NCBI GenBank assembly: GCA_029262295.1
Contig: JAJCZR010000035.1
Location: 1 to 64,000 of the forward strand
Direction: 5' to 3'
Origin: Deltaproteobacteria bacterium
GTDB taxonomy: Bacteria; Desulfobacterota_D; UBA1144; Nemesobacterales; Nemesobacteraceae
DNA length: 64,000 nt
A program made the translations under genes and the position numbers. The notes under the pieces were generated by a model that saw only the letters and a program-made list of their open reading frames with translations, was not told where the DNA came from and made no database searches. Every line of letters starts with the position of its first letter. The first letter of the stretch is position 1. Shown here piece by piece: positions 1 to 64,000 of this stretch.

Positions 1-516
1 AGTATTAGCTCCGGTATACCGGGAGGAGGAACTATATTCATAGACCTTCCTGATGATGTATTAGCTCTTGCAGCTAGTTTAGTACCAAACATAGCACCAT
101 GTGAAATAGTGGAAAGTCAGACAGCTAATATAGAAGATGCAGATGTGGTGTGTGACATACAAGACTTTCCATTTGAAATAGATGTAATACTAAACTTATG
201 TAGACAGGGAAATGTAAGTGGAGTGGCAGAAGCAGTAGTGGAAGTAATATCAGATGACAGGCCTGAAGAGAGTGCAGAAGAAACAATAGAAATACTGTTA
301 AATGATTTAGAGCTATGTCAGGCAACAGGAGATGGAGACGGAGAGCCAGAGCCGGGAGGAGATGGTGACAGCAGTGGTGATGGAGAAGGAGCAGGAAGTG
401 GATGCGCTATAGCACCTGCAAACACAACCAGTACAAACAGTGTATTGGTAACACTACTATCAGCAGTGGCAGGAATAGCGGGAGTGTTTTTTAGAAGAAG
501 AAAGCAGAATGCATGA
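1..516 (+). CDS. C-terminal part of a secreted/surface protein (5' truncated by window edge): conserved Cys-containing module, Gly/Asp/Glu-rich linker and C-terminal sorting tail GCAIAP..TM..FFRRRK
   Basis: Frame is open from base 1 (SISSGIPGGGTIFIDLPDDVLALAASLVPNIAPCEIVESQTANIEDADVVCDI...). The 140-170 aa region aligns with the C-terminus of the 25487..28111 protein. Confidence 0.8.
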   Translation, partial: SISSGIPGGGTIFIDLPDDVLALAASLVPNIAPCEIVESQTANIEDADVVCDIQDFPFEIDVILNLCRQGNVSGVAEAVVEVISDDRPEESAEETIEILLNDLELCQATGDGDGEPEPGGDGDSSGDGEGAGSGCAIAPANTTSTNSVLVTLLSAVAGIAGVFFRRRKQNA

Positions 517-539
517 TACAAGATTCAAGATCACCTTAT

Positions 540-582
540 ATTCCCCTCTCCCCAGCGTGGGAGAGGGTTAGGGTGAGGGGGA
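540..582. repeat. REP-like intergenic repeat (CCCTCTCCCCAGCGTGGGAGAGGGTTAGGGTGAGGGGG)
   Basis: Inverted CCTCTCCC / GGGAGAGG followed by GGGTGAGGGGG, located in an intergenic region. Confidence 0.5.
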
Positions 583-592
583 TAGAAGAATT

Positions 593-762
593 GTCATACC
601 TGCATGCCTGAGATTGTCCTGAGGCACTCGAAGGATCAGGTATCCAAATCTTTTAAACAATAGATTCCGTTCAGAAAATTAACGGAATGACAGACAGTGA
701 ATCCTGAGATTTATTTAAAATTCTCGTCGAAATCCTGGATTCTAAATCTAGTTTGGGATGAC
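593..762. repeat. Composite GTCAT...ATGAC intergenic repeat; right half matches the repeats at 21924 and 32788
   Basis: AGTGAATCCTGAGATTTATTTAAAATTCTCGTCGAAATCCTGGATTCTAAATCTAGTTTGGGATGAC resembles the right halves of the other copies. Confidence 0.6.
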
Positions 763-775
763 AGAAAAAATACAC

Positions 776-1111
776 TTATCTAAGTTTCGGATTATTTTTG
801 TGCCTGTCTTTATCCCTAGTTGTTTTCTTTTCCATATTCTTTTTAATAGCTTCAGTGAGATCTATTCCCGTCTGGTTTGCAATACATACTAATACAAAGA
901 AAACATCTGCAAGCTCGTCTGATAAATTATATTTTTTATCAGACTCTTTTGAGCTCTGATCACCATAAGTTCGCGACATTATCCTTGCCACTTCACCCAC
1001 TTCTTCGACAAGCTCCGCAAGATTGGTAAGCTCAGAGTAATATCTCACTCCAACATCCTTAATCCAATTATCCACATCTTCTTGATACTGTTTAATAGTT
1101 TTTTCGCTCAT
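776..1111 (-). CDS. MazG-like nucleotide pyrophosphohydrolase
   Basis: ELTNLAELVEEVGEVARIMSRTYG...LSDELADVFFVLVCIANQTGIDL is typical of the MazG/all-alpha NTP-PPase fold. Confidence 0.8.
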   Translation of the reverse strand: MSEKTIKQYQEDVDNWIKDVGVRYYSELTNLAELVEEVGEVARIMSRTYGDQSSKESDKKYNLSDELADVFFVLVCIANQTGIDLTEAIKKNMEKKTTRDKDRHKNNPKLR

Positions 1112-1158
1112 TTTTTATACACTCTAATTAATAAATGCTGTTAGGGTCAAGTCTTTTC

Positions 1159-1440
1159 TTAATCTTGGATTCTTACCCCTCTCCAAAAAGATATATAATC
1201 TTTAATCTCCTTTGCCTTTTCTTTTGGCTCAGGATAAAACCATGCACCATCTTTATTTGTCTTATCACCAACAACTATATCATAGTAGCTTGCCTCACCT
1301 TTCCACGGGCAGCTGGTATGAGTGGAGCTTTCAACCAGCAAATCTTTTTTAACAGAATCGGGAGGAAAGTAGTGATTTCCTTCGATTACAATTGTTTCAC
1401 TACTTTCGGCAACAACTTCATTATTCCATATCGCTTTCAT
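1159..1440 (-). CDS. DUF427 domain protein
   Basis: MKAIWNNEVVAESSETIVIEGNHYFPPDSV...CPWKGEASYYDIVVG...AWFYPEPKEKAKEIKDYISFW matches the DUF427 pattern. Confidence 0.85.
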   Translation of the reverse strand: MKAIWNNEVVAESSETIVIEGNHYFPPDSVKKDLLVESSTHTSCPWKGEASYYDIVVGDKTNKDGAWFYPEPKEKAKEIKDYISFWRGVRIQD

Positions 1441-1533
1441 TAGAACTCCTCAGTTTATTGAATAAACGAATAAAAAATATATCCTATTATTCCAAATTTC
1501 GCTCATTTTTATAATAGGAAGGAAAAAATCCAA

Positions 1534-2115
1534 GTGACTAGAATGGAATTAGAACTAAATAGTGATACTAAGAGACTAAGTTTTGATCAGGCTCTCAGAA
1601 CATTGCAGCAAAACCATATTCAGCTCAGCACAATGGCGGACATTAAAGCGAATATAATGATCACTGTCTGCTCTATTGTTCTGACATTTTCGCTAACACA
1701 GGTTTATAAACCTGTTTTGCAGATACACCTTTCTGTATTAATTACATTCACATTACTTGCACTTTTGCTTGCAGTATTAGCAGTGATCCCAAGTATGAAA
1801 AAACCTCTTGATAAGGATGGCAATCTCGATCAATCCTCATCTATGTTTAACCTTTTTTTCTTTATGCATTTTGATGAAATACCAAAAGATGATTTTATAG
1901 AAAAAATGAAAAAGGTATTGAATGACGATACTTTACTTTATGAACACATAATTGCCGATATCTATGGAAATGGAATTGCACTTTCCAGAAAAAAATACAG
2001 GCTTATAAGGTGGAGTTACCTGCTTTTTCTGGCAGGAATACTATTAAGTATTATCACTTTGGGTGTAGACATATTTTTGGGCAAATCAATCTTTTTATCA
2101 AATACATTAGGTTAA
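1534..2115 (+). CDS. Membrane protein resembling the Pycsar effector (PycTM/DUF5706) family
   Basis: N-terminal helix, then NHIQLSTMADIKANIMITVCSIVLTFSL (D-x-KAN TM motif), a second TM pair and C-terminal TMs. Family assignment by motif only. Confidence 0.55.
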   Translation: MTRMELELNSDTKRLSFDQALRTLQQNHIQLSTMADIKANIMITVCSIVLTFSLTQVYKPVLQIHLSVLITFTLLALLLAVLAVIPSMKKPLDKDGNLDQSSSMFNLFFFMHFDEIPKDDFIEKMKKVLNDDTLLYEHIIADIYGNGIALSRKKYRLIRWSYLLFLAGILLSIITLGVDIFLGKSIFLSNTLG

Positions 2116-2493
2116 TCACCAAATCACTTTTAAATGAGTATATTTTTCAAAATGGCGAAAATCTTTATTCCTTGTGATTATAGGAACTTCGTAATCTATG
2201 CAAGATTGAGCAATAAGGGCATCAGCTAATCTACATTTTAAACCTTTGTTCAATATTATAGATCTTGTTATTCCCGCTCTTTCCCAAAACCCTGAATTTA
2301 GCTCCAGTGTTGGGATATTAATAAGATTCTCAATTATTATATTTGGAAGTTTGGGTTCGCTTAAAATTTCAGTCAAAACTATCGGTGGGATTGCTATAAT
2401 CTGAGAATTCAAACCATTCTCAAATATATCAACATCATTACCGCTTTCTCCTTCAAAAAAAGCGATAATAGTGCTACTATCTACTGCAATCAT
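2116..2493 (-). CDS. vapC: PIN-domain toxin (VapC-type)
   Basis: MIAVDSSTIIAFFEGE...LADALIAQSCIDYEVPIITRNKDFRHF; acidic PIN residues are conserved. Confidence 0.85.
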   Translation of the reverse strand: MIAVDSSTIIAFFEGESGNDVDIFENGLNSQIIAIPPIVLTEILSEPKLPNIIIENLINIPTLELNSGFWERAGITRSIILNKGLKCRLADALIAQSCIDYEVPIITRNKDFRHFEKYTHLKVIW

Positions 2494-2696
2494 ATACGGT
2501 CGTGCTTAAGTTCATCAAGGCTTTTAGAAAATTTTACTTTGCCCTTGGCCCTTATTAATTCTTTATAAGAATTTGAAGCGGCTATTAATTTTAAACCTCT
2601 TCGAACCGTCTCTGTTATACCTTTTCCGGTTTCACTTTGAGCCTTTTTTAATAATTCTTCCGGAATCTGAACTGTTATTTTTCTTGATGTATTCAT
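2490..2696 (-). CDS. vapB: VapB-type ribbon-helix-helix antitoxin
   Basis: Overlaps the PIN gene by 4 nt; KITVQIPEELLKKAQSETGKGITETVRRGLKLI. Confidence 0.75.
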   Translation of the reverse strand: MNTSRKITVQIPEELLKKAQSETGKGITETVRRGLKLIAASNSYKELIRAKGKVKFSKSLDELKHDRI

Positions 2697-2741
2697 TGAT
2701 TTTTAATGTACCATACTCAAAGCCATAAGTCTATATGGTAA

Positions 2742-3581
2742 TTACCATCCAAGCTTCTGAAAAAGCTTCTCTTTAAACTGCAAATAATCATCTGTAATTT
2801 CGGGCATAACCTGATTATTGATTTTTTTTACAAATGTAATTCCAGCAGAAGCGTTAGTAAGAAATGTAAAATCAGAATTAAGCAGATATGGAAGCTTAAA
2901 CTTCCTTTCATTAATCTCATAACCCAATTCAGGTGCTATATCTAAAACAATATCCCTTGTTATTCCTGAAAGTAGCCCGCAATTTAAAGAAGGTGTAAAA
3001 ATTGAAGTACCTCTCACCCAGAAAATGTTGGATGAAGAAGTCTCAACAATCTCATCATTAATATTGAGGAAAACGCAATCATCAAAACCTTTTTCAATAA
3101 CCTCTCTTCTTGCAAGAATATTCTCCATATAGTTAAATGACTTAACTGTATTAAGAGGCGAATTTTGATTTCTCTTGAATTTAGAAACGCAAAGTGAAAA
3201 TTCATTTTTTGTTTCTATATGTTTTTTTACAACAATCAACACAGATGACTTTTCAGGTTTTGAGTAAAAAAGGGTTTCTCCTTCGGAAACAAGGCAAAGC
3301 TTTACGTATGCATCTTGAATTTCGGTTTGAGCAACGGATGCAGCAATAGTTTCCTTTAATAGATCTTCATCGGGATAGGGTATATCAAAAAGCTCAGCAC
3401 TTTCTTTCAGTCGCTGAAAATGTTTATCAAGATAAACGGGAAGTGTTCCTTTATATCTAAACGTCTCAAAAACACCATCCCCATAAAATAAGGCCCTTGG
3501 AAAAAGTATTTTTTCAGACAAGTTGCCATTTACAAATATATACTCTCTCAATGTAGAAAAAAGTATATCATTTAAGAACAA
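2742..3581 (-). CDS. pabC: Aminotransferase class IV, probable 4-amino-4-deoxychorismate lyase
   Basis: PRALFYGDGVFETFRYKG...ETSSSNIFWVRG...GITRDIVLDIAPELGYEINERK; adjacent to pabB. Confidence 0.75.
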   Translation of the reverse strand: MFLNDILFSTLREYIFVNGNLSEKILFPRALFYGDGVFETFRYKGTLPVYLDKHFQRLKESAELFDIPYPDEDLLKETIAASVAQTEIQDAYVKLCLVSEGETLFYSKPEKSSVLIVVKKHIETKNEFSLCVSKFKRNQNSPLNTVKSFNYMENILARREVIEKGFDDCVFLNINDEIVETSSSNIFWVRGTSIFTPSLNCGLLSGITRDIVLDIAPELGYEINERKFKLPYLLNSDFTFLTNASAGITFVKKINNQVMPEITDDYLQFKEKLFQKLGW

Positions 3582-3583
3582 AA

Positions 3584-4807
3584 TTAACGATTATGTGTAG
3601 TTGTGATTATTGCTTTTGACTTTAATATTGTTTCATCATACTCACTCTTCGGATCTGAATCCCATACAATTCCTCCTCCAACCCAAAATGAAGACCCCTC
3701 TTTAGTGTTCACTTTCACTCTTATTGCAACGCTCATTGTAAAATCACCATCTGGTTTAATAAAGCAAATTGCCCCGCAATAAGGTCCTCTGTAATGAGGC
3801 TCAATTTCATCTATTATTTCAAGTGCCCTTCTTTTAGGTGCACCCGTCACTGATCCCGGAGGAAAAGTATTGTAGATTATCTCTGACAGAGTTAATCCAT
3901 CTTTCAAATTACCTTCAATTTCTGATTCCATCTGATAAAGGGTTTCGTAACCTTCCACTTCAAAAAGTTTATTTACTTTGATTGAACCATACTCGCAAAT
4001 TCTACCCAAATCATTCCTCATAAGATCAACTATCATTACATTCTCTGCCCTTTCTTTTATACTGCTTGCTAAAGATTTTTTAAGCATAACATCTGAGGTT
4101 TCATCTTCACCTCTTTTTGCTGTTCCCTTTATTGGTCTTGTAGTGATTTTATTCTTTTCCTTTCTCAGAAAAAGCTCCATTGAACCACTTAAGAGTTGAA
4201 ACTCATTAAAATCGATAAACGCAGAGTAAGGAACGGGCTGAGTTTTATATAATTTAAGAAAATAAGCTCTGGGATCTAAAATTGGATCTGAATAAAATCT
4301 TTGAGATAAATTCACCTGATATATATCCCCAGCGGCAATATATTCTTTTACTAAATTTACCTTTTTTAAATACTCTTCTTTTTTTATATTTGAGATGGGC
4401 CCAGAAACTTTATTTGAGTTAAATTCGATACTTTTATCAATAAAATATCCAATATCAGAATAAGGAATTTTTGATAGATCTTTTGGCTTATAAAAATGAA
4501 AATAGACCTGTGGAAATTTTGTCCCGTCTTTTTTTTCTGAGGTTTTGAAACCCCTGTTTGTATACTCAAGATAGTTATAACCTATATATCCAATTGCGTA
4601 ATAACCCTTTGATGTATATTCATCTAAAACTGCAATGGGATCAGCAGAAAAAATATGGTTTCTTTCATCTGAAAAAAGATGGATTTTGCTATTCAAAAAT
4701 CTAATGGAGAGATGTGGCTTCCCAAACAACATGGCAGTTGGTTTTTCTGAATTAAACCAACCACCACCAGAATCAATTAAAACAGAACTTATAATCTCTT
4801 TATTCAT
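3584..4807 (-). CDS. pabB: Aminodeoxychorismate synthase component I
   Basis: Chorismate-binding motifs (YQVNLSQRF, RPIKGTAKRG, MIVDLMRNDLGR, PPGSVTGAPKRRALEII). Start chosen at MNKE because the longer ORF start (4843) lies in a terminator hairpin. Confidence 0.88.
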   Translation of the reverse strand: MNKEIISSVLIDSGGGWFNSEKPTAMLFGKPHLSIRFLNSKIHLFSDERNHIFSADPIAVLDEYTSKGYYAIGYIGYNYLEYTNRGFKTSEKKDGTKFPQVYFHFYKPKDLSKIPYSDIGYFIDKSIEFNSNKVSGPISNIKKEEYLKKVNLVKEYIAAGDIYQVNLSQRFYSDPILDPRAYFLKLYKTQPVPYSAFIDFNEFQLLSGSMELFLRKEKNKITTRPIKGTAKRGEDETSDVMLKKSLASSIKERAENVMIVDLMRNDLGRICEYGSIKVNKLFEVEGYETLYQMESEIEGNLKDGLTLSEIIYNTFPPGSVTGAPKRRALEIIDEIEPHYRGPYCGAICFIKPDGDFTMSVAIRVKVNTKEGSSFWVGGGIVWDSDPKSEYDETILKSKAIITTTHNR

Positions 4808-4822
4808 TAATATAAATTTATG

Positions 4823-4865
4823 CAAAAAAAAGGGTGAAAACACATCTTAGTGCTTCCACCCTTAA
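4823..4865 (-). terminator. Rho-independent-like terminator between the Hdr-like gene and pabB
   Basis: On the minus strand: AAGGGTGGAAGCAC TAAGAT GTGTTTTCACCC followed by T8. Confidence 0.6.
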
Positions 4866-4885
4866 TATTTTAGTATCACTTTTTA

Positions 4886-6889
4886 CTATGAACTGGGCTT
4901 AGCCGACGCGTGAAGAATTTCGGCTATATCTTTAATCTCCATTTCTTCTTCTTTTCCTCTGAATTTTGCCGCATCATCAAACATTGTATTACAAAAGTAA
5001 CAAGCTGTCGCAAGTGTATCAGGTTTTAGCTCCGCAGCTTCATCAAACCTGTTCCAGTTAACCCTTGGGGCTTCTTCTTCCATCCATATTTTTCCACCAC
5101 CGGCGCCGCAGCAAAAGCTTTTTGATTTTGTTCTCTTCATCTCCACAAGCTCAATACCTGGAATAGATTTTAGAATCTCACGAGGTGAATCATAAACCTG
5201 ATTGTACCTTCCTAAATAACATGAATCATGATAAGTCATTTTTTTGTTAAGATTTTCATCAGGATTTATTCTTCCATCCCTAACTAATTCCAAAAGAAAG
5301 TCGCTGTGATGAACCACTTCATACATACCGCCAAAATCAGGGTACTCATTTTTTATAGTGTTAAAACAGTGAGGGCAATTCGCAAGGATTTTTTTAACTT
5401 TCATCTCATTTAATGTTTCCACATTTTGAGTGGCAAGCATCTGGTAAAGCGCCTCTTCACCAAGCCTTCTTGCAGGATCACCTGTGCATGTTTCCATTGG
5501 GCCTGCAACAGCAAAATTAACTTCTGCAAGTTTTAGGAGAGACACGATTGCCTTTGATACTTCCTGACCTCTTGGATCGTATCCGCCAAAACAACCAGTC
5601 CAATATACAACATCAAACTCTTCAGCACTTTCAGCGTTCACACCTAAAACCGGCACTCCCATATCAGTTAGCCAATTGCCCCTTTCATTAGGATCAAAAC
5701 CCCATGGGTTTCCGTGGCTTTGAAGTTTTTGAAGAGTTCTCATTGCTGGTCCTGAAAGTTTTCCTTCAAGTGTGAGGTATCTTCTCATATCCATGATTTT
5801 GCCCATTTGATCTATAAATAAAGGGCATTGCTCAACGCAAGCGTTACAACTTGTGCATGCCCAAAGCTCCTCAGGAGTTATCCATTCAGTGCTTGGAATT
5901 TCGGTTTGCTCTTCACTTGGCTTTCCATCAAGAATTTCCTTTCCTTCACTTGAAACATAATGTCTCAATTTAACAACAATATCCCTTGGTGATAGTACTT
6001 TCTCTGTGTTCCATGCCGGACAGTTATCTGTACACCTTCCACACTCTGTGCAGGTATATGCATCAAGCATATCTTTCCAACTGAAGTCTTCTATTTTTCC
6101 AGCACCAAAGTGGTCAAGATCATCAGGTATATCTTCAAAATCAAGTTTTGATAAAGCCCCGCGTGGCCTGAGGCTCTGAAAAAATACATTTAATACCGCT
6201 GTTAATACATGGCTGTGTTTTGAGTAGGGAAGGTAATTTAAAAATCCAAGAACTATAAGTATATGAAACCACCAGGAAAACTCTTTAAAATATGTGATCC
6301 TGTCCGCGCTCATTCCATCATAAAGTGATGAAAAAATACTTGATATAGGAAGCATACTTGCATTTACTTCTCCAAGTTGAATCCTTCCTCCAGTGTAAAG
6401 AAATGCTGTGGCAACAAGTCCGAAAATAAGTCCCAAAATTACAACTGCATCAGGCCCGTTTACCTCTCTTCTTCTGCCAATTGTGAGCCTGTTTATAATC
6501 CCCATTCCGATCGCAATGAGCACAAGTACGTGAACAATATCAAGAATAAATTCGTAAAACTCATGGGCCTTTCCGGGAATTAACTGAAACCCGGGAATAA
6601 CGCCGCTTACCAGAAGCTCAACAGTTCCTATTGTAATAATAATAAAACCCCAAAAAATCATTGCATGTTCAAGGCCGGCAAATTTATATTTGAAAAGTCT
6701 TCTCTGGCCAAAAACATATATCAAAACCTTTTTAATTCTTGTTGGGATATCGCCGAATCTGTTATCTTCTTTTTTCCCGAGTGTAATAAGTTTTATAAGG
6801 TTGTATATGTTGTAAGCAAAAAAGCCGAAGGCGGCTATTAACAACAATATCATTATTATAGACTTTGGACCCATACCTGAAACCTCCAA
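4886..6889 (-). CDS. Membrane Fe-S oxidoreductase: nitrate reductase gamma-like N-terminus, two 4Fe-4S motifs, two CCG (heterodisulfide reductase-like) domains
   Basis: Multiple TMs, CTECGRCTDNCPAWN, CTSCNACVEQCPLF, CCGAGGGKIWMEEE, TACYFCNTMFDDA. Confidence 0.85.
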   Translation of the reverse strand: MEVSGMGPKSIIMILLLIAAFGFFAYNIYNLIKLITLGKKEDNRFGDIPTRIKKVLIYVFGQRRLFKYKFAGLEHAMIFWGFIIITIGTVELLVSGVIPGFQLIPGKAHEFYEFILDIVHVLVLIAIGMGIINRLTIGRRREVNGPDAVVILGLIFGLVATAFLYTGGRIQLGEVNASMLPISSIFSSLYDGMSADRITYFKEFSWWFHILIVLGFLNYLPYSKHSHVLTAVLNVFFQSLRPRGALSKLDFEDIPDDLDHFGAGKIEDFSWKDMLDAYTCTECGRCTDNCPAWNTEKVLSPRDIVVKLRHYVSSEGKEILDGKPSEEQTEIPSTEWITPEELWACTSCNACVEQCPLFIDQMGKIMDMRRYLTLEGKLSGPAMRTLQKLQSHGNPWGFDPNERGNWLTDMGVPVLGVNAESAEEFDVVYWTGCFGGYDPRGQEVSKAIVSLLKLAEVNFAVAGPMETCTGDPARRLGEEALYQMLATQNVETLNEMKVKKILANCPHCFNTIKNEYPDFGGMYEVVHHSDFLLELVRDGRINPDENLNKKMTYHDSCYLGRYNQVYDSPREILKSIPGIELVEMKRTKSKSFCCGAGGGKIWMEEEAPRVNWNRFDEAAELKPDTLATACYFCNTMFDDAAKFRGKEEEMEIKDIAEILHASAKPSS

Positions 6890-7097
6890 AAAAGTGGCGC
6901 TTTGATTAATTCAGTTTAAACCAGGTGTGTTTAATGTCAAGATTGAAAAGTTACTTTATGCCCATAAAATAAGGCTTATTAAGTATTTTTGATGATATTG
7001 ATGTTCTTGATTTAATTTACTTAATGTGTTGAGATAAACTGCTTTATTTATATTGAATCTTAAAGGTGCCGTGATATAATTTGATGTTCTTAATTTT

Positions 7098-7172
7098 GGC
7101 GGCGTAGCTCAGGGGTAGAGCAGTGCTCTCATAAGGCATTTGTCGGTGGTTCAAATCCACCCGTCGCCACCA
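7098..7172 (+). tRNA. tRNA-Met (anticodon CAT), 3' CCA encoded
   Basis: Cloverleaf: acceptor GGCGGCG/CGTCGCC, D stem GCTC/GAGC, anticodon loop CTCATAA, T arm GGTGG-TTCAAAT-CCACC, ends ACCA. CAT could also be a lysidine-modified tRNA-Ile2. Confidence 0.95.
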
Positions 7173-7402
7173 AATAAAACAATTTACTTTGAGTTATACT
7201 TTACCTCTATATTCACAACTCCTTTAAATCTAAATTTGAATTTAAGTATTTATCCAAATGAACCCGAAACTAATTTTATTAAGCATTTTCAGTGCCTTTT
7301 TTTATTGAGCTAACCTGTTTTCTCTTGCTCAAACAATCAAATTTGAATTAAAACTAAACCATGTAATATTTTTCCTTCAATAAATAACCTTAGGGCAAAA
7401 CT

Positions 7403-7948
7403 TTGAAATCAAAATTAATAAACGGAAGCGAAATTAAAGGGGTTTTATTCAAAAAACTTTCAGAACAAACTGACAGTAGAGGCTCATTTACTGAAATATT
7501 TCAAAAACACTGGAACGCAGCTTTAATAGAGGGTGTTCAATGGAGTGTTGTGAAATCAAAACCGAAAGTTTTCAGAGGAATGCACCTTCATAGAAGACAC
7601 GACGAGTTTTTCTGCCTGATTAAAGGGAAATGTTTAGTTGGCCTTAAAGATATTCGACCCGGATCATCGACAGAAAATGATTACTCACTTTATGAACTTA
7701 ATGAAAAAGATTTAAGCTCACTTATATTCCCAGCTGGTCTTCTTCACGGATGGTATTTTTTTGAGGATTCAATTCATATTCAGTCTGTTTCAGAATCTTA
7801 TACTGACTATAAAAATGATGATAATATTGGGTGTGTCTGGAACGATCCCGATCTTGGAATTCCATGGCCATTTAATAAAGTTGAAATATCAGAGAGGGCA
7901 AAAAATTTTCTAAAACTATCTGAGATACAAAAGCTTAATAACCCTTAA
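7403..7948 (+). CDS. dTDP-4-dehydrorhamnose 3,5-epimerase-like (RmlC-family cupin)
   Basis: DSRGSFTEIFQKHW...KVFRGMHLHRRHDEFFCLIKGKC...IFPAGLLHGWYFFED; TTG start. Confidence 0.85.
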   Translation: MKSKLINGSEIKGVLFKKLSEQTDSRGSFTEIFQKHWNAALIEGVQWSVVKSKPKVFRGMHLHRRHDEFFCLIKGKCLVGLKDIRPGSSTENDYSLYELNEKDLSSLIFPAGLLHGWYFFEDSIHIQSVSESYTDYKNDDNIGCVWNDPDLGIPWPFNKVEISERAKNFLKLSEIQKLNNP

Positions 7949-8830
7949 TATGTTTTTGGGACTGAGTTTTTTTATATAAAAGAGTAATCCGTTTATATTA
8001 AAGATTCTTTTTTGTAACTCCTCAATGTCCTTTAACAAATTATTCCTTTCTGTATAAAGACCTTTTAAAGATAATGTTTCCAAATCTCTCAAATAATTTT
8101 CTTTTTTTATATAATCATACCAAAGAGCTAGTTCATTCAGTCTTTTACTAGTTGACCATCCTTTTTTATGTGTTCCCCTTCTGATAAAAATTATAGATGG
8201 TGGATACGAAGGGAAATAAGGTATTGAATTTTCATGGGCAAATAGTTGTTCATACATATAGTGATCAGTGGGATAACCGACAGGTGTTGTCCTCCATCCA
8301 TGTGGAAGTTTCTTATAAAGCTCAAGGGAATGAGTAAGGGTTGAAAGTCTGAAACCCCTCATTTTTCCAGGCACTATTGGCAAAGAACAAAACCTTTTTT
8401 CCAGTTTGTTAATCTCGCCTTCATACCTAAAATATCCGATTGTGAATGAACCATCGATATTGGATGAAAAACATTGCGGAACTACCAAATTATATTTCTT
8501 GTAATATTCTAAAAGTTTTTCAATGTGAAAAGGAAGCATAAGGTCGCGGTCGCATAAGTAACAAACAATCTCACCTTTAGATTCCTGGAGTGCATCATGA
8601 CGATATTTCTCACCCCTGCTTATATCTTTTGGATGATCAAAAAATCTGATCCGTTTATCTTTTTCGATAAGTTCATGAATAATCTTTCTCGTTTCCTCAT
8701 AAACTCCATCACCAATAATAAAAACCTCAATATCTTTAACAGTCTGATTTAATATGCTTCCAACAGAATATGGCAGAAGTGGTCCTCTATCTTTCGTGGT
8801 TGGAACTATAATAGTAGCAACTTTGCCCAT
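7916..8830 (-). CDS. Family 2 glycosyltransferase
   Basis: ATIIVPTTKDRGPLLPYSVGSILNQTVKDIEVFIIGDG...GEIVCYLCDRDLMLP. Confidence 0.8.
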   Translation of the reverse strand: MGKVATIIVPTTKDRGPLLPYSVGSILNQTVKDIEVFIIGDGVYEETRKIIHELIEKDKRIRFFDHPKDISRGEKYRHDALQESKGEIVCYLCDRDLMLPFHIEKLLEYYKKYNLVVPQCFSSNIDGSFTIGYFRYEGEINKLEKRFCSLPIVPGKMRGFRLSTLTHSLELYKKLPHGWRTTPVGYPTDHYMYEQLFAHENSIPYFPSYPPSIIFIRRGTHKKGWSTSKRLNELALWYDYIKKENYLRDLETLSLKGLYTERNNLLKDIEELQKRIFNINGLLFYIKKLSPKNILRVIKLLYLR

Positions 8831-9750
8831 CAGTTTAGCTCTGCTAGTTTTCTAAGTTTCAAAACTGATTCAATTATATCAATACCTTCTTGAAGATTGC
8901 TCTTTGGAGAAGCCCCTCCATTCACATAATCAATAAATGCTAATAACTCTTTTTTAAGAGGCAAAGATGAACCAAACTTTCTTTTCTCAATTTCAACATC
9001 ACTGGAAATGCTTTTTTCATCACCATTATATATCTCAATAAAATCAACCTTTTCATCTTTTAAAACTGCCACACCTTTTTCAAAATGGGCTCTTACTTCC
9101 CTTCTTTTATCAAAATAACGATTAGAAACTTCGAAAATAAATTCATTTGAAGCCCCAAGAACACCTATCATCCCTTTTGGTTCACCATTATAAATTTCAC
9201 AAGTGGCAAAACTAGGTTCAGGAATATAGCCGAGTATCTCAAGTACAATTGTTATATCATGGGGCACAAGCGTCCAGACACTGTCAGTATCAAATCTAGG
9301 ACTTGTCCAATTAGTCCTAGTGGTTTTTAACTGAACCAATTCTCCCAGTTCTTTTGATTTGGTGATCTCTCCAAGTTTAATAATTCCCGGATGGTAACGC
9401 CACACATGCATCAAATAAATATCTTTTTCAGAAAGTTGTTTGATTGTTTCTAAATCATTTGAACTGGTACAAAGAGGCTTTTCAACAAAGATTGGTTTAT
9501 CAAGATCTTTTAGTGTGCTCAGAATATTTGCATGGGTTGTGGCAGGAGTGCTGATTATTATTCCATCAAGTAAATTAAGTTCTTCCAGTTCTGTAAAATA
9601 TTTAGATGCACCGAGCCTTAAGACATCTTCACTTTCTTTTTTGTCAGTTTCATAAACATAAACTTCCGTTTTAAGAGAAATCAAATCCCTTAATATATTC
9701 TTTCCCCAAATGCCACAACCGATAAGACCTATTTTAAGTTTTTTACTCAC
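8830..9750 (-). CDS. Gfo/Idh/MocA family oxidoreductase
   Basis: LKIGLIGCGIWGKNILRDL (Rossmann) ... IFVEKPLCTS. Confidence 0.9.
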   Translation of the reverse strand: MSKKLKIGLIGCGIWGKNILRDLISLKTEVYVYETDKKESEDVLRLGASKYFTELEELNLLDGIIISTPATTHANILSTLKDLDKPIFVEKPLCTSSNDLETIKQLSEKDIYLMHVWRYHPGIIKLGEITKSKELGELVQLKTTRTNWTSPRFDTDSVWTLVPHDITIVLEILGYIPEPSFATCEIYNGEPKGMIGVLGASNEFIFEVSNRYFDKRREVRAHFEKGVAVLKDEKVDFIEIYNGDEKSISSDVEIEKRKFGSSLPLKKELLAFIDYVNGGASPKSNLQEGIDIIESVLKLRKLAELN

Positions 9751-9765
9751 TTTTAACTGGCTCTG

Positions 9766-10167
9766 CTAATCTTCATTCTTATCAAAATCTAGTGATGCTG
9801 AGTTGATGCAGTATCTAAGGCCTGTAGGGTTTGGTCCATCTGGAAACACGTGTCCTAAGTGAGCATCACATTTACTGCACATTACCTCAGTCCTGGCCAT
9901 CCCGTGAGTTGTATCACTTTCTTCTTTCACGTTCTCATCCTTTGCAGGTTTATAAAAGCTCGGCCAACCACTTCCTGATTCAAATTTAGTATCAGATTCA
10001 AAAAGCTCTTCTCCGCAGCAAACGCATTTATACTTTCCTTTTTCATGATGATCGTGGTATTTCCCTGTAAATGCCCTTTCTGTGCCTTTTTTTCTGGTCA
10101 CAGCAAACTGCTCGTCGGTGAGTTTTTCTTTCCACTCATCTTCACTCTTTTTTACCTTTTCACTCAT
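9766..10167 (-). CDS. msrB: Peptide-methionine (R)-S-oxide reductase
   Basis: [27 protein letters not shown]...[30 protein letters not shown]. Confidence 0.97.
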
Positions 10168-10235
10168 AAACTTCTCCTTTTATATATGTTAATAATCATT
10201 ACATTAATAGTAATCACTAATTTAAGGAAGTTAAT

Positions 10236-11168
10236 ATGGGACTTTTAGTTGAAGGCAAGTGGGTCGACAAATGGTATGATACAGAGTCATCAGATGGAAA
10301 GTTTAAAAGAGAACAAAGTTCTTTTAGAAACTGGATAAAAACCGACGGATCCAGCCAATTCATTCCTGAAAAAGGAAGATACCATCTTTATGTATCCCTT
10401 GCGTGCCCCTGGGCACATAGAACTATTATTTTAAGGAAACTTAAGAAACTTGAAGATATAATAAGCCTCTCAATAGTTGATCCTTTAATGCTTGAAAGTG
10501 GATGGGAATTTAGTAATTACCCCGGATCAATTCCAGATAATGTAAACAATACAAAATATATGTATGAAATTTATTTAAAGGCGGATAATAATTTTACAGG
10601 AAGAGTAACCGTGCCTGTACTCTGGGATAAAAAAGAAAAAACAATTGTTAACAACGAATCCTCAGAAATTATTCGTATGCTTAATTCTGAGTTTTCAAAT
10701 TTTACAGATGTTAATACAGACTTTTATCCAATGGAATTAAAAGAAAAAATTGATGAGATAAACAGTTTTGTTTATGCAGATATTAATAACGGTGTTTATA
10801 AATGCGGTTTTGCAACAACCCAAAATGCCTATGAAGAAGCATTTGAAAACCTGTTTTCAGCACTGGATAAAGTTGAAGCAATTCTAGACAACAATAAATA
10901 TCTTTGTGGCAAACATTTAACCGAAGCCGACGTGCGGCTTTTTACCACCCTTATAAGGTTTGACCCGGTTTACTACAGCCATTTTAAATGTAACTTTATG
11001 CAGATTAGTGATTATAAAAACATTCACAAATACTTAAAGAACCTTTATAACTACCCTGGAATTAAAGAAACTGTGAATTTCACTCATATAAAAGAGCACT
11101 ACTACAAAAGTCATAAGACAATTAACCCAACCGGCATAGTTCCAAAGGGCCCGGAGATAAATCTTTAG
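10236..11168 (+). CDS. Glutathionyl-hydroquinone reductase-like glutathione S-transferase
   Basis: SLACPWAHRTIILRKLKKLE...VPVLWDKKEKTIVNNESSEIIRMLN; GST C-terminal domain. Confidence 0.9.
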   Translation: MGLLVEGKWVDKWYDTESSDGKFKREQSSFRNWIKTDGSSQFIPEKGRYHLYVSLACPWAHRTIILRKLKKLEDIISLSIVDPLMLESGWEFSNYPGSIPDNVNNTKYMYEIYLKADNNFTGRVTVPVLWDKKEKTIVNNESSEIIRMLNSEFSNFTDVNTDFYPMELKEKIDEINSFVYADINNGVYKCGFATTQNAYEEAFENLFSALDKVEAILDNNKYLCGKHLTEADVRLFTTLIRFDPVYYSHFKCNFMQISDYKNIHKYLKNLYNYPGIKETVNFTHIKEHYYKSHKTINPTGIVPKGPEINL

Positions 11169-11174
11169 TTGAAA

Positions 11175-12023
11175 CTAGATCTTATCTTTCAGTAATTTAG
11201 ATTTTTCGAGAAGTTTTTGTAAACCACCTGCATCATCATTTGCCAAAGCTTTTTCAATCAGATCAATCTGATTTCTAAAAGCTGCAATTGATTTTAAAAG
11301 CTCGTTTTTGTTTTCCACAAAAATAGAAGTCCACATCTCTGGCGAACTTGCGGCAATCCTAGTAAAATCTCTAAGTCCGCCACCCGCAAAGTTAAAAAGA
11401 TCGGAGCCGTCTTCAACATCCGACACACTATTTATAAGTGCATAAGCGACGATATGGGGAAGATGGCTTACGTATGAAAAAATAAGGTCATGATTTTCAG
11501 GAGATGTTTTTATAACAGTGCTTCCTGCAAGTTTCCATATAGCTTCTATTTTACCAACTGAGGCCTGATTTGAATTCACAGTCGGAGTTAAAAAACAGTT
11601 TTTATTTCTGAAAAGCTCAGGATTTGAAAACTTAACACCAGAGTTTTTTGTTCCTGAAATTGGATGTGCTCCAATAAACTCAAATTTATCTCTAAAAATG
11701 TTTTCGACTTTATTAACAACTGATGATTTTACACTTCCAACATCACTAACTAGGGTATCTTTTGAAATTACTTTTGAAAGCTCTAACGCCACATCTGGAA
11801 TTGAATCAACATAAGTTGCAATAATAACAACCTGTGAATCTGAAACATTTTTGCCAATCTTTAAAGAGCCTTCATCTATAATCCCGTTTTCAACTGCATA
11901 ATCCAAAGATTCTTTATCTTTATCAATGCCTACAACATTTTCGACTTTGCCCGACTGTTTTAAAGCAGCAGCAAGTGATCCGCCAATCAAACCAAGTCCG
12001 ATAATTGAAACTTTTTTAAACAT
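11175..12023 (-). CDS. tyrA: Prephenate dehydrogenase
   Basis: KVSIIGLGLIGGSLAAALK...FIGAHPISGTKNSGVKFSNPELF. Confidence 0.93.
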   Translation of the reverse strand: MFKKVSIIGLGLIGGSLAAALKQSGKVENVVGIDKDKESLDYAVENGIIDEGSLKIGKNVSDSQVVIIATYVDSIPDVALELSKVISKDTLVSDVGSVKSSVVNKVENIFRDKFEFIGAHPISGTKNSGVKFSNPELFRNKNCFLTPTVNSNQASVGKIEAIWKLAGSTVIKTSPENHDLIFSYVSHLPHIVAYALINSVSDVEDGSDLFNFAGGGLRDFTRIAASSPEMWTSIFVENKNELLKSIAAFRNQIDLIEKALANDDAGGLQKLLEKSKLLKDKI

Positions 12024-12026
12024 TAT

Positions 12027-13112
12027 TTAGCCCACAATTTTTCTAAGAGAATCCACAAATCTTTTATTTTCGGCATGTAGACCCACACTCACTCTGAGAT
12101 GGGTTTTAAGTCCATAGCCGCCAACAGGCCTTGTTATCACGCCTTTGTTCAGAAGCTTATTATATATCTCAGTTGGATCTTTTTTTAAATTAACCAATAT
12201 AAAATTTGTATAAGATTTTGTAAATTGAAGTCCTATCCCACTGAGTTCATCTTCAAGATATCTCATCTCAGAGCTATTAAGCTCCTTTGATTTTTGCACA
12301 TGAAGATCATCATCAAGAGCCGCAAGAGCCGCAGTCTGCGCAAGTGAATTAACATTGAATGGCTCTCTTACCCTGTTTAGATACGAAACTATTTTTTCTG
12401 AGGCAATACCGTAACCAACCCTGAGGCCTGCAAGACCATAAATTTTTGAAAAAGTTCTAACTGTAATTAAACCTTCCCTTATATCATGGTACTCAAGTGT
12501 GTCGGGATAATCAGTATCATCAACATATTCAAAATAGGCCTCGTCCATAAGCACTATTACATTTTGAGGAACATCTTTTAAAAACTGTCGAAGCTCATTC
12601 TTTTTAACTATTGTGCCAGTTGGATTATTAGGATTTGCTATAAAGATAATTTTTGTCTTGTCTGTAATTTTGGAATAGATATCATTTAGGTCGTGCGTAA
12701 GATCTTTCATTGGTGAGATAACTGCTTTTGCACCAATTGATTGGGTTACAATCGGATATACAATAAATGCATGATTGGCATAAATGGCTTCATCATCCGG
12801 TGTAAGGTAAGTCCTTGCAACTATTTCAATTACCTCATTTGAACCATTTCCAAGAATAATATTCTCTTTTTTTACTCCAAGTTTTTCAGCAATTTTATGT
12901 TTTAAATAAAAACTATCGCCATCAGGATAGCGGTTAATATTTGATACACTTTCTTTAATTGCGGAAAGAGCAAGTGGTGAAGTGCCAAGTGGGTTTTCAT
13001 TTGATGCAAGTTTTACAGAGCCTTTTATTCCAAGCTCACGTTCTAGTTCTTCAACAGGTTTTCCGGGTACATATGGAACAAGATCTTTTATGCTTTCTTT
13101 TGGTTTAATCAA
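12027..13112 (-). CDS. hisC: Histidinol-phosphate aminotransferase (possibly acting on aromatic substrates given context)
   Basis: KLASNENPLGTSPLALSAI...ANPNNPTGTIV...RTFSKIYGLAGLRVGYGIA. Confidence 0.93.
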   Translation of the reverse strand: MIKPKESIKDLVPYVPGKPVEELERELGIKGSVKLASNENPLGTSPLALSAIKESVSNINRYPDGDSFYLKHKIAEKLGVKKENIILGNGSNEVIEIVARTYLTPDDEAIYANHAFIVYPIVTQSIGAKAVISPMKDLTHDLNDIYSKITDKTKIIFIANPNNPTGTIVKKNELRQFLKDVPQNVIVLMDEAYFEYVDDTDYPDTLEYHDIREGLITVRTFSKIYGLAGLRVGYGIASEKIVSYLNRVREPFNVNSLAQTAALAALDDDLHVQKSKELNSSEMRYLEDELSGIGLQFTKSYTNFILVNLKKDPTEIYNKLLNKGVITRPVGGYGLKTHLRVSVGLHAENKRFVDSLRKIVG

Positions 13113-13130
13113 TTAATATGCCTTGTGTTT

Positions 13131-14216
13131 TTATTTTGAATTACCAATCGGATAGGAACCCAAGACTTTGAGAAAAATGCAGTTTTTTTCAACATCTTTG
13201 AGAAGAGATACAACTTTTTTTTCTTCAAAATGCCCTTTGAAATCAACAAAAAAAACATACTCCCAAGGTCTCTCCCTAGAAGGGCGGGATTCTATTTTGG
13301 TTAAATTTACATTTGCTTTTGCAAACGGCAAAAATAGAGATTTGTGAAGCGCTCCAGGCTCATCTTTTATCGAAAAAACAATTGATGTTTTATCCTTACC
13401 TGTATAAAAACCCGTTTCTTTGCCAATAACAAGAAAACGGGTTGTATTCTGGGGACTGTCTTCAATGTGTCTTTGAATAATTTTAAGATTGTAAATCGAA
13501 GCTGAGAACTCACTCGATATTGCAGCAACTGTTTTATCCTCTGAAGCAAGCCTTGCTGCCCATGCAGTGCTCGGGGTTTCAAGAAGCTCCACATCCTTTA
13601 GGTTTTTACTTATCCATTTTCTGCACTGCCCCAGCGCCTGAGGATGAGAAGCCACAACTTTTATATCTTTCATTGTTCCTGATTTTGAAAGAAGAAAATG
13701 GCCAATTTCCTCAAAATACTCAGCCGATATTTTAAGGTCCCAGACAAAAAGCATATCCAAAATCCTGCCAATCGAACCTTCAAGGGAATTTTCAACGGGC
13801 ACAATCCCAAATTCCACTCTGCTCTTGTGTACCTCTTCAAATACTTCTTCAAAACTAAGTACCGGCACAAGATCAGTTTCACCACCAAATTTATGATATG
13901 CCGCCTGGTTTGAGAAACTTCCCTCTGGGCCAAGATATGTAACCTTTGTGTTGTGCTGAAGTGCCCTGCAACCTGAGATTAGTTCCCTGAATACGGAAAG
14001 AACATACTCATTAGATAACGGGCCAGGGTTTTTCTTTTTAAGTTTTTCCTCTATTTCTTTTTCACGATCTGGATCATACACACGAAGAGAATTCGCTTTT
14101 TTATGGCTGCTTACATCAAGGGCTATTTGTCCCCTCTCGTTAATAAGCTCGAGGAGCTTTAAATCAATATCGTCAATTTTTTTTCTAAGCTGGGAAAGAG
14201 CCTTTTTTTTAGCCAT
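13131..14216 (-). CDS. pheA: Bifunctional chorismate mutase/prephenate dehydratase
   Basis: Chorismate mutase domain, then TKVTYLGPEGSFSNQAA, PVENSLEGSIGRILD and an ACT domain with ESRPSRERPWEYVFFVDFKGH. Confidence 0.95.
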   Translation of the reverse strand: MAKKKALSQLRKKIDDIDLKLLELINERGQIALDVSSHKKANSLRVYDPDREKEIEEKLKKKNPGPLSNEYVLSVFRELISGCRALQHNTKVTYLGPEGSFSNQAAYHKFGGETDLVPVLSFEEVFEEVHKSRVEFGIVPVENSLEGSIGRILDMLFVWDLKISAEYFEEIGHFLLSKSGTMKDIKVVASHPQALGQCRKWISKNLKDVELLETPSTAWAARLASEDKTVAAISSEFSASIYNLKIIQRHIEDSPQNTTRFLVIGKETGFYTGKDKTSIVFSIKDEPGALHKSLFLPFAKANVNLTKIESRPSRERPWEYVFFVDFKGHFEEKKVVSLLKDVEKNCIFLKVLGSYPIGNSK

Positions 14217-14282
14217 ATCTGAGTTGTTTGGAAAGGTAATTAGTCAAAGAATAGCAATACAAAAAAACAATGTCAAATAAAC

Positions 14283-14549
14283 TTACACCTCACCGATAAT
14301 ATAACGGCATCCACTTTTGCCGACCCTCGCAGAGTGCACTTCACCTGATGGCACATCAAACCTTTCGCCACTACGGTAACTCTCTGTCTTTCCATCGCAG
14401 GTAATAGTTATTTCTCCTGTAAGCACAATATGGGCCGTAATTCCACTATGGGTATGATCGGGATAATAAGCATCCGGTGGATCAGTATGCACAAAAATCC
14501 CTTTAAAACCTTCTGCAGAAAGTTTTTCCATTATCTGCTTTTCGTTCAC
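14283..14549 (-). CDS. Cupin domain protein
   Basis: PDHTHSGITAHIVLTGEITITCDGKTESYRSGERFDVPSGEVHSARVG. Confidence 0.8.
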   Translation of the reverse strand: MNEKQIMEKLSAEGFKGIFVHTDPPDAYYPDHTHSGITAHIVLTGEITITCDGKTESYRSGERFDVPSGEVHSARVGKSGCRYIIGEV

Positions 14550-14554
14550 TTTGG

Positions 14555-15457
14555 TTATACCCCGGAAGGAGATTTTTTCTTGTTGTTAACAAGCCTTGGG
14601 TTTAAAGTGGTGCCAAGTATCCTGCCGCTGTGGCTACCGTCATTATTAGGGCTTAAAAAAGCTTTTAAAAGAGCAAGCTTGGCTTTATTTGAGTAAATAT
14701 TGAGGTTCATTCCAAGATCGAGCCTTCCGCCTTTTTTAAACTTCCATGGCGGTGGCATTTTGCCGGCAAAACTAAGATCAAAATCTTTATTTTCAAAAGA
14801 AAGATTTTCAATAGTTGTATGTCTATCATCTATTGATCCTCTTAAATCAAGCTGCAAATTACGAAACTCTTCGCTAAAAGTAAAGTTTTCAATCTCAAAG
14901 TTTTTTATAGATAAATTATTAGAAGTGAAAGAATAAAATACATCAGGCTTTTTAGTCTTTCTGGCATTACCTCTACCGTACTTCACATAACCATCGAGGT
15001 TTCCTTTTAAACTTAATTCGGAATCACCACTAAGGAGTGTTGACAGATTTGATGAATCAATCGAATTTATATCTGCTGTAAAACTTTCAACATCGTTATT
15101 TTTCTTTGAATAAAAAATATCACCTTTAATTTTTCCGTTATAAATATCTGCAGTAAAAGGTATTTTGACCTTATCAGATAATAGATAGGAAATCAGACTT
15201 GGGCTTAACGTGAGTGAATCGACCTGCACTCTCTTTCCATTTTTTAAAACCAGGTTTACCTTTTTAAAATTGAGCTTTGAAGGGAAACCAAAATCCATAT
15301 CCCCTATTATTACGGAAACAGGGGATTTAGTTTCGATACTGGAAATAATACTGTTTTTTAATTGCTCTTTTGGAAATCTGCTAACAGTAAAAACAGCAAG
15401 AAACACCAAAAAAATTAATATATAAATAGTTTTAAATGATCTTTGATTATCTTTCAT
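14555..15457 (-). CDS. gspN: Type II secretion GspN-like protein
   Basis: Single N-terminal TM, AsmA/GspN-like beta-rich repeats, immediately downstream of gspM-like and gspL-like genes. Confidence 0.6.
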   Translation of the reverse strand: MKDNQRSFKTIYILIFLVFLAVFTVSRFPKEQLKNSIISSIETKSPVSVIIGDMDFGFPSKLNFKKVNLVLKNGKRVQVDSLTLSPSLISYLLSDKVKIPFTADIYNGKIKGDIFYSKKNNDVESFTADINSIDSSNLSTLLSGDSELSLKGNLDGYVKYGRGNARKTKKPDVFYSFTSNNLSIKNFEIENFTFSEEFRNLQLDLRGSIDDRHTTIENLSFENKDFDLSFAGKMPPPWKFKKGGRLDLGMNLNIYSNKAKLALLKAFLSPNNDGSHSGRILGTTLNPRLVNNKKKSPSGV

Positions 15458-15458
15458 C

Positions 15459-16052
15459 TTAAATTACCTTATTAAACTCAAAAGTTGATAAACGAAAAGA
15501 AACATCGAGAAGATTGCTTTTATCAAACTTTGTTCTCAACTTTAAATTTGAAATCTTAAGAAAAGACTCTCTGTTCTGAAAAGCGTATAATACATCTATT
15601 ACCTTCTCCACAGGTATTCTCTTTATATCAACCTGCACGGCACTTTCGTTATACATATCATCAATGCCGCTTGAGCTGGAGTTACTATCCTTTATGGAAA
15701 ATGTTTTACGGTCGATCTGATTATTTAACATCACTTTTTCCACAACCGATATTAGTGCTTCATCTTCCCTTTTTATCGACTTTGTAATCTCTTCAAGGGT
15801 TTTTTTTGAATATTCATAATCTTTTCTGAGTGTTTTTACTTGTTCAAGTTGCTGTTTAAGCACTGTGACTGTTTTCTTGCTTTTACTGCTCCCGGCTGAA
15901 AAACTGCTAAAAACCGCAAAGGCTATAAAAAAACCTACTGCCACACAAGCAAGAACAATTGCACGGCGGTCTCTTTCCGAAAAGTCTCTTTTTCCTATAT
16001 ATTCATTTAACTTTTCTTTTATATTTTTTATCTTTTCAAATATTTCGTTCAT
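15459..16052 (-). CDS. gspM: Type II secretion GspM-like protein
   Basis: Short cytoplasmic N-terminus, TM, coiled coil, C-terminal alpha/beta domain; downstream of the GspL-like gene. Confidence 0.6.
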   Translation of the reverse strand: MNEIFEKIKNIKEKLNEYIGKRDFSERDRRAIVLACVAVGFFIAFAVFSSFSAGSSKSKKTVTVLKQQLEQVKTLRKDYEYSKKTLEEITKSIKREDEALISVVEKVMLNNQIDRKTFSIKDSNSSSSGIDDMYNESAVQVDIKRIPVEKVIDVLYAFQNRESFLKISNLKLRTKFDKSNLLDVSFRLSTFEFNKVI

Positions 16053-16062
16053 ATAAATACCT

Positions 16063-17529
16063 TTATTTTAATACTAGCGACATAATAAATTTTATAGTGT
16101 TGTTAACTGCCCTGCTTACCTGGTCTCTTTCTACCTTTTCAAACTTTCCAGATTCATTTAAAGATTTTTCAATCGATGCAATCTCGTTATATGAATCACA
16201 CCTTCCCCAAAGCCGCACGCTCTTGGATGATTCAAACCTGATCTCATCAATATACATCTCAAGGTCTTCGGGAATAGAAGATGATATTTCGTTAAGAACA
16301 TCAAGCGGGGCAAGATCACCTTTCACTTCCTGGATAATATCGAGTTTGTTCTGCACTTCATCAAGCTCATTATTAATAAAAAGCACAGGGTTTGGAAGGT
16401 TGGAAACATTTGGAAAAGAACTTTTCACCTCGTCTTTTATTTCTGCACGAAGCGAGTTTATTTCACTTTTTGCAGAAAAGTAACCTGTTGTGTTTTGAAA
16501 CAATAAAAACAGTAAAAAAATAGCCAAAAGTGAAGCTGGAAACAAAAAAGTGCTTTTAATATCGAATTTTTTGTTTTGATATTTATACTCGCCAGACCGC
16601 AGATTAAAATCCCCCTTACCCATTTTGCTTCCATAAAGTGCAAGGCTATAGGGTTTTGCAAAAAGAGGTGAATCTTTTGATCCAAGCTCGGGTATAAAAA
16701 TCCTTTTTATATCATTTTTTACAGCGTCGCCAATTAATTTTTCTATATCAGTAATCCTGCATATATCACCTGAAAGAATAAAACTTTTTAAAGGTTTTTT
16801 AATATCAGTTTCAAAGTAGTGTGCTGTCTTTTTTATTTCATCAACAACAGTATCGATATTTTCGAGGAACGATTTTTTTAAAATCTCGTTATTTTCTATT
16901 GATTCAAAATCAAGGCTATCCACATTAAGTGCTTTTTTTAAATTTGTAATTGTATTATTTGAGTTTCTTACCCTTCTAAGCCCGTTTTCATCAAAAAGCG
17001 AAAAATTAAACTGGTTTTCGTCAAGATCAATAAGAAGAAGTGGCCTTTCATCAGGCAAAACATTATTTAATGAAGAAAATGCAAATGGTGTGAAGGTTAC
17101 AACCCTGGGATCAATATTTACATCTGAAAGCTCCGAAAGTGTTTTTTCAAGGCTTTCCCGCTCAAACATACACACAAGTGCTTCAGCACCTTCGCCTAGC
17201 TTTACCATGTGATAGTCAACAAGTTTTTGCTCTGTGTCGAATGAAGAAAGGCTTTCAAGCTCAAACTTATAGACCTGTGCTATCTTTACTGGATCAGAAA
17301 ATGGAAACTTTAAAACCCTGAGTGAAAGCGGAAGTTCTTTTATCCCTGCAACAAAGTTGTACCCGAGCACAGAGCTATCACCAAGCAGCTCTGAAAGGCT
17401 CTTTTCAGAACCCATAGCTGTGCCAAGGGATATTGTTTTGAGAAATTTGGTTTCTCTAAGACCCCTCTTTATTAAAACGGCTCTGGTGTTGTTACCAGAA
17501 ATGTCAATTCCTACAAAATTTCCGTACAT
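16063..17529 (-). CDS. gspL: Type II secretion GspL / PilM-like actin-fold protein with C-terminal PilN-like domain
   Basis: GNFVGIDISGNNTRAVLIKRG..., RPLLLIDLDENQFNFSLFD, central TM (FLFPASLLAIFLLFLLFQN), PilN-like periplasmic domain. Confidence 0.7.
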   Translation of the reverse strand: MYGNFVGIDISGNNTRAVLIKRGLRETKFLKTISLGTAMGSEKSLSELLGDSSVLGYNFVAGIKELPLSLRVLKFPFSDPVKIAQVYKFELESLSSFDTEQKLVDYHMVKLGEGAEALVCMFERESLEKTLSELSDVNIDPRVVTFTPFAFSSLNNVLPDERPLLLIDLDENQFNFSLFDENGLRRVRNSNNTITNLKKALNVDSLDFESIENNEILKKSFLENIDTVVDEIKKTAHYFETDIKKPLKSFILSGDICRITDIEKLIGDAVKNDIKRIFIPELGSKDSPLFAKPYSLALYGSKMGKGDFNLRSGEYKYQNKKFDIKSTFLFPASLLAIFLLFLLFQNTTGYFSAKSEINSLRAEIKDEVKSSFPNVSNLPNPVLFINNELDEVQNKLDIIQEVKGDLAPLDVLNEISSSIPEDLEMYIDEIRFESSKSVRLWGRCDSYNEIASIEKSLNESGKFEKVERDQVSRAVNNTIKFIMSLVLK

Positions 17530-17599
17530 TTTTTTAAGTAATTAACTTAATTTTAGTTCAATAAAATCTAAAGTAAACATTTTTTAATGTCAACCAAAA

Positions 17600-18301
17600 T
17601 TAAAAAGTGGCTCTTGTAAGTGTTAGAGCACCTATTTTAGCTGCCCCGGCTTTCAAAAGTACCTTTGAACACTCGTTGATTGTTGACCCTGTTGTATAAA
17701 CATCATCAATAAGCAATATATTTTTTCCTTCTATATTTTTATTTGACCTTGCTTCAAATAAATTCCTTACATTTTTTATCCTTTGCAAAAGGTTTCCCAT
17801 TTCAAACTGAGGTTTACTCTTATTTATTTTAACAAGGTTAAAGGGATCAAAGTTACAGTTAAAATAACCTGCCACTTTTTTTGCAAGTAAAGAAGACTGA
17901 TTGTACTCCCTTTTTCTAAGTTTACTTTTATGAAGGGGCACTGGTATCACAGTATCAAAATCAAAAGCGCTAAATGGAAAATTTAAAATCAAAAGTTCTG
18001 ATAATGCTTGGGCAAGTATAATCTTTTTTCTGTACTTTAATTTATGAACAAGTTCCTTTATAAACCCTTTGTGAAAAAAAACAGATCTTGCAAAATCAAA
18101 ATAAAACTCATCTTTAATACACCTTAAACAAAGCTCATTACCTTCGGCACTTTTTTCTATATGGCCAAAAGGCTCCCCACACTTTGCACAGCAATCAACT
18201 TTATCCATCAAATAAAGATCTTCCGTGCAGTTCATGCAAAGTGGTTTATCTGTGAGTGAAGTACAAAAAGAGCAGGTTTTTGGAAAAAATATTTCCAACA
18301 T
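17600..18301 (-). CDS. comF: ComF family protein / phosphoribosyltransferase
   Basis: CSFC...CMNC...CAKCGEPFG...KNILLIDDVYTTGSTINECSKVLLKAGAAKI. Confidence 0.93.
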   Translation of the reverse strand: MLEIFFPKTCSFCTSLTDKPLCMNCTEDLYLMDKVDCCAKCGEPFGHIEKSAEGNELCLRCIKDEFYFDFARSVFFHKGFIKELVHKLKYRKKIILAQALSELLILNFPFSAFDFDTVIPVPLHKSKLRKREYNQSSLLAKKVAGYFNCNFDPFNLVKINKSKPQFEMGNLLQRIKNVRNLFEARSNKNIEGKNILLIDDVYTTGSTINECSKVLLKAGAAKIGALTLTRATF

Positions 18302-18309
18302 ATAATTAA

Positions 18310-19410
18310 TTATACCCTCATGGGCATTATCACATTTATATAATGATCCCCTGATTCAGGCATTATTACTGCAGGGCTTAGTTCATCTGACACCCCAAAT
18401 ATTGCAACTGCCTCGCCTGTGGCCTCAAGCACATCCATTATGTACCTTGAATTAAAACCAATCTCAAAAGGATCCCCGGAATACTCAATAATTATAGATT
18501 CTTTTGCCTCACCTACTTCAGGGGAAACTGAAATAAGCACCAGTTCATTGCTGCCCAGTACTACTTTCACGCTTTTTGTTTTTTCTGATGAAAAAATTGA
18601 AACCCTTTTAAGTGCACTCAGTAAATGTGAGGTGCTCACCTTGAATTTATGTTTTGTTGAGTCGGGGGTAACTTGCCTGTAGTCTGGAAAATCAGCATCT
18701 ATAAGCCTTGAATAAAGAACTGTGTCTTCAACTTTTGAAACAAAAAAGTTTGCCTCTGCGCCTATAAGAATACTATCTGAAAACCGAAGTAGTTTTCTAA
18801 GCTCGGAAACAGCTTTTTTAGGGACCAAAACATTTTTGCTTAACCCAAGGTTGTTTTCAGACTCATAGTCTATATAGCTGAGCCTATGGCCATCTGTGGC
18901 AATAAGCCTAAGTGCTTTATCACCTGTTTTTTCAAAAAAGATTCCCGAAAGGTTTCTCCTCAGTTCATCCGGTGACACTGAAAATATTGTTTTTGATATC
19001 ATATTTTCAAGTGTATTTGAATCAATAGAGAATAGATCAGTGGTGGAGACTTCAGGTATTGCTGGAAAATCTTCGGCGGAAAGCCCGGCTATTTTAAAAC
19101 TTGCAGCTGAAGTTTTTATCTCTACCCAATTGTTTCCAATATCTTCAAGCTCCATTTCCACATTGGGAAGCTCTTTTACTATTTCAAAAAGTTTTCTTGA
19201 TGGAATTGCAAGGCTTGATTCTTTTTCCACCTCTGCATCACAGTAAAGGCTCATTGTGGTTTCAAGGTCTGTTGCAGAAATCCTTATTTTTCCAGCTTCC
19301 ACATTTAACAGCACATGGGAAAGAATAGGCATTGTTGCTCTTTTTTCAGATATTCCCTGCACGAGGTTGAGCTTTTCTGCAAATACGTTTGAGTTAATTT
19401 TAAACTTCAT
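18310..19410 (-). CDS. dnaN: DNA polymerase III subunit beta (sliding clamp)
   Basis: ATMPILSHVLLNVEAGKIRISATDLETTM...RLIATDGHRLSY...HYINVIMPMRV. Confidence 0.97.
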   Translation of the reverse strand: MKFKINSNVFAEKLNLVQGISEKRATMPILSHVLLNVEAGKIRISATDLETTMSLYCDAEVEKESSLAIPSRKLFEIVKELPNVEMELEDIGNNWVEIKTSAASFKIAGLSAEDFPAIPEVSTTDLFSIDSNTLENMISKTIFSVSPDELRRNLSGIFFEKTGDKALRLIATDGHRLSYIDYESENNLGLSKNVLVPKKAVSELRKLLRFSDSILIGAEANFFVSKVEDTVLYSRLIDADFPDYRQVTPDSTKHKFKVSTSHLLSALKRVSIFSSEKTKSVKVVLGSNELVLISVSPEVGEAKESIIIEYSGDPFEIGFNSRYIMDVLEATGEAVAIFGVSDELSPAVIMPESGDHYINVIMPMRV

Positions 19411-19445
19411 GATGTTCTCTCTCCTAATATTATAAGAGTATTAAA

Positions 19446-19491
19446 TATATATAAGTAGTAGTAGTAGTAAGGCCTGTGAAATTGTGAAATC
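19446..19491 (+). other. Putative oriC unwinding element: AT-rich stretch, DnaA-trio array, GC clamp, two degenerate DnaA boxes
   Basis: TATATATAAG TAG TAG TAG TAG TAA GGCC TGTGAAAT TGTGAAATC in the dnaN-dnaA gap; layout matches the DnaA-trio/BUS arrangement. Confidence 0.7.
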
Positions 19492-19636
19492 AAATATAAA
19501 CCTTTGATATCTATAAGTTTTTTCTAATGCACACCTGTGCATACTTTCTTTAATAATAAACAATATACTAACAGATTTTCCAGCTAATTTTTATATCCAA
19601 AGAATTTAAACAGTTTACAAACAGGAAAACCAGTGC

Positions 19637-21118
19637 CTATCCACTTATAATACGTTCAAGTTTTCTTGAGATTGAATCAACTGAACTTGTTAGAGTGGAG
19701 TCCTCACCAAGGAGGCTTTCAATTTTTCTTACGGCATGGATCACTGTTGAATGATCTTTTCCCCCAAAACGCTCACCTATTTCAGGAAAAGAAGCCACTG
19801 TGTATTTTCTTGATAAAAACATTGCTATTTGCCGAGGGTGGGAAATATTTTTGTGTTTTCTGGATGATTTTATATCCGAAACCTTAATATCAAAAAAGCT
19901 TGCAACCTCTTTTTGAATAGTTTCTATGGTGATTATCTTAGGCATCTGTCTTTTAACAAGGTTTTTCAAAACTTTTTTTGCTATTTCAAGGGTTATCTCG
20001 GTATTTAGCAGTTTTGAATATGCAACTATGTTGTTTAGCGAGCCTTCGAGTTCTCGTACGTTTGAGCTTGTGTGCTGAGCGATAAACATTCCCACATCGC
20101 TTGGAAGTTCCACATTTTCAGACTCAGCTTTTTGCGTGAGAATAGCAATCCTTGTTTCAATCTCAGGGGGTTGTATATCGGCTATAAGGCCCCACTCAAA
20201 CCTTGATCTCAGCCGCTCTTCAAGAAAAGACATTTCGTGTGGTGATTTATCACTTGTGAGGACTATCTGCTTTTTGGATTCATAAAGGGCATTAAAAGTG
20301 TGGAAAAACTCTTCCTGCGTACTTTGTTTTCCGGCTATAAACTGAATATCATCGATTAAAAGAATATCGCACCCAAAACGGTAGCGGTTTCTAAACTCCT
20401 CCATCTTGTTGGTCTTGATGCCGTTAATCACTTCATTTGTAAAATGCTCTGCTGAAATACAGCAAACCCTGAGTTTGTTGGAGCTGTTATCTAAAGCATA
20501 GTTACCAATCGCATTTATAAGGTGTGTTTTTCCAAGCCCCACGCCCCCGTGTATGAAGAGCGGATTATATGCCTCACCTGGCTTTTGAGCTGCAGCTATA
20601 GACGCCGCATGTGCAAACTGGTTACTTGATCCCACAATAAAGCTTTCAAACAGGTAGTTGGAATTAAGAGAGCCTGAGATTGGGGCAAACCTTGAGGCGC
20701 TCGTCCTTAAAGGGTTTTGAAGCTTAATTTCATTTTTGGTCTCTGCTTTTTCTTCTTGATTTGAGAAAAGCTTCACTTCAAAATTATCTTCATATATTTC
20801 GTCAAGCGTTTCACGTATAAAATTTATGTAGTGGTTATTAATCCAATCCCGGTCAAAGTTGTTTTTGGCTTCAAGGTTTATTGTGTTTTGATCCCTTCCA
20901 AGATAGTTAAGGGATGAGAACCAAAATGAGACCTGGGGGTTTGATTTTTCCTTTAACCTGCCAAGTACATGGAGCCAGTTAAAGCTATTGGCCACCCGCT
21001 CCTGCGGATCCCCGTAATCATCTGTTTGGTAATCAAAATCGGATTGGTTTTCTTCGTAGTTAGAAAGTTTATTCAAGTTATCCTCCAAATCCCGTTTATT
21101 AGTCCACAATAAAGTCAC
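19637..21118 (-). CDS. dnaA: Chromosomal replication initiator protein DnaA
   Basis: Walker A GGVGLGKTHLINAIGNYA, Walker B DILLIDDIQFIAGK, C-terminal SRKHKNISHPRQIAMFLSRKYT...GGKDHSTVIHAVRKIE. Confidence 0.98.
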   Translation of the reverse strand: MTLLWTNKRDLEDNLNKLSNYEENQSDFDYQTDDYGDPQERVANSFNWLHVLGRLKEKSNPQVSFWFSSLNYLGRDQNTINLEAKNNFDRDWINNHYINFIRETLDEIYEDNFEVKLFSNQEEKAETKNEIKLQNPLRTSASRFAPISGSLNSNYLFESFIVGSSNQFAHAASIAAAQKPGEAYNPLFIHGGVGLGKTHLINAIGNYALDNSSNKLRVCCISAEHFTNEVINGIKTNKMEEFRNRYRFGCDILLIDDIQFIAGKQSTQEEFFHTFNALYESKKQIVLTSDKSPHEMSFLEERLRSRFEWGLIADIQPPEIETRIAILTQKAESENVELPSDVGMFIAQHTSSNVRELEGSLNNIVAYSKLLNTEITLEIAKKVLKNLVKRQMPKIITIETIQKEVASFFDIKVSDIKSSRKHKNISHPRQIAMFLSRKYTVASFPEIGERFGGKDHSTVIHAVRKIESLLGEDSTLTSSVDSISRKLERIISG

Positions 21119-21121
21119 AAT

Positions 21122-21390
21122 CTATCCACAGTCAGTGGATTTTTGTGAATAACAAACAAGTATTTCTGCCCCGCCTTCCCAAGTGAGAACTGTATCCTAA
21201 AGAATGAAAAAAACCTTGTCAAGGACAAATTTTTTTAGCCAGTAATAGCAGTAATTTTAGAGGATTTTAAAATTGTGCAAATAGTTTCGGAGTGCAGTTT
21301 TAACAGAAAATTAACAATGGTTTTTCTTTGGATAAATTACCATAGATACTCTAAACACTTGTAATCATTGAATATTTTGCCTGTGGATAA
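21122..21390. promoter_or_regulatory. DnaA-box cluster upstream of dnaA (putative second half of oriC / dnaA autoregulation)
   Basis: Perfect TGTGGATAA at 21382-21390; one-mismatch boxes CTATCCACA 21122-21130, TGTGAATAA 21144-21152, TTTGGATAA 21327-21335. Confidence 0.7.
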
Positions 21391-21612
21391 CTTTTTTGTG
21401 CTGTTTTCGAGTAAAAAATTACATTTAAAAAGACAAGTCCCACTCTTAATTCACTCTTTAAATAATAATAATAATTTTCTTTCCTAGACAACACTTTCAA
21501 ATTTGTGCTAGAATGAAATTAGTAAGAGGAAAACATTCTTAGAGGAAAGTATGACAAACCAAGACTTATTTAAAGCTTATCAGGAGGGAATTAAAGAAAC
21601 TTCAGTAAGTAG

Positions 21613-21819
21613 TACTCCAGAAACATTCCAAGAAATGATGGAAGCTGTGATATAGGGGCATTCGAGTTTATAGACGAAAATAATAACAACATAGATGATT
21701 GTGTTGATACCAATTCTGGTGATTTTGATGATGTGGATCAAGATGGCATAAGTGATTTCTGTGATGCATTTATTGGAGATGCACCTTCTGTTGCCTCAGC
21801 CCCCACAATGAACCAATGA
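21613..21819 (+). pseudogene. 3' remnant of a beta-helix surface protein gene (RNIPRNDGSCDIGAFEFIDENNNNIDDCVDTNSGDFDDVDQDGISDFCDAFIGDAP...)
   Basis: Frame opens just after a stop (TAG 21610-21612) with no start; carries the DIGAFE-type ending (cf. DIGAYE in 25487..28111) and a D-x-D-x-DG calcium-type repeat. Confidence 0.6.
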
Positions 21820-21923
21820 GGAAGCGCAAGATACAGGATGCATGATGCACGAAAAATCGGGGACTGTCCTTAGTGTGCTGTACCCATTTTTCGATTGCAG
21901 GGTTCAAGATGCAAGCCGGTATT

Positions 21924-22067
21924 GTCATGCCAGACTTGATCTGGCATCCAGGATGGTGAGAAAGATTAATTATTAACTAGAACTTGGTACTGTAGCAATC
22001 TAATGAATCCTGAGTTTATTAATAATTCTAGTCAAAATTCTGGATACCGCATCGAGTGCGGTATGAC
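21924..22067. repeat. GTCAT...ATGAC intergenic repeat, ~144 bp, copy 2
   Basis: GTCATGCCAGACTTGATCTGGCATCCAGG...AAATTCTGGATACCGCATCGAGTGCGGTATGAC; similar over its length to 32788..32932. Confidence 0.75.
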
Positions 22068-22092
22068 AGATAAAAGATTAATACCTTGCAGA

Positions 22093-22500
22093 TCAGTTAA
22101 TCAGTATCTCATCTATTCTGTAAATTTCAGGCTCTTCACCGTTTAGGCCCACGTTTAGATAAACATAAGAATTCGAAGACCTAAGGTTTATCTGATAATA
22201 CCAGTAGTTGGCATTACTATACTGATATTTATAAAGCCCGATGGATTCTACATCCCACTTTGTATCTTTAGAAACCCTTTGGAGAACAGTTTTAGCAGTG
22301 CCTACAATTTTGGATATATCTATTTTGTATTCTGTATTTTCAATATCAAAGCCCTTTGTGTTTTCAAGCTTTGAAAGCGGTAAAGATGTTTTATAGTTTT
22401 TTCCATCGTAATTAAAATTAGAGCTTATCTCTTTTGAGTAGGAATTTCCGCAAAATCCGGTGCAAAGAAAGAATATTGAGATAAGTGTAAGAGTTTTCAT
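22093..22500 (-). CDS. Small secreted hypothetical protein
   Basis: Signal peptide MKTLTLISIFFLCTGFCGNSYS; start chosen at the internal MKTLTL. No family recognised. Confidence 0.5.
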   Translation of the reverse strand: MKTLTLISIFFLCTGFCGNSYSKEISSNFNYDGKNYKTSLPLSKLENTKGFDIENTEYKIDISKIVGTAKTVLQRVSKDTKWDVESIGLYKYQYSNANYWYYQINLRSSNSYVYLNVGLNGEEPEIYRIDEILIN

Positions 22501-22504
22501 AATT

Positions 22505-25288
22505 TTAGTTCTCCTTTTTTTTGAAAATACTATCAAGCCCTTTTTCAATTAGTTTTTCGACAGGCTCTTTTTCAGTTTCTTGATCTTTTTCTTCCTGACC
22601 GCTTTCTTCAGGCCCGCCCTGCTTATCTTTTTTTTGGAAAGGTAAAACCTTTTCAATCCCGTCTTTTATAATATTATCCCCTTTTTCACCATTTTGGCTT
22701 TCAGGAGAAATTTGTTCAAAAAGTTTTTCCTTAAGCTTTCCTTTTCCTTCCTCTATTATTGCAGTTTGAATTTTCTTAGAGATAAAGTTTATATCAGGTT
22801 TTGGCCGGACTCCTGGAAGGTTTCCATCAAGTAAAAAAGGTATTTGAATTTTACCTTCAGAGTTTTTTAAGATGCCAATGTATTTTTGATTTGCTATAAG
22901 GTCATTAGAGAGTTTTTCAGAAAGGGTTACTACGCCGTCAATATCAAGAGCAGAATCGAGCCCGATTGAGCCGCCTCCATCCACAATATAGTTAGTTGCA
23001 TCAAGGAGAATATTATTAAGGTTGATCTTTCCTTTATCTATTTTAAAAGGCGATTTCATATTGTAAAAAACAGTGCTGCTTGTTTTGAATACATCGGGAT
23101 ATCTTTCACGAAGGTTTTGCGAGACAAGCCCTGAAAGTCCTTTTATTCCGGTTACCCCGGAGAGTACTTCTTCTGCAATATTAAAGTCGATGAGTTTTCC
23201 TTCTGTGAGTTCTATATTTCCAAGCCCGTCGAGCGTGTTTTTAATATCTTTCCACTCAGTGCCTGCTCCTGATATTTGGAGCTCAAGGTTTGTATTTCCA
23301 TTTATAGCGTTCGAATTTGGTGAAATAAATGTTTTAACAAGGTCTGTGATATTAAGCCCGCTTAGATTGGTATTAACTGTAAACTTGGGCACTTCACCCT
23401 GCATATTGTATTTTCCATTTGTCTTCAGCTTTGCAGTTAGAAAGTTAAAGCCAAGATCGCTGAAATCTATGATCTTGTTTTGCATGGTTATCTGACCGCC
23501 AAGGTTTTTATAGTTTATTTTTGAAAATTTTCCACTCTCAGAGCTAATAGTCGCTTTGCTTTGAATATCTCCATTTTTGTCAGATGCAGTTCCTTTTATA
23601 GTAAGGTTATTTATTACTTCTCCTTTATCAGCAGATTGGCTCAGATCGCTTAATTTTATTTCAGGTGCGCTGAGGGTGTAGTCTATGGATAATGGTTCAA
23701 GTGATTTAACATCTGCATTTAATGCTATATCAGAGTTTCCGATTTTCATTTTTGCATTATCAACCTTAGCGCTGTTTCCAGTGAAGTTGACTGTGCCATT
23801 TAAGTTTGAGATTGGTTTTGGAAGCTCTTTAATATTTGCAGCCACATTTTGAAGTGTCGCCTTTCCATTAATATTTGGTGTTTTGCCATCAGCAATTGAA
23901 CCCGTGAGTTTGGCATCTACAAGAATATTTCCTGATAGGCCATAATCTTTTAAAGCCAAAATATTATTGGATATTGATGAAAGGTCGGCAGAGTTTGTAT
24001 TGATATCAAGGTCTATATTTTGATCTTTGTCTGTGCCTATCTTACCTCCGGCTTTTGCTTTAAGATCGTTAAGAGTAAGCTCAGTGTTTTTAAGTAAAAT
24101 TGAGTTTTTTGAAACTACAGCATCAGTTGCAAGCTTCAAAGTATCGTTTTTTCCTTTTTTGAATTTATCACCAAGCACTATCTCGCTGCTACTTCCGTCA
24201 AACCTTATAAATAAAAGGTTAAGGTTTTCTTTATTTCCATTTACTTTTCCCGAAACGGAGATCGGGCCTTCTGCGTTTAAGTCTTTGGGAAAAGAACTTG
24301 CGATGGGCTCAAATTTTCTGAGGTTTTGAATGAGTACCGGATCAAGAGTGAAATCAAGATTAAGGTTTAACTTAAAATCAGGAAGCTCCTTGCCAAGTGG
24401 CCCTGCATTTCCTGAAACTTTAAGGTTTTGACTTTCTGAGCTAAAAACTGATGCGCCAATGTTAATATCTTTTAGTTCAAGCTCTCCTCCTGTGCCCGAT
24501 GCATTGAGTTTAAGATCAAGGTTGTTGCCAAGCCCCAGGCCTTCTGGAAGTGCTTTTGTAATCTCAGGAAAGTTCTTTTTAAGTTCAGATATATTAAGCC
24601 CGCTAATCTTAATGTCTGTATCTAATCTTGTTGTATTAATATCAAAGATCTCACCAATCGGGCCAGCTTCACCATTAATATTTATATTTTGGTTATCAGA
24701 AAGTAGCGCAAGTGAAAGATCAAACTTAATCGGTTTATCAAAACTTATATTTTTTGATTTAAGGTCTATTTTTATGGCATTTATTGTAGTGCCCTTTAAT
24801 AGATCGCTATAAGTTATTTCTCCGTTTGATATGTCTACAATTGATATAAGAAGATCTTCAATCGGGCTTTTCTTTTGGGTTTCTGATTCTTTTTTGTCTT
24901 TTGATAGTGATTCAAAGTTAAAATTGCCGGCTTTACTTTTTATTACATTTATCTTGGGTTTCACTAAAATCAGTTTTTTAACTTCAATCTCTTTTTGCAG
25001 AAGAGGAAGAAACTTAAGGCTCACAACAAGGTCATCCGCCTCAATAAAGTTATCTGTGGAAAACGCAGGATCATCACTTATTTTGAACTTTTCAAGTTTA
25101 AGTCCAAGCCCGCTCCATATATTCACCCCGATACTTTCAACTTCAACTTCTCTTCCCACCTGGTTTTCTATCTGTGCGAGTATAAGAACTTTATTTTTGT
25201 TTATAATTCCGTTTAAGTTGAGTAGTGCAAAGCCAACCAGACCTGCGATTAAAAGAAATAAAACTAATACCACTGCAATTATTCTCAT
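22505..25288 (-). CDS. AsmA family protein
   Basis: N-terminal TM, VGREVEVESIGVNIWSGLGLKLEKFKISDDPAF, long beta-repeat region, C-terminal AsmA_2-like ELTEGKLIDFNIAEEVL... Confidence 0.88.
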   Translation of the reverse strand: MRIIAVVLVLFLLIAGLVGFALLNLNGIINKNKVLILAQIENQVGREVEVESIGVNIWSGLGLKLEKFKISDDPAFSTDNFIEADDLVVSLKFLPLLQKEIEVKKLILVKPKINVIKSKAGNFNFESLSKDKKESETQKKSPIEDLLISIVDISNGEITYSDLLKGTTINAIKIDLKSKNISFDKPIKFDLSLALLSDNQNININGEAGPIGEIFDINTTRLDTDIKISGLNISELKKNFPEITKALPEGLGLGNNLDLKLNASGTGGELELKDINIGASVFSSESQNLKVSGNAGPLGKELPDFKLNLNLDFTLDPVLIQNLRKFEPIASSFPKDLNAEGPISVSGKVNGNKENLNLLFIRFDGSSSEIVLGDKFKKGKNDTLKLATDAVVSKNSILLKNTELTLNDLKAKAGGKIGTDKDQNIDLDINTNSADLSSISNNILALKDYGLSGNILVDAKLTGSIADGKTPNINGKATLQNVAANIKELPKPISNLNGTVNFTGNSAKVDNAKMKIGNSDIALNADVKSLEPLSIDYTLSAPEIKLSDLSQSADKGEVINNLTIKGTASDKNGDIQSKATISSESGKFSKINYKNLGGQITMQNKIIDFSDLGFNFLTAKLKTNGKYNMQGEVPKFTVNTNLSGLNITDLVKTFISPNSNAINGNTNLELQISGAGTEWKDIKNTLDGLGNIELTEGKLIDFNIAEEVLSGVTGIKGLSGLVSQNLRERYPDVFKTSSTVFYNMKSPFKIDKGKINLNNILLDATNYIVDGGGSIGLDSALDIDGVVTLSEKLSNDLIANQKYIGILKNSEGKIQIPFLLDGNLPGVRPKPDINFISKKIQTAIIEEGKGKLKEKLFEQISPESQNGEKGDNIIKDGIEKVLPFQKKDKQGGPEESGQEEKDQETEKEPVEKLIEKGLDSIFKKKEN

Positions 25289-25486
25289 ACGATTTACAAC
25301 TCCAAATTTATATTATTTGTTTGCATAATAGTATAGGAGTTATAGTTTGGGATTAAAGGTATTTTTTAATATGAAAGTGGCCCAGTCTTAATTAAAGAGA
25401 TGACATTTTTTGCACTCTTGTACATTTTTCGTAAAAAATATATAATGTATTACTTTACAAGAATACTGTATATATAGGGGGCAAAA

Positions 25487-28111
25487 ATGTTAGATTCAAT
25501 CTTTAAAACCAAGACTTTTGTTTTTTCTTTAATCTTTTTTCTTTGCATAGCTTCATCAAGTGCATTCGGAATCACCAGAACTGTCACAAATACTGATGAT
25601 GACGGAAATGGTTCTTTGAGAGATGCCATTGAAGACTCTAATAATGGTGATGTTATTGAGTTCGATCTGCCCGACGGTTCTACAATTTTGCTTAATGAAG
25701 AGATTGTCATTGAAGTTAGTATTACAATAAACGGCCCTGGTGCTGATAAGCTCACAATTAATGGTGATGATGATGGTTTTCCGATCTTCGAAATATTTAG
25801 TGATGGGGAGATTACAGTAAATATAAATGGGCTTAGATTTTTAAATGGAGCTTCATTCATTGGTGGAGCAATAATTAATACCGAAAATCTTAATATAGAT
25901 TCCTGTGTTTTTGAAGAAAACTTTGCTTTTATTGGAGGTGCTATATTCAATGGTAACCCGGAAGAGCCGGCTGAAAATTGCACATTAAATATTACTAACA
26001 CGGTATTCAGAAGTAATTTTGCTGGCATTGGAGGGGCTATTTTAAATGTTGGCACAATTGAAACTATAGATAACTGCCAGTTTTTTGGAAATAGTGCTAA
26101 TTCTGAAGCACTGTTTTCTATGGGGGATAACTTTCAAACAGCTAATTTTGGATTTGGAACAGGCTTTGGAAATGGGGGAGCAATTGCCAATGTTTTCCCT
26201 GAGGATTTCATTCCAACCGCTAATTCTCAAACTGCTAATGGCGGGCAGCCATCAAACGGTGTTATTGAGCTTATAACCAACTCATTTTTTGAGAATAACA
26301 ATGCAGTTTCTAATAATAATTTTAGCTGCAATGATTTACAAATTGCTAATAATGGCAATTCATCCGGCGGGTATGGTGGGGCAATATTTAACTCGGCTTT
26401 TATCGATGTTGTAGAGCGCTCCACTTTCATTGATAATGATGCAATCATCTTGGATAATGAACCTAATATTATTTGTTCCTTTAACTCTCGGACTGCAAAT
26501 GAAGGCGGCCCTGGAATTTCCGAGGGAGGCGCTATTTTCAGCTCAAATACTTTACACCTCATAAGAAACTCAACTTTTTTTGAAAATGAAGCGGATAATG
26601 GAGCTGCTATTTATATATCTGGTAATAATTTTCACGGTGACGGTGATGGAGATGGAGACGGTGATTCTGAATTAATGAGTACACTCATAGATTTCACAAC
26701 AATCACAAGCAACCAGACAACAGATCAAGTCGGAGATGAAAACAGCAGACAGACTGCATATGTACTTGGTCCGTCTGTAGGGGGGATTGCGACAGCTAAT
26801 GGCGGAATTGTAGGTCTATCGAGAAGTATTGTTGCCAATCAGATAAGTGGTTTTGACTGTGATGAAGGAGTTGTTTCACTTGGAAATAATATTGACAGTG
26901 ACGGCACTTGTACTGACGGTGTTGCAAATGATCAAACTACCGACCCTGGGCTTGATCCCAATGGTCCTCAAAATAATGGAGGGTTTACTCCCACAATTGC
27001 CCTTTTACCTGGGAGTAATGCGATAGATGAAGTGGATTGTGATTCTGCAGATATATTCGTTTTAGATTCACATGGGGAGGTTTTTTGCGAACCTGTTAAT
27101 CATGATCAAAGAGGCTTTAACAGGCCGGTAGATGGCGACGATTCAGATGGCCCTGAGGATGATATAGGAGCATATGAGGTTCAGGATGAAGCGAAGGCAA
27201 TAGTATCAAAAGTAACTGATCCGGAAGGAGAAACAGGTTTCCTATTTGAAGTATTAAGAATGGGCGACCCAACAATAGTGATCACAAGGTTTATCCTTGA
27301 TGATGGTGAAATGGATATGACTATCATCCCAACCGGTGAAATTACAATAAGAGAAGATGTTCCAGAAGATTTTGACGTGACAATTGTTTGCAGCGATTCA
27401 GAGACTTTTACTGAACCAGAAGTAGATAATGGTGCAGGTACTGCGGATGTTACCATTTTTTCAGACGAGGAAACCCTTGTATGCGAATTTACCAACACCT
27501 TTAATCCTAGCACAGGCGGTGGTGGCACCGGCGGTGGTGCTGAAGATGAAGATATTGATATTGATCCCGGAAATGATGGTCCGTTTGCAGAAATAAGCGT
27601 AAGCTCCGGAATACCAGGTGGCGGAACTATACTTATAGATCTTCCTGATGAAGTGTTGGCGTTAGCTGCTAGTTTAATACCAGACATATCTTCTTGCGAG
27701 ATATTAAACCCGGGAACACAAACTGCTAATATAGAAAACCCGGATGTCAGATGTGATATAGATGATTTTCCATTTGATATAGATGTGATTCTGGATCTTT
27801 GCAGGCAAGGAAATGTGAGTGGAGTGGCGGATGCGATAGTTGAGGTAATATCAGATGACAGACCTGAGGAAACAGCGGAGGAGATTGTGGAAATAGCCCT
27901 TGATCAGCTAGCAGCATGTCAGGTGACTGGTGATGGTGACGGCGATGGTGATGGAGACGGTGATGGCGACGGCGGCGAGGGCGATGGTGATGGCGGAAGC
28001 AGTGGATGTTCAATAGCGCCAACAAATACAAGTAACATTAGTAACTTATTTGTAACGCTAATATCTACGTTAGTTGGTATTACAGTACTGTTTTTCAGAA
28101 GAAGAAAGTAA
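25487..28111 (+). CDS. Secreted right-handed beta-helix protein with CSLREA-like N-terminus, DIGAYE motif, SpaA/prealbumin-like domain, Cys-containing module and C-terminal sorting signal
   Basis: Signal peptide, TVTNTDDDGNGSLRDAIEDSNNGDVIEFDL, GGAIxN repeats, DDIGAYEVQDEAKAIVSKVTDPEG..., (GD)n linker, SSGCSIAPTNTSNISNLFVTLISTLVGITVLFFRRRK. Confidence 0.88.
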   Translation: MLDSIFKTKTFVFSLIFFLCIASSSAFGITRTVTNTDDDGNGSLRDAIEDSNNGDVIEFDLPDGSTILLNEEIVIEVSITINGPGADKLTINGDDDGFPIFEIFSDGEITVNINGLRFLNGASFIGGAIINTENLNIDSCVFEENFAFIGGAIFNGNPEEPAENCTLNITNTVFRSNFAGIGGAILNVGTIETIDNCQFFGNSANSEALFSMGDNFQTANFGFGTGFGNGGAIANVFPEDFIPTANSQTANGGQPSNGVIELITNSFFENNNAVSNNNFSCNDLQIANNGNSSGGYGGAIFNSAFIDVVERSTFIDNDAIILDNEPNIICSFNSRTANEGGPGISEGGAIFSSNTLHLIRNSTFFENEADNGAAIYISGNNFHGDGDGDGDGDSELMSTLIDFTTITSNQTTDQVGDENSRQTAYVLGPSVGGIATANGGIVGLSRSIVANQISGFDCDEGVVSLGNNIDSDGTCTDGVANDQTTDPGLDPNGPQNNGGFTPTIALLPGSNAIDEVDCDSADIFVLDSHGEVFCEPVNHDQRGFNRPVDGDDSDGPEDDIGAYEVQDEAKAIVSKVTDPEGETGFLFEVLRMGDPTIVITRFILDDGEMDMTIIPTGEITIREDVPEDFDVTIVCSDSETFTEPEVDNGAGTADVTIFSDEETLVCEFTNTFNPSTGGGGTGGGAEDEDIDIDPGNDGPFAEISVSSGIPGGGTILIDLPDEVLALAASLIPDISSCEILNPGTQTANIENPDVRCDIDDFPFDIDVILDLCRQGNVSGVADAIVEVISDDRPEETAEEIVEIALDQLAACQVTGDGDGDGDGDGDGDGGEGDGDGGSSGCSIAPTNTSNISNLFVTLISTLVGITVLFFRRRK
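27928..28003 (+). repeat. In-frame GGTGAY hexanucleotide microsatellite encoding a (GD)n linker
   Basis: GGTGATGGTGACGGCGATGGTGATGGAGACGGTGATGGCGACGGC...GGCGATGGTGATGGC. Confidence 0.8.
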
Positions 28112-28143
28112 AACTCATAAAAGTCTAAAAAAGATAGTAAATG

Positions 28144-28177
28144 AAAAGGGCTTGCCATTATGGTAAGCCCTTTTTTA
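28144..28177 (+). terminator. Rho-independent terminator of the beta-helix gene
   Basis: AAAAGGGCTTGCC-ATTAT-GGTAAGCCCTTTT followed by T-rich sequence. Confidence 0.9.
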
Positions 28178-28320
28178 TTACTTACCTTTTAATCTTTGGT
28201 CACTACTTATTATATTTATTGATTACAAAAAATTGGTAGTTAGACTTAAAAATCAGGTGAGCAGCATATAATTATCTATTTTCCATCATAATCAGGCATA
28301 AAACTCAGTAATTTTTATTT

Positions 28321-31263
28321 ATGAAAAAATCAAAAATTCTCAGAATTATTCTAATTGTATTTCTATCTTTAGCTGTACTTTATACGGCATTTGGGTTTTT
28401 AGTATTACCTAAAATAGTTAAGTCACAGCTTACCTCAAGAATCTCAGAGTTTACTCAAAGTAATGTGGAGCTTCGGGATGTAGATACAAATCCGTTATTT
28501 TTAACTGCGTCGCTTAAAGACTTTAAACTCAGCAGGGAAAATAATGAGATAATCTCGTTTAAAGACCTGCTGATTAATTTTAGTATAAGTTCTATTGTAA
28601 AAAGGTCTTTAAACTTCTCTGAAATTAAGCTTACAGAGCCTTTTATTAATCTTCAGATTTCTTCTGAGGGGAAATTAAACCTTCTGGATCTTGCCCCCAA
28701 ATCGGAAGATAAAGAGGATAAAAAAGAAAAAAAAGATGATGGAATTTTTCCACTCCTTATAAAAGAAATCACATTTGATAGGGGAAACATTCTCTTTCAG
28801 GATTTTTCAAATAAAACTCCTTACAGAAGCGATATTAAAGCTTTAAGCTTCACTTTAAAAAACCTTTCTACCATTCCAAATGAAGAGGGAGTGTATGAAC
28901 TTGATGCTAATTTGAATGAAAATGGAATTATTAACTGGAACGGCACTCTTGAACTAAATCCCGTGAGATCAGAAGGAACAATTAAATTTGATAAGATTAA
29001 TACGCATAATATATGGGAATACATTCAAGACAGAGTCAATTTTATTGTAAAAGAAGGTAGCCTTGATATAAATGCTGAATATTCTCTTGATTTTTCAGGT
29101 GATGAGAGAGAATTTAGATTTAAAAATAGTGAAATGTCGCTCACCGCACTGTCAATACTTGCAAAAGAAAGTAACGAGGAAGTTGTTTCAATTCCTTCTC
29201 TTTTAGTTAGCGGAATAGATTTTGATATTCAAAAGAAAAAACTCGACATTTCTAAAGTCGATACTTCAAACGGAAACGTGTTTGCAAAGATTGATGAAGA
29301 TGGGGTGATAAATTTTAAAAAGCTGGTTAATAATAAAAATCCTGAGAAAATTGAAGACAGCGATTCAAATAAAAAAGTAGAAAAAATTGATAATAAAAAA
29401 CCAAAGATTGATCTCAATATAGGTGAGATAGGAGTTTCGGGCTACAATGTGAATTTTGAAGATAATAGCCTCAGTAATAAAACCCAGATCAAACTCGGCC
29501 CTACTAATATTAACATTAAAAACTTCAGTCTTGTTAAATCGGAGAGCCCTTTAACAGTTGATACCGTTCTTAATGAAGCCGGAAAGATTAATATTAATGG
29601 AGTGATTAATACACCTGGTTTTACTTCTGATTTGAAGCTCGACTTTTCAAAAATTCCTCTTAATCCCTTTGAGCCATATATAGATGAGTTTGCAGAAATT
29701 GATGTAGAAGGTGGAAATCTTTCTCTTACCGGAGATCTTATAAACCAGTTTGAACAAGATAAAAGAAATATTAAATTCAACGGCAACCTTAATGTGGATT
29801 CAACAATGATTAAACAAGCTGGAAATAAAGACGACCTTTTCCGCTGGGCAGATCTAAGAGTTGCAGAAGCAGAGTTTGATCTAATTGCGCGTAGTTTAAG
29901 TATAAAAAAAATAGATGTTGATAAGCTTTATTCTAATGTGGTTATAGATGTGAATGGAAAAGTTAATCTTAAAAGTATAGTTAAAAGCGATACAGACAAA
30001 GTTAAGAAAGAAGAAAAAATAGAATCTAAAAAAACCGATAAACCTGATAACAAAAAAGATAAATTTGTAACTGAAATTGGTAAAGTCAACCTTAGTGACG
30101 GTGAGCTTTACTTTTCAGACCTTTCATTAGAACCCGTGTTTAAGACCAACATACAAGAGCTCGAAGTGACTTTAACTGGATTATCTTCTAAAGATTTGAA
30201 AACAGCTAAAATTGATCTGAAAGGGAAGATTGATAAATATGCTCCTGTTAAAATTACAGGTGAGGTAAATCCCCTGGGAGACAAAACTCAGACTGATATT
30301 GATGTAAATATCGAAGGGGTGGAGCTTACAAACTTAAGTTCCTATTCAGGTAAATATGTGGGTTATAGAATGGGTAGGGGAAAACTTAGTCTTGATCTTG
30401 AATATGTACTCAACGAAAAACTGCTTGATGGAAAGAATAAGATAGTTTTTGATCAGATTAAACTTGGAGATAAGGTGCAGAGTCCAGATGCAAAAGATCT
30501 CCCGCTTGAGCTTGCAATTAGCTTATTAAAAGACAGAAGCGGTGCAGTGAAACTAGATTTTCCGGTGAGCGGAGATCCGACTGATCCTAAATTCAATGTC
30601 TCTGAAATAATATTTAAGACTTTTTTCAACCTCATATTTAAAGCTGTAACTTCTCCTTTTTCAATCCTTGGATCAGTGGTTGGTATATTCGGGGGCGGTG
30701 AGGAGCTTAGCTATGTAAGTTTTGAACCTGGCTCATCCAAAGTAACAGATAAAGAAAAAAAGGAGCTTGGGGAGCTCTTAAAAGCTTTATCCGAAAGGCC
30801 AAATTTAAAACTTGATATTAAGGGTGTTGCATATAATGAAATCGACAGGCTTGGCCTTGCTGAAATGCAGATAATAAACTCTGTAAGAGATGATGATGAG
30901 CAAAATTCGGATAAGCCTCTAACTGAGGATGAAATGGAAGATATTCTTGAGATCTATGAAAATGATTATGGTGTTGATCCTTTAGATAAAGTGCCGGAAG
31001 AAGATGCAAACGGAAAAGATATTCCGAAAGCTGAGAAAATCCGCATTGCTTATAATAACTCGATTGGTCAGCTAAAGGATTTTGAGACGGTTAAGGACAG
31101 TGAGATGATTGATCTTGCCAAGAGAAGAGCTGATTCGATCAGGGATTTTCTAACAAATAAAGAGATGATTGACCAAAGTAGAATATTTACTCTTGATCCT
31201 TCTATTGAAAGTGCTGAGTCTGCTGAAGGAGTGAGAGTTCCATTGGGTCTTGATACTTTTTAA
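28321..31263 (+). CDS. DUF748 / AsmA-like envelope protein with C-terminal OmpA-like region
   Basis: N-terminal TM, repeated DUF748-like blocks (FVTEIGKVNLSDGELYFSDLSLEP), YVSFEPGSSKVTDKEKKELGELLKAL...LAKRRADSIRDFLTNKEMIDQSRIF. Confidence 0.85.
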   Translation: MKKSKILRIILIVFLSLAVLYTAFGFLVLPKIVKSQLTSRISEFTQSNVELRDVDTNPLFLTASLKDFKLSRENNEIISFKDLLINFSISSIVKRSLNFSEIKLTEPFINLQISSEGKLNLLDLAPKSEDKEDKKEKKDDGIFPLLIKEITFDRGNILFQDFSNKTPYRSDIKALSFTLKNLSTIPNEEGVYELDANLNENGIINWNGTLELNPVRSEGTIKFDKINTHNIWEYIQDRVNFIVKEGSLDINAEYSLDFSGDEREFRFKNSEMSLTALSILAKESNEEVVSIPSLLVSGIDFDIQKKKLDISKVDTSNGNVFAKIDEDGVINFKKLVNNKNPEKIEDSDSNKKVEKIDNKKPKIDLNIGEIGVSGYNVNFEDNSLSNKTQIKLGPTNINIKNFSLVKSESPLTVDTVLNEAGKININGVINTPGFTSDLKLDFSKIPLNPFEPYIDEFAEIDVEGGNLSLTGDLINQFEQDKRNIKFNGNLNVDSTMIKQAGNKDDLFRWADLRVAEAEFDLIARSLSIKKIDVDKLYSNVVIDVNGKVNLKSIVKSDTDKVKKEEKIESKKTDKPDNKKDKFVTEIGKVNLSDGELYFSDLSLEPVFKTNIQELEVTLTGLSSKDLKTAKIDLKGKIDKYAPVKITGEVNPLGDKTQTDIDVNIEGVELTNLSSYSGKYVGYRMGRGKLSLDLEYVLNEKLLDGKNKIVFDQIKLGDKVQSPDAKDLPLELAISLLKDRSGAVKLDFPVSGDPTDPKFNVSEIIFKTFFNLIFKAVTSPFSILGSVVGIFGGGEELSYVSFEPGSSKVTDKEKKELGELLKALSERPNLKLDIKGVAYNEIDRLGLAEMQIINSVRDDDEQNSDKPLTEDEMEDILEIYENDYGVDPLDKVPEEDANGKDIPKAEKIRIAYNNSIGQLKDFETVKDSEMIDLAKRRADSIRDFLTNKEMIDQSRIFTLDPSIESAESAEGVRVPLGLDTF

Positions 31264-31331
31264 AGCTTACTATGGATTCTTGATCATCACTCCGTAAAGG
31301 CCAGTTAATTCGTTGATAGTAAAAATATTAC

Positions 31332-31709
31332 TTAAACCTTATTTAACTTTTTCTGCATTGAGCCAGCAATCTGTCTAGCTTTTTGTTTTGCCTTGCTTGC
31401 ATTATTACCCCTATAAAGTTCATCCATTGTTGTTTCGAAAAGGAAGAGCCATCTTACAAAGTGGCCTTTTTTTAATTTTATCTTTTCATTCAGGTCTACA
31501 TGCACTTTTAATACTTCGATGCCTTTTTTATATTTTGGAACACTGAATATCACTGTTTCCCAAAAATCACAGATCACGGGTATATGTTCTTCCAGATCCA
31601 CTTTTGCGATCTGTGTAAAAATAAATCCCAGGATCATATCATCCAGCATTTTTTCATAAAAAGATTTAACAAAATGCTCTATATCTTCTCTGTTTTCTAT
31701 GTCTTTCAT
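31332..31709 (-). CDS. Group III truncated haemoglobin
   Basis: DIEHFVKSFYEKMLDDMILGFIF...HIPVICDFWETVIF...HFVRWLFLFETTMDELY. Confidence 0.88.
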   Translation of the reverse strand: MKDIENREDIEHFVKSFYEKMLDDMILGFIFTQIAKVDLEEHIPVICDFWETVIFSVPKYKKGIEVLKVHVDLNEKIKLKKGHFVRWLFLFETTMDELYRGNNASKAKQKARQIAGSMQKKLNKV

Positions 31710-31742
31710 AATACCTAAAACCTAACTGCCAATACCTAACTA

Positions 31743-32294
31743 CTAGTCTTTATCTTCATGTTCAAAACAAATCTTTTCAATCTCTTTAGTATAAAGAACT
31801 TCTTTTGTAAGCCCACACTTAAAACCTTCACTTTCATGAATAAAAAACCTGCAACTATTACATATACCAAAGCTTTTATTGCTATTTGATTTTTGAACTG
31901 ATCTTAAAATATTGTTTAGAACTTCCTCAGCAATTTTAAGTTCTTTTTTATCAACTGTAATTTTGTTCATTTTAGCATTAAAGAGGTCAACCAGACTTTT
32001 TCCCCTGGTTGTGAGCTCAAGCTTAATACTTCTTTTATCTTCAGTGTTTTTAACCTTTTTCAAATAACCTTTATTTTCGAGCAGGTTGATAGTTTGAGAG
32101 GTAGTTCCTTTTGTATTGCCAAGATATGTGGAAACTGCAACCGGGGTATTGCTGTATTTATTGCTGATGGAAAGATAGTTTAACACCTGAAGGTGAATAG
32201 TGTGAAGCCCAAGAGGGTTTAAGAATTTTTTTTCTTCTGAATTAACCAGGTTTCCTATTCTTTCTATGTAATTAACAAGATTGTTCAGATCCAT
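31743..32294 (-). CDS. MarR family transcriptional regulator with C-terminal four-Cys tail
   Basis: wHTH VSTYLGNTKGTTSQTINLLENKGYLKKVKNTEDKRSIKLELTTRGKSL, then GICNSCRFFIHESEGFKCGLTKEVLYTKEIEKICFEHED. Confidence 0.9.
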   Translation of the reverse strand: MDLNNLVNYIERIGNLVNSEEKKFLNPLGLHTIHLQVLNYLSISNKYSNTPVAVSTYLGNTKGTTSQTINLLENKGYLKKVKNTEDKRSIKLELTTRGKSLVDLFNAKMNKITVDKKELKIAEEVLNNILRSVQKSNSNKSFGICNSCRFFIHESEGFKCGLTKEVLYTKEIEKICFEHEDKD

Positions 32295-32301
32295 ACAACT
32301 A

Positions 32302-32320
32302 TAGTATCGAATCGAAATTA
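32302..32320. promoter_or_regulatory. Putative MarR operator site 1 (TAGTATCGAATCGAAATTA)
   Basis: Matches the 19-bp motif shared with sites 2 and 3; 8 nt from the marR start codon and overlapping a candidate -10. Confidence 0.65.
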
Positions 32321-32349
32321 TTGTTACAAGCCAATTCTTAAACTAAGAA

Positions 32350-32368
32350 TAGTATTGAATCGATACTA
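32350..32368. promoter_or_regulatory. Putative MarR operator site 2 (TAGTATTGAATCGATACTA, near-perfect palindrome)
   Basis: TAGTATYGAWTCRATACTA is its own reverse complement; sits in the marR / thioredoxin-like divergent gap. Confidence 0.75.
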
Positions 32369-32397
32369 CCTTGACAATCCAAAAATATCCTTGATAT

Positions 32398-32416
32398 TAG
32401 TATTGAATCGAAACCA
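32398..32416. promoter_or_regulatory. Putative MarR operator site 3 (TAGTATTGAATCGAAACCA)
   Basis: First 14 nt identical to site 2; overlaps the extended -10 candidate TGATATTAG downstream of TTGACA (32371-32376). Confidence 0.65.
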
Positions 32417-32439
32417 ACATTAGCAGGAGGTAACAAATT

Positions 32440-32676
32440 ATGAAGAGTAAAGCCATTTTTTATCATGCAGGATGTCCAGTATGTGTTGATGCAGAGCAGG
32501 TGCTTGCACAATCTCTCGACCAACAGAAGTTTGATCTTGAAATTGTTCATTTAGGTGAAGATAAACACAGGATTTCAGAAGCTGAAGAGTTTGGTGTTAA
32601 ATCTGTTCCTGCGATTGTGCTTGGAAATAGCCCTTACCACATCAACTTTGGTGCTAGTATAGAAGATTTGAAGTAG
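32440..32676 (+). CDS. Small thioredoxin/glutaredoxin-like protein (CPVC active site)
   Basis: AIFYHAGCPVCVDAEQVL...FGVKSVPAIVLGNSPYHINFG (cis-Pro VPA). Confidence 0.85.
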   Translation: MKSKAIFYHAGCPVCVDAEQVLAQSLDQQKFDLEIVHLGEDKHRISEAEEFGVKSVPAIVLGNSPYHINFGASIEDLK

Positions 32677-32787
32677 TGTTTCTTTTTTCTCTTTCCTGAG
32701 CGAGAGTGGAAACATATTTTTTCTGTGGTGTATAAATCTGTATGTGACTCAGAGTGAGCTTGTTGAGAGGAAATGAAGAGTTTATTT

Positions 32788-32932
32788 GTCATTTCGCACT
32801 CGATGTGGAATCTAGAACGGTGGGAAAGATTAATTATAAGCAAGAATTTAGTATTGAAGCAATTGAGTGAAATTTGAGATGTGTTTATAATTCTCGTCAA
32901 AATTCTGGATCCTAGATCAAGTCTGGGATGAC
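32788..32932. repeat. GTCAT...ATGAC intergenic repeat, ~145 bp, copy 3
   Basis: GGTGGGAAAGATTAATTATAAGCAAGAATTTAGTATTGAAGCAATTGAGTG...AATTCTCGTCAAAATTCTGGATCCTAGATCAAGTCTGGGATGAC; closely similar to 21924..22067. Confidence 0.75.
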
Positions 32933-32943
32933 ATATAGATAAA

Positions 32944-34308
32944 TTAAATCTTATTTCTGAAAAGCTTTAAATCTTCAACTAAAGGATCAGGCATGTCCGG
33001 GCCAAGATATACAACAAAAGGTTCAATCTCATAATGCTTTTTTATTGTCGTGAGTTTCCAGTATAAAATCCCCTGAAGAAGATCTTCATCTTGCCCGGAA
33101 CAAACATTATAAAGAGACTTTATGGCAACTGATCTTTCCTCAAGATCAAGGGGCTGTTTATCCCATACAATCAGTTTGCTTTTTGTTTCATTTGGAATGA
33201 GCGCAAACCCCCTTGATTCCCAGGGATTAATAGTAGAATTTTTTCTATATGTATAACCAATCTCTGTGAAGAGCACTTTTTTATTTGCGAGTTTTTCTTT
33301 TGTGCGAAAATCTTTTATTTCAGAAAATATATTTTTCCAGCTATTTTCCGCTTCAACCATTAACTGTTTTTTAGAGTAAAAATCTCCAACATTTTTACGT
33401 AGTGGAAAATAGGCATTTATAGAGATAAAATCCAGATACTTCCAAAAATCGACATCCTGATAATTATCGAAGTTGGCTGCATAAGATATTTTTCCATCAT
33501 AAATACTTTTTACATCTTTTATTAATCTGATCCAGTGTGTATTTAAAAAGTTTTTCCTCTCATTTATTTTTTCCAGCCTGTTTTGAGAATTAATATAAGA
33601 AATCTGGTCTGCCCATTTCTTATTTGCCATTGATCTGTCGTCAAGATAATTATCAAGCATTGAATATTCTTTTTTTCCGGGATTAAAAAGGTCTTCACTT
33701 TTTATAAAACTGCTGTGTTTTAAAATCTCAGTTTTTTCATTTTGTTGTTTTAGTTCACTTGAAAAGTATTTGATGTGATTTGGAAGTTCCGTAATTCTTT
33801 TGGTTGAAGTAAGAGAGTTCATTTCGCTTCCAATTACAAATACATCTACGTTCTCCTTTTCAGCAATTTCAGCCCATGTTGCAACATAATCCGTATATTT
33901 TTCAAACCAGTATGAAAGCTCACCATCTGTTGCAGGCATTATCATGCCATGCCACAAAAATGGATTTTTTGGATAGTAATGGTCAAGGGCAACTCTCATA
34001 ATAAGAATCACATTTAGCCCGTTTGATTTAGCAGTTCTTATTTCATCTATTACAGACACATCTTCAGTTGGATAGGTAAGCTTATCACTATCCCAGTTTC
34101 CCTGACGGGCATAAACTGTTACGGAAACAGTGTTAAACCCCGTGGACTTTAGTGTTTTAACCCACTTCTCATTATCAGGCTCGTTTACCTGAATGCCACC
34201 AACATAAAAAGTCGGGTGCTGATCATCTTTTGCATCTGCAATTGAAATACCTGCCTGAAATGAAAGTATTAATATTGCAATGAGTTTTAAAGTATTTTTA
34301 TAATTCAA
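32944..34308 (-). CDS. Secreted TIM-barrel glycoside hydrolase-like protein (GH113-like)
   Basis: Signal peptide; TGFNTVSVTVYARQGNWDS...NVILIMRVALDHYYPKNPFLWHGMIMP...DVFVIGSEMNSL...KKVLFTEIGYTYRKNST. Confidence 0.65.
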   Translation of the reverse strand: MNYKNTLKLIAILILSFQAGISIADAKDDQHPTFYVGGIQVNEPDNEKWVKTLKSTGFNTVSVTVYARQGNWDSDKLTYPTEDVSVIDEIRTAKSNGLNVILIMRVALDHYYPKNPFLWHGMIMPATDGELSYWFEKYTDYVATWAEIAEKENVDVFVIGSEMNSLTSTKRITELPNHIKYFSSELKQQNEKTEILKHSSFIKSEDLFNPGKKEYSMLDNYLDDRSMANKKWADQISYINSQNRLEKINERKNFLNTHWIRLIKDVKSIYDGKISYAANFDNYQDVDFWKYLDFISINAYFPLRKNVGDFYSKKQLMVEAENSWKNIFSEIKDFRTKEKLANKKVLFTEIGYTYRKNSTINPWESRGFALIPNETKSKLIVWDKQPLDLEERSVAIKSLYNVCSGQDEDLLQGILYWKLTTIKKHYEIEPFVVYLGPDMPDPLVEDLKLFRNKI

Positions 34309-34418
34309 GGTAATTATTCCAATTTAGTCTTTTATATTTGATACTATTATTGTTTTAATAGTTTTAAATTCCCTGATACTTACGAAAGGAATTGGGAATA
34401 GGTTTTTGAAAACAGGAG

Positions 34419-34916
34419 ATGATTATGAAATCAAGTGTATTTAAGTTATTGACGATAATGTTGTTGCTAATAGTTGTTGTACCAATATTTGGATGTGGTG
34501 AGAAAAAAGAAAACCTAGATTATTTGGGATTGGTAACAGTTGAAAGTAAAAAAGAGTTTGATGAAACTTTTATCTTTCTTCAGGAGATCCTCAAGGCCAA
34601 CCCCGCAATTACTATCTTTGCAATTGTTGACCATTCTGCAAATGCAGATGGTGTTGGGCTTTCACTTCGTCCAACAAAGCTTATAATCTTTGGTAACCCA
34701 ATTCTTGGCACTCCACTAATGCAAAACTCACAGACTATGGGAATTGATCTTCCCCAAAAATTTCTTATTTATGAAGATGAAAAGGGAAACGTGTTTGTAG
34801 ATTATAACGACCCTGCTTATCTTGCCGGGCGTCACGGTATTAAAAATAGTGATGAGATAATAAACAAGATTGCAGGGGCTTTACAAAAACTTTCAAAAGG
34901 TGTCGCAGCACCCTAA
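34419..34916 (+). CDS. DUF302 domain lipoprotein
   Basis: Lipobox VPIFGCG; FAIVDHSANADGVGLSLRPTKLIIFGNPILGTPLMQNSQTMGIDLPQKFLIYED. Confidence 0.85.
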   Translation: MIMKSSVFKLLTIMLLLIVVVPIFGCGEKKENLDYLGLVTVESKKEFDETFIFLQEILKANPAITIFAIVDHSANADGVGLSLRPTKLIIFGNPILGTPLMQNSQTMGIDLPQKFLIYEDEKGNVFVDYNDPAYLAGRHGIKNSDEIINKIAGALQKLSKGVAAP

Positions 34917-35030
34917 TTGATTAATTAGCTTTCTATATTGCCAGGCACTTATGCTGATCTTAAAATATTATGCGGATTGTAATTCACTATAGTAAAAACT
35001 CAATTATTTTAGAAAAAGGAGGAAGATTAA

Positions 35031-36056
35031 ATGAAATTTGGAATAGGATATTTTAGTATGCAGTCACCGCCCCACAACCCAAGACCTCACAGGGAGCTTT
35101 ACAGCGAGATGCTTGAAGAAGTAAAGCTCGCAGACCAGATGGGTTTTGAATCTGCATGGCTCACAGAGCACCATTTTCTTGATGATGGTTATTGCCCCTC
35201 ACTTATGGCAACTGCTGCAGCAATGGCTGCTGTTACAAAAAAAATGAGAATAGGTACCGGAATTTTGCTAATGCCTCTTTACGATCCAGTAAAAGTGGCT
35301 GAAGATGCAGCTGTGGTTGACCTTATCTCAGGTGGAAGATTCATTATGGGCCTCGGACTTGGCTATAGGCAGGAAGAGTTTGATGCCTTTGGAAGAACAT
35401 TAAAGGAAAGAAAAGGGCGTATGGAAGAAAGTCTCGAAATTTTAACTAAAAGCTGGGCAGATGAGAGTTTCACTTATAATGGAAAATACTATCAACTCGA
35501 TAATATAAACGTCACACCAAAACCAGTCCAAAAACCTATACCACTATGTATTGGCGCATTTACAGAACCAGCAATAAGAAGGGCTGCAAGGGTTGGCGCA
35601 TTTCTTTTTATTCCTGCAATCGGGGTTATTCCTATTATTAAAGCCCTTTTTGATATGCATTCTACGTTTTTAAAAGAATATGGTAGAAACCCGGATGATT
35701 TTGAAAAACCTCTAGTAAGAGAAATCTATATTTCTGATAAAAAAAGAGATGATGCATGGGAAGATATAAAGGAAAGTGTTACCTATACCGCAAAAGGATA
35801 CGCTTCATGGGGGTCAATGATTGATTGGGAAGGAAACCTTATAACAGATCCAACTAACCCAATAATCTATGATGTTGCAAAAGATCAGACAATCATGGGC
35901 ACACCTGAAGAATGTGTTGAGCAAATTAAGGAATATCAGGAAGGAACTCCAATGGATAACCTTGTTTGCAGGTTTAAGTTTCCCGGAATTTCCCATGAGG
36001 AAGCGAAAAGATCAATGAACCTTTTTGTTGATAAGGTTATGCCTCACGTAAGCTAA
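35031..36056 (+). CDS. LLM class flavin-dependent oxidoreductase (luciferase-like)
   Basis: MGFESAWLTEHHFLDDGYCPSL...GTGILLMPLYDPVKVAEDAAVVDLISGGRFIMGLGLGYR. Confidence 0.93.
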   Translation: MKFGIGYFSMQSPPHNPRPHRELYSEMLEEVKLADQMGFESAWLTEHHFLDDGYCPSLMATAAAMAAVTKKMRIGTGILLMPLYDPVKVAEDAAVVDLISGGRFIMGLGLGYRQEEFDAFGRTLKERKGRMEESLEILTKSWADESFTYNGKYYQLDNINVTPKPVQKPIPLCIGAFTEPAIRRAARVGAFLFIPAIGVIPIIKALFDMHSTFLKEYGRNPDDFEKPLVREIYISDKKRDDAWEDIKESVTYTAKGYASWGSMIDWEGNLITDPTNPIIYDVAKDQTIMGTPEECVEQIKEYQEGTPMDNLVCRFKFPGISHEEAKRSMNLFVDKVMPHVS

Positions 36057-36105
36057 TTTGAAATTTAATTTTGAACTTTGCCGCTAAGTCTTATATTAAT
36101 ACTTC

Positions 36106-36780
36106 ATGATAAGGCTTAGTAAAATCTCAAAGGCTGTTGGCATTGAAAATAATAACCACTACATAATAAAGGATATTTCTTTTACTCTCGACTCAAAAAA
36201 GTTGGGAGTAATTTCCGGGCGAAGTGGAGCGGGAAAAACAACCCTTCTTCATTTAATTGCCGGACTTGATATTCCAACAGATGGAGAATGTTGGGTTGAT
36301 GAAACTTGCATCAGCAAACTTGATTCTGAGAAAAGGGCAAAGTTTCGTCTTGAGAATATAGGCTTTGTATTTCAGTCTTTTAACTTTCTGGCAAGCCTCA
36401 CAATTTCCGAAAATATTTCTGTGCCAGCATATCTTAATAATGGAATTAAAAACTCTGATATAGCCCAAAAGGTAAAAAGTATTACTGAGATACTTGGAAT
36501 TGATTCGCTACTTGACCGTTATCCAAATGAAGTTTCAGGTGGTGAAATTCAAAGGGCAAGTATTGCCAGGGCTTTAATAAATAATCCTAAAATTGTTCTT
36601 GCTGATGAACCTACGGGGAATCTTGATACAGAAAATAGGGAAATTGTTCTTCAGTCTTTTAAAAGGATTATTTCTGAGTTTGGAGTGACTGTTCTTATGG
36701 TTACACATGATAAGGAACTTGAAAAATCAGCTGACACAATCTTTCATCTTAATGATGGTGTGCTTTTGGAAGCGAAATAG
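36106..36780 (+). CDS. ABC transporter ATP-binding protein (LolD/MacB-like)
   Basis: Walker A SGRSGAGKTTLLHLIAGLD, signature EVSGGEIQRASIARALINNPKIVLADEPTGNLD. Confidence 0.95.
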   Translation: MIRLSKISKAVGIENNNHYIIKDISFTLDSKKLGVISGRSGAGKTTLLHLIAGLDIPTDGECWVDETCISKLDSEKRAKFRLENIGFVFQSFNFLASLTISENISVPAYLNNGIKNSDIAQKVKSITEILGIDSLLDRYPNEVSGGEIQRASIARALINNPKIVLADEPTGNLDTENREIVLQSFKRIISEFGVTVLMVTHDKELEKSADTIFHLNDGVLLEAK

Positions 36781-36873
36781 ATTTTCCATGTCATGCTTCA
36801 GCAAGGCCAATTAATAAAGATAAAAAATAATCTCCATTCATAAAACCCTTTCTTCCCTTATACTTAACTCCCG

Positions 36874-39363
36874 ATGAACTTTTTGATACTATTTAAACTT
36901 CTCTCCCTAAATTATTTCAAAAAACACCGATTCAAAATCCTTTTTGCAATTCTGGGGATGTCGACAGGGATTGCAATATATGTGACAACCGGAATTTACA
37001 AAGACACTATTTATTATGATGTTAAGCAAAAAGAAAAACTGGTTCAGCAATCAGAAAAATGGATAATCCGTTCTGAAAATGGAAGGATTTCAGAAGAAGC
37101 TATTCCAAAACTCTGGGAACTTGGGATTTTTAAAAAGTTATATCCAAAATCCGAACGCTTTGAATATATTCTCAATAATAAAAAAGAACCTGAACTTATT
37201 AAATTTGTTGGAGTTGATCTACTTAGGCTTTTTAATCAGCAAAGCCAGCAAAATTTTAATGTTACTGAAAATCAAATACCCGTTTTTGCTTCTAACTATT
37301 TTAAAAAAGGCGACTCATTTAGTTTTCAAAAAAGTAATATTACTAAAAAAGTTTATATAAGTGAGGTTATTCCAGAAAGTTCGAATGAACTGCCTTTAAT
37401 TGTTACGGACATTTCTATTTTTCAATCTCTTTTCTCAGATCAGGGGTTTATTGATGAGCTTGAAGTAAAGTTAAAAGCTGATTTACTGAAAGAAGATATC
37501 CAGAATCTTCTTGGCTTGGTTGATGGCAAGCTCGTTATTATTCAGCAAAATAAAAATCTTGAAAGTAAACAATCCCTTTCCGATGCGTTTTTGGTGAACC
37601 TGCAGTTTTTTTCAATAATTGCTCTGGTAATAAGTGTGCTGCTTATCTACCAATTTTATAGATTCATACTAATAGAGAGGGAGGCAGATTTTTCAAAACT
37701 GAAATCAATTGGTATGTCTAATAAAGATGTATTTGCACTACTTTTTTTTGAACTTATTTTTATTGGTGTCATTTGTGGTGTGACAGGATTATTGCTCGGA
37801 CTTTTGGTCTCAAAACTTTCACTCAGATTTATAGTATCGACAGTTAATAACTTTTATTATAACGTCGATTCACAGTCCATATATTTTACCCTGCGGTTAT
37901 TTTTCATTTCCCTTCTTATTGGAGTATCAGGTTGTCTTTTGGCAGGAGTGCACCCTCTAACACGTTTTTTAAGCAAGACCTCACCAATAAAAACTGCAAA
38001 AAGCGAAAAGTTTTCTAAAGTCCTAAAAACTTACAAATGGCTTTTTGTAATTGGAGCAGTATTACTTGCAGCTATCTTTTTTATTCTAAACTCAGGCTAC
38101 GGGATTAAACCAACGCACCTTAGTTTTTTGAGTGTGACTTTTTTTTCAGCCGGGATGTTCTTAATACTTCCCTATCTTTTAAGAAAGTTGGGTTCTGTAA
38201 TTGCAAGACTAAAGGTATTTTCACCACTCAAATCCAAAGCCTCTATTTCATATATAAATCAAACTTTAATAAGGCAGTGTTTCTTCATACTCTCCCTCGG
38301 AATACTTATTGGTTTTGTAATAAGTCTTGTCATTTTTATTGTGAGTTTCAGGCAGACAATAACAAACTGGATAGAGCAGGTAACCCCTGCTGATGTTTAC
38401 GTGCAATCATCTTTAAATTTAATACAGGAGCCCTATCCAATATCAAAAGATGTTTTTGAATATATTACCAATCACCCATCTGTTGAAAAATATGATTACA
38501 TCTCACGATATAAATACTCATATAACAAAACTCCACTACAAATCAGGTCGAGCAGGTTTGAAATACTCAGAGATGAACAACGTCTTAAGTTTAAATCACT
38601 TGCTGGGTCAATTGAAAATATTGGTGAAGGCTGGCTATTTATCTCCGAGCCTTTCCAAAAGAGGTATGGTAAAAATACGGGAGATGAGATCACTATTTAC
38701 GGAGATAAATCTCAAAAGACTTTTAAGATAATGGGCGTTTTCTACGACTATGTTTCAAATAAAGGAACAATGTTAATTGATGTGGATATGGGTAAAAAAC
38801 TCTTTAAGCAAAATGAGGTTCACGGGACAACTGTTTACAATATTTCGCCTGAGCAAACTACCATTTTAGAAAAAGAACTAAAGGAAAGGTTTCCTAAAGA
38901 AAACTTGTTCATTAATAACAAGAAGCAACTAAGAGAGGCAACTCTCAACACTTTTGATCGTACATTCTATATTGTCTGGTTTTTAGCAATCCTGGCTTCA
39001 CTAATTTCGGTTGTTACCCTTATAAACTCAACATCTATGGTGTTTCTGGAAAGGCTATTTGAATTTAGCCAGCTTCGTGCAATAGGTGCATCCACAAAAG
39101 AGCTCCTTTCACTTCTTTGGGCGCAAATGTCGATTTTAAGTTTTTATTCTATAATAGTTGCTTACATTTGCAGCTTCGGCTTTATAAACATTCTCGATAA
39201 GATTAACTGGGCATTTTTTGGTTGGAGCATTGATCTTGTGTTTAGCTGGAAGCCTTATGCTCTAAGTTTTCTTCTTCTTTTTTTACTAACTTATCTGACA
39301 ATCAAGATTCCGTTTAAAAGAATGATTAGCAACATGAAACTTTATGGACTTAGAAATGAATAA
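36874..39363 (+). CDS. FtsX-like ABC transporter permease
   Basis: Two FtsX-type TM domains (FSIIALVISVLLIYQFYRFILIEREADFSKLKSIGMSNKDV; WFLAILASLISVVTLINSTSMVFLERLFEFSQLRAIGASTKEL). Confidence 0.9.
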   Translation: MNFLILFKLLSLNYFKKHRFKILFAILGMSTGIAIYVTTGIYKDTIYYDVKQKEKLVQQSEKWIIRSENGRISEEAIPKLWELGIFKKLYPKSERFEYILNNKKEPELIKFVGVDLLRLFNQQSQQNFNVTENQIPVFASNYFKKGDSFSFQKSNITKKVYISEVIPESSNELPLIVTDISIFQSLFSDQGFIDELEVKLKADLLKEDIQNLLGLVDGKLVIIQQNKNLESKQSLSDAFLVNLQFFSIIALVISVLLIYQFYRFILIEREADFSKLKSIGMSNKDVFALLFFELIFIGVICGVTGLLLGLLVSKLSLRFIVSTVNNFYYNVDSQSIYFTLRLFFISLLIGVSGCLLAGVHPLTRFLSKTSPIKTAKSEKFSKVLKTYKWLFVIGAVLLAAIFFILNSGYGIKPTHLSFLSVTFFSAGMFLILPYLLRKLGSVIARLKVFSPLKSKASISYINQTLIRQCFFILSLGILIGFVISLVIFIVSFRQTITNWIEQVTPADVYVQSSLNLIQEPYPISKDVFEYITNHPSVEKYDYISRYKYSYNKTPLQIRSSRFEILRDEQRLKFKSLAGSIENIGEGWLFISEPFQKRYGKNTGDEITIYGDKSQKTFKIMGVFYDYVSNKGTMLIDVDMGKKLFKQNEVHGTTVYNISPEQTTILEKELKERFPKENLFINNKKQLREATLNTFDRTFYIVWFLAILASLISVVTLINSTSMVFLERLFEFSQLRAIGASTKELLSLLWAQMSILSFYSIIVAYICSFGFINILDKINWAFFGWSIDLVFSWKPYALSFLLLFLLTYLTIKIPFKRMISNMKLYGLRNE

Positions 39364-40402
39364 AACATTAGCTTTATTAATAATAGTCTTTTTCTTTACT
39401 GCTTTTGCCAATGCAAAGGAGTTTCGTCAAGCAATTGGGCCTTATAATTGGTCATTTCCTAGGGATCATGGAGCGCATCCAGAGTTTGAATCAGAGTGGT
39501 GGTATTTCACAGGTCATCTTGAAGCTGAAAAACAAACCTTTGGTTTTGAACTCACAATATTCCGTTTTGCAAATCCGTTCTCGAAAAATCTAAAATCAAA
39601 CTGGGCATCAGATCAGGTCTATTTAACCCATTTTACAATCACGGATGAAAAAAATGAGAAGTTTTATAAATATGAACTGATGAACAGAGAAGTATTTAAT
39701 TTTGCCGGTGCAAGCGAAGAAAAATTAAAGGTCTGGAATGGAGACTATTTAATCGAGCAAAAAGGAACGGAACTTATTATCAAAGCTGAGATCAGTGAGG
39801 CAAAGCTTGATCTTGTTTTAGATTTTGATGTTGAGTCAGTCTTGAACGGCAAAAAAGGTTTAAGCCAAAAAGGTAAAGAACAAGGAAATGCTTCTTACTA
39901 CTACTCAATTCCGAGAATAATTGGTAATGGACAGCTTCAAATAAAAGATAAAAGTTATGAAATTAATAAAGCCTCAGTCTGGATGGACAGAGAGTTTTTT
40001 ACAATTCCTGAATCTGAGAATAGTGGATGGGACTGGTTTTCAATTCAGTTTGATGATGGGGAAACTCTTATGGTTTATCAAATAAGAAATAATGATGGTA
40101 AACCAACTCAGTTTTCTTCAGGGACTTACATTAATAAAAATGGCAAACAGTATAATTTGAATAATAATGATTTTAGACTCACGCCACTTGAATTCTGGAA
40201 AAGCCTCGAATCAAAGTCCAACTATCCACTCAGGTGGAGTCTAACAATTCCCGATCATAAAATTGATGTGATTGTTACTCCAGTAATGAATAATCAGGAA
40301 CTTATACTGGAAGAGTTTTTAAACCTTAATTATTGGGAAGGAAGGTGCCATGTTTCCGGTTCAAAAACAGGTCAGGCGTATATGGAACTTGTGGGGTATT
40401 AA
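39344..40402 (+). CDS. Lipocalin-like / AttH (CrtC-like) secreted protein
   Basis: PRDHGAHPEFESEWWYFTGHLEAEKQTFGFELTIFRF...YYYSIPRIIGNGQL...ASVWMDREFFTIPESENSGWDWFSIQFDDGETLMVYQIR. Confidence 0.88.
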   Translation: MDLEMNKTLALLIIVFFFTAFANAKEFRQAIGPYNWSFPRDHGAHPEFESEWWYFTGHLEAEKQTFGFELTIFRFANPFSKNLKSNWASDQVYLTHFTITDEKNEKFYKYELMNREVFNFAGASEEKLKVWNGDYLIEQKGTELIIKAEISEAKLDLVLDFDVESVLNGKKGLSQKGKEQGNASYYYSIPRIIGNGQLQIKDKSYEINKASVWMDREFFTIPESENSGWDWFSIQFDDGETLMVYQIRNNDGKPTQFSSGTYINKNGKQYNLNNNDFRLTPLEFWKSLESKSNYPLRWSLTIPDHKIDVIVTPVMNNQELILEEFLNLNYWEGRCHVSGSKTGQAYMELVGY

Positions 40403-40421
40403 TATTAAAACAGTTGAAATC

Positions 40422-40856
40422 TCAATAAGCAGGCACAATCTCCATTTCCTCTCCGTAAATCTCAAGCTCAAAACCATCTGGATCAAGAAAGTGATAGGCT
40501 ACAATCTTTCCTTTATCATTTTTCTTTTCTTCAATAAATTCTACGTTCTTTTTCGCTAAACTTTCTTTTGCAATTTCAAGCTTATTCACTTTAAAAGCAA
40601 TATGGCAGACTGATTCAATAATATCAGGATCAACATTCTTGTTAGGATTCTCAGTGAGTGCTACAAATGATTTTTCTTTAATTCCGAGAAAAGATTTTTT
40701 ATTTCCACCATCTTTTCTTCCATCATAAAGAATTACAAGTCCTAAAACCCCTGAATAAAACTTTATTGATCTGTCCATATCCTTAACTATTATTGCCACA
40801 TGATCAATACCGGAAATCATCGGATCTTTTGAGCGTATATTGTCGAGTATGTTCAT
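40422..40856 (-). CDS. VOC family (glyoxalase-like) protein
   Basis: IDHVAIIVKDMDRSIKFYSGVLGL...YHFLDPDGFELEIYGE. Confidence 0.9.
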   Translation of the reverse strand: MNILDNIRSKDPMISGIDHVAIIVKDMDRSIKFYSGVLGLVILYDGRKDGGNKKSFLGIKEKSFVALTENPNKNVDPDIIESVCHIAFKVNKLEIAKESLAKKNVEFIEEKKNDKGKIVAYHFLDPDGFELEIYGEEMEIVPAY

Positions 40857-40996
40857 AAGGGCATTTTAAATCAATAATCAGATTTAATAAAGCTGTTTTA
40901 CTAATATGTTAAACTAGAAATAAACCAGTGGCGGTTAACAAAAAATTAATATTGATCATTTATCTTTGATGAAATTACTTTTTGAGGTGAAATAAA

Positions 40997-41467
40997 ATGT
41001 CTGATGTAAAAGCAATTCCAGATGGTTTTTCAACGGTTACACCACATCTTGTTTGCAGAAACTGCGGCGATGCGATTGAGTTTTATAAAAAGGCTTTTGG
41101 TGCTGAAGATATGGGAAAAATGCTTGAGCCTAATACAGGTAAAATCATCCATGCTTCGATTAAATTGGGTAACTCAATGATTATGCTTGTTGATCACTTT
41201 CCCAACTGGGATAATGCAAGCCCTGAATCCTTAGGAGGCACACCTGTTACAATCCATCTTTACGTCGAAGATGCGGATTCATTTATAGAAAAAGCTGTTG
41301 AAGCTGGGGCAAAAGTTACGATGGAACTCATGGATTCATTTTGGGGTGACAGATATGGAAAGATTGTTGACCCATTTGGTCATGAGTGGTCAATTGCAAC
41401 GCACATAAAGGATGTTTCACCAGAAGAAATGGAAGAAGCAGCAAAGCAGATGTTTAGTCAACAGTGA
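40997..41467 (+). CDS. VOC family protein, PhnB-like
   Basis: TPHLVCRNCGDAIEFYKKAFGAEDMGKM...DRYGKIVDPFGHEWSIATH. Confidence 0.92.
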   Translation: MSDVKAIPDGFSTVTPHLVCRNCGDAIEFYKKAFGAEDMGKMLEPNTGKIIHASIKLGNSMIMLVDHFPNWDNASPESLGGTPVTIHLYVEDADSFIEKAVEAGAKVTMELMDSFWGDRYGKIVDPFGHEWSIATHIKDVSPEEMEEAAKQMFSQQ

Positions 41468-41501
41468 TTTGAATAGACTTAAAAGAGAAGTCATCTAAAT
41501 C

Positions 41502-41564
41502 GTCACCCTGAACTCGTTTCAGGGTCTGTTTTAATATTAGATTCTGAAATAAATTCAGAATGAC
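41502..41564. repeat. Short GTCAC...AATGAC intergenic palindromic repeat
   Basis: GTCACCCTGAACTCGTTTCAGGGTCTG...GATTCTGAAATAAATTCAGAATGAC. Confidence 0.55.
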
Positions 41565-41593
41565 AAATAATAATTAATGAGGAGTAAATACTT

Positions 41594-42362
41594 ATGTCTA
41601 AACTACAAGGGAAAACAGCATTAATTACAGGCGGCGGCACCGGAATTGGAAAAGCCACAGCACACCTTTTTGCCAAAGAAGGGGCTGATGTCTATATCAC
41701 GGGAAGAAGAGAAGGAAAGTTGCAGGAAGTGCAGCAGGAAGCAAAAAAAAAATGGCATTGATATAGGCTATTTTCAAAGCGATGTATCAATTGAGGGTGA
41801 TTGTGAAAATGTAGTAAAACAACTAATAGATAAGAAAGGTCAGATAGATATTCTTTTTAATAATGCAGGAGTGCTTATTCCAGGTACAACTCATGAAACA
41901 CCCACTGATACATGGGAAAAAATCTTTGATATAAATGTGAAGGGCACTTATTTTATGTCTAAATATACTATTCCTCACATGCTTGAAAAAGGTAATGGTG
42001 TAATAGTAAATAATTCTTCAGTTGTTGGCCTCAAAGGTTTTCCTGGACTTGCTGCTTATGTTGCTTCAAAAGGTGCAGTAACTCAGCTAACAAAAACAAT
42101 GGCACTTGAATACGCAGATAAAGGTATAAGGGTAAACGCAATCTGCCCCGGAGCAATTGAAACACCAATGGTTGTGGATGATTTCTTTGATAAAGTTGAA
42201 GATCCAGAAGCTGCAAGAGAATATCTGACATCATTTCACCCTCAGGGAAGACTTGGGCAAAGTGATGAAATTGCAAATGCTGTAATGTTTCTCTGTGATG
42301 ACAATGTAGGTTTTATGACTGGAAATATGCTTTCAGTGGATGGCGGCTGGATAGCTAAATAG
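41594..42362 (+). pseudogene. SDR family oxidoreductase split by a +1 frameshift at an A10 run (41743-41752); may be slippage-corrected or a sequencing error
   Basis: Frame 1 from ATG 41594: [55 protein letters not shown]; the shifted frame continues [13 protein letters not shown]...YVASKGAVTQLTKTMALEYADKGIRVNAICPG. With A9 the gene is intact. Confidence 0.85.
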
Positions 42363-42404
42363 GATTAAGTGTTTTTAATAACAAATAACTAATGGAGGTT
42401 TAAT

Positions 42405-43025
42405 ATGAGTAAAGTTTTATATTTAAAAGGTTCCCCGAGAGATAGATCACATTCTACTGCAGTGGCAGAAGCATTTATTGATAGTTACAAACAAAAAAAT
42501 CCTGATGATGAAATAAAAGTTTTAAACGTATTTGAAAAAAAACTTCCTGCATTTGACGGTTTTATAATAAATGCCAAATACAATATTATGCACGGAAATG
42601 ATCACAGCGATGCGGAGAAAAATGCCTGGAAGGAAGTTGAAGAAATAATAGAAGAGTTTAAATCAGCTGACAAATATATCATCTCAACAGGAATGTGGAA
42701 TTTTGGGATTCCTTATAGATTAAAGCAGTATATTGATATCATCACGCAGCCAGGCTATACGTTTTCATTTTCTCCTGAAGAAGGCTACAGTGGCCTTATT
42801 ACTGGAAAACCTATTTTTATTTCGTACGCGAGAGGTGGAGAATATCCCCCTGGAACTGATGCAGAAAACATGGATTTTCAGAAAAGGTATCTTGATTTTC
42901 TCTTGGGTTTTATTGGATTTACTGATATTAAGTCAGTAGTAATCGAACCAACTCTCACAGATCAGGCTCAGAAAAAAAGAGAGGAAGCTATTGAGAAAGC
43001 TAAAGAGATTGCAAAATCATTTTAA
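42405..43025 (+). CDS. azoR: FMN-dependent NADH-azoreductase
   Basis: KVLYLKGSPRDRSHSTAVAEAFIDSY...ISTGMWNFGIPYRLKQYIDIITQPGYTFSF. Confidence 0.9.
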   Translation: MSKVLYLKGSPRDRSHSTAVAEAFIDSYKQKNPDDEIKVLNVFEKKLPAFDGFIINAKYNIMHGNDHSDAEKNAWKEVEEIIEEFKSADKYIISTGMWNFGIPYRLKQYIDIITQPGYTFSFSPEEGYSGLITGKPIFISYARGGEYPPGTDAENMDFQKRYLDFLLGFIGFTDIKSVVIEPTLTDQAQKKREEAIEKAKEIAKSF

Positions 43026-43156
43026 TTATTAAGTCTAAAGAATCACAAATGCATCTATAGCTTTTAGTGGAGGAATTTCTGGACTAAAATTTGATCTTAT
43101 ATAAAGAACATTAAACTATGTAAGAAATATATTCGAAGGTATTATAAATTTCCTAT

Positions 43157-43218
43157 GTCATACTTGAGTGAAGCATCTAGATTCTTCATTCGTATCACTC
43201 TTTCATATTCTTAATGAC
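43157..43218. repeat. Degenerate GTCAT...AATGAC intergenic repeat
   Basis: GTCATACTTGAGTGAAGCATCTAGATTCTTCATTCGTATCACTCTTTCATATTCTTAATGAC. Confidence 0.5.
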
Positions 43219-43233
43219 AGTCAGGTGAATAAC

Positions 43234-44448
43234 ATGCAAAGATCAATAAGTAAGATTTTTCAGCTTTCAATCCTACCCATTCTCTTTTTCCCTTTTCTCT
43301 TAAGCTGTGGCGGTGAAGAGAAGCCCCAAGTACCACCTCCCCCAAAAGTAACAGTTAGCAATCCCCTAGTTAGTGAAATAGTTGAATGGGATGAATATAC
43401 AGGAAGGCTTGATGCCATTGATTCAGTGGAAGTCAGGGCTAGGGTAAGTGGATATTTGCAGTCTATACATTTTGATGAAGGGGAAATAGTTGATAAAGGA
43501 AAACTCCTTTTAATTATTGATCCAAGACCTTTTCAGGCTGCTGTTAACCGAGCAGAGGGTGAGCTTCAATTAGCTAATGCAAGGCTAAAGCTCGCAAGGG
43601 ATAACTTGGCCAGGGCTAAAAAACTTTTAGATGCTCGTGCAATATCCAAAGAAGAGTTTGATACAAGGGCATCAGAGGTTGAACAGGCAAAAGCTTCAGT
43701 GGAATCTGCAAAAGCAGTGGTTGAAGAAGCCGCACTTAATCTAGAATTTACAGAAGTGAAAGCACCAATTCGTGGAAGAATAAGCAGGGAACTTGTAACA
43801 GAAGGAAATTTGATAAATGGTGGTACAGGCGGCACGCTGCTCACAACACTTGTCTCACTTGATCCTATTCACGTTTATTTTGAAGCTGATGAACGTTCGG
43901 TGTTGAAATATATTCGTCTAGACAGAAATGGTGCAAGGCCCAGTTCAAGAGAAACTGCAAATCCTGTTTATCTCGCACTTGTTGATGAAGAAGGATTTCC
44001 CCATAAAGGCAAGATGGATTTTGTAGATAACAGACTGGACCCAAACACCGGCACTATGACCGGACGTGCAATTTTTCCTAACCCAGATCTTATCTTGACC
44101 CCAGGGCTTTTTGGACGTGTACGCCTTCAGGGAAGCGCAAAATACGAAGCGCTTCAAATTCCGGATGAAGCAGTTGGAACTGACCAGTCTCAGAAGTTTG
44201 TACTTACTGTAAATGATGAAAATATTGTTGAGTATAAGAGGGTAGTTTTAGGTCCTGTTGTTAATGGTTTAAGGGTTGTGAGAGAAGGTCTCGAACCTGA
44301 TAATTTAGTAATAACCAAAGGAATTCAAAGATCAAGACCTGACTCCAAAGTAGACCCAATTACTGAGGAAATAAAAATTAAAAAAGACCCGAACACACCT
44401 GATCTTAGTGATATATCAATTCCTTCAGAGCAGAAACAGGAAAACTAA
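43234..44448 (+). CDS. RND efflux periplasmic adaptor lipoprotein
   Basis: Lipobox LLSCGG, then VEVRARVSGYLQSIHFDEGEIVDKGKLLLIIDPRPF and EFTEVKAPIRGRISRELV. Start moved to ATG 43234 (MQRSISKIF). Confidence 0.93.
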   Translation: MQRSISKIFQLSILPILFFPFLLSCGGEEKPQVPPPPKVTVSNPLVSEIVEWDEYTGRLDAIDSVEVRARVSGYLQSIHFDEGEIVDKGKLLLIIDPRPFQAAVNRAEGELQLANARLKLARDNLARAKKLLDARAISKEEFDTRASEVEQAKASVESAKAVVEEAALNLEFTEVKAPIRGRISRELVTEGNLINGGTGGTLLTTLVSLDPIHVYFEADERSVLKYIRLDRNGARPSSRETANPVYLALVDEEGFPHKGKMDFVDNRLDPNTGTMTGRAIFPNPDLILTPGLFGRVRLQGSAKYEALQIPDEAVGTDQSQKFVLTVNDENIVEYKRVVLGPVVNGLRVVREGLEPDNLVITKGIQRSRPDSKVDPITEEIKIKKDPNTPDLSDISIPSEQKQEN

Positions 44449-44451
44449 TAA

Positions 44452-47400
44452 ATGAAATTTGCTCATTTTTTTATTGATCGGCCTATCTTTGCATCAGTTA
44501 TTTCGATAATTTTAGTCATAGTAGGAATCATTGCATATACAACTCTTCCAATTTCGCAGTATCCGGAAGTAGTACCCCCTACAATTCAGGTAAGTGCTGC
44601 TTATCCCGGTGCAAACCCGGAGGTAATAGCCAAAACTGTTGCTTCTCCATTAGAGCAGGAAATTAACGGTGTTGAGAATATGCTTTATATGTCGTCTCAA
44701 AGTACAAATGACGGCAGAATGACCCTTACAGTTACTTTTGAGCTTGGAACTGATCTAGATACTGCACAAGTATTAGTACAAAACCGTGTTTCCATAGCAG
44801 AACCGAGGCTTCCTGAGCAGGTAAGGGCTTTAGGAGTTACAACTCAAAAAAACTCTCCCGATCTTTTAATGGTAGTGCATCTGCTATCGCCGGATGAAAG
44901 ATTTGATCAGCTCTATATAAGCAACTACGCATTTATCCAGATCAGGGATGTGCTCTCACGTCTTGAAGGCGTGGGAAGTGTAAATGTGTTTGGGGCAAGC
45001 GACTACAGTATGCGCGTTTGGCTTGATCCTGAAAAGCTCAGCTTTTTAAACCTTACTACTACTGATGTTGTTAACGCACTCAGAGGCCAGAACCTTCAGG
45101 TGGCAGCAGGAGTGATCGGGCAGCCCCCTGTACCGAAGGGTAATGCTTTTCAGTTTGCTGTAAATACTACAGGCCGATTGGAAAGAGAACAGCAATTTGA
45201 CGACATAGTTGTTAAAACAGGACAGGATGGCCGAATAACAAGGCTTGAAGATGTTGCCAGAATAGAACTTGGAGCGCAGAACTACTCAGTTAACTCATAT
45301 TTGGATGGTGACCCTGCGATAGCTTTGGTTATTTCCCAAAGGCCAGGTAGCAATGCACTAAGTACAGCTGAATCAATCCGCACTACTATGGCTGAGCTTT
45401 CTCCCAGATTCCCGGAGGGTCTTGAATATAAAATAATTTACGATCCCACTAAATTTGTGGAGCAATCAATTGATGAAGTAATAAAAACACTTTTTGAGGC
45501 ATTTCTACTGGTTTTAATAGTAATACTTATTTTTCTTCAGGACTGGCGTGCGACTATTATTCCGCTAATTGCCATACCTGTCTCAATAATTGGTACATTT
45601 GCAGTAATGGCTGGTATTGGTTTCTCACTTAATAATTTATCTCTTTTCGGACTTGTTCTTGCCATCGGTATTGTTGTTGATGATGCAATAATAGTGGTGG
45701 AGAACGTTCAAAGGAATATCGATGATGGTTTGCCCGTAAGGGAAGCGACCCGAAAAGCTATGAACGAGGTTGGTGGCGCAATTGTGGCAAGCGTTGTAGT
45801 GCTTAGTGCAGTATTTATTCCCACTGCTTTTTTAGGCGGTATTTCTGGACAGTTTTATAAACAGTTTGCTATAACAATTGCTGTATCTACTGCAATTTCG
45901 GCGCTAAATTCGTTAACCCTAAGCCCAGCTCTTTGTGCCTTACTCTTTAAAGCTAAAGGTGAGGAAAAAGACAGGTTCGGAAAAATGTGGGATTTTGTAC
46001 TGGGATGGTTTTTTAGAAGATTCAATACTGTATTTGACAAAATTACCTCTGTTTATATAAAAAGTGTTGGAAAAATTATTAGAAAAAGCGCTGTTTCTCT
46101 TGTTGTTTATGCTGTGCTTATTGGTTTTACAGTATTTATGTTTACCAAAGTTCCAACAGGTTTTATACCCGAGCAGGATCAGGGTTATTTGATTGTTAGT
46201 ATTCAGCTGCCTGATGGAGCTTCACTTGAACGAACTGATGAAGTTATACATAAGGCAGAAAAAATAATTCTGGATACTCCAGGAATTGAAAACGCTGTGG
46301 CATTTGCCGGATTTTCCGGTGCCACAAGGACAAACAGCTCAAATTCAGGAGCAATCTTTACCCCATTCATTGATTTTAAAGAAAGGATAAAACAAGGCAT
46401 TACAGCAGAAAGCATTGCCGGAGATCTTCAGGGCAGGCTTTTTGGAATACAGGAGGCATTTATAGTTGTTATTCAGCCACCGAGCGTAAGAGGGCTTGGC
46501 ACTTCTGGCGGCTTCAGTATGCAGGTGCAGGATAGAATTGGTGCCGGCTTTGATGAATTACAAAATACTACAAATCAAATTATAGGTGCGGGAAACCAGG
46601 ATCCCGAACTGGTCAGGCTTTTTACAAGTTTTCGCGCCAATACTCCTCAGCTGTTTGTGGATATAGACAGGATAAAGGCTTCACAGCTTGATGTACCTAT
46701 TGAAAATATTTTTAACACACTTCAGATTTATCTGGGCTCATTCTTTGTTAATGACTTCAACCTTTTTGGAAGAACCTATCAGGTGAGAGCACAGGCTGAT
46801 TCTAACTACAGGCTTGAGCCTGAAGACATTCTAAAGCTCAGAACAAGAAATGAGACTGGGCAGATGGTGCCGTTGGGTTCGGTGGCGGATGTGATTTTTA
46901 CAAGCGGACCAGACAGGGTGGAGCGCTACAACCTTTTTCCTTCTGCAGGAATAAGTGGACAGGCTGCACCCGGATTCAGCTCCGGACAGGCCTTATCAAA
47001 AATGGAGAAGTTTGCTGAGGAAATGCTTCCTGACGGCTTTGGATATGAATGGACTGATCTTTCATATCAGCAAAAAAAGGCTGCCAACACCGCTATTCTC
47101 ATATTTCCTCTTTGCGTATTGTTAGTATTTTTAATTTTAGCAGCGCAGTATGAAAGCTTATCTTTGCCACTTGCTGTAATTCTAATTGTCCCTATGTGTA
47201 TTCTCTTTGCAATTATAGGTGTATGGATTCGTGGACAGGATAATAACATACTTACCCAGATAGGATTTATAGTTTTGGTTGGTCTAGCTGCAAAGAATGC
47301 GATATTGATAGTTGAATTTGCAAAACAGCTTCAGGAAGAAGGTATGAACCGCTTTGAGGCCGCAGTTGAGGCCTGTAAATTAAGGTTAAGGCCTATTTTA

Positions 47401-47598
47401 ATGACATCTTTTGCATTTATTCTAGGTGTTGTGCCGCTTGTTATAGCACAAGGACCTGGTTCAGAGATGCGACAGGCATTGGGGACCGCGGTTTTCAGTG
47501 GCATGCTAGGAGTTACCTTGTTTGGACTTTTTCTCACACCTATTTTTTACGTTGTTATTATGAAATTTGCAGGAAGTAAAAAAAATGAAAGTATTTAA
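44452..47598 (+). CDS. RND (HAE1/AcrB-type) multidrug efflux permease
   Basis: MKFAHFFIDRPIFASVISIILVIVG...ISQYPEVVPPTIQVSAAYPGA...GIVVDDAIIVVENVQRN...GLAAKNAILIVEFAKQLQEEGM. Confidence 0.97.
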   Translation: MKFAHFFIDRPIFASVISIILVIVGIIAYTTLPISQYPEVVPPTIQVSAAYPGANPEVIAKTVASPLEQEINGVENMLYMSSQSTNDGRMTLTVTFELGTDLDTAQVLVQNRVSIAEPRLPEQVRALGVTTQKNSPDLLMVVHLLSPDERFDQLYISNYAFIQIRDVLSRLEGVGSVNVFGASDYSMRVWLDPEKLSFLNLTTTDVVNALRGQNLQVAAGVIGQPPVPKGNAFQFAVNTTGRLEREQQFDDIVVKTGQDGRITRLEDVARIELGAQNYSVNSYLDGDPAIALVISQRPGSNALSTAESIRTTMAELSPRFPEGLEYKIIYDPTKFVEQSIDEVIKTLFEAFLLVLIVILIFLQDWRATIIPLIAIPVSIIGTFAVMAGIGFSLNNLSLFGLVLAIGIVVDDAIIVVENVQRNIDDGLPVREATRKAMNEVGGAIVASVVVLSAVFIPTAFLGGISGQFYKQFAITIAVSTAISALNSLTLSPALCALLFKAKGEEKDRFGKMWDFVLGWFFRRFNTVFDKITSVYIKSVGKIIRKSAVSLVVYAVLIGFTVFMFTKVPTGFIPEQDQGYLIVSIQLPDGASLERTDEVIHKAEKIILDTPGIENAVAFAGFSGATRTNSSNSGAIFTPFIDFKERIKQGITAESIAGDLQGRLFGIQEAFIVVIQPPSVRGLGTSGGFSMQVQDRIGAGFDELQNTTNQIIGAGNQDPELVRLFTSFRANTPQLFVDIDRIKASQLDVPIENIFNTLQIYLGSFFVNDFNLFGRTYQVRAQADSNYRLEPEDILKLRTRNETGQMVPLGSVADVIFTSGPDRVERYNLFPSAGISGQAAPGFSSGQALSKMEKFAEEMLPDGFGYEWTDLSYQQKKAANTAILIFPLCVLLVFLILAAQYESLSLPLAVILIVPMCILFAIIGVWIRGQDNNILTQIGFIVLVGLAAKNAILIVEFAKQLQEEGMNRFEAAVEACKLRLRPILMTSFAFILGVVPLVIAQGPGSEMRQALGTAVFSGMLGVTLFGLFLTPIFYVVIMKFAGSKKNESI

Positions 47599-49093
47599 CA
47601 CTAGTATTTTTATAATTTTTATTCTAGGTGCTTTTTTATTCACTAGCTGTGCAGTGGGGCCTAATTACAAAAAACCTGAAACAATAACTTCGGATGATTT
47701 TGCAAACGAAAAATTTGAGAGATACAAAGATGAGAGCGTTGAAATTTTTTGGTGGACAGGCTACGAAGATGAAAAGCTAAATGATCTCGTTAACCTTGTT
47801 TTGGATGGAAATCTGGATTTAAAGATAGCCACTGCAAGAGTGATCGAAGCGAGAGCTATCAGGACAGGAACTACTCTGGAGCTTTTCCCGATAATAACAT
47901 CTGAGGCATCATATACCCGTCAGAGATTTAGCAGACAAACCGGGTTTGGTTTTGGAACGGCGGGAGCAGAGCGTGAATTTAATCTTTTTGATGCAGGTTT
48001 TGATGCCACATGGGAACTTGATTTTTTTGGAAGGGTAAGGCGCCAAAGAGAAGCCGAGACAGCAGAAATTGAAGCTGTCCTTGCATCGAGAAGGGATATT
48101 CTTGTTACCCTTCTGGCCGAGACAGCAAGAAATTATTTTGAACTACGTGGTACTCAAAATCAACTTGAAGTTGCAAAGAAAAATGCAAATAATCAGCAGG
48201 AAACTTTTGATCTTACAAACGCTCTACTTGAAGGCGGCAGAGGAACCGAGCTTGACACTTCAAGAGCAAATGCACAGTTGAAATCCACGCTCGCAACTAT
48301 TCCTCCACTTGAGACCCAGATTAAAAGAGCTCTGCACAGGTTAAGTGTGTTAACTGGGAAAGAGCCCACAGCTTTATATGAAGAGCTGCTTGAACCTGAG
48401 TCCATACCCGAACTGCCTGAATTTGTTTCTATCGGCAATCCTGAGGAACTTTTGAGAAGAAGGCAGGATATTAGATTTGCAGAGCGAAGCCTAGCTGCAG
48501 CAACTGCAAGAATAGGTGTGGCAGTGGCCGATCTTTTTCCGCGAGTTACTATTCTTGGAAGTATTGGTCTTTCAGCAGATACATTTACAGGTTTAGGTGA
48601 TAGCGGTGCAGAAAGATTTGCTATCGGGCCCAGTATTACCTGGGCAGCTTTTGATCTTGGAAGAGTAAAAGCCGGAATAGATGCTTCTGATGCAAGAGCG
48701 CAGGCTGCGCTTGCAGAGTATGAACTAACAGTTCTTACGGCTCTTGAAGGAACAGAAAATGCACTTATTGATTTTGCAAAAGAGCTGGAACGAAGGGAAT
48801 ATTTGAGAGAAGCGGCTGAATCAAGTGAGAAGGCAGTTGAGCTTTCCCGACTCAGGTATCAGTTTGGAGTTGCAGATTTTCTCACCGTGCTCGATGCCGA
48901 AAGAAGATTGCTTGAAGCTCAGGATGAACTTGCAAGAAGCGAGACAAGAACTGCGACTGCGCTAGTAGCTGTTTATAAGGAGCTTGGCGGCGGCTGGGAG
49001 ATAGAGTATGAAAAGGCCGGTTATGAAATTCCCAAAGTTGGTTCTTATGAAGGCAATGTTGAAAAAGTGTATGAAAGTCAAAAAGCTGAATGA
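47585..49093 (+). CDS. Outer-membrane efflux lipoprotein (NodT/OprM family)
   Basis: MKVFNTSIFIIFILGAFLFTSCAVGPNYKKPE...ARNYFELRGTQNQLEVAKKN...LRYQFGVADFLTVLDAERRLLEAQDELARSE. Confidence 0.95.
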   Translation: MKVFNTSIFIIFILGAFLFTSCAVGPNYKKPETITSDDFANEKFERYKDESVEIFWWTGYEDEKLNDLVNLVLDGNLDLKIATARVIEARAIRTGTTLELFPIITSEASYTRQRFSRQTGFGFGTAGAEREFNLFDAGFDATWELDFFGRVRRQREAETAEIEAVLASRRDILVTLLAETARNYFELRGTQNQLEVAKKNANNQQETFDLTNALLEGGRGTELDTSRANAQLKSTLATIPPLETQIKRALHRLSVLTGKEPTALYEELLEPESIPELPEFVSIGNPEELLRRRQDIRFAERSLAAATARIGVAVADLFPRVTILGSIGLSADTFTGLGDSGAERFAIGPSITWAAFDLGRVKAGIDASDARAQAALAEYELTVLTALEGTENALIDFAKELERREYLREAAESSEKAVELSRLRYQFGVADFLTVLDAERRLLEAQDELARSETRTATALVAVYKELGGGWEIEYEKAGYEIPKVGSYEGNVEKVYESQKAE

Positions 49094-49240
49094 TGTTTTT
49101 TTTAGGGCTAAAGTTAAAACAACTTCTGTATAATATTTAATATTTTGCTAGTGAGTTTAAAAAAATAAACATAGAAAAGTGCAGTTATTCCCATTTTCAG
49201 GTATTACTTATTAGTTAAAATTTATTTTTAAACACATAAA

Positions 49241-50047
49241 ATGGAAGAAATAACAATAAAGAAAAACAAAGTACCTGCCATTGGTCTTGGCACATGGCTC
49301 CTTTCTGGTGATGAATGTGTTAAGTGTGTAGAGCATGCTTTAGGGCTTGGATATAGGCACATTGATACCGCTCAGATATATGAAAACGAAAAACAAATAG
49401 GTAAGGCAATTAAAAAATCTTCGGTTAGTCGCGGGGAAATTTTCCTTGTAGATAAAATATCCACATCCAATTTTAGTTATGATGATGCAATTAAAAGCAC
49501 CGAGGAAAGTCTTGATAATTTCCAAACTGATTATGTAGATCTTCTTTTGATGCACTGGCCTAATAACTCAGTTCCACTTGAAGAAACCCTTGATGCTATG
49601 AATGAGCTTAAAGAAAGTGGAAAGGCCAAAAATATTGGTCTTAGCAACTTTCCTCCATCACTTATGCTTAAAGCGGCTGAAAAAATTAAGATATTTTGTA
49701 ATCAGATTGAATATCATCCTTATTTATCACAGGATACTCTCATCAGACAGTCCAAAAGAATGAAGTATATAATTACGGCTTACTGCCCTATTGCCAAAGG
49801 TAGGGTGCTTAAAGATGGTAACATTCGGGAGATAGCCGACAGGTATGAAAAATCGCCGGTGCAGATTACCCTCAGGTGGCTTTTCCAACAGGGAGTTGCA
49901 ACAATTCCTAAATCTGCCGATTTTGACCACATGAAAGAAAACATTGAAATCTTCGATTTTGAGTTAAGTCGTGATGACATGAAAATCATTAGTTCACTTG
50001 AGATGGACCTTCATCTTGACCCTGTAAGTTATCTTGCAAGCGATTAA
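49241..50047 (+). CDS. Aldo/keto reductase
   Basis: VPAIGLGTWLL...GYRHIDTAQIYENEKQIGKAIK...YVDLLLMHWPN...GLSNFPPSLMLKA. Confidence 0.95.
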   Translation: MEEITIKKNKVPAIGLGTWLLSGDECVKCVEHALGLGYRHIDTAQIYENEKQIGKAIKKSSVSRGEIFLVDKISTSNFSYDDAIKSTEESLDNFQTDYVDLLLMHWPNNSVPLEETLDAMNELKESGKAKNIGLSNFPPSLMLKAAEKIKIFCNQIEYHPYLSQDTLIRQSKRMKYIITAYCPIAKGRVLKDGNIREIADRYEKSPVQITLRWLFQQGVATIPKSADFDHMKENIEIFDFELSRDDMKIISSLEMDLHLDPVSYLASD

Positions 50048-50088
50048 ATCTGTAGCAAATTGTCTGAAATTGTATTAACATAATTTCT

Positions 50089-50397
50089 ATGACATCTGAA
50101 TTATCAAATTCCATCGACAGGGCAGAGTTGTTTAAAGCCCTTGCAGATGAAACGCGACTCAAAATTGTTCACGCACTTTTTGATGGTGAAAAATGCGTTT
50201 CAGATCTTATGTCTGAACTAGACCTTGCCCAGTCTCATGTTTCCCACCATTTAAAAATATTAAAAGTATCTGGGATTATTGAATCCAAAAGAGATGGCCA
50301 TAAGATTAACTACTTTCTTTCACCTGGAGTCAGAAAAACTATTGATGAAGATAATGAATCGCTCGATCTTGGTTGCTGTGAAGTAAACTTCAAATAA
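50089..50397 (+). CDS. ArsR-family HTH regulator
   Basis: LFKALADETRLKIVHALFDGEKCVSDLMSELDLAQSHVSHHLKILKVSGIIESKRDGHKINYFL...LDLGCCEVNF. Confidence 0.92.
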   Translation: MTSELSNSIDRAELFKALADETRLKIVHALFDGEKCVSDLMSELDLAQSHVSHHLKILKVSGIIESKRDGHKINYFLSPGVRKTIDEDNESLDLGCCEVNFK

Positions 50398-50455
50398 CAA
50401 TTTTCAAAAAACCTCATATTATAGAACTAAATTCAGAAACTTAATCAAACAGGTT

Positions 50456-51778
50456 TTATACTTTTTTTATGTGATCGATTTTAAAATATTTTTTTACAAA
50501 TATTAATGAGAGTAACATTATAACAATATGATATCCAAGATAAGCCCAGGCAGCCCCAATGAAAGAATAGTCGGGCACCAGTAAAAATAACAATATTACA
50601 TATACTATTGTGGAGGCGATATTTATAATGTTTTTGGTGCCTGCCCTTCCAAGGGCAAGTAGTAGAGGGTTTGCCCAAAAAATTGGTTGAGAAAATATTA
50701 CTGTCAATGCAATTATCCTTAAGGCTAAGGAAGCTTCAATATATTCTTTCCCATAAAAAAGGTTCAACAAAATTTGGGGAAATAAAATAATTGTAATTGT
50801 TACTGGGACGGTAATTAACAGTAGTTTTTTTGTCAGATATTTTATGGAATCTTTTATTTTGCTAATAGGTTCATTAGCCAGCATTTTTACCAGTTCAGGA
50901 TAAATTGATAGATAAAACTGATTGGAAATTTCCATTATTATTTTTAATATTGATTTGGCAACTTTATAGAATGCAGCAGCTTCTCCGCCTGCAAAATAAC
51001 CCAGGGCCAAAATTCCTAAATGATTATCACCCGCCATAACCAATGTGCCGTTTAGGCTTGTATTACCCAAAAACCATCCTATTTCCCCCCACTGATCCCT
51101 TATTGATCTAATGTTTGCACTCCACCATCTTCGAATCTTCATTTTGTTCAAGTAAATTGAAACAGCTGTAACTCTTATGATTAATCCAACTACACTCGAG
51201 ATTATATACACAAAAAGTACCCCCTTTATTTCAAATCCTAAATAAAGGGCAATTGACACAAATACAAGTTTGAAAAAATTTACAAAAGAAGATGTGTATG
51301 CAATGACACTAAATTTATCAAAGACCCTTAGTATCGCATCTGAAGTTCTGTTGGATGTATCGATGAGTAAACTTAACGAGTATATGTAAATAAGAGTTTC
51401 CGCACCGGAAGAGTGAATGAATAGTTTGTTTGCAATTTTTGCCGATCCAATAACAATGAAAAAAGCGAGAATCCCGCTTGAAATATCAATCAGATACGAA
51501 AGTTTTACCATTGCGCGGGCTTTATTGTTTTCGCTATTTGAAAGATAAGTTCCGATATATTTTGTGGCTGTTTCCCATACCCTGAAATCAAAGAGTTTAT
51601 TGATGATATCCACATATGCTATAACTAATACCATCAGTCCATAATCTTTAACTCCAAGTGCCCTTGCGACAATAATAATTTGAAGTGCATTAAATAGACC
51701 TGAAGCAGTTTTCCCGCCTAAAAGCCAAAAAGTATTTTTTAATAATCTTTTGTTTGTTTCCATGGAAGCTTCATCCAA
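50456..51778 (-). CDS. Polysaccharide flippase (Wzx/MATE-like)
   Basis: ~12 TM helices; NTFWLLGGKTASGLFNALQIIIVARALGVKDYGLMVLVIAYVDII. Confidence 0.87.
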   Translation of the reverse strand: MDEASMETNKRLLKNTFWLLGGKTASGLFNALQIIIVARALGVKDYGLMVLVIAYVDIINKLFDFRVWETATKYIGTYLSNSENNKARAMVKLSYLIDISSGILAFFIVIGSAKIANKLFIHSSGAETLIYIYSLSLLIDTSNRTSDAILRVFDKFSVIAYTSSFVNFFKLVFVSIALYLGFEIKGVLFVYIISSVVGLIIRVTAVSIYLNKMKIRRWWSANIRSIRDQWGEIGWFLGNTSLNGTLVMAGDNHLGILALGYFAGGEAAAFYKVAKSILKIIMEISNQFYLSIYPELVKMLANEPISKIKDSIKYLTKKLLLITVPVTITIILFPQILLNLFYGKEYIEASLALRIIALTVIFSQPIFWANPLLLALGRAGTKNIINIASTIVYVILLFLLVPDYSFIGAAWAYLGYHIVIMLLSLIFVKKYFKIDHIKKV

Positions 51779-51912
51779 AAATGTCTTTTTAAGTTTAACT
51801 TTGAGATCTGTAATCTAAACAACATTACAAATTTGTAATGCTTCTGAAAGGTTTCCGCAAGCTCCATCCCCCATTGTATTATGAAGAACTTTTCTGCAAA
51901 AGGAGCAATAAA

Positions 51913-53790
51913 TTGTGCGGTATTGTTGGTTACTGTAATTATAAATGCGGGGTCGATTATTCAACTTTAATTTCAATGAGGGATTCTCTCACTTATAGGG
52001 GCCCTGATGATGCTGGAGTATATATTGATGAGGACAATGGAGTAGGACTTGGGCATAGAAGACTGTCAATTCTTGATTTATCTTCATTAGGCCACCAACC
52101 AATGTCTAATTCAGATGGCTCTATATGGATTACATACAATGGAGAAGTGTATAACTATAAAGAGATAAGGGAGCAGTTGGTAATTAAAGGCCATTCGTTC
52201 AAAAGCAATACTGACACCGAAGTAGTGCTTAAAGCTTATGAGGAGTGGGGAATAGAATGTGTTCATAAATTTGTGGGCATGTTTGCCTTGGCAATTTGGG
52301 ATAAAAAAATTAAAAGATTGTATCTTTTGAGAGACAGGGCAGGAGTGAAACCGCTTTTTTATTATCAAAATGATAATATCCTTCTTTTCGGATCAGAACT
52401 TAAAGCACTAATGGCTCACCCCGATTTTAAAAGGGATATCAATCACAGTGTGATGCCTTTTTATCTTAGATATGGTTATATTCCAACATCACAAACCATT
52501 TTTGATAATACTTATAAACTACCTCCCGGCCACTATCTTTCTTTTGAGAACAATACAATTAAAGAAACTAAGTACTGGGATATAGTGGATAGTTATTTAG
52601 AGGGCCCGTTACATAAAAACCAGGATACAATAACCGAAGAACTTGAAATGTTGATGACAGAGGCATTTAACTACAGGCTTATATCCGATGTGCCTACAGG
52701 AATTTTTTTAAGTGGGGGTATTGATTCCAGCATTGTAACTGCACTTCTTCAGAAAAATACAAACACCCAGCTTAAAACTTTTACAATTGGTTTTAACGAA
52801 AACAAGTTTAATGAGGCAAAGTGGGCAAAAAAAATTGCAAATCACCTTGAGACGGATCATACGGAATATTATTTTTCTGTGGATGAATGTATTGATTTAA
52901 TTCCTGAAATGCCTTCCATTTATGATGAACCTTTTGCTGATAATTCTGCAATACCCACATATTTGCTTTCAAAACTTGCCGGTAAAGATGTAAAAGTGGT
53001 ACTTTCTGCGGACGGCGGAGACGAACTTTTTTGTGGTTATGATCGATATAAATCAATCAGTTCTTTATATTCGTTGTTGCCTCATATCCCGGAATGTCTA
53101 AGAAATACAATAATTTTTACACTTAATAAAATTAACCCCAATAAAGATAAACATAAAAAATGGATAAATATAATTAATGAGTCGGGTAAAAAAAATCTTT
53201 TGAATATGCATAAATTCAAGATAAATAAGTGGTTGCCTGACGACATTGAAAATGTATTGTGCCGGATGCCTGAATATGGGCCGAAAACATATTTTGAAGA
53301 CACTTTTTCCAAATTACAGGGATCTAGCCCCATTGATCAGATGATGGCAACAGATTTTAAAACATTTCTTCTTGACGATATTCTTGCGAAAGTAGACAGG
53401 GCAAGCATGCATGCGAGTATTGAGGCAAGAGAGCCCTTTCTTGACCACAGGCTCGTAGAATATTCTGCAAGAATTCCTCTTTCACTCAAACATAAAAATA
53501 GATCAAGCAAATATATATTAAAACAAATTTTATATAAACATGTCCCTCGAAACCTGGTGGATCGTCCCAAACAAGGATTTGTAATCCCTCTATCAAAATG
53601 GCTAAAAGGCAGTTTGAATCCGCTAATGATGGATTATTTAAGTGAAGACAGGCTGAAACGCGGGGGTATTTTTCAGCCTAAAGTTGTAAAACAATGTATA
53701 AAAGATTTTCACGATGGAATATTAAATGTACATAAATTATGGTTTATCCTGTCATTTGAGATGTGGAGGGAAAAATGGCTCCCAAGTTGA
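51913..53790 (+). CDS. asnB: Asparagine synthase (glutamine-hydrolysing), probable TTG start
   Basis: LCGIVGYCNYK... (Cys2 nucleophile; AAAAGGAGCAATAAA RBS before TTG 51913), YRGPDDAGVY, GNGEVYN-like YNGEVYNYKEI, GIFLSGGIDSSIVTALL. Confidence 0.95.
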   Translation: MCGIVGYCNYKCGVDYSTLISMRDSLTYRGPDDAGVYIDEDNGVGLGHRRLSILDLSSLGHQPMSNSDGSIWITYNGEVYNYKEIREQLVIKGHSFKSNTDTEVVLKAYEEWGIECVHKFVGMFALAIWDKKIKRLYLLRDRAGVKPLFYYQNDNILLFGSELKALMAHPDFKRDINHSVMPFYLRYGYIPTSQTIFDNTYKLPPGHYLSFENNTIKETKYWDIVDSYLEGPLHKNQDTITEELEMLMTEAFNYRLISDVPTGIFLSGGIDSSIVTALLQKNTNTQLKTFTIGFNENKFNEAKWAKKIANHLETDHTEYYFSVDECIDLIPEMPSIYDEPFADNSAIPTYLLSKLAGKDVKVVLSADGGDELFCGYDRYKSISSLYSLLPHIPECLRNTIIFTLNKINPNKDKHKKWINIINESGKKNLLNMHKFKINKWLPDDIENVLCRMPEYGPKTYFEDTFSKLQGSSPIDQMMATDFKTFLLDDILAKVDRASMHASIEAREPFLDHRLVEYSARIPLSLKHKNRSSKYILKQILYKHVPRNLVDRPKQGFVIPLSKWLKGSLNPLMMDYLSEDRLKRGGIFQPKVVKQCIKDFHDGILNVHKLWFILSFEMWREKWLPS

Positions 53791-53924
53791 CTAAAATTAT
53801 TTATGTAAGGATTAAAACTGACAGTATGAAAAAATAAAATTTTTTATTTGCAAACATCAAACTATTTAGATACTTTGATGCGTATATTAAACCAATATTA
53901 AAAAGTGTATACGAATATTTATCT

Positions 53925-54767
53925 ATGTTTAGATTTCTATTAATTCTTATAATTGCTTTTGGAACTTCGTGTAGCTCCAACCAAAATTCAATAGTAAAGC
54001 TTAAAATACAGGGATCAAGCACCGTAAACCCAGTGGTTTCAGAAGCTGCGGAAATTCTGAGAAAGGAAAAAGGATGGGATATAGAAGTTGACACTCAGGG
54101 TGGATCATCCGGAGGTATATCTTCTGTGGCAGAAGGACTCTGCGATATTGGAATGAGTTCAAAACCTGTCAGCTCCCAAGATATTTCAAAATATCCCGGA
54201 GCTGATTTCAAAAGCTTTGCAATTGGTATTGATGGAGTTGCCCTTGCTGTTTCAAATCCTGTATGGGAAAGCGGTATTAAATCCCTGTCAAAGTTGCAGG
54301 TGCAGGACATTTATTCAGAAAAAATAAATAACTGGAGTGAAATTGGGGGAAATGATGCTCCCATCATTTTTTATAATAAAGAGCCAGGAAGGGGCACGTG
54401 GCAGGTATTCGCAAACTGGGCTTTTGATGGAAATGAAAATGCTCCATCCATAAGCCATCCAGAGGTTGGAAGCAATGAAGAAGGAAGAAACAAGGTTTCT
54501 TTCAACAGGGGTGCAATAACACAACTTTCATATGCATGGGTTTCGGGCTCAGACAAAGTAAAAGCAATTGGAATAGAAAGTAATGATGGAAACACAGTTA
54601 CTCCATCCATCAGCTCCATTCTTGATGGCTCTTATCCAATATCGAGAAAACTTTTTGTCTTAACAAATGGAGAACCTTTAGGACCAAAAAAAGAGTTTGT
54701 TGATTTTCTTCTATCTGATAGAGGGCAAAAACTTGTGAAAAAATATGGCTATTTACCGGTTAGATAG
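53925..54767 (+). CDS. pstS: Phosphate ABC transporter substrate-binding lipoprotein
   Basis: IQGSSTVNPVVSEAAEILRKEKGWDIEVDTQGGSSGGISSVAEGLCDIGMSSKPV; first gene of pstSCAB. Confidence 0.92.
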   Translation: MFRFLLILIIAFGTSCSSNQNSIVKLKIQGSSTVNPVVSEAAEILRKEKGWDIEVDTQGGSSGGISSVAEGLCDIGMSSKPVSSQDISKYPGADFKSFAIGIDGVALAVSNPVWESGIKSLSKLQVQDIYSEKINNWSEIGGNDAPIIFYNKEPGRGTWQVFANWAFDGNENAPSISHPEVGSNEEGRNKVSFNRGAITQLSYAWVSGSDKVKAIGIESNDGNTVTPSISSILDGSYPISRKLFVLTNGEPLGPKKEFVDFLLSDRGQKLVKKYGYLPVR

Positions 54768-55662
54768 ATTTTTTAAAGATAAAGAGCTGAGTGGAACAAT
54801 GGTCTTTTCAATCTTGTTCTCGGCTTTTGTCTTTTTATTTCTTGCAGCATTAATTTTCTTTCTTTTTATTGAAGGTTTTCCTGCACTTAAAAGAGAAGGG
54901 CTTCAATTTTTTACTGAAGCCAACTGGTTCTTTAGAATAAGTGAGTATAAAGCTGCGTCAATGATCTACGGAACCTTTATGGTTTCCTTAATTGCCATTT
55001 TTATTGCTGCCCCCATTGGTTTTGGTGCGTCTGTTTTTATATCAGAATATTTAAGTGGTTCACCAAGATTTTTTGCAAAAAGTATCATTGAACTTCTGGC
55101 GGGAATACCATCAGTTGTTTATGGACTTTTGGGTATCCTCTTCCTGCAGCCATTTCTTTACAAAAATTTCGATTTGAATTCAGGTGACACGCTTTTAACA
55201 GCCGGTGTACTTCTCTCCATAATGATCCTTCCGACAATTATTACCCTTAGTGATGATGCGTTTAGAAGTGTATCAAGTGAAGAGAGGGAGACTTCTCTTT
55301 CACTTGGATTAACCAAGGAGGAAACTTTTTTCAGCACAGTTTTTCCAAAAGCTCTTCCCGGATTTATTGTTGCAATTCTCCTTGCCACAGGACGCGCCCT
55401 TGGTGAGACAATAGCTGTTTTCCTTGTTGTAGGCAGGGCGGATAACAGGCTACCTAATTCACTCTTTGATTTGGATCCAGTTTTTAAAGCAGGCCAGACA
55501 CTCACAAGCAAACTGGGCGGGTCAGAAATATTTATTGCATACGGAAACCCGGAGCATTGGTCTTCAATAGTTGCGCTTGGGCTTTTCTTGTTTGTCTTTG
55601 TAATGGGGTGTGTTTTGATTGGTGATTTGATTTTAATTTACAGGGATAAATCACGGATATGA
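54745..55662 (+). CDS. pstC: Phosphate ABC transporter permease
   Basis: FGASVFISEYLSGSPRFFAKSIIELLAGIPSVVYGLLGILFL...GRALGETIAVFLVVG. Confidence 0.93.
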   Translation: MAIYRLDRFFKDKELSGTMVFSILFSAFVFLFLAALIFFLFIEGFPALKREGLQFFTEANWFFRISEYKAASMIYGTFMVSLIAIFIAAPIGFGASVFISEYLSGSPRFFAKSIIELLAGIPSVVYGLLGILFLQPFLYKNFDLNSGDTLLTAGVLLSIMILPTIITLSDDAFRSVSSEERETSLSLGLTKEETFFSTVFPKALPGFIVAILLATGRALGETIAVFLVVGRADNRLPNSLFDLDPVFKAGQTLTSKLGGSEIFIAYGNPEHWSSIVALGLFLFVFVMGCVLIGDLILIYRDKSRI

Positions 55663-56519
55663 GATATTATTTCAGAATTTCTAAAGATATTTGCTTTAAG
55701 AGTTTTTCTTTAATCTCGGCACTTTTAACCTTTGGCATTCTCGCTTTAGGTCTTTGGTTAATAGTATTAAAAGGGTTTTCAGCTGTTTCATTTGATTTTA
55801 TATCAAGCTCAATGTCTCAGGGTGGGCTATCGGGTGGAATTTTATATCAAATAATCGGAACTTTTATATTAATATTTACAGTCCTTTTAATTGTATCGCC
55901 TTTGTCAGTGGGAATAGCACTTTTAAGGAGCTTCTATCTAAAAAACGATAAGAGCAGGAAAATATTCACAACTTTTCTTTATGTTATTAACGGAATACCC
56001 TCAATTATTTTTGGGATATTTGGCTTTTTTCTTTTTGTAAAATTTTTTGGCTGGGGAAAATCCTGGCTTACAGGTGGAATTCTGCTCTCTATGATGATAC
56101 TTCCAACTGTATCATTATCACTTAGTGAAGGGATAAGTAGAATACCAAAAGATTATATTGAGAGCGCCAAATCGCTTGGGCTTTCTTCTTCGGCAGTAAT
56201 ATTTTCTGTGGTGCTTCCACAGAGTTTTTCCAGTTTTATATCTGGTTTGCTGCTTGGGCTGGCACGAGCAGCAGGTGAAACTGCGCCACTTTTGTTTACG
56301 GCCACAATTTTTTCCGGTGCCGACATTCCGGGTGGTATTAAGGAAAGCCCGATACTTAGCCTTCCCTATCATATATTCACTCTTGCCCAGGAATCTTATC
56401 AGCCACAGGCTTTGGAAAACGCCTGGGGGAGTGTATTTGTTTTAATTCTGATTGTAGTATTTTTTAGTGCCCTTGCCCTGCCTTTTCGCTTGAAAAGCCA
56501 TGAGGAGGCTAATGTCTGA
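55659..56519 (+). CDS. pstA: Phosphate ABC transporter permease
   Basis: VINGIPSIIFGIFGFFLFVKFFGWGKSWLTGGILLSMMILPTV...ARAAGETAPLLFTA. Confidence 0.93.
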   Translation: MRYYFRISKDICFKSFSLISALLTFGILALGLWLIVLKGFSAVSFDFISSSMSQGGLSGGILYQIIGTFILIFTVLLIVSPLSVGIALLRSFYLKNDKSRKIFTTFLYVINGIPSIIFGIFGFFLFVKFFGWGKSWLTGGILLSMMILPTVSLSLSEGISRIPKDYIESAKSLGLSSSAVIFSVVLPQSFSSFISGLLLGLARAAGETAPLLFTATIFSGADIPGGIKESPILSLPYHIFTLAQESYQPQALENAWGSVFVLILIVVFFSALALPFRLKSHEEANV

Positions 56520-57271
56520 TGGAATTAAAGGTAAAAAATTTAAGCGTTCTTTCTGGTAAAGAGCAGATTGTAAAAAATATTTCTTTTTCCTTAAATGAGA
56601 ATGAAATAGTTGCTTTGGTTGGGCCCTCAGGGGCTGGCAAATCTACAATCCTAAGATCCCTTAACAGGCTTGCAGATAAGGAAAGTGGCTTAAAAGTTGA
56701 AGGTGAGGTTCTTTATGACGGAAAAAATATATTCACTTCTTATTCTTTAAATGAGCTTAGAAGAAAGATTGGGCTTGTTTTTCAAAAACCGTGCGTGTTT
56801 CCGGGATCAATATATAAGAACGTACTTTTTGGTATAAGGCATCATAAAAGCCTTAAAAAAAGTGAGGCGGACGATCTTGTTGAGAGTATGTTAAAGAAGT
56901 CGCATCTATGGAGAGAAGTAAAAGACAGGATTTATAAATCAGCAAATATCCTTTCTTTAGGCCAGAAACAACGCCTGGCATTTGCAAGAACTCTTGCAAC
57001 CGATCCTGATATACTTCTTCTTGATGAACCCACTTCAAGCCTTGATCCCTATTCAACCCATGAGATCGAGCAGGTGCTTTTGGAGCTTAAACAAAATAAA
57101 TCCATTTTGCTTGTAACACACCTGCTTCAGCAGGGAAAGCGAATCAGCGATAGGGTTTTATTTATTTCATCTTCAAACGGCCCGGGTGAAATTGTAGAAG
57201 AAGGCACTGTAAGCGAAATTTTTGATAACCCTAAAAATAATGAAACTAAAATCTACTTCCAAAATTCCTAG
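56519..57271 (+). CDS. pstB: Phosphate ABC transporter ATP-binding protein
   Basis: Walker A VGPSGAGKSTILRSLNRLAD, signature LSLGQKQRLAFARTLATDPDILLLDEPTSSLDP. Confidence 0.9.
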   Translation: MELKVKNLSVLSGKEQIVKNISFSLNENEIVALVGPSGAGKSTILRSLNRLADKESGLKVEGEVLYDGKNIFTSYSLNELRRKIGLVFQKPCVFPGSIYKNVLFGIRHHKSLKKSEADDLVESMLKKSHLWREVKDRIYKSANILSLGQKQRLAFARTLATDPDILLLDEPTSSLDPYSTHEIEQVLLELKQNKSILLVTHLLQQGKRISDRVLFISSSNGPGEIVEEGTVSEIFDNPKNNETKIYFQNS

Positions 57272-57383
57272 TCAAAAAGTTTTTCGTTAAAACCTGTTTT
57301 TGATAAATATATTGAAACAAAACAGATTTTTATTTGTTATTAATCATTGTAAGTTATCTTAATACAAACAAAATACAGTTATT

Positions 57384-58028
57384 TTGGGGAGAAAAATGAA
57401 AACTACTTTTAGCATTTTAATTGCAATATTTATTATTGTTTTGGGATTTTCAGTTGATTCAGACGCAGTGGAAAAACTTCATTCTTATGAGAACTATAAG
57501 ACCACTTACAAGCTTGATGGAGTAAAGTCGGGCAAAAAAACTTTTTGTTCAAGAAACTGGGGCAACGAAAAAGTTCAGATAGAAAATGTAACACTTCAGA
57601 TTGCACCTGATAAAACCAAGAAACAGAATCAGAAAATTATCACAAGAATAGTAGATGGAGAACAGTGGATTTACAGCATTAATCTTGATGATAATATGGG
57701 AACCAAAGCTAAAAACCCTTCATTTCCCGAGCTTATGGAATCAATGAAAGGTAAAGATCCTGCTCTGTTTGGAAAATCCATTCTAAAGCAACTTGGTGGT
57801 AAAGTTACAGGGCAAAAGACAATCCTTGGCAAAAAATGTGATGTTTGGGAAGTGGCCGGAATAGAAACATGTGTTTCTGATAAAGGTATAGCCCTTGAAA
57901 CAAAAAGTGAAAAACCAAAAATTGTGGAAACTGCTACAAGTATTGACACAAAAAATGCATGCTCAGCAGAAATGTTTAACCTTGGGGATGCAAAAATAAA
58001 AGAAATTGATATAAAAAGCCAAAACTAG
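57384..58028 (+). CDS. Secreted hypothetical protein
   Basis: Signal peptide MKTTFSILIAIFIIVLGFSVDSDA; KKCDVWEVAGIETCVSDKGIALETKSE. No family confidently recognised. Confidence 0.7.
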   Translation: MGRKMKTTFSILIAIFIIVLGFSVDSDAVEKLHSYENYKTTYKLDGVKSGKKTFCSRNWGNEKVQIENVTLQIAPDKTKKQNQKIITRIVDGEQWIYSINLDDNMGTKAKNPSFPELMESMKGKDPALFGKSILKQLGGKVTGQKTILGKKCDVWEVAGIETCVSDKGIALETKSEKPKIVETATSIDTKNACSAEMFNLGDAKIKEIDIKSQN

Positions 58029-58202
58029 CTCTGTTTTCTTAACCAAACTCGATTACTATATAATTATACATTTTATTTGTATAGATTTCTGTGAATATAT
58101 ATTCTTAAACTCCTTTTTCTTGTGAAAAAATCAAATATAGGCTATCGTCTATAAAGTACTACAATCCAAACTAATTTTTACTCCAAAAAAGACAAGATTC
58201 TT

Positions 58203-58216
58203 AATACTATAGTATT
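58203..58216. promoter_or_regulatory. 14-bp perfect palindrome AATACTATAGTATT upstream of the peroxidase gene
   Basis: Self-complementary; includes TAGTATTGA on continuing, like the MarR operator half-site. Confidence 0.35.
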
Positions 58217-58338
58217 GATTTATTAAAAAATAACTAATACTTTAGAAATATACTTGCACTAAAATCGAATTATGCTACTATGATTTTACCCATAGAGGGG
58301 GATAAGTTTAATTAAAATTATTTAGGAGGTATTAGATT

Positions 58339-60003
58339 ATGTGTCAGGGAAGATTTAATTTTTTTGGTTTTACCTTATTAGTATTATCGTTATGTCTATT
58401 ATTCATACCTATGAGTGATGCTCTTGGCAAAAATAATAAGAATAATGAAAATAAGGGGAAAGGTGGATTCGATGAAAACAGAACTATAAACGGAGAAGAT
58501 AATAATCTCTCAAATCCATTACTAAATTCAATTTTTACTAAGATTGCAAGGTTAGTTGATTCTGATTATAGCGATGGTATTTCATCTCTTGCAGGAGATG
58601 ACAGACCTAATCCAAGAGATATAAGTAATTCAGTTGTTGCTCAAAATGGGGTGTCCATACCAAATGAATTTGGTACATCTGATTTTCTATGGCAATGGGG
58701 TCAGTTTTTAGATCATGATATTGATTTAACAGAAGGTGCAATACCTGTAATGCCGGCAGATATTTCCGTTCCAGCCGGTGATCCTTTCTTTGACCCATTT
58801 AATACAGGAACTCAGTTTATTCCATTTAACAGATCTATATTTGATCCATCAACTGGCACTGATGTTAATAATCCACGACAGCAGGAAAATGAAATAACAG
58901 GATGGATTGATGCATCAAATGTTTATGGATCAGATCAAGCTAGAGCAGATTCTCTAAAGGCTGATGATTTTGATATATCAGGAAAATTAAAAGTTACTCC
59001 CAGTAGTGTAGGTGATTTGCTTCCATTTGACGTAGATGGACTTTTTTTGGCAGGGGATGTACGTGCAAGTGAGCAGGTTGGACTTACTTCAATGCATACA
59101 CTTTTTGTAAGAGAGCACAACAGACTTGCAGATGAAATAGCTGATGATGATTCAGATTTAACTGGCGAAGAAATTTATCAAAAAGCAAGAAAAATTGTTG
59201 GCGCTCAAATGCAGGTAATTACGTATAATGAGTTTTTACCAGCACTTCTAGGTAAAAAAGCTTTATCAAAATACAGAGGATATGATCCGGATGTTGATTC
59301 CACCATTTTTAATGTATTTTCAACTGCGGCATATCGTTTTGGACACAGTGCATTGAGCCCTACACTATTAAGGCTTGATAGTGAAGGAAACGAAATTCCA
59401 GAAGGTAATTTATCTCTTTTAGATGCTTTTTTTGATCCAAGCAAAATTACTGATGAAGGTGGAATCGAACCGATTCTTAGAGGTTTGGCAAGCCAACTTC
59501 ATCAAAAAATTGATTCTATGATTGTTGATGATGTACGTAATTTTTTATTCGGACCTCCTGGAGCAGGTGGTTTTGACCTTGCTTCTTTAAATATACAAAG
59601 AGGCAGAGATCATGGTCTTCCTTCTTACAATGATGTTAGGGAGCAGCTTGGTCTTGGAACAGTTAGTGATTTTGATGAGATTAGTTCTGATCCGAATGTT
59701 CAGGCAAATCTTGCATCAATTTATGATGATGTTGATGATATTGATATCTGGGTAGGTGGCTTAGCAGAGGATCCACTAAAAAAATCACATCTCGGAGAAA
59801 CATTTTCCACAATAATAAGTCTTCAATTTGAAGTCTTGAGGGATGGTGACCGTTTTTGGTATGAAAGACATCTTTCCAAAAAATTGGCAAAAGAAGTTGA
59901 GAAGACCACCTTGTCTGATATTATCAAAAGAAATACAGATATTGGTAATGAGCTTCAAAAAGATGCTTTTTTTGTGAAAAACAACAATAAGAACAAGAAA
60001 TAA
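58339..60003 (+). CDS. Secreted animal-type haem peroxidase (peroxinectin/cyclooxygenase-like family)
   Basis: FLWQWGQFLDHDIDLTEG, NEITGWIDASNVYGSDQARADSLK, LTSMHTLFVREHNRLADEI, AAYRFGHSALSP, NIQRGRDHGLPSYNDVREQLGL. Confidence 0.95.
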   Translation: MCQGRFNFFGFTLLVLSLCLLFIPMSDALGKNNKNNENKGKGGFDENRTINGEDNNLSNPLLNSIFTKIARLVDSDYSDGISSLAGDDRPNPRDISNSVVAQNGVSIPNEFGTSDFLWQWGQFLDHDIDLTEGAIPVMPADISVPAGDPFFDPFNTGTQFIPFNRSIFDPSTGTDVNNPRQQENEITGWIDASNVYGSDQARADSLKADDFDISGKLKVTPSSVGDLLPFDVDGLFLAGDVRASEQVGLTSMHTLFVREHNRLADEIADDDSDLTGEEIYQKARKIVGAQMQVITYNEFLPALLGKKALSKYRGYDPDVDSTIFNVFSTAAYRFGHSALSPTLLRLDSEGNEIPEGNLSLLDAFFDPSKITDEGGIEPILRGLASQLHQKIDSMIVDDVRNFLFGPPGAGGFDLASLNIQRGRDHGLPSYNDVREQLGLGTVSDFDEISSDPNVQANLASIYDDVDDIDIWVGGLAEDPLKKSHLGETFSTIISLQFEVLRDGDRFWYERHLSKKLAKEVEKTTLSDIIKRNTDIGNELQKDAFFVKNNNKNKK

Positions 60004-60065
60004 AAAGATACTGGTAAAGTAAATATCAGGTAAGTAATTTTTCTTTCCAGAGTTTTATAAAATCG

Positions 60066-60114
60066 CCGGGAGTTGTAATTGGAAAATTGATCGCCTTTTG
60101 CAACTCCCGGTTTT
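60066..60114 (+). terminator. Terminator-like hairpin downstream of the peroxidase gene
   Basis: CCGGGAGTTG ...25 nt... CAACTCCCGG followed by TTTTCT. Confidence 0.65.
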
Positions 60115-60131
60115 CTATAAAATCACTTTCT

Positions 60132-60393
60132 CTAACCTTCCTTTTCATTGTTTTTTCTTTCTTCTCTAAGTGCTTTCAGCATAATTTCAAGACTCTCATC
60201 GCTTTCCTTAAGAGAGGTTTTTATTTTATTGGCAATAGTATCTATTTCGGATTTAAAAGGTAGCAGCATTATTGCTCCATTAATATCTAAAACTGATATG
60301 ATATCCCCCCTGACTCAAATTATATTTAGATTTGATTGCTTTGGTAAGCATAATTGCTCCACGACTGCCAATCATTATTGTTGTTTCCTTCAT
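60132..60393 (-). pseudogene. AbrB/MazE-like (SpoVT-AbrB) regulator split by a +1 frameshift in a C6/G6 run (60305-60310)
   Basis: MKETTIMIGSRGAIMLTKAIKSKYNLSQG | DIISVLDINGAIMLLPFKSEIDTIANKIKTSLKESDESLEIMLKALREERKNNEKEG*; with G5 the frame is continuous. Confidence 0.75.
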
Positions 60394-60463
60394 TCTGTAA
60401 CCTCGGTTTCCATTAAACAAATAAGTGAGGAAGACATAGTGCATTTGTCTGCCTTATATATTA

Positions 60464-60934
60464 CTATCGAAATTTCTCCCAATACTCAACAAAGGCTTCT
60501 GGATTTACAGGGCTGATTATTACCTTTCCTTTGTCTGTGTTGAGGTAAACCAGATCTGATAGTTTCCCGGAAGTCACGTATGCTCTAAAGATTCCATGCT
60601 TTTTATTCCAGAAAATTCCTGTGCCTGCAAACAGACCGCCATTTCCAAAAACCCTTAAAGTAAAACTTTCTTTCTCTTTGATTGTGGAGCATTGAGTAAT
60701 ATTTGGAAAATCTTTTCTGCCAAAGTTTTTCCAAATAACAAGGTTATTATCAATGATTTGGTAAGAAGCAGGGGCCAGGAAATATGCTCCGATAATCAAG
60801 ATTGCGAAGAGCGAACCCATAATTAGGAGAAAAGTATTACGATCTGAAAAAATAAAAAGGGATAAACAAACAAGGATTACAATTGAAGTAATGATTTTAA
60901 CCGAAAGGCTTCTATCTGCGACCCTGAATTTCAT
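60464..60934 (-). CDS. Small membrane protein with PH-like domain
   Basis: Two TMs, then YQIIDNNLVIWKNFGRKDFPNITQCSTIKEKESFTLRVFGNGGLFAGTGIFWNKKHGIFRAYVT. Confidence 0.6.
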   Translation of the reverse strand: MKFRVADRSLSVKIITSIVILVCLSLFIFSDRNTFLLIMGSLFAILIIGAYFLAPASYQIIDNNLVIWKNFGRKDFPNITQCSTIKEKESFTLRVFGNGGLFAGTGIFWNKKHGIFRAYVTSGKLSDLVYLNTDKGKVIISPVNPEAFVEYWEKFR

Positions 60935-60966
60935 AAACAGATTTTACATCTGTTTATGTGTAAATT

Positions 60967-61419
60967 CTAATGTTTTTCACTTTTGCGCCATTTTTTTTTG
61001 TGTTTTTTCTCAAGCATTTCAGCTAAAACTGCCCTTTCTTCAGGGGTGAAATCGACAGCTAATTCTTTGATTGATTTAGCAAGTTTTTTGGCCTTGCCTC
61101 TATAAAGCCTGTGCATTTTGGAGATCTTTCGATCATATAATTTCTGGTCGAACTCAGGAGCTTTAAGTATTTCGGCAATCTCCATTCTTGTTTTATTTAT
61201 CTTTTCTCTTGTTTCATCACGATCACTTTTCAGCGCATCAAATTTTGCCATAACAAGCTTTTGTTTTTCAGGAGGCAATTTTTTTGTTATCTCAAGGAAA
61301 TGGTTTTTATCATCTTTTTCATGGACAAGGCTTTTAGATGCATTTCCTATGAGCAAGCCTGCAAAAAGGAAATTCAAAATTATAGATAAAGTGAGTAAAA
61401 GTTTAATTTTGCTATTCAT
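60967..61419 (-). CDS. Periplasmic heavy-metal sensor-like (CnrX/Spy-CpxP fold) protein
   Basis: N-terminal TM, helical LPPEKQKLVMAKFDALKSDRDETREKI...EILKAPEFDQKLYDRKI...DFTPEERAVLAEML; start set at MNSKIKLLL. Confidence 0.72.
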   Translation of the reverse strand: MNSKIKLLLTLSIILNFLFAGLLIGNASKSLVHEKDDKNHFLEITKKLPPEKQKLVMAKFDALKSDRDETREKINKTRMEIAEILKAPEFDQKLYDRKISKMHRLYRGKAKKLAKSIKELAVDFTPEERAVLAEMLEKKHKKKWRKSEKH

Positions 61420-61852
61420 AAAAGTCTCCATCATAAAAGCTTATTTCGCTTGCGAATAAATTATCGTTATCTGCTTCGTCAGCCGAGTTGTTTGCGACAT
61501 ATCCCAGCGTAATTCCAATCACTAACACCATTGAAAGCGCAAAAGCGGGGCTAGGCAGGTGAAAAGAGTTAAAAAGGTTACTGATAAGCTCAAAAATTGA
61601 TTTGTTTTTAACAGCTGTATTTACAGGTTCTTTCCGTGCAGCTGATATAATACGATTTTCAAGGTCTGAAGAAGGTTCATCAAAAGTTCGAAGATTCAAT
61701 GAGTCTTGAAGAATTTTTTCTTCTTCAATCAGATCCTGAAATTCAGTAGAAGATAAAAGAGCTTTATTAGCCTTCTCTCTCATATCTTCAGGCCATTTAT
61801 TAATGTCTAATCCATAAAGATCAATATTTATTTTAAATTCTTTCGTATTCAT
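61412..61852 (-). CDS. Putative anti-sigma factor
   Basis: Short acidic N-terminal region, single TM (FALSMVLVIGITLGYVA), directly downstream of the ECF sigma gene. Confidence 0.7.
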   Translation of the reverse strand: MNTKEFKINIDLYGLDINKWPEDMREKANKALLSSTEFQDLIEEEKILQDSLNLRTFDEPSSDLENRIISAARKEPVNTAVKNKSIFELISNLFNSFHLPSPAFALSMVLVIGITLGYVANNSADEADNDNLFASEISFYDGDFYE

Positions 61853-61854
61853 AA

Positions 61855-62424
61855 TTAAATTGCCTCTTGCTCGTAATATACTTTTAACTTCTTTTTCAGT
61901 TTATCTTTTGCCCTTGATACCAGTGATTGAACTCCCTTTGATGTTAACTCCATAATTTCTCCGGCTTCTTGTCTTGTTAGATTTTCATAATAACACAAAT
62001 TAAGCGCAATTTGCTGTTTTTCAGGAAGCTCAAGTATATATTTATTTACAAGTTTATTTCTGCTTTGTTCTTCCATTATTTTTCCAGTGGTTCGCTCACC
62101 TGTTGATTCTTCTTCATATTCATCGTGGTTTCTGTAACCCTTTTTCCTTTTGTGATCCAAACACTGATTAATTAAAACCCTGTAAAACCATGTGGTGAAC
62201 TTGGTTTTCTGTTTTTTATCCCAGAGCTCCGGTGCATCCCATATTTTTAAAAATGCGTCCTGCACCATATCTTCCGAGTCAATTCTATTTCCAAGTATTC
62301 TGTATGAAACACTGTAAAACTTCTTTGTATACCTGTTGACCAACTCTGCAAATGCCGGATGATCTTTTTTAATAATAAGCTCAAGTAGCTCTTCGTCACT
62401 TTTTTTTGAAAGATGTCCCGACAT
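61855..62424 (-). CDS. RNA polymerase sigma factor, ECF/sigma-70 family
   Basis: FAELVNRYTKKFYSVSYRILGNRIDSEDMVQDAFLKIW...LPEKQQIALNLCYYENLTRQEAGEIMELTSKGVQSLVSRAKDKLKKKL. Confidence 0.93.
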   Translation of the reverse strand: MSGHLSKKSDEELLELIIKKDHPAFAELVNRYTKKFYSVSYRILGNRIDSEDMVQDAFLKIWDAPELWDKKQKTKFTTWFYRVLINQCLDHKRKKGYRNHDEYEEESTGERTTGKIMEEQSRNKLVNKYILELPEKQQIALNLCYYENLTRQEAGEIMELTSKGVQSLVSRAKDKLKKKLKVYYEQEAI

Positions 62425-62496
62425 AAAATTTTAATTTCCATTCGTGAAAGTAAAATAGACTCCGACTTTTGCCGGGGCCTATTTTTTAATTCTACA

Positions 62497-62916
62497 CTAT
62501 TTTCCGCAACCCGTACCATGTTTCCCGTGACCGTGTTTACCTCTTGCCATCATTTGTGCAAGAACTTCTCTTTCCTGCTGGGAAAGTTGAGGAGCAAGCT
62601 CTATTACAGTATCTGACATGATCTCAAACTTTTTATCTTTAAGCTCTTCCATTTTGTCCACATTTGCCTGAAAAGCTTTTTCGTCGAATTCAGGGGCTGT
62701 TAAAACTTCATGCATTGAATTCTTTACTTCTTTCATTTGGCCCCATAGTTCTTTTTTTGCTTCATGGTTCTTTTTCATTGTTTCCACGATTAAGGTCTGT
62801 TTTTCTTTAGATAGCTCTGCAAATGCTTCAAGTTTCTCATATCCTTTTGCAAAAACTGATAAAGTGAATCCTAATGTAAAAACCAGTGCTGATAGTATTA
62901 ATAACTTCTTTTTCAT
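62497..62916 (-). CDS. Spy/CpxP-like periplasmic protein with His/Cys-rich C-terminus
   Basis: Signal peptide; EVLTAPEFDEKAFQANVDKMEELKDKKFEIMSDTVIELAPQLSQQEREVLAQMM then ARGKHGHGKHGTGCGK. Confidence 0.78.
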   Translation of the reverse strand: MKKKLLILSALVFTLGFTLSVFAKGYEKLEAFAELSKEKQTLIVETMKKNHEAKKELWGQMKEVKNSMHEVLTAPEFDEKAFQANVDKMEELKDKKFEIMSDTVIELAPQLSQQEREVLAQMMARGKHGHGKHGTGCGK

Positions 62917-63071
62917 TTTTAAAGCCTCCGAAATTTAATTTAGTTTGTAAGCCGACTCATTTAGTTATACGGATGTAAAGGTCAAAAACCTTCAAAGAGT
63001 TTAAAAACAGAAGATTTATTAAAGGTTAAGTAGGGTTTTATTTACAGGATTTGCTGACTGTGCTTGTTTTC

Positions 63072-63620
63072 TTATTCAATACTTTTGTTTTTATGTTTCT
63101 CAAGTGCTTCCTGGGTTTTCTCGGCCATTTCTTCCATAGCATCGCCCATTGCCTTACCCATTTCTTTCATTGCTTCACCCATAGCCTGGCCCATCTCTTT
63201 TCCAGCTTCTTTTAAATTCTTTTCAAACTGCTCAACCGAAAATCCAATCATGGACGTCTGTGTTTTTACAAAATCCACTTTCCAAAGGTTATTTTCTTTG
63301 GTTAAAACAGTTTCAAAATTATACGATTTAATTTCTCCGTTATTAACCACTTCTATTTTTGTGGGGATATAAGCAAGGTCATTTTCAATTCTGGCTTTCT
63401 TTTCTATCTTAATAATTTTGAGTTCAGCATCTTCAGATATAGATGTATCATCCATGGTTCCTGTAACGGCATACTCTTTTGCCTGGGCGAAGTTTTTTGC
63501 CGATAGTGCATTCCAGAATTTATTTGCCACTTTTGATGGATTGTTAATATTAGCACATGAAATGATTGCAAAAATTGCTAGTGACAGAATTACGGGTTTT
63601 CTAAACATTTTATTCTCCAA
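63072..63620 (-). CDS. Lipoprotein, NTF2-like (DUF4878-type), with amphipathic Met/Glu-rich C-terminal helix
   Basis: Lipobox AIISCAN; ANKFWNALSAKNFAQAKEYAVTGT...; tail MGQAMGEAMKEMGKAMGDAMEEMAEKTQEAL. Confidence 0.65.
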   Translation of the reverse strand: MENKMFRKPVILSLAIFAIISCANINNPSKVANKFWNALSAKNFAQAKEYAVTGTMDDTSISEDAELKIIKIEKKARIENDLAYIPTKIEVVNNGEIKSYNFETVLTKENNLWKVDFVKTQTSMIGFSVEQFEKNLKEAGKEMGQAMGEAMKEMGKAMGDAMEEMAEKTQEALEKHKNKSIE

Positions 63621-63701
63621 ATGATGATTTAGTTATTGAGTTGATAGTGTGAAATATAAATTATTCTGGATGTTTAATAAAGAAGAAAGGAGAGTTTATA
63701 T

Positions 63702-63733
63702 AAAAAAAGCAGGCAGAAGAATCTGCCTGCTTT
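63702..63733 (-). terminator. Rho-independent terminator of the His-rich gene
   Basis: AAAGCAGGCAGA-TTCT-TCTGCCTGCTTT followed by T-run on the minus strand; perfect 12-bp stem. Confidence 0.93.
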
Positions 63734-63758
63734 AATGAGTTATGAATTGATCTAACTA

Positions 63759-64000
63759 TTAGTGATGGTAGTAAAAGTAGTCAAATATTGGTATATGGAG
63801 TGAGAAATGAGCTTTGGGTCCATATCCATAATGCCCGCAACCTCTGTGGTGCCTATGGCCGCTATAATAACTTCTTTTGTAACCATGCCCTTTGTAGCCA
63901 TAACCCTTGTGGCCATAATGTTTTTTATGCCCGTAACGTTTACCGTGACGGTTGTGTTTAAAATGGTTTTTAGGGCCATAATGTTTAAAGTGCTTACCTT
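63759..64000 (-). CDS. C-terminal part of a His/Gly/Tyr/Lys-rich protein (5' truncated by window edge)
   Basis: Frame open to window end: GKHFKHYGPKNHFKHNRHGKRYGHKKHYGHKGYGYKGHGYKRSYYSGHRHHRGCGHYGYGPKAHFSLHIPIFDYFYYHH*. Preferred over the tracked ORF 63752..63979 in another frame. Confidence 0.7.
   Translation of the reverse strand, partial: GKHFKHYGPKNHFKHNRHGKRYGHKKHYGHKGYGYKGHGYKRSYYSGHRHHRGCGHYGYGPKAHFSLHIPIFDYFYYHH

Follow-up and report, generated by a model that had tools for sequence, protein, structure and literature searches.

To our knowledge, MYXO-CTERM, JDVT-CTERM and Synerg-CTERM are among the very few Cys-type C-terminal signals that are tied to CPBP proteases. In the MYXO-CTERM system, cleavage by MrtX depends on the Cys, and the model requires type II secretion (PMC11980579). 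We propose that two proteins encoded in the 64,000-nucleotide stretch of deltaproteobacterial DNA analysed here (the window) are substrates of a Cys-type, MYXO-CTERM-like C-terminal sorting system that uses a CPBP protease encoded on contig C78, with a four-Cys module serving as a stalk, and we give this reading a probability of roughly 0.7. It draws on the module, the tail, 17 candidate substrates, a protease with its catalytic motifs and GspD plus a GspE relative, together with the absence of other sorting proteases and the co-distribution of tail and protease in related genomes. Judged from its sequences, the system appears to work like MYXO-CTERM/myxosortase and yet to lie outside all the named Cys-type families, of tails and of proteases, that were tested.

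Contig C35 begins at base 1 of the window, and the first open frame (1-516, + strand, 171 aa), which has no DNA upstream of it, belongs to a gene truncated by the contig edge, of which the window contains the 3' end. Its product consists of a four-Cys module, then a linker rich in Gly and Asp, and finally a tripartite tail (GSGCAIAPANTTSTNSVLVTLLSAVAGIAGVFFRRRK). The module, whose N-terminal part is missing at the contig start, occupies positions 1-321 (+), with Cys residues at 34, 51, 67 and 106 of the fragment; it is followed by a Gly/Asp/Glu-rich linker (322-393, +) and by the tail (394-513, +), which runs from GSGCAIAP through a hydrophobic stretch to FFRRRK and has its invariant Cys codon at 403-405. 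The second protein, a predicted surface protein of 874 aa (25487-28111, +), has a probable Sec signal peptide MLDSIFKTKTFVFSLIFFLCIASSSAFG and a repeat or beta-helix-like region, both judged by reading the sequence, and then a choice-of-anchor Q domain (26945-27184, +; NF041518, residues 487-566, 45.2 bits against a cut-off of 25). It ends in the same module, linker and tail. Here the module begins about 10 residues N-terminal of SSGIPGGG (PFAEISV..., window position 27587) and spans 27587-27922 (+), followed by a (Gly-Asp)n linker (27923-27997, +) and the tail SSGCSIAP...FFRRRK (27998-28108, +; invariant Cys codon 28007-28009). The two products align over 170 residues at 68% identity (E = 8.6e-71), which excludes a chance likeness of the C-termini and confirms the original prediction that they share a Cys-containing module and a Cys-type tail. 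A terminator-like hairpin lies 3' of the second gene (28143-28175, +), but it is weak evidence because chance alone predicts about as many sites in the scanned stretch.

The gene at 25487-28111 is flanked on either side by genes for large AsmA-superfamily proteins (22505-25288, -, and 28321-31263, +), the types being YhdP/AsmA-like and DUF748 with an OmpA-like end. Near the start of the window, 1534-2115 (+) matches the Pycsar effector family PycTM (PF18967, E 3.9e-21), a possible anti-phage effector, and is adjoined by a PIN-domain gene (2116-2493, -).

The 2.2 Mb assembly, which is 98.8% complete, was searched for both elements with the fragment as query and subsequently with profiles. The tail is found on 17 genes, and seven of their products are without the module. 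Its layout is a G-[GS]-G-C-[SA]-I-A motif, a hydrophobic helix and an RRR/K end, with the consensus GGGCSIA...N..V.L.P...GI....FRRR and a single invariant Cys. The domains that precede it include choice-of-anchor Q and choice-of-anchor I, EGF repeats, DUF11, DUF4331, right-handed beta-helices and a prealbumin-like SpaA_4 domain. The name of the "choice-of-anchor" domains reflects their occurrence with different C-terminal anchors, and the fused domains therefore fit the company of a sorting signal. In the order as a whole, most genomes encode proteins with this kind of tail (GxCAIA, GxCSIA).

Two CPBP proteases are encoded in the genome, on contigs C78 and C65. The C78 protease matches PF02517, and its EExxxR and HxxxN motifs are intact; EExxFR, H and HxxxN show no variation among its orthologs (30 of 30). 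Its score is 68.1 bits with Mrt_core, short of the curated cut-off of 100 bits (NF040914), 68.5 with MrtP and 65.9 with MrtS; a generic ABC/CPBP model gives 33. For the C65 protease, no Mrt model gives more than 32 bits. Mrt_core is matched in 34 of 61 genomes, in none of them above the cut-off. The search for a co-occurring processing enzyme thus yielded a CPBP protease whose nearest models are those of the myxosortases. On contig C78, about 3 kb (2.8 kb) separate a tail gene whose N-terminus is off the contig (2-241) from the protease gene (3002-3610), and this interval contains one gene without a Pfam match and one FG-GAP/UnbV gene; the protease gene is followed by one short frame and then NAD synthase. 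Six relatives have a tail gene some 15-17 kb from the protease gene, in conserved gene order. In the order, the conserved neighbourhood of the Mrt-like protease comprises an FG-GAP/UnbV protein, a GMC oxidoreductase, which comes with a gluconate-dehydrogenase-3-like subunit, and NAD synthase (L116-L121, L124). The genome also encodes a GspD secretin that scores above its cut-off and an adjoining GspE relative; these type II secretion genes fit the MYXO-CTERM model, which requires them (PMC11980579).

Among 58 genomes of the class, tails and any CPBP protease occur together in 36, a CPBP protease alone in 3, tails alone in 2 and neither in 17; when only strong Mrt matches are counted, the corresponding numbers are 29, 3, 9 and 17. 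The Mrt-like protease itself is present in 32 of the 58. The 17 double absences are not independent events, because 14 of them fall in a single family whose genomes are of ~1 Mb. Restricted to the order, the association between strong Mrt matches and tails is not significant (Fisher p = 0.32). Exceptions to the pairing are mostly incomplete or fragmented assemblies. The original prediction that the tail is a Cys-type sorting signal is well backed: copies recur within the genome and in relatives, a plausible protease and type II secretion genes are encoded, and the phyletic profile agrees.

How does this pair compare with the named systems? The likeness to MYXO-CTERM and MrtX (TIGR03901, NF040593) extends to the tripartite tail with its invariant Cys, hydrophobic helix and Arg-rich end, to a CPBP intramembrane protease, to many substrates per genome and to the type II secretion genes. 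However, the tail has the motif G-x-C-[SA]-I-A and reaches only 13.9 bits on TIGR03901 against a cut-off of 20, and the C78 protease 33.1 bits on NF040593 against 180. JDVT-CTERM (NF033191, NF033192 with MrtJ) also has the invariant Cys and is the model that the tails match most often (14 of the 23 from across the order, all weakly, best E 3e-4), but the window tail scores 14.1 bits against 27 on NF033191 and the C78 protease 41.1 against 75 on MrtJ, and the 17 substrates here stand against one dedicated two-gene pair there. MrtS (NF040589) and MrtP (NF040674) are matched by the C78 protease at about the Mrt_core level but below their cut-offs of 130 and 250 bits. Synerg-CTERM is matched by a single one of the 23 tails (E 0.19). 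Because all tested Cys-type tail and protease cut-offs were missed, we file neither the tail nor the protease under any named family. GlyGly-CTERM shares the Gly-rich motif, the helix and the basic end, but it differs in that the tail here has an invariant Cys and rhombosortase is absent from the genome. An LPXTG/sortase assignment was also considered, as TIGR01167 scores 16.7 bits against a cut-off of 15.9, but over the helix and Arg part only; the match was rejected because no LPXTG motif is covered, and PF04203 (sortase) has no match in the genome. A PEP-CTERM/exosortase assignment was ruled out, as the genome has no PF09721 match.

We hypothesize the following pathway. The signal peptide would direct export by Sec, after which the C-terminal helix would hold the protein in the inner membrane, its Gly-Cys motif lying immediately outside. 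The tail Cys would probably be lipidated, and the C78 CPBP intramembrane glutamic protease would cut next to it. The type II secretion system would then bring the protein, anchored by its lipid, to the cell surface. Lipidation, cleavage and surface location are all modelled on the MYXO-CTERM precedent.

The module is carried by 10 genes in the genome, one of them divided between contigs C6 and C26. It occurs in only 2 of 387 genomes searched, the second being Deltaproteobacteria bacterium isolate OFTM105 (a MAG, accession JAJCZQ010000017.1) from another family of the same order; its one module protein also has the module directly before the tail. Three further weak matches were dismissed: an S-adenosylhomocysteine hydrolase in genome G312, an interrupted frame in G213 and a 96-aa frame on contig C48 of the OFTM105 assembly. 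In all 11 known copies the Cys is invariant at four positions, and all 11 proteins have the tail at the C-terminus with the module directly in front of it. The 10 copies have no Pfam match, and the module has no NCBIfam match and no PDB sequence match, so within these libraries it can still be called an undescribed family of surface modules, albeit one of very narrow distribution. AlphaFold, run on alignments of two and then three sequences, gave a mean pLDDT of 37-39 and no usable model. On sequence grounds we regard the module as a domain family that is narrowly distributed and not yet catalogued, and probably as a separate, disulfide-bonded extracellular domain that lies between the anchor and the functional domains. 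Its fixed position next to the anchor and its invariant cysteines favour a role as a stable membrane-proximal stalk or spacer, which we infer to be the most likely one.

One module gene also bears possible marks of exchange. The gene on contig C33 (L132:4376-6883) has a module closest to that of window 1-516 (86% DNA identity), whereas its tail is closest to that of a gene on contig C69 (85%, against 70% to the window copy). This mosaic suggests that the tail has been exchanged between paralogs, and that modules and tails move independently of each other. Contigs break inside module genes at position 1 of C6, position 2 of C26 and position 1 of the window, as would be expected where near-identical paralogs confuse assembly; the first gene of the window may have its missing 5' part on another contig end.

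Each element can be read differently. The tail might be an uncut C-terminal membrane anchor that leaves the proteins in the inner membrane, facing the periplasm, since a helix followed by RRR (positive-inside) suffices as a stop-transfer; furthermore, two genomes of about 90% completeness, G013 and G014, have tail matches and no detected CPBP protease (in G013, which is 90% complete in 7 contigs, five weak tail matches and no CPBP match). We nevertheless consider this quite unlikely, as such an anchor would account poorly for the invariant Cys, for the retention of G-x-C-[SA]-[IL]-A across the order while the helix sequence varies, for fused domains that are typical of surface proteins, and for the fact that related genomes without any CPBP protease are nearly all without the tail. 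It is highly improbable, in our judgement, that the tail is cut by the GlpG-like rhomboid or by the C65 protease and not by the C78 protease, even though both enzymes are encoded in the genome and the tails are Gly-rich as in GlyGly-CTERM. The single clear rhomboid weakly matches only GlpG, below the cut-off, no rhombosortase model has a match in the genome, and in most same-family relatives with tails the Mrt-like enzyme is the sole CPBP protease.

For the module, descent from a DUF11-type (Ig-like) domain, in place of a new family, is possible though we think it doubtful. Both share a similar spacing, LP..V....C....VxC.I...P, and a similar strand pattern, and DUF11 domains are present in other tail proteins of the genome; hhalign aligns two Cys of the module with a DUF11 profile, but at chance level (E = 0.098, probability 0.6%) and with a profile built from three distinct sequences only. 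Against this, PF01345 matches none of the 10 copies, and the module differs from DUF11 in two additional Cys and in a probable helix at its C-terminal end, which contains the fourth. A module that is recognised by the machinery of sorting or of type II secretion would accord with its invariable place before the tail, in some copies ending only 6-7 residues from the tail Cys, but the module is missing from the seven other tail proteins here and from nearly all tail proteins of relatives, and we regard such a function as very unlikely.

The sorting pathway is likely to be lineage-specific. We lean slightly towards the view that an unnamed Cys-type system, made up of a G-x-C-[SA]-I-A tail and its own CPBP subfamily, serves the whole order, and that one lineage within it added and multiplied the four-Cys module family. 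The module has no curated model yet and could be added to domain libraries, and with the tail as a marker, surface proteins of a little-studied order can be catalogued from sequence alone. We know of no enzyme shown to carry out the lipidation in Cys-type C-terminal sorting. A further, phylogenetically separate tail and protease pair with many substrates would provide an independent data set for the phyletic profiling of that enzyme.
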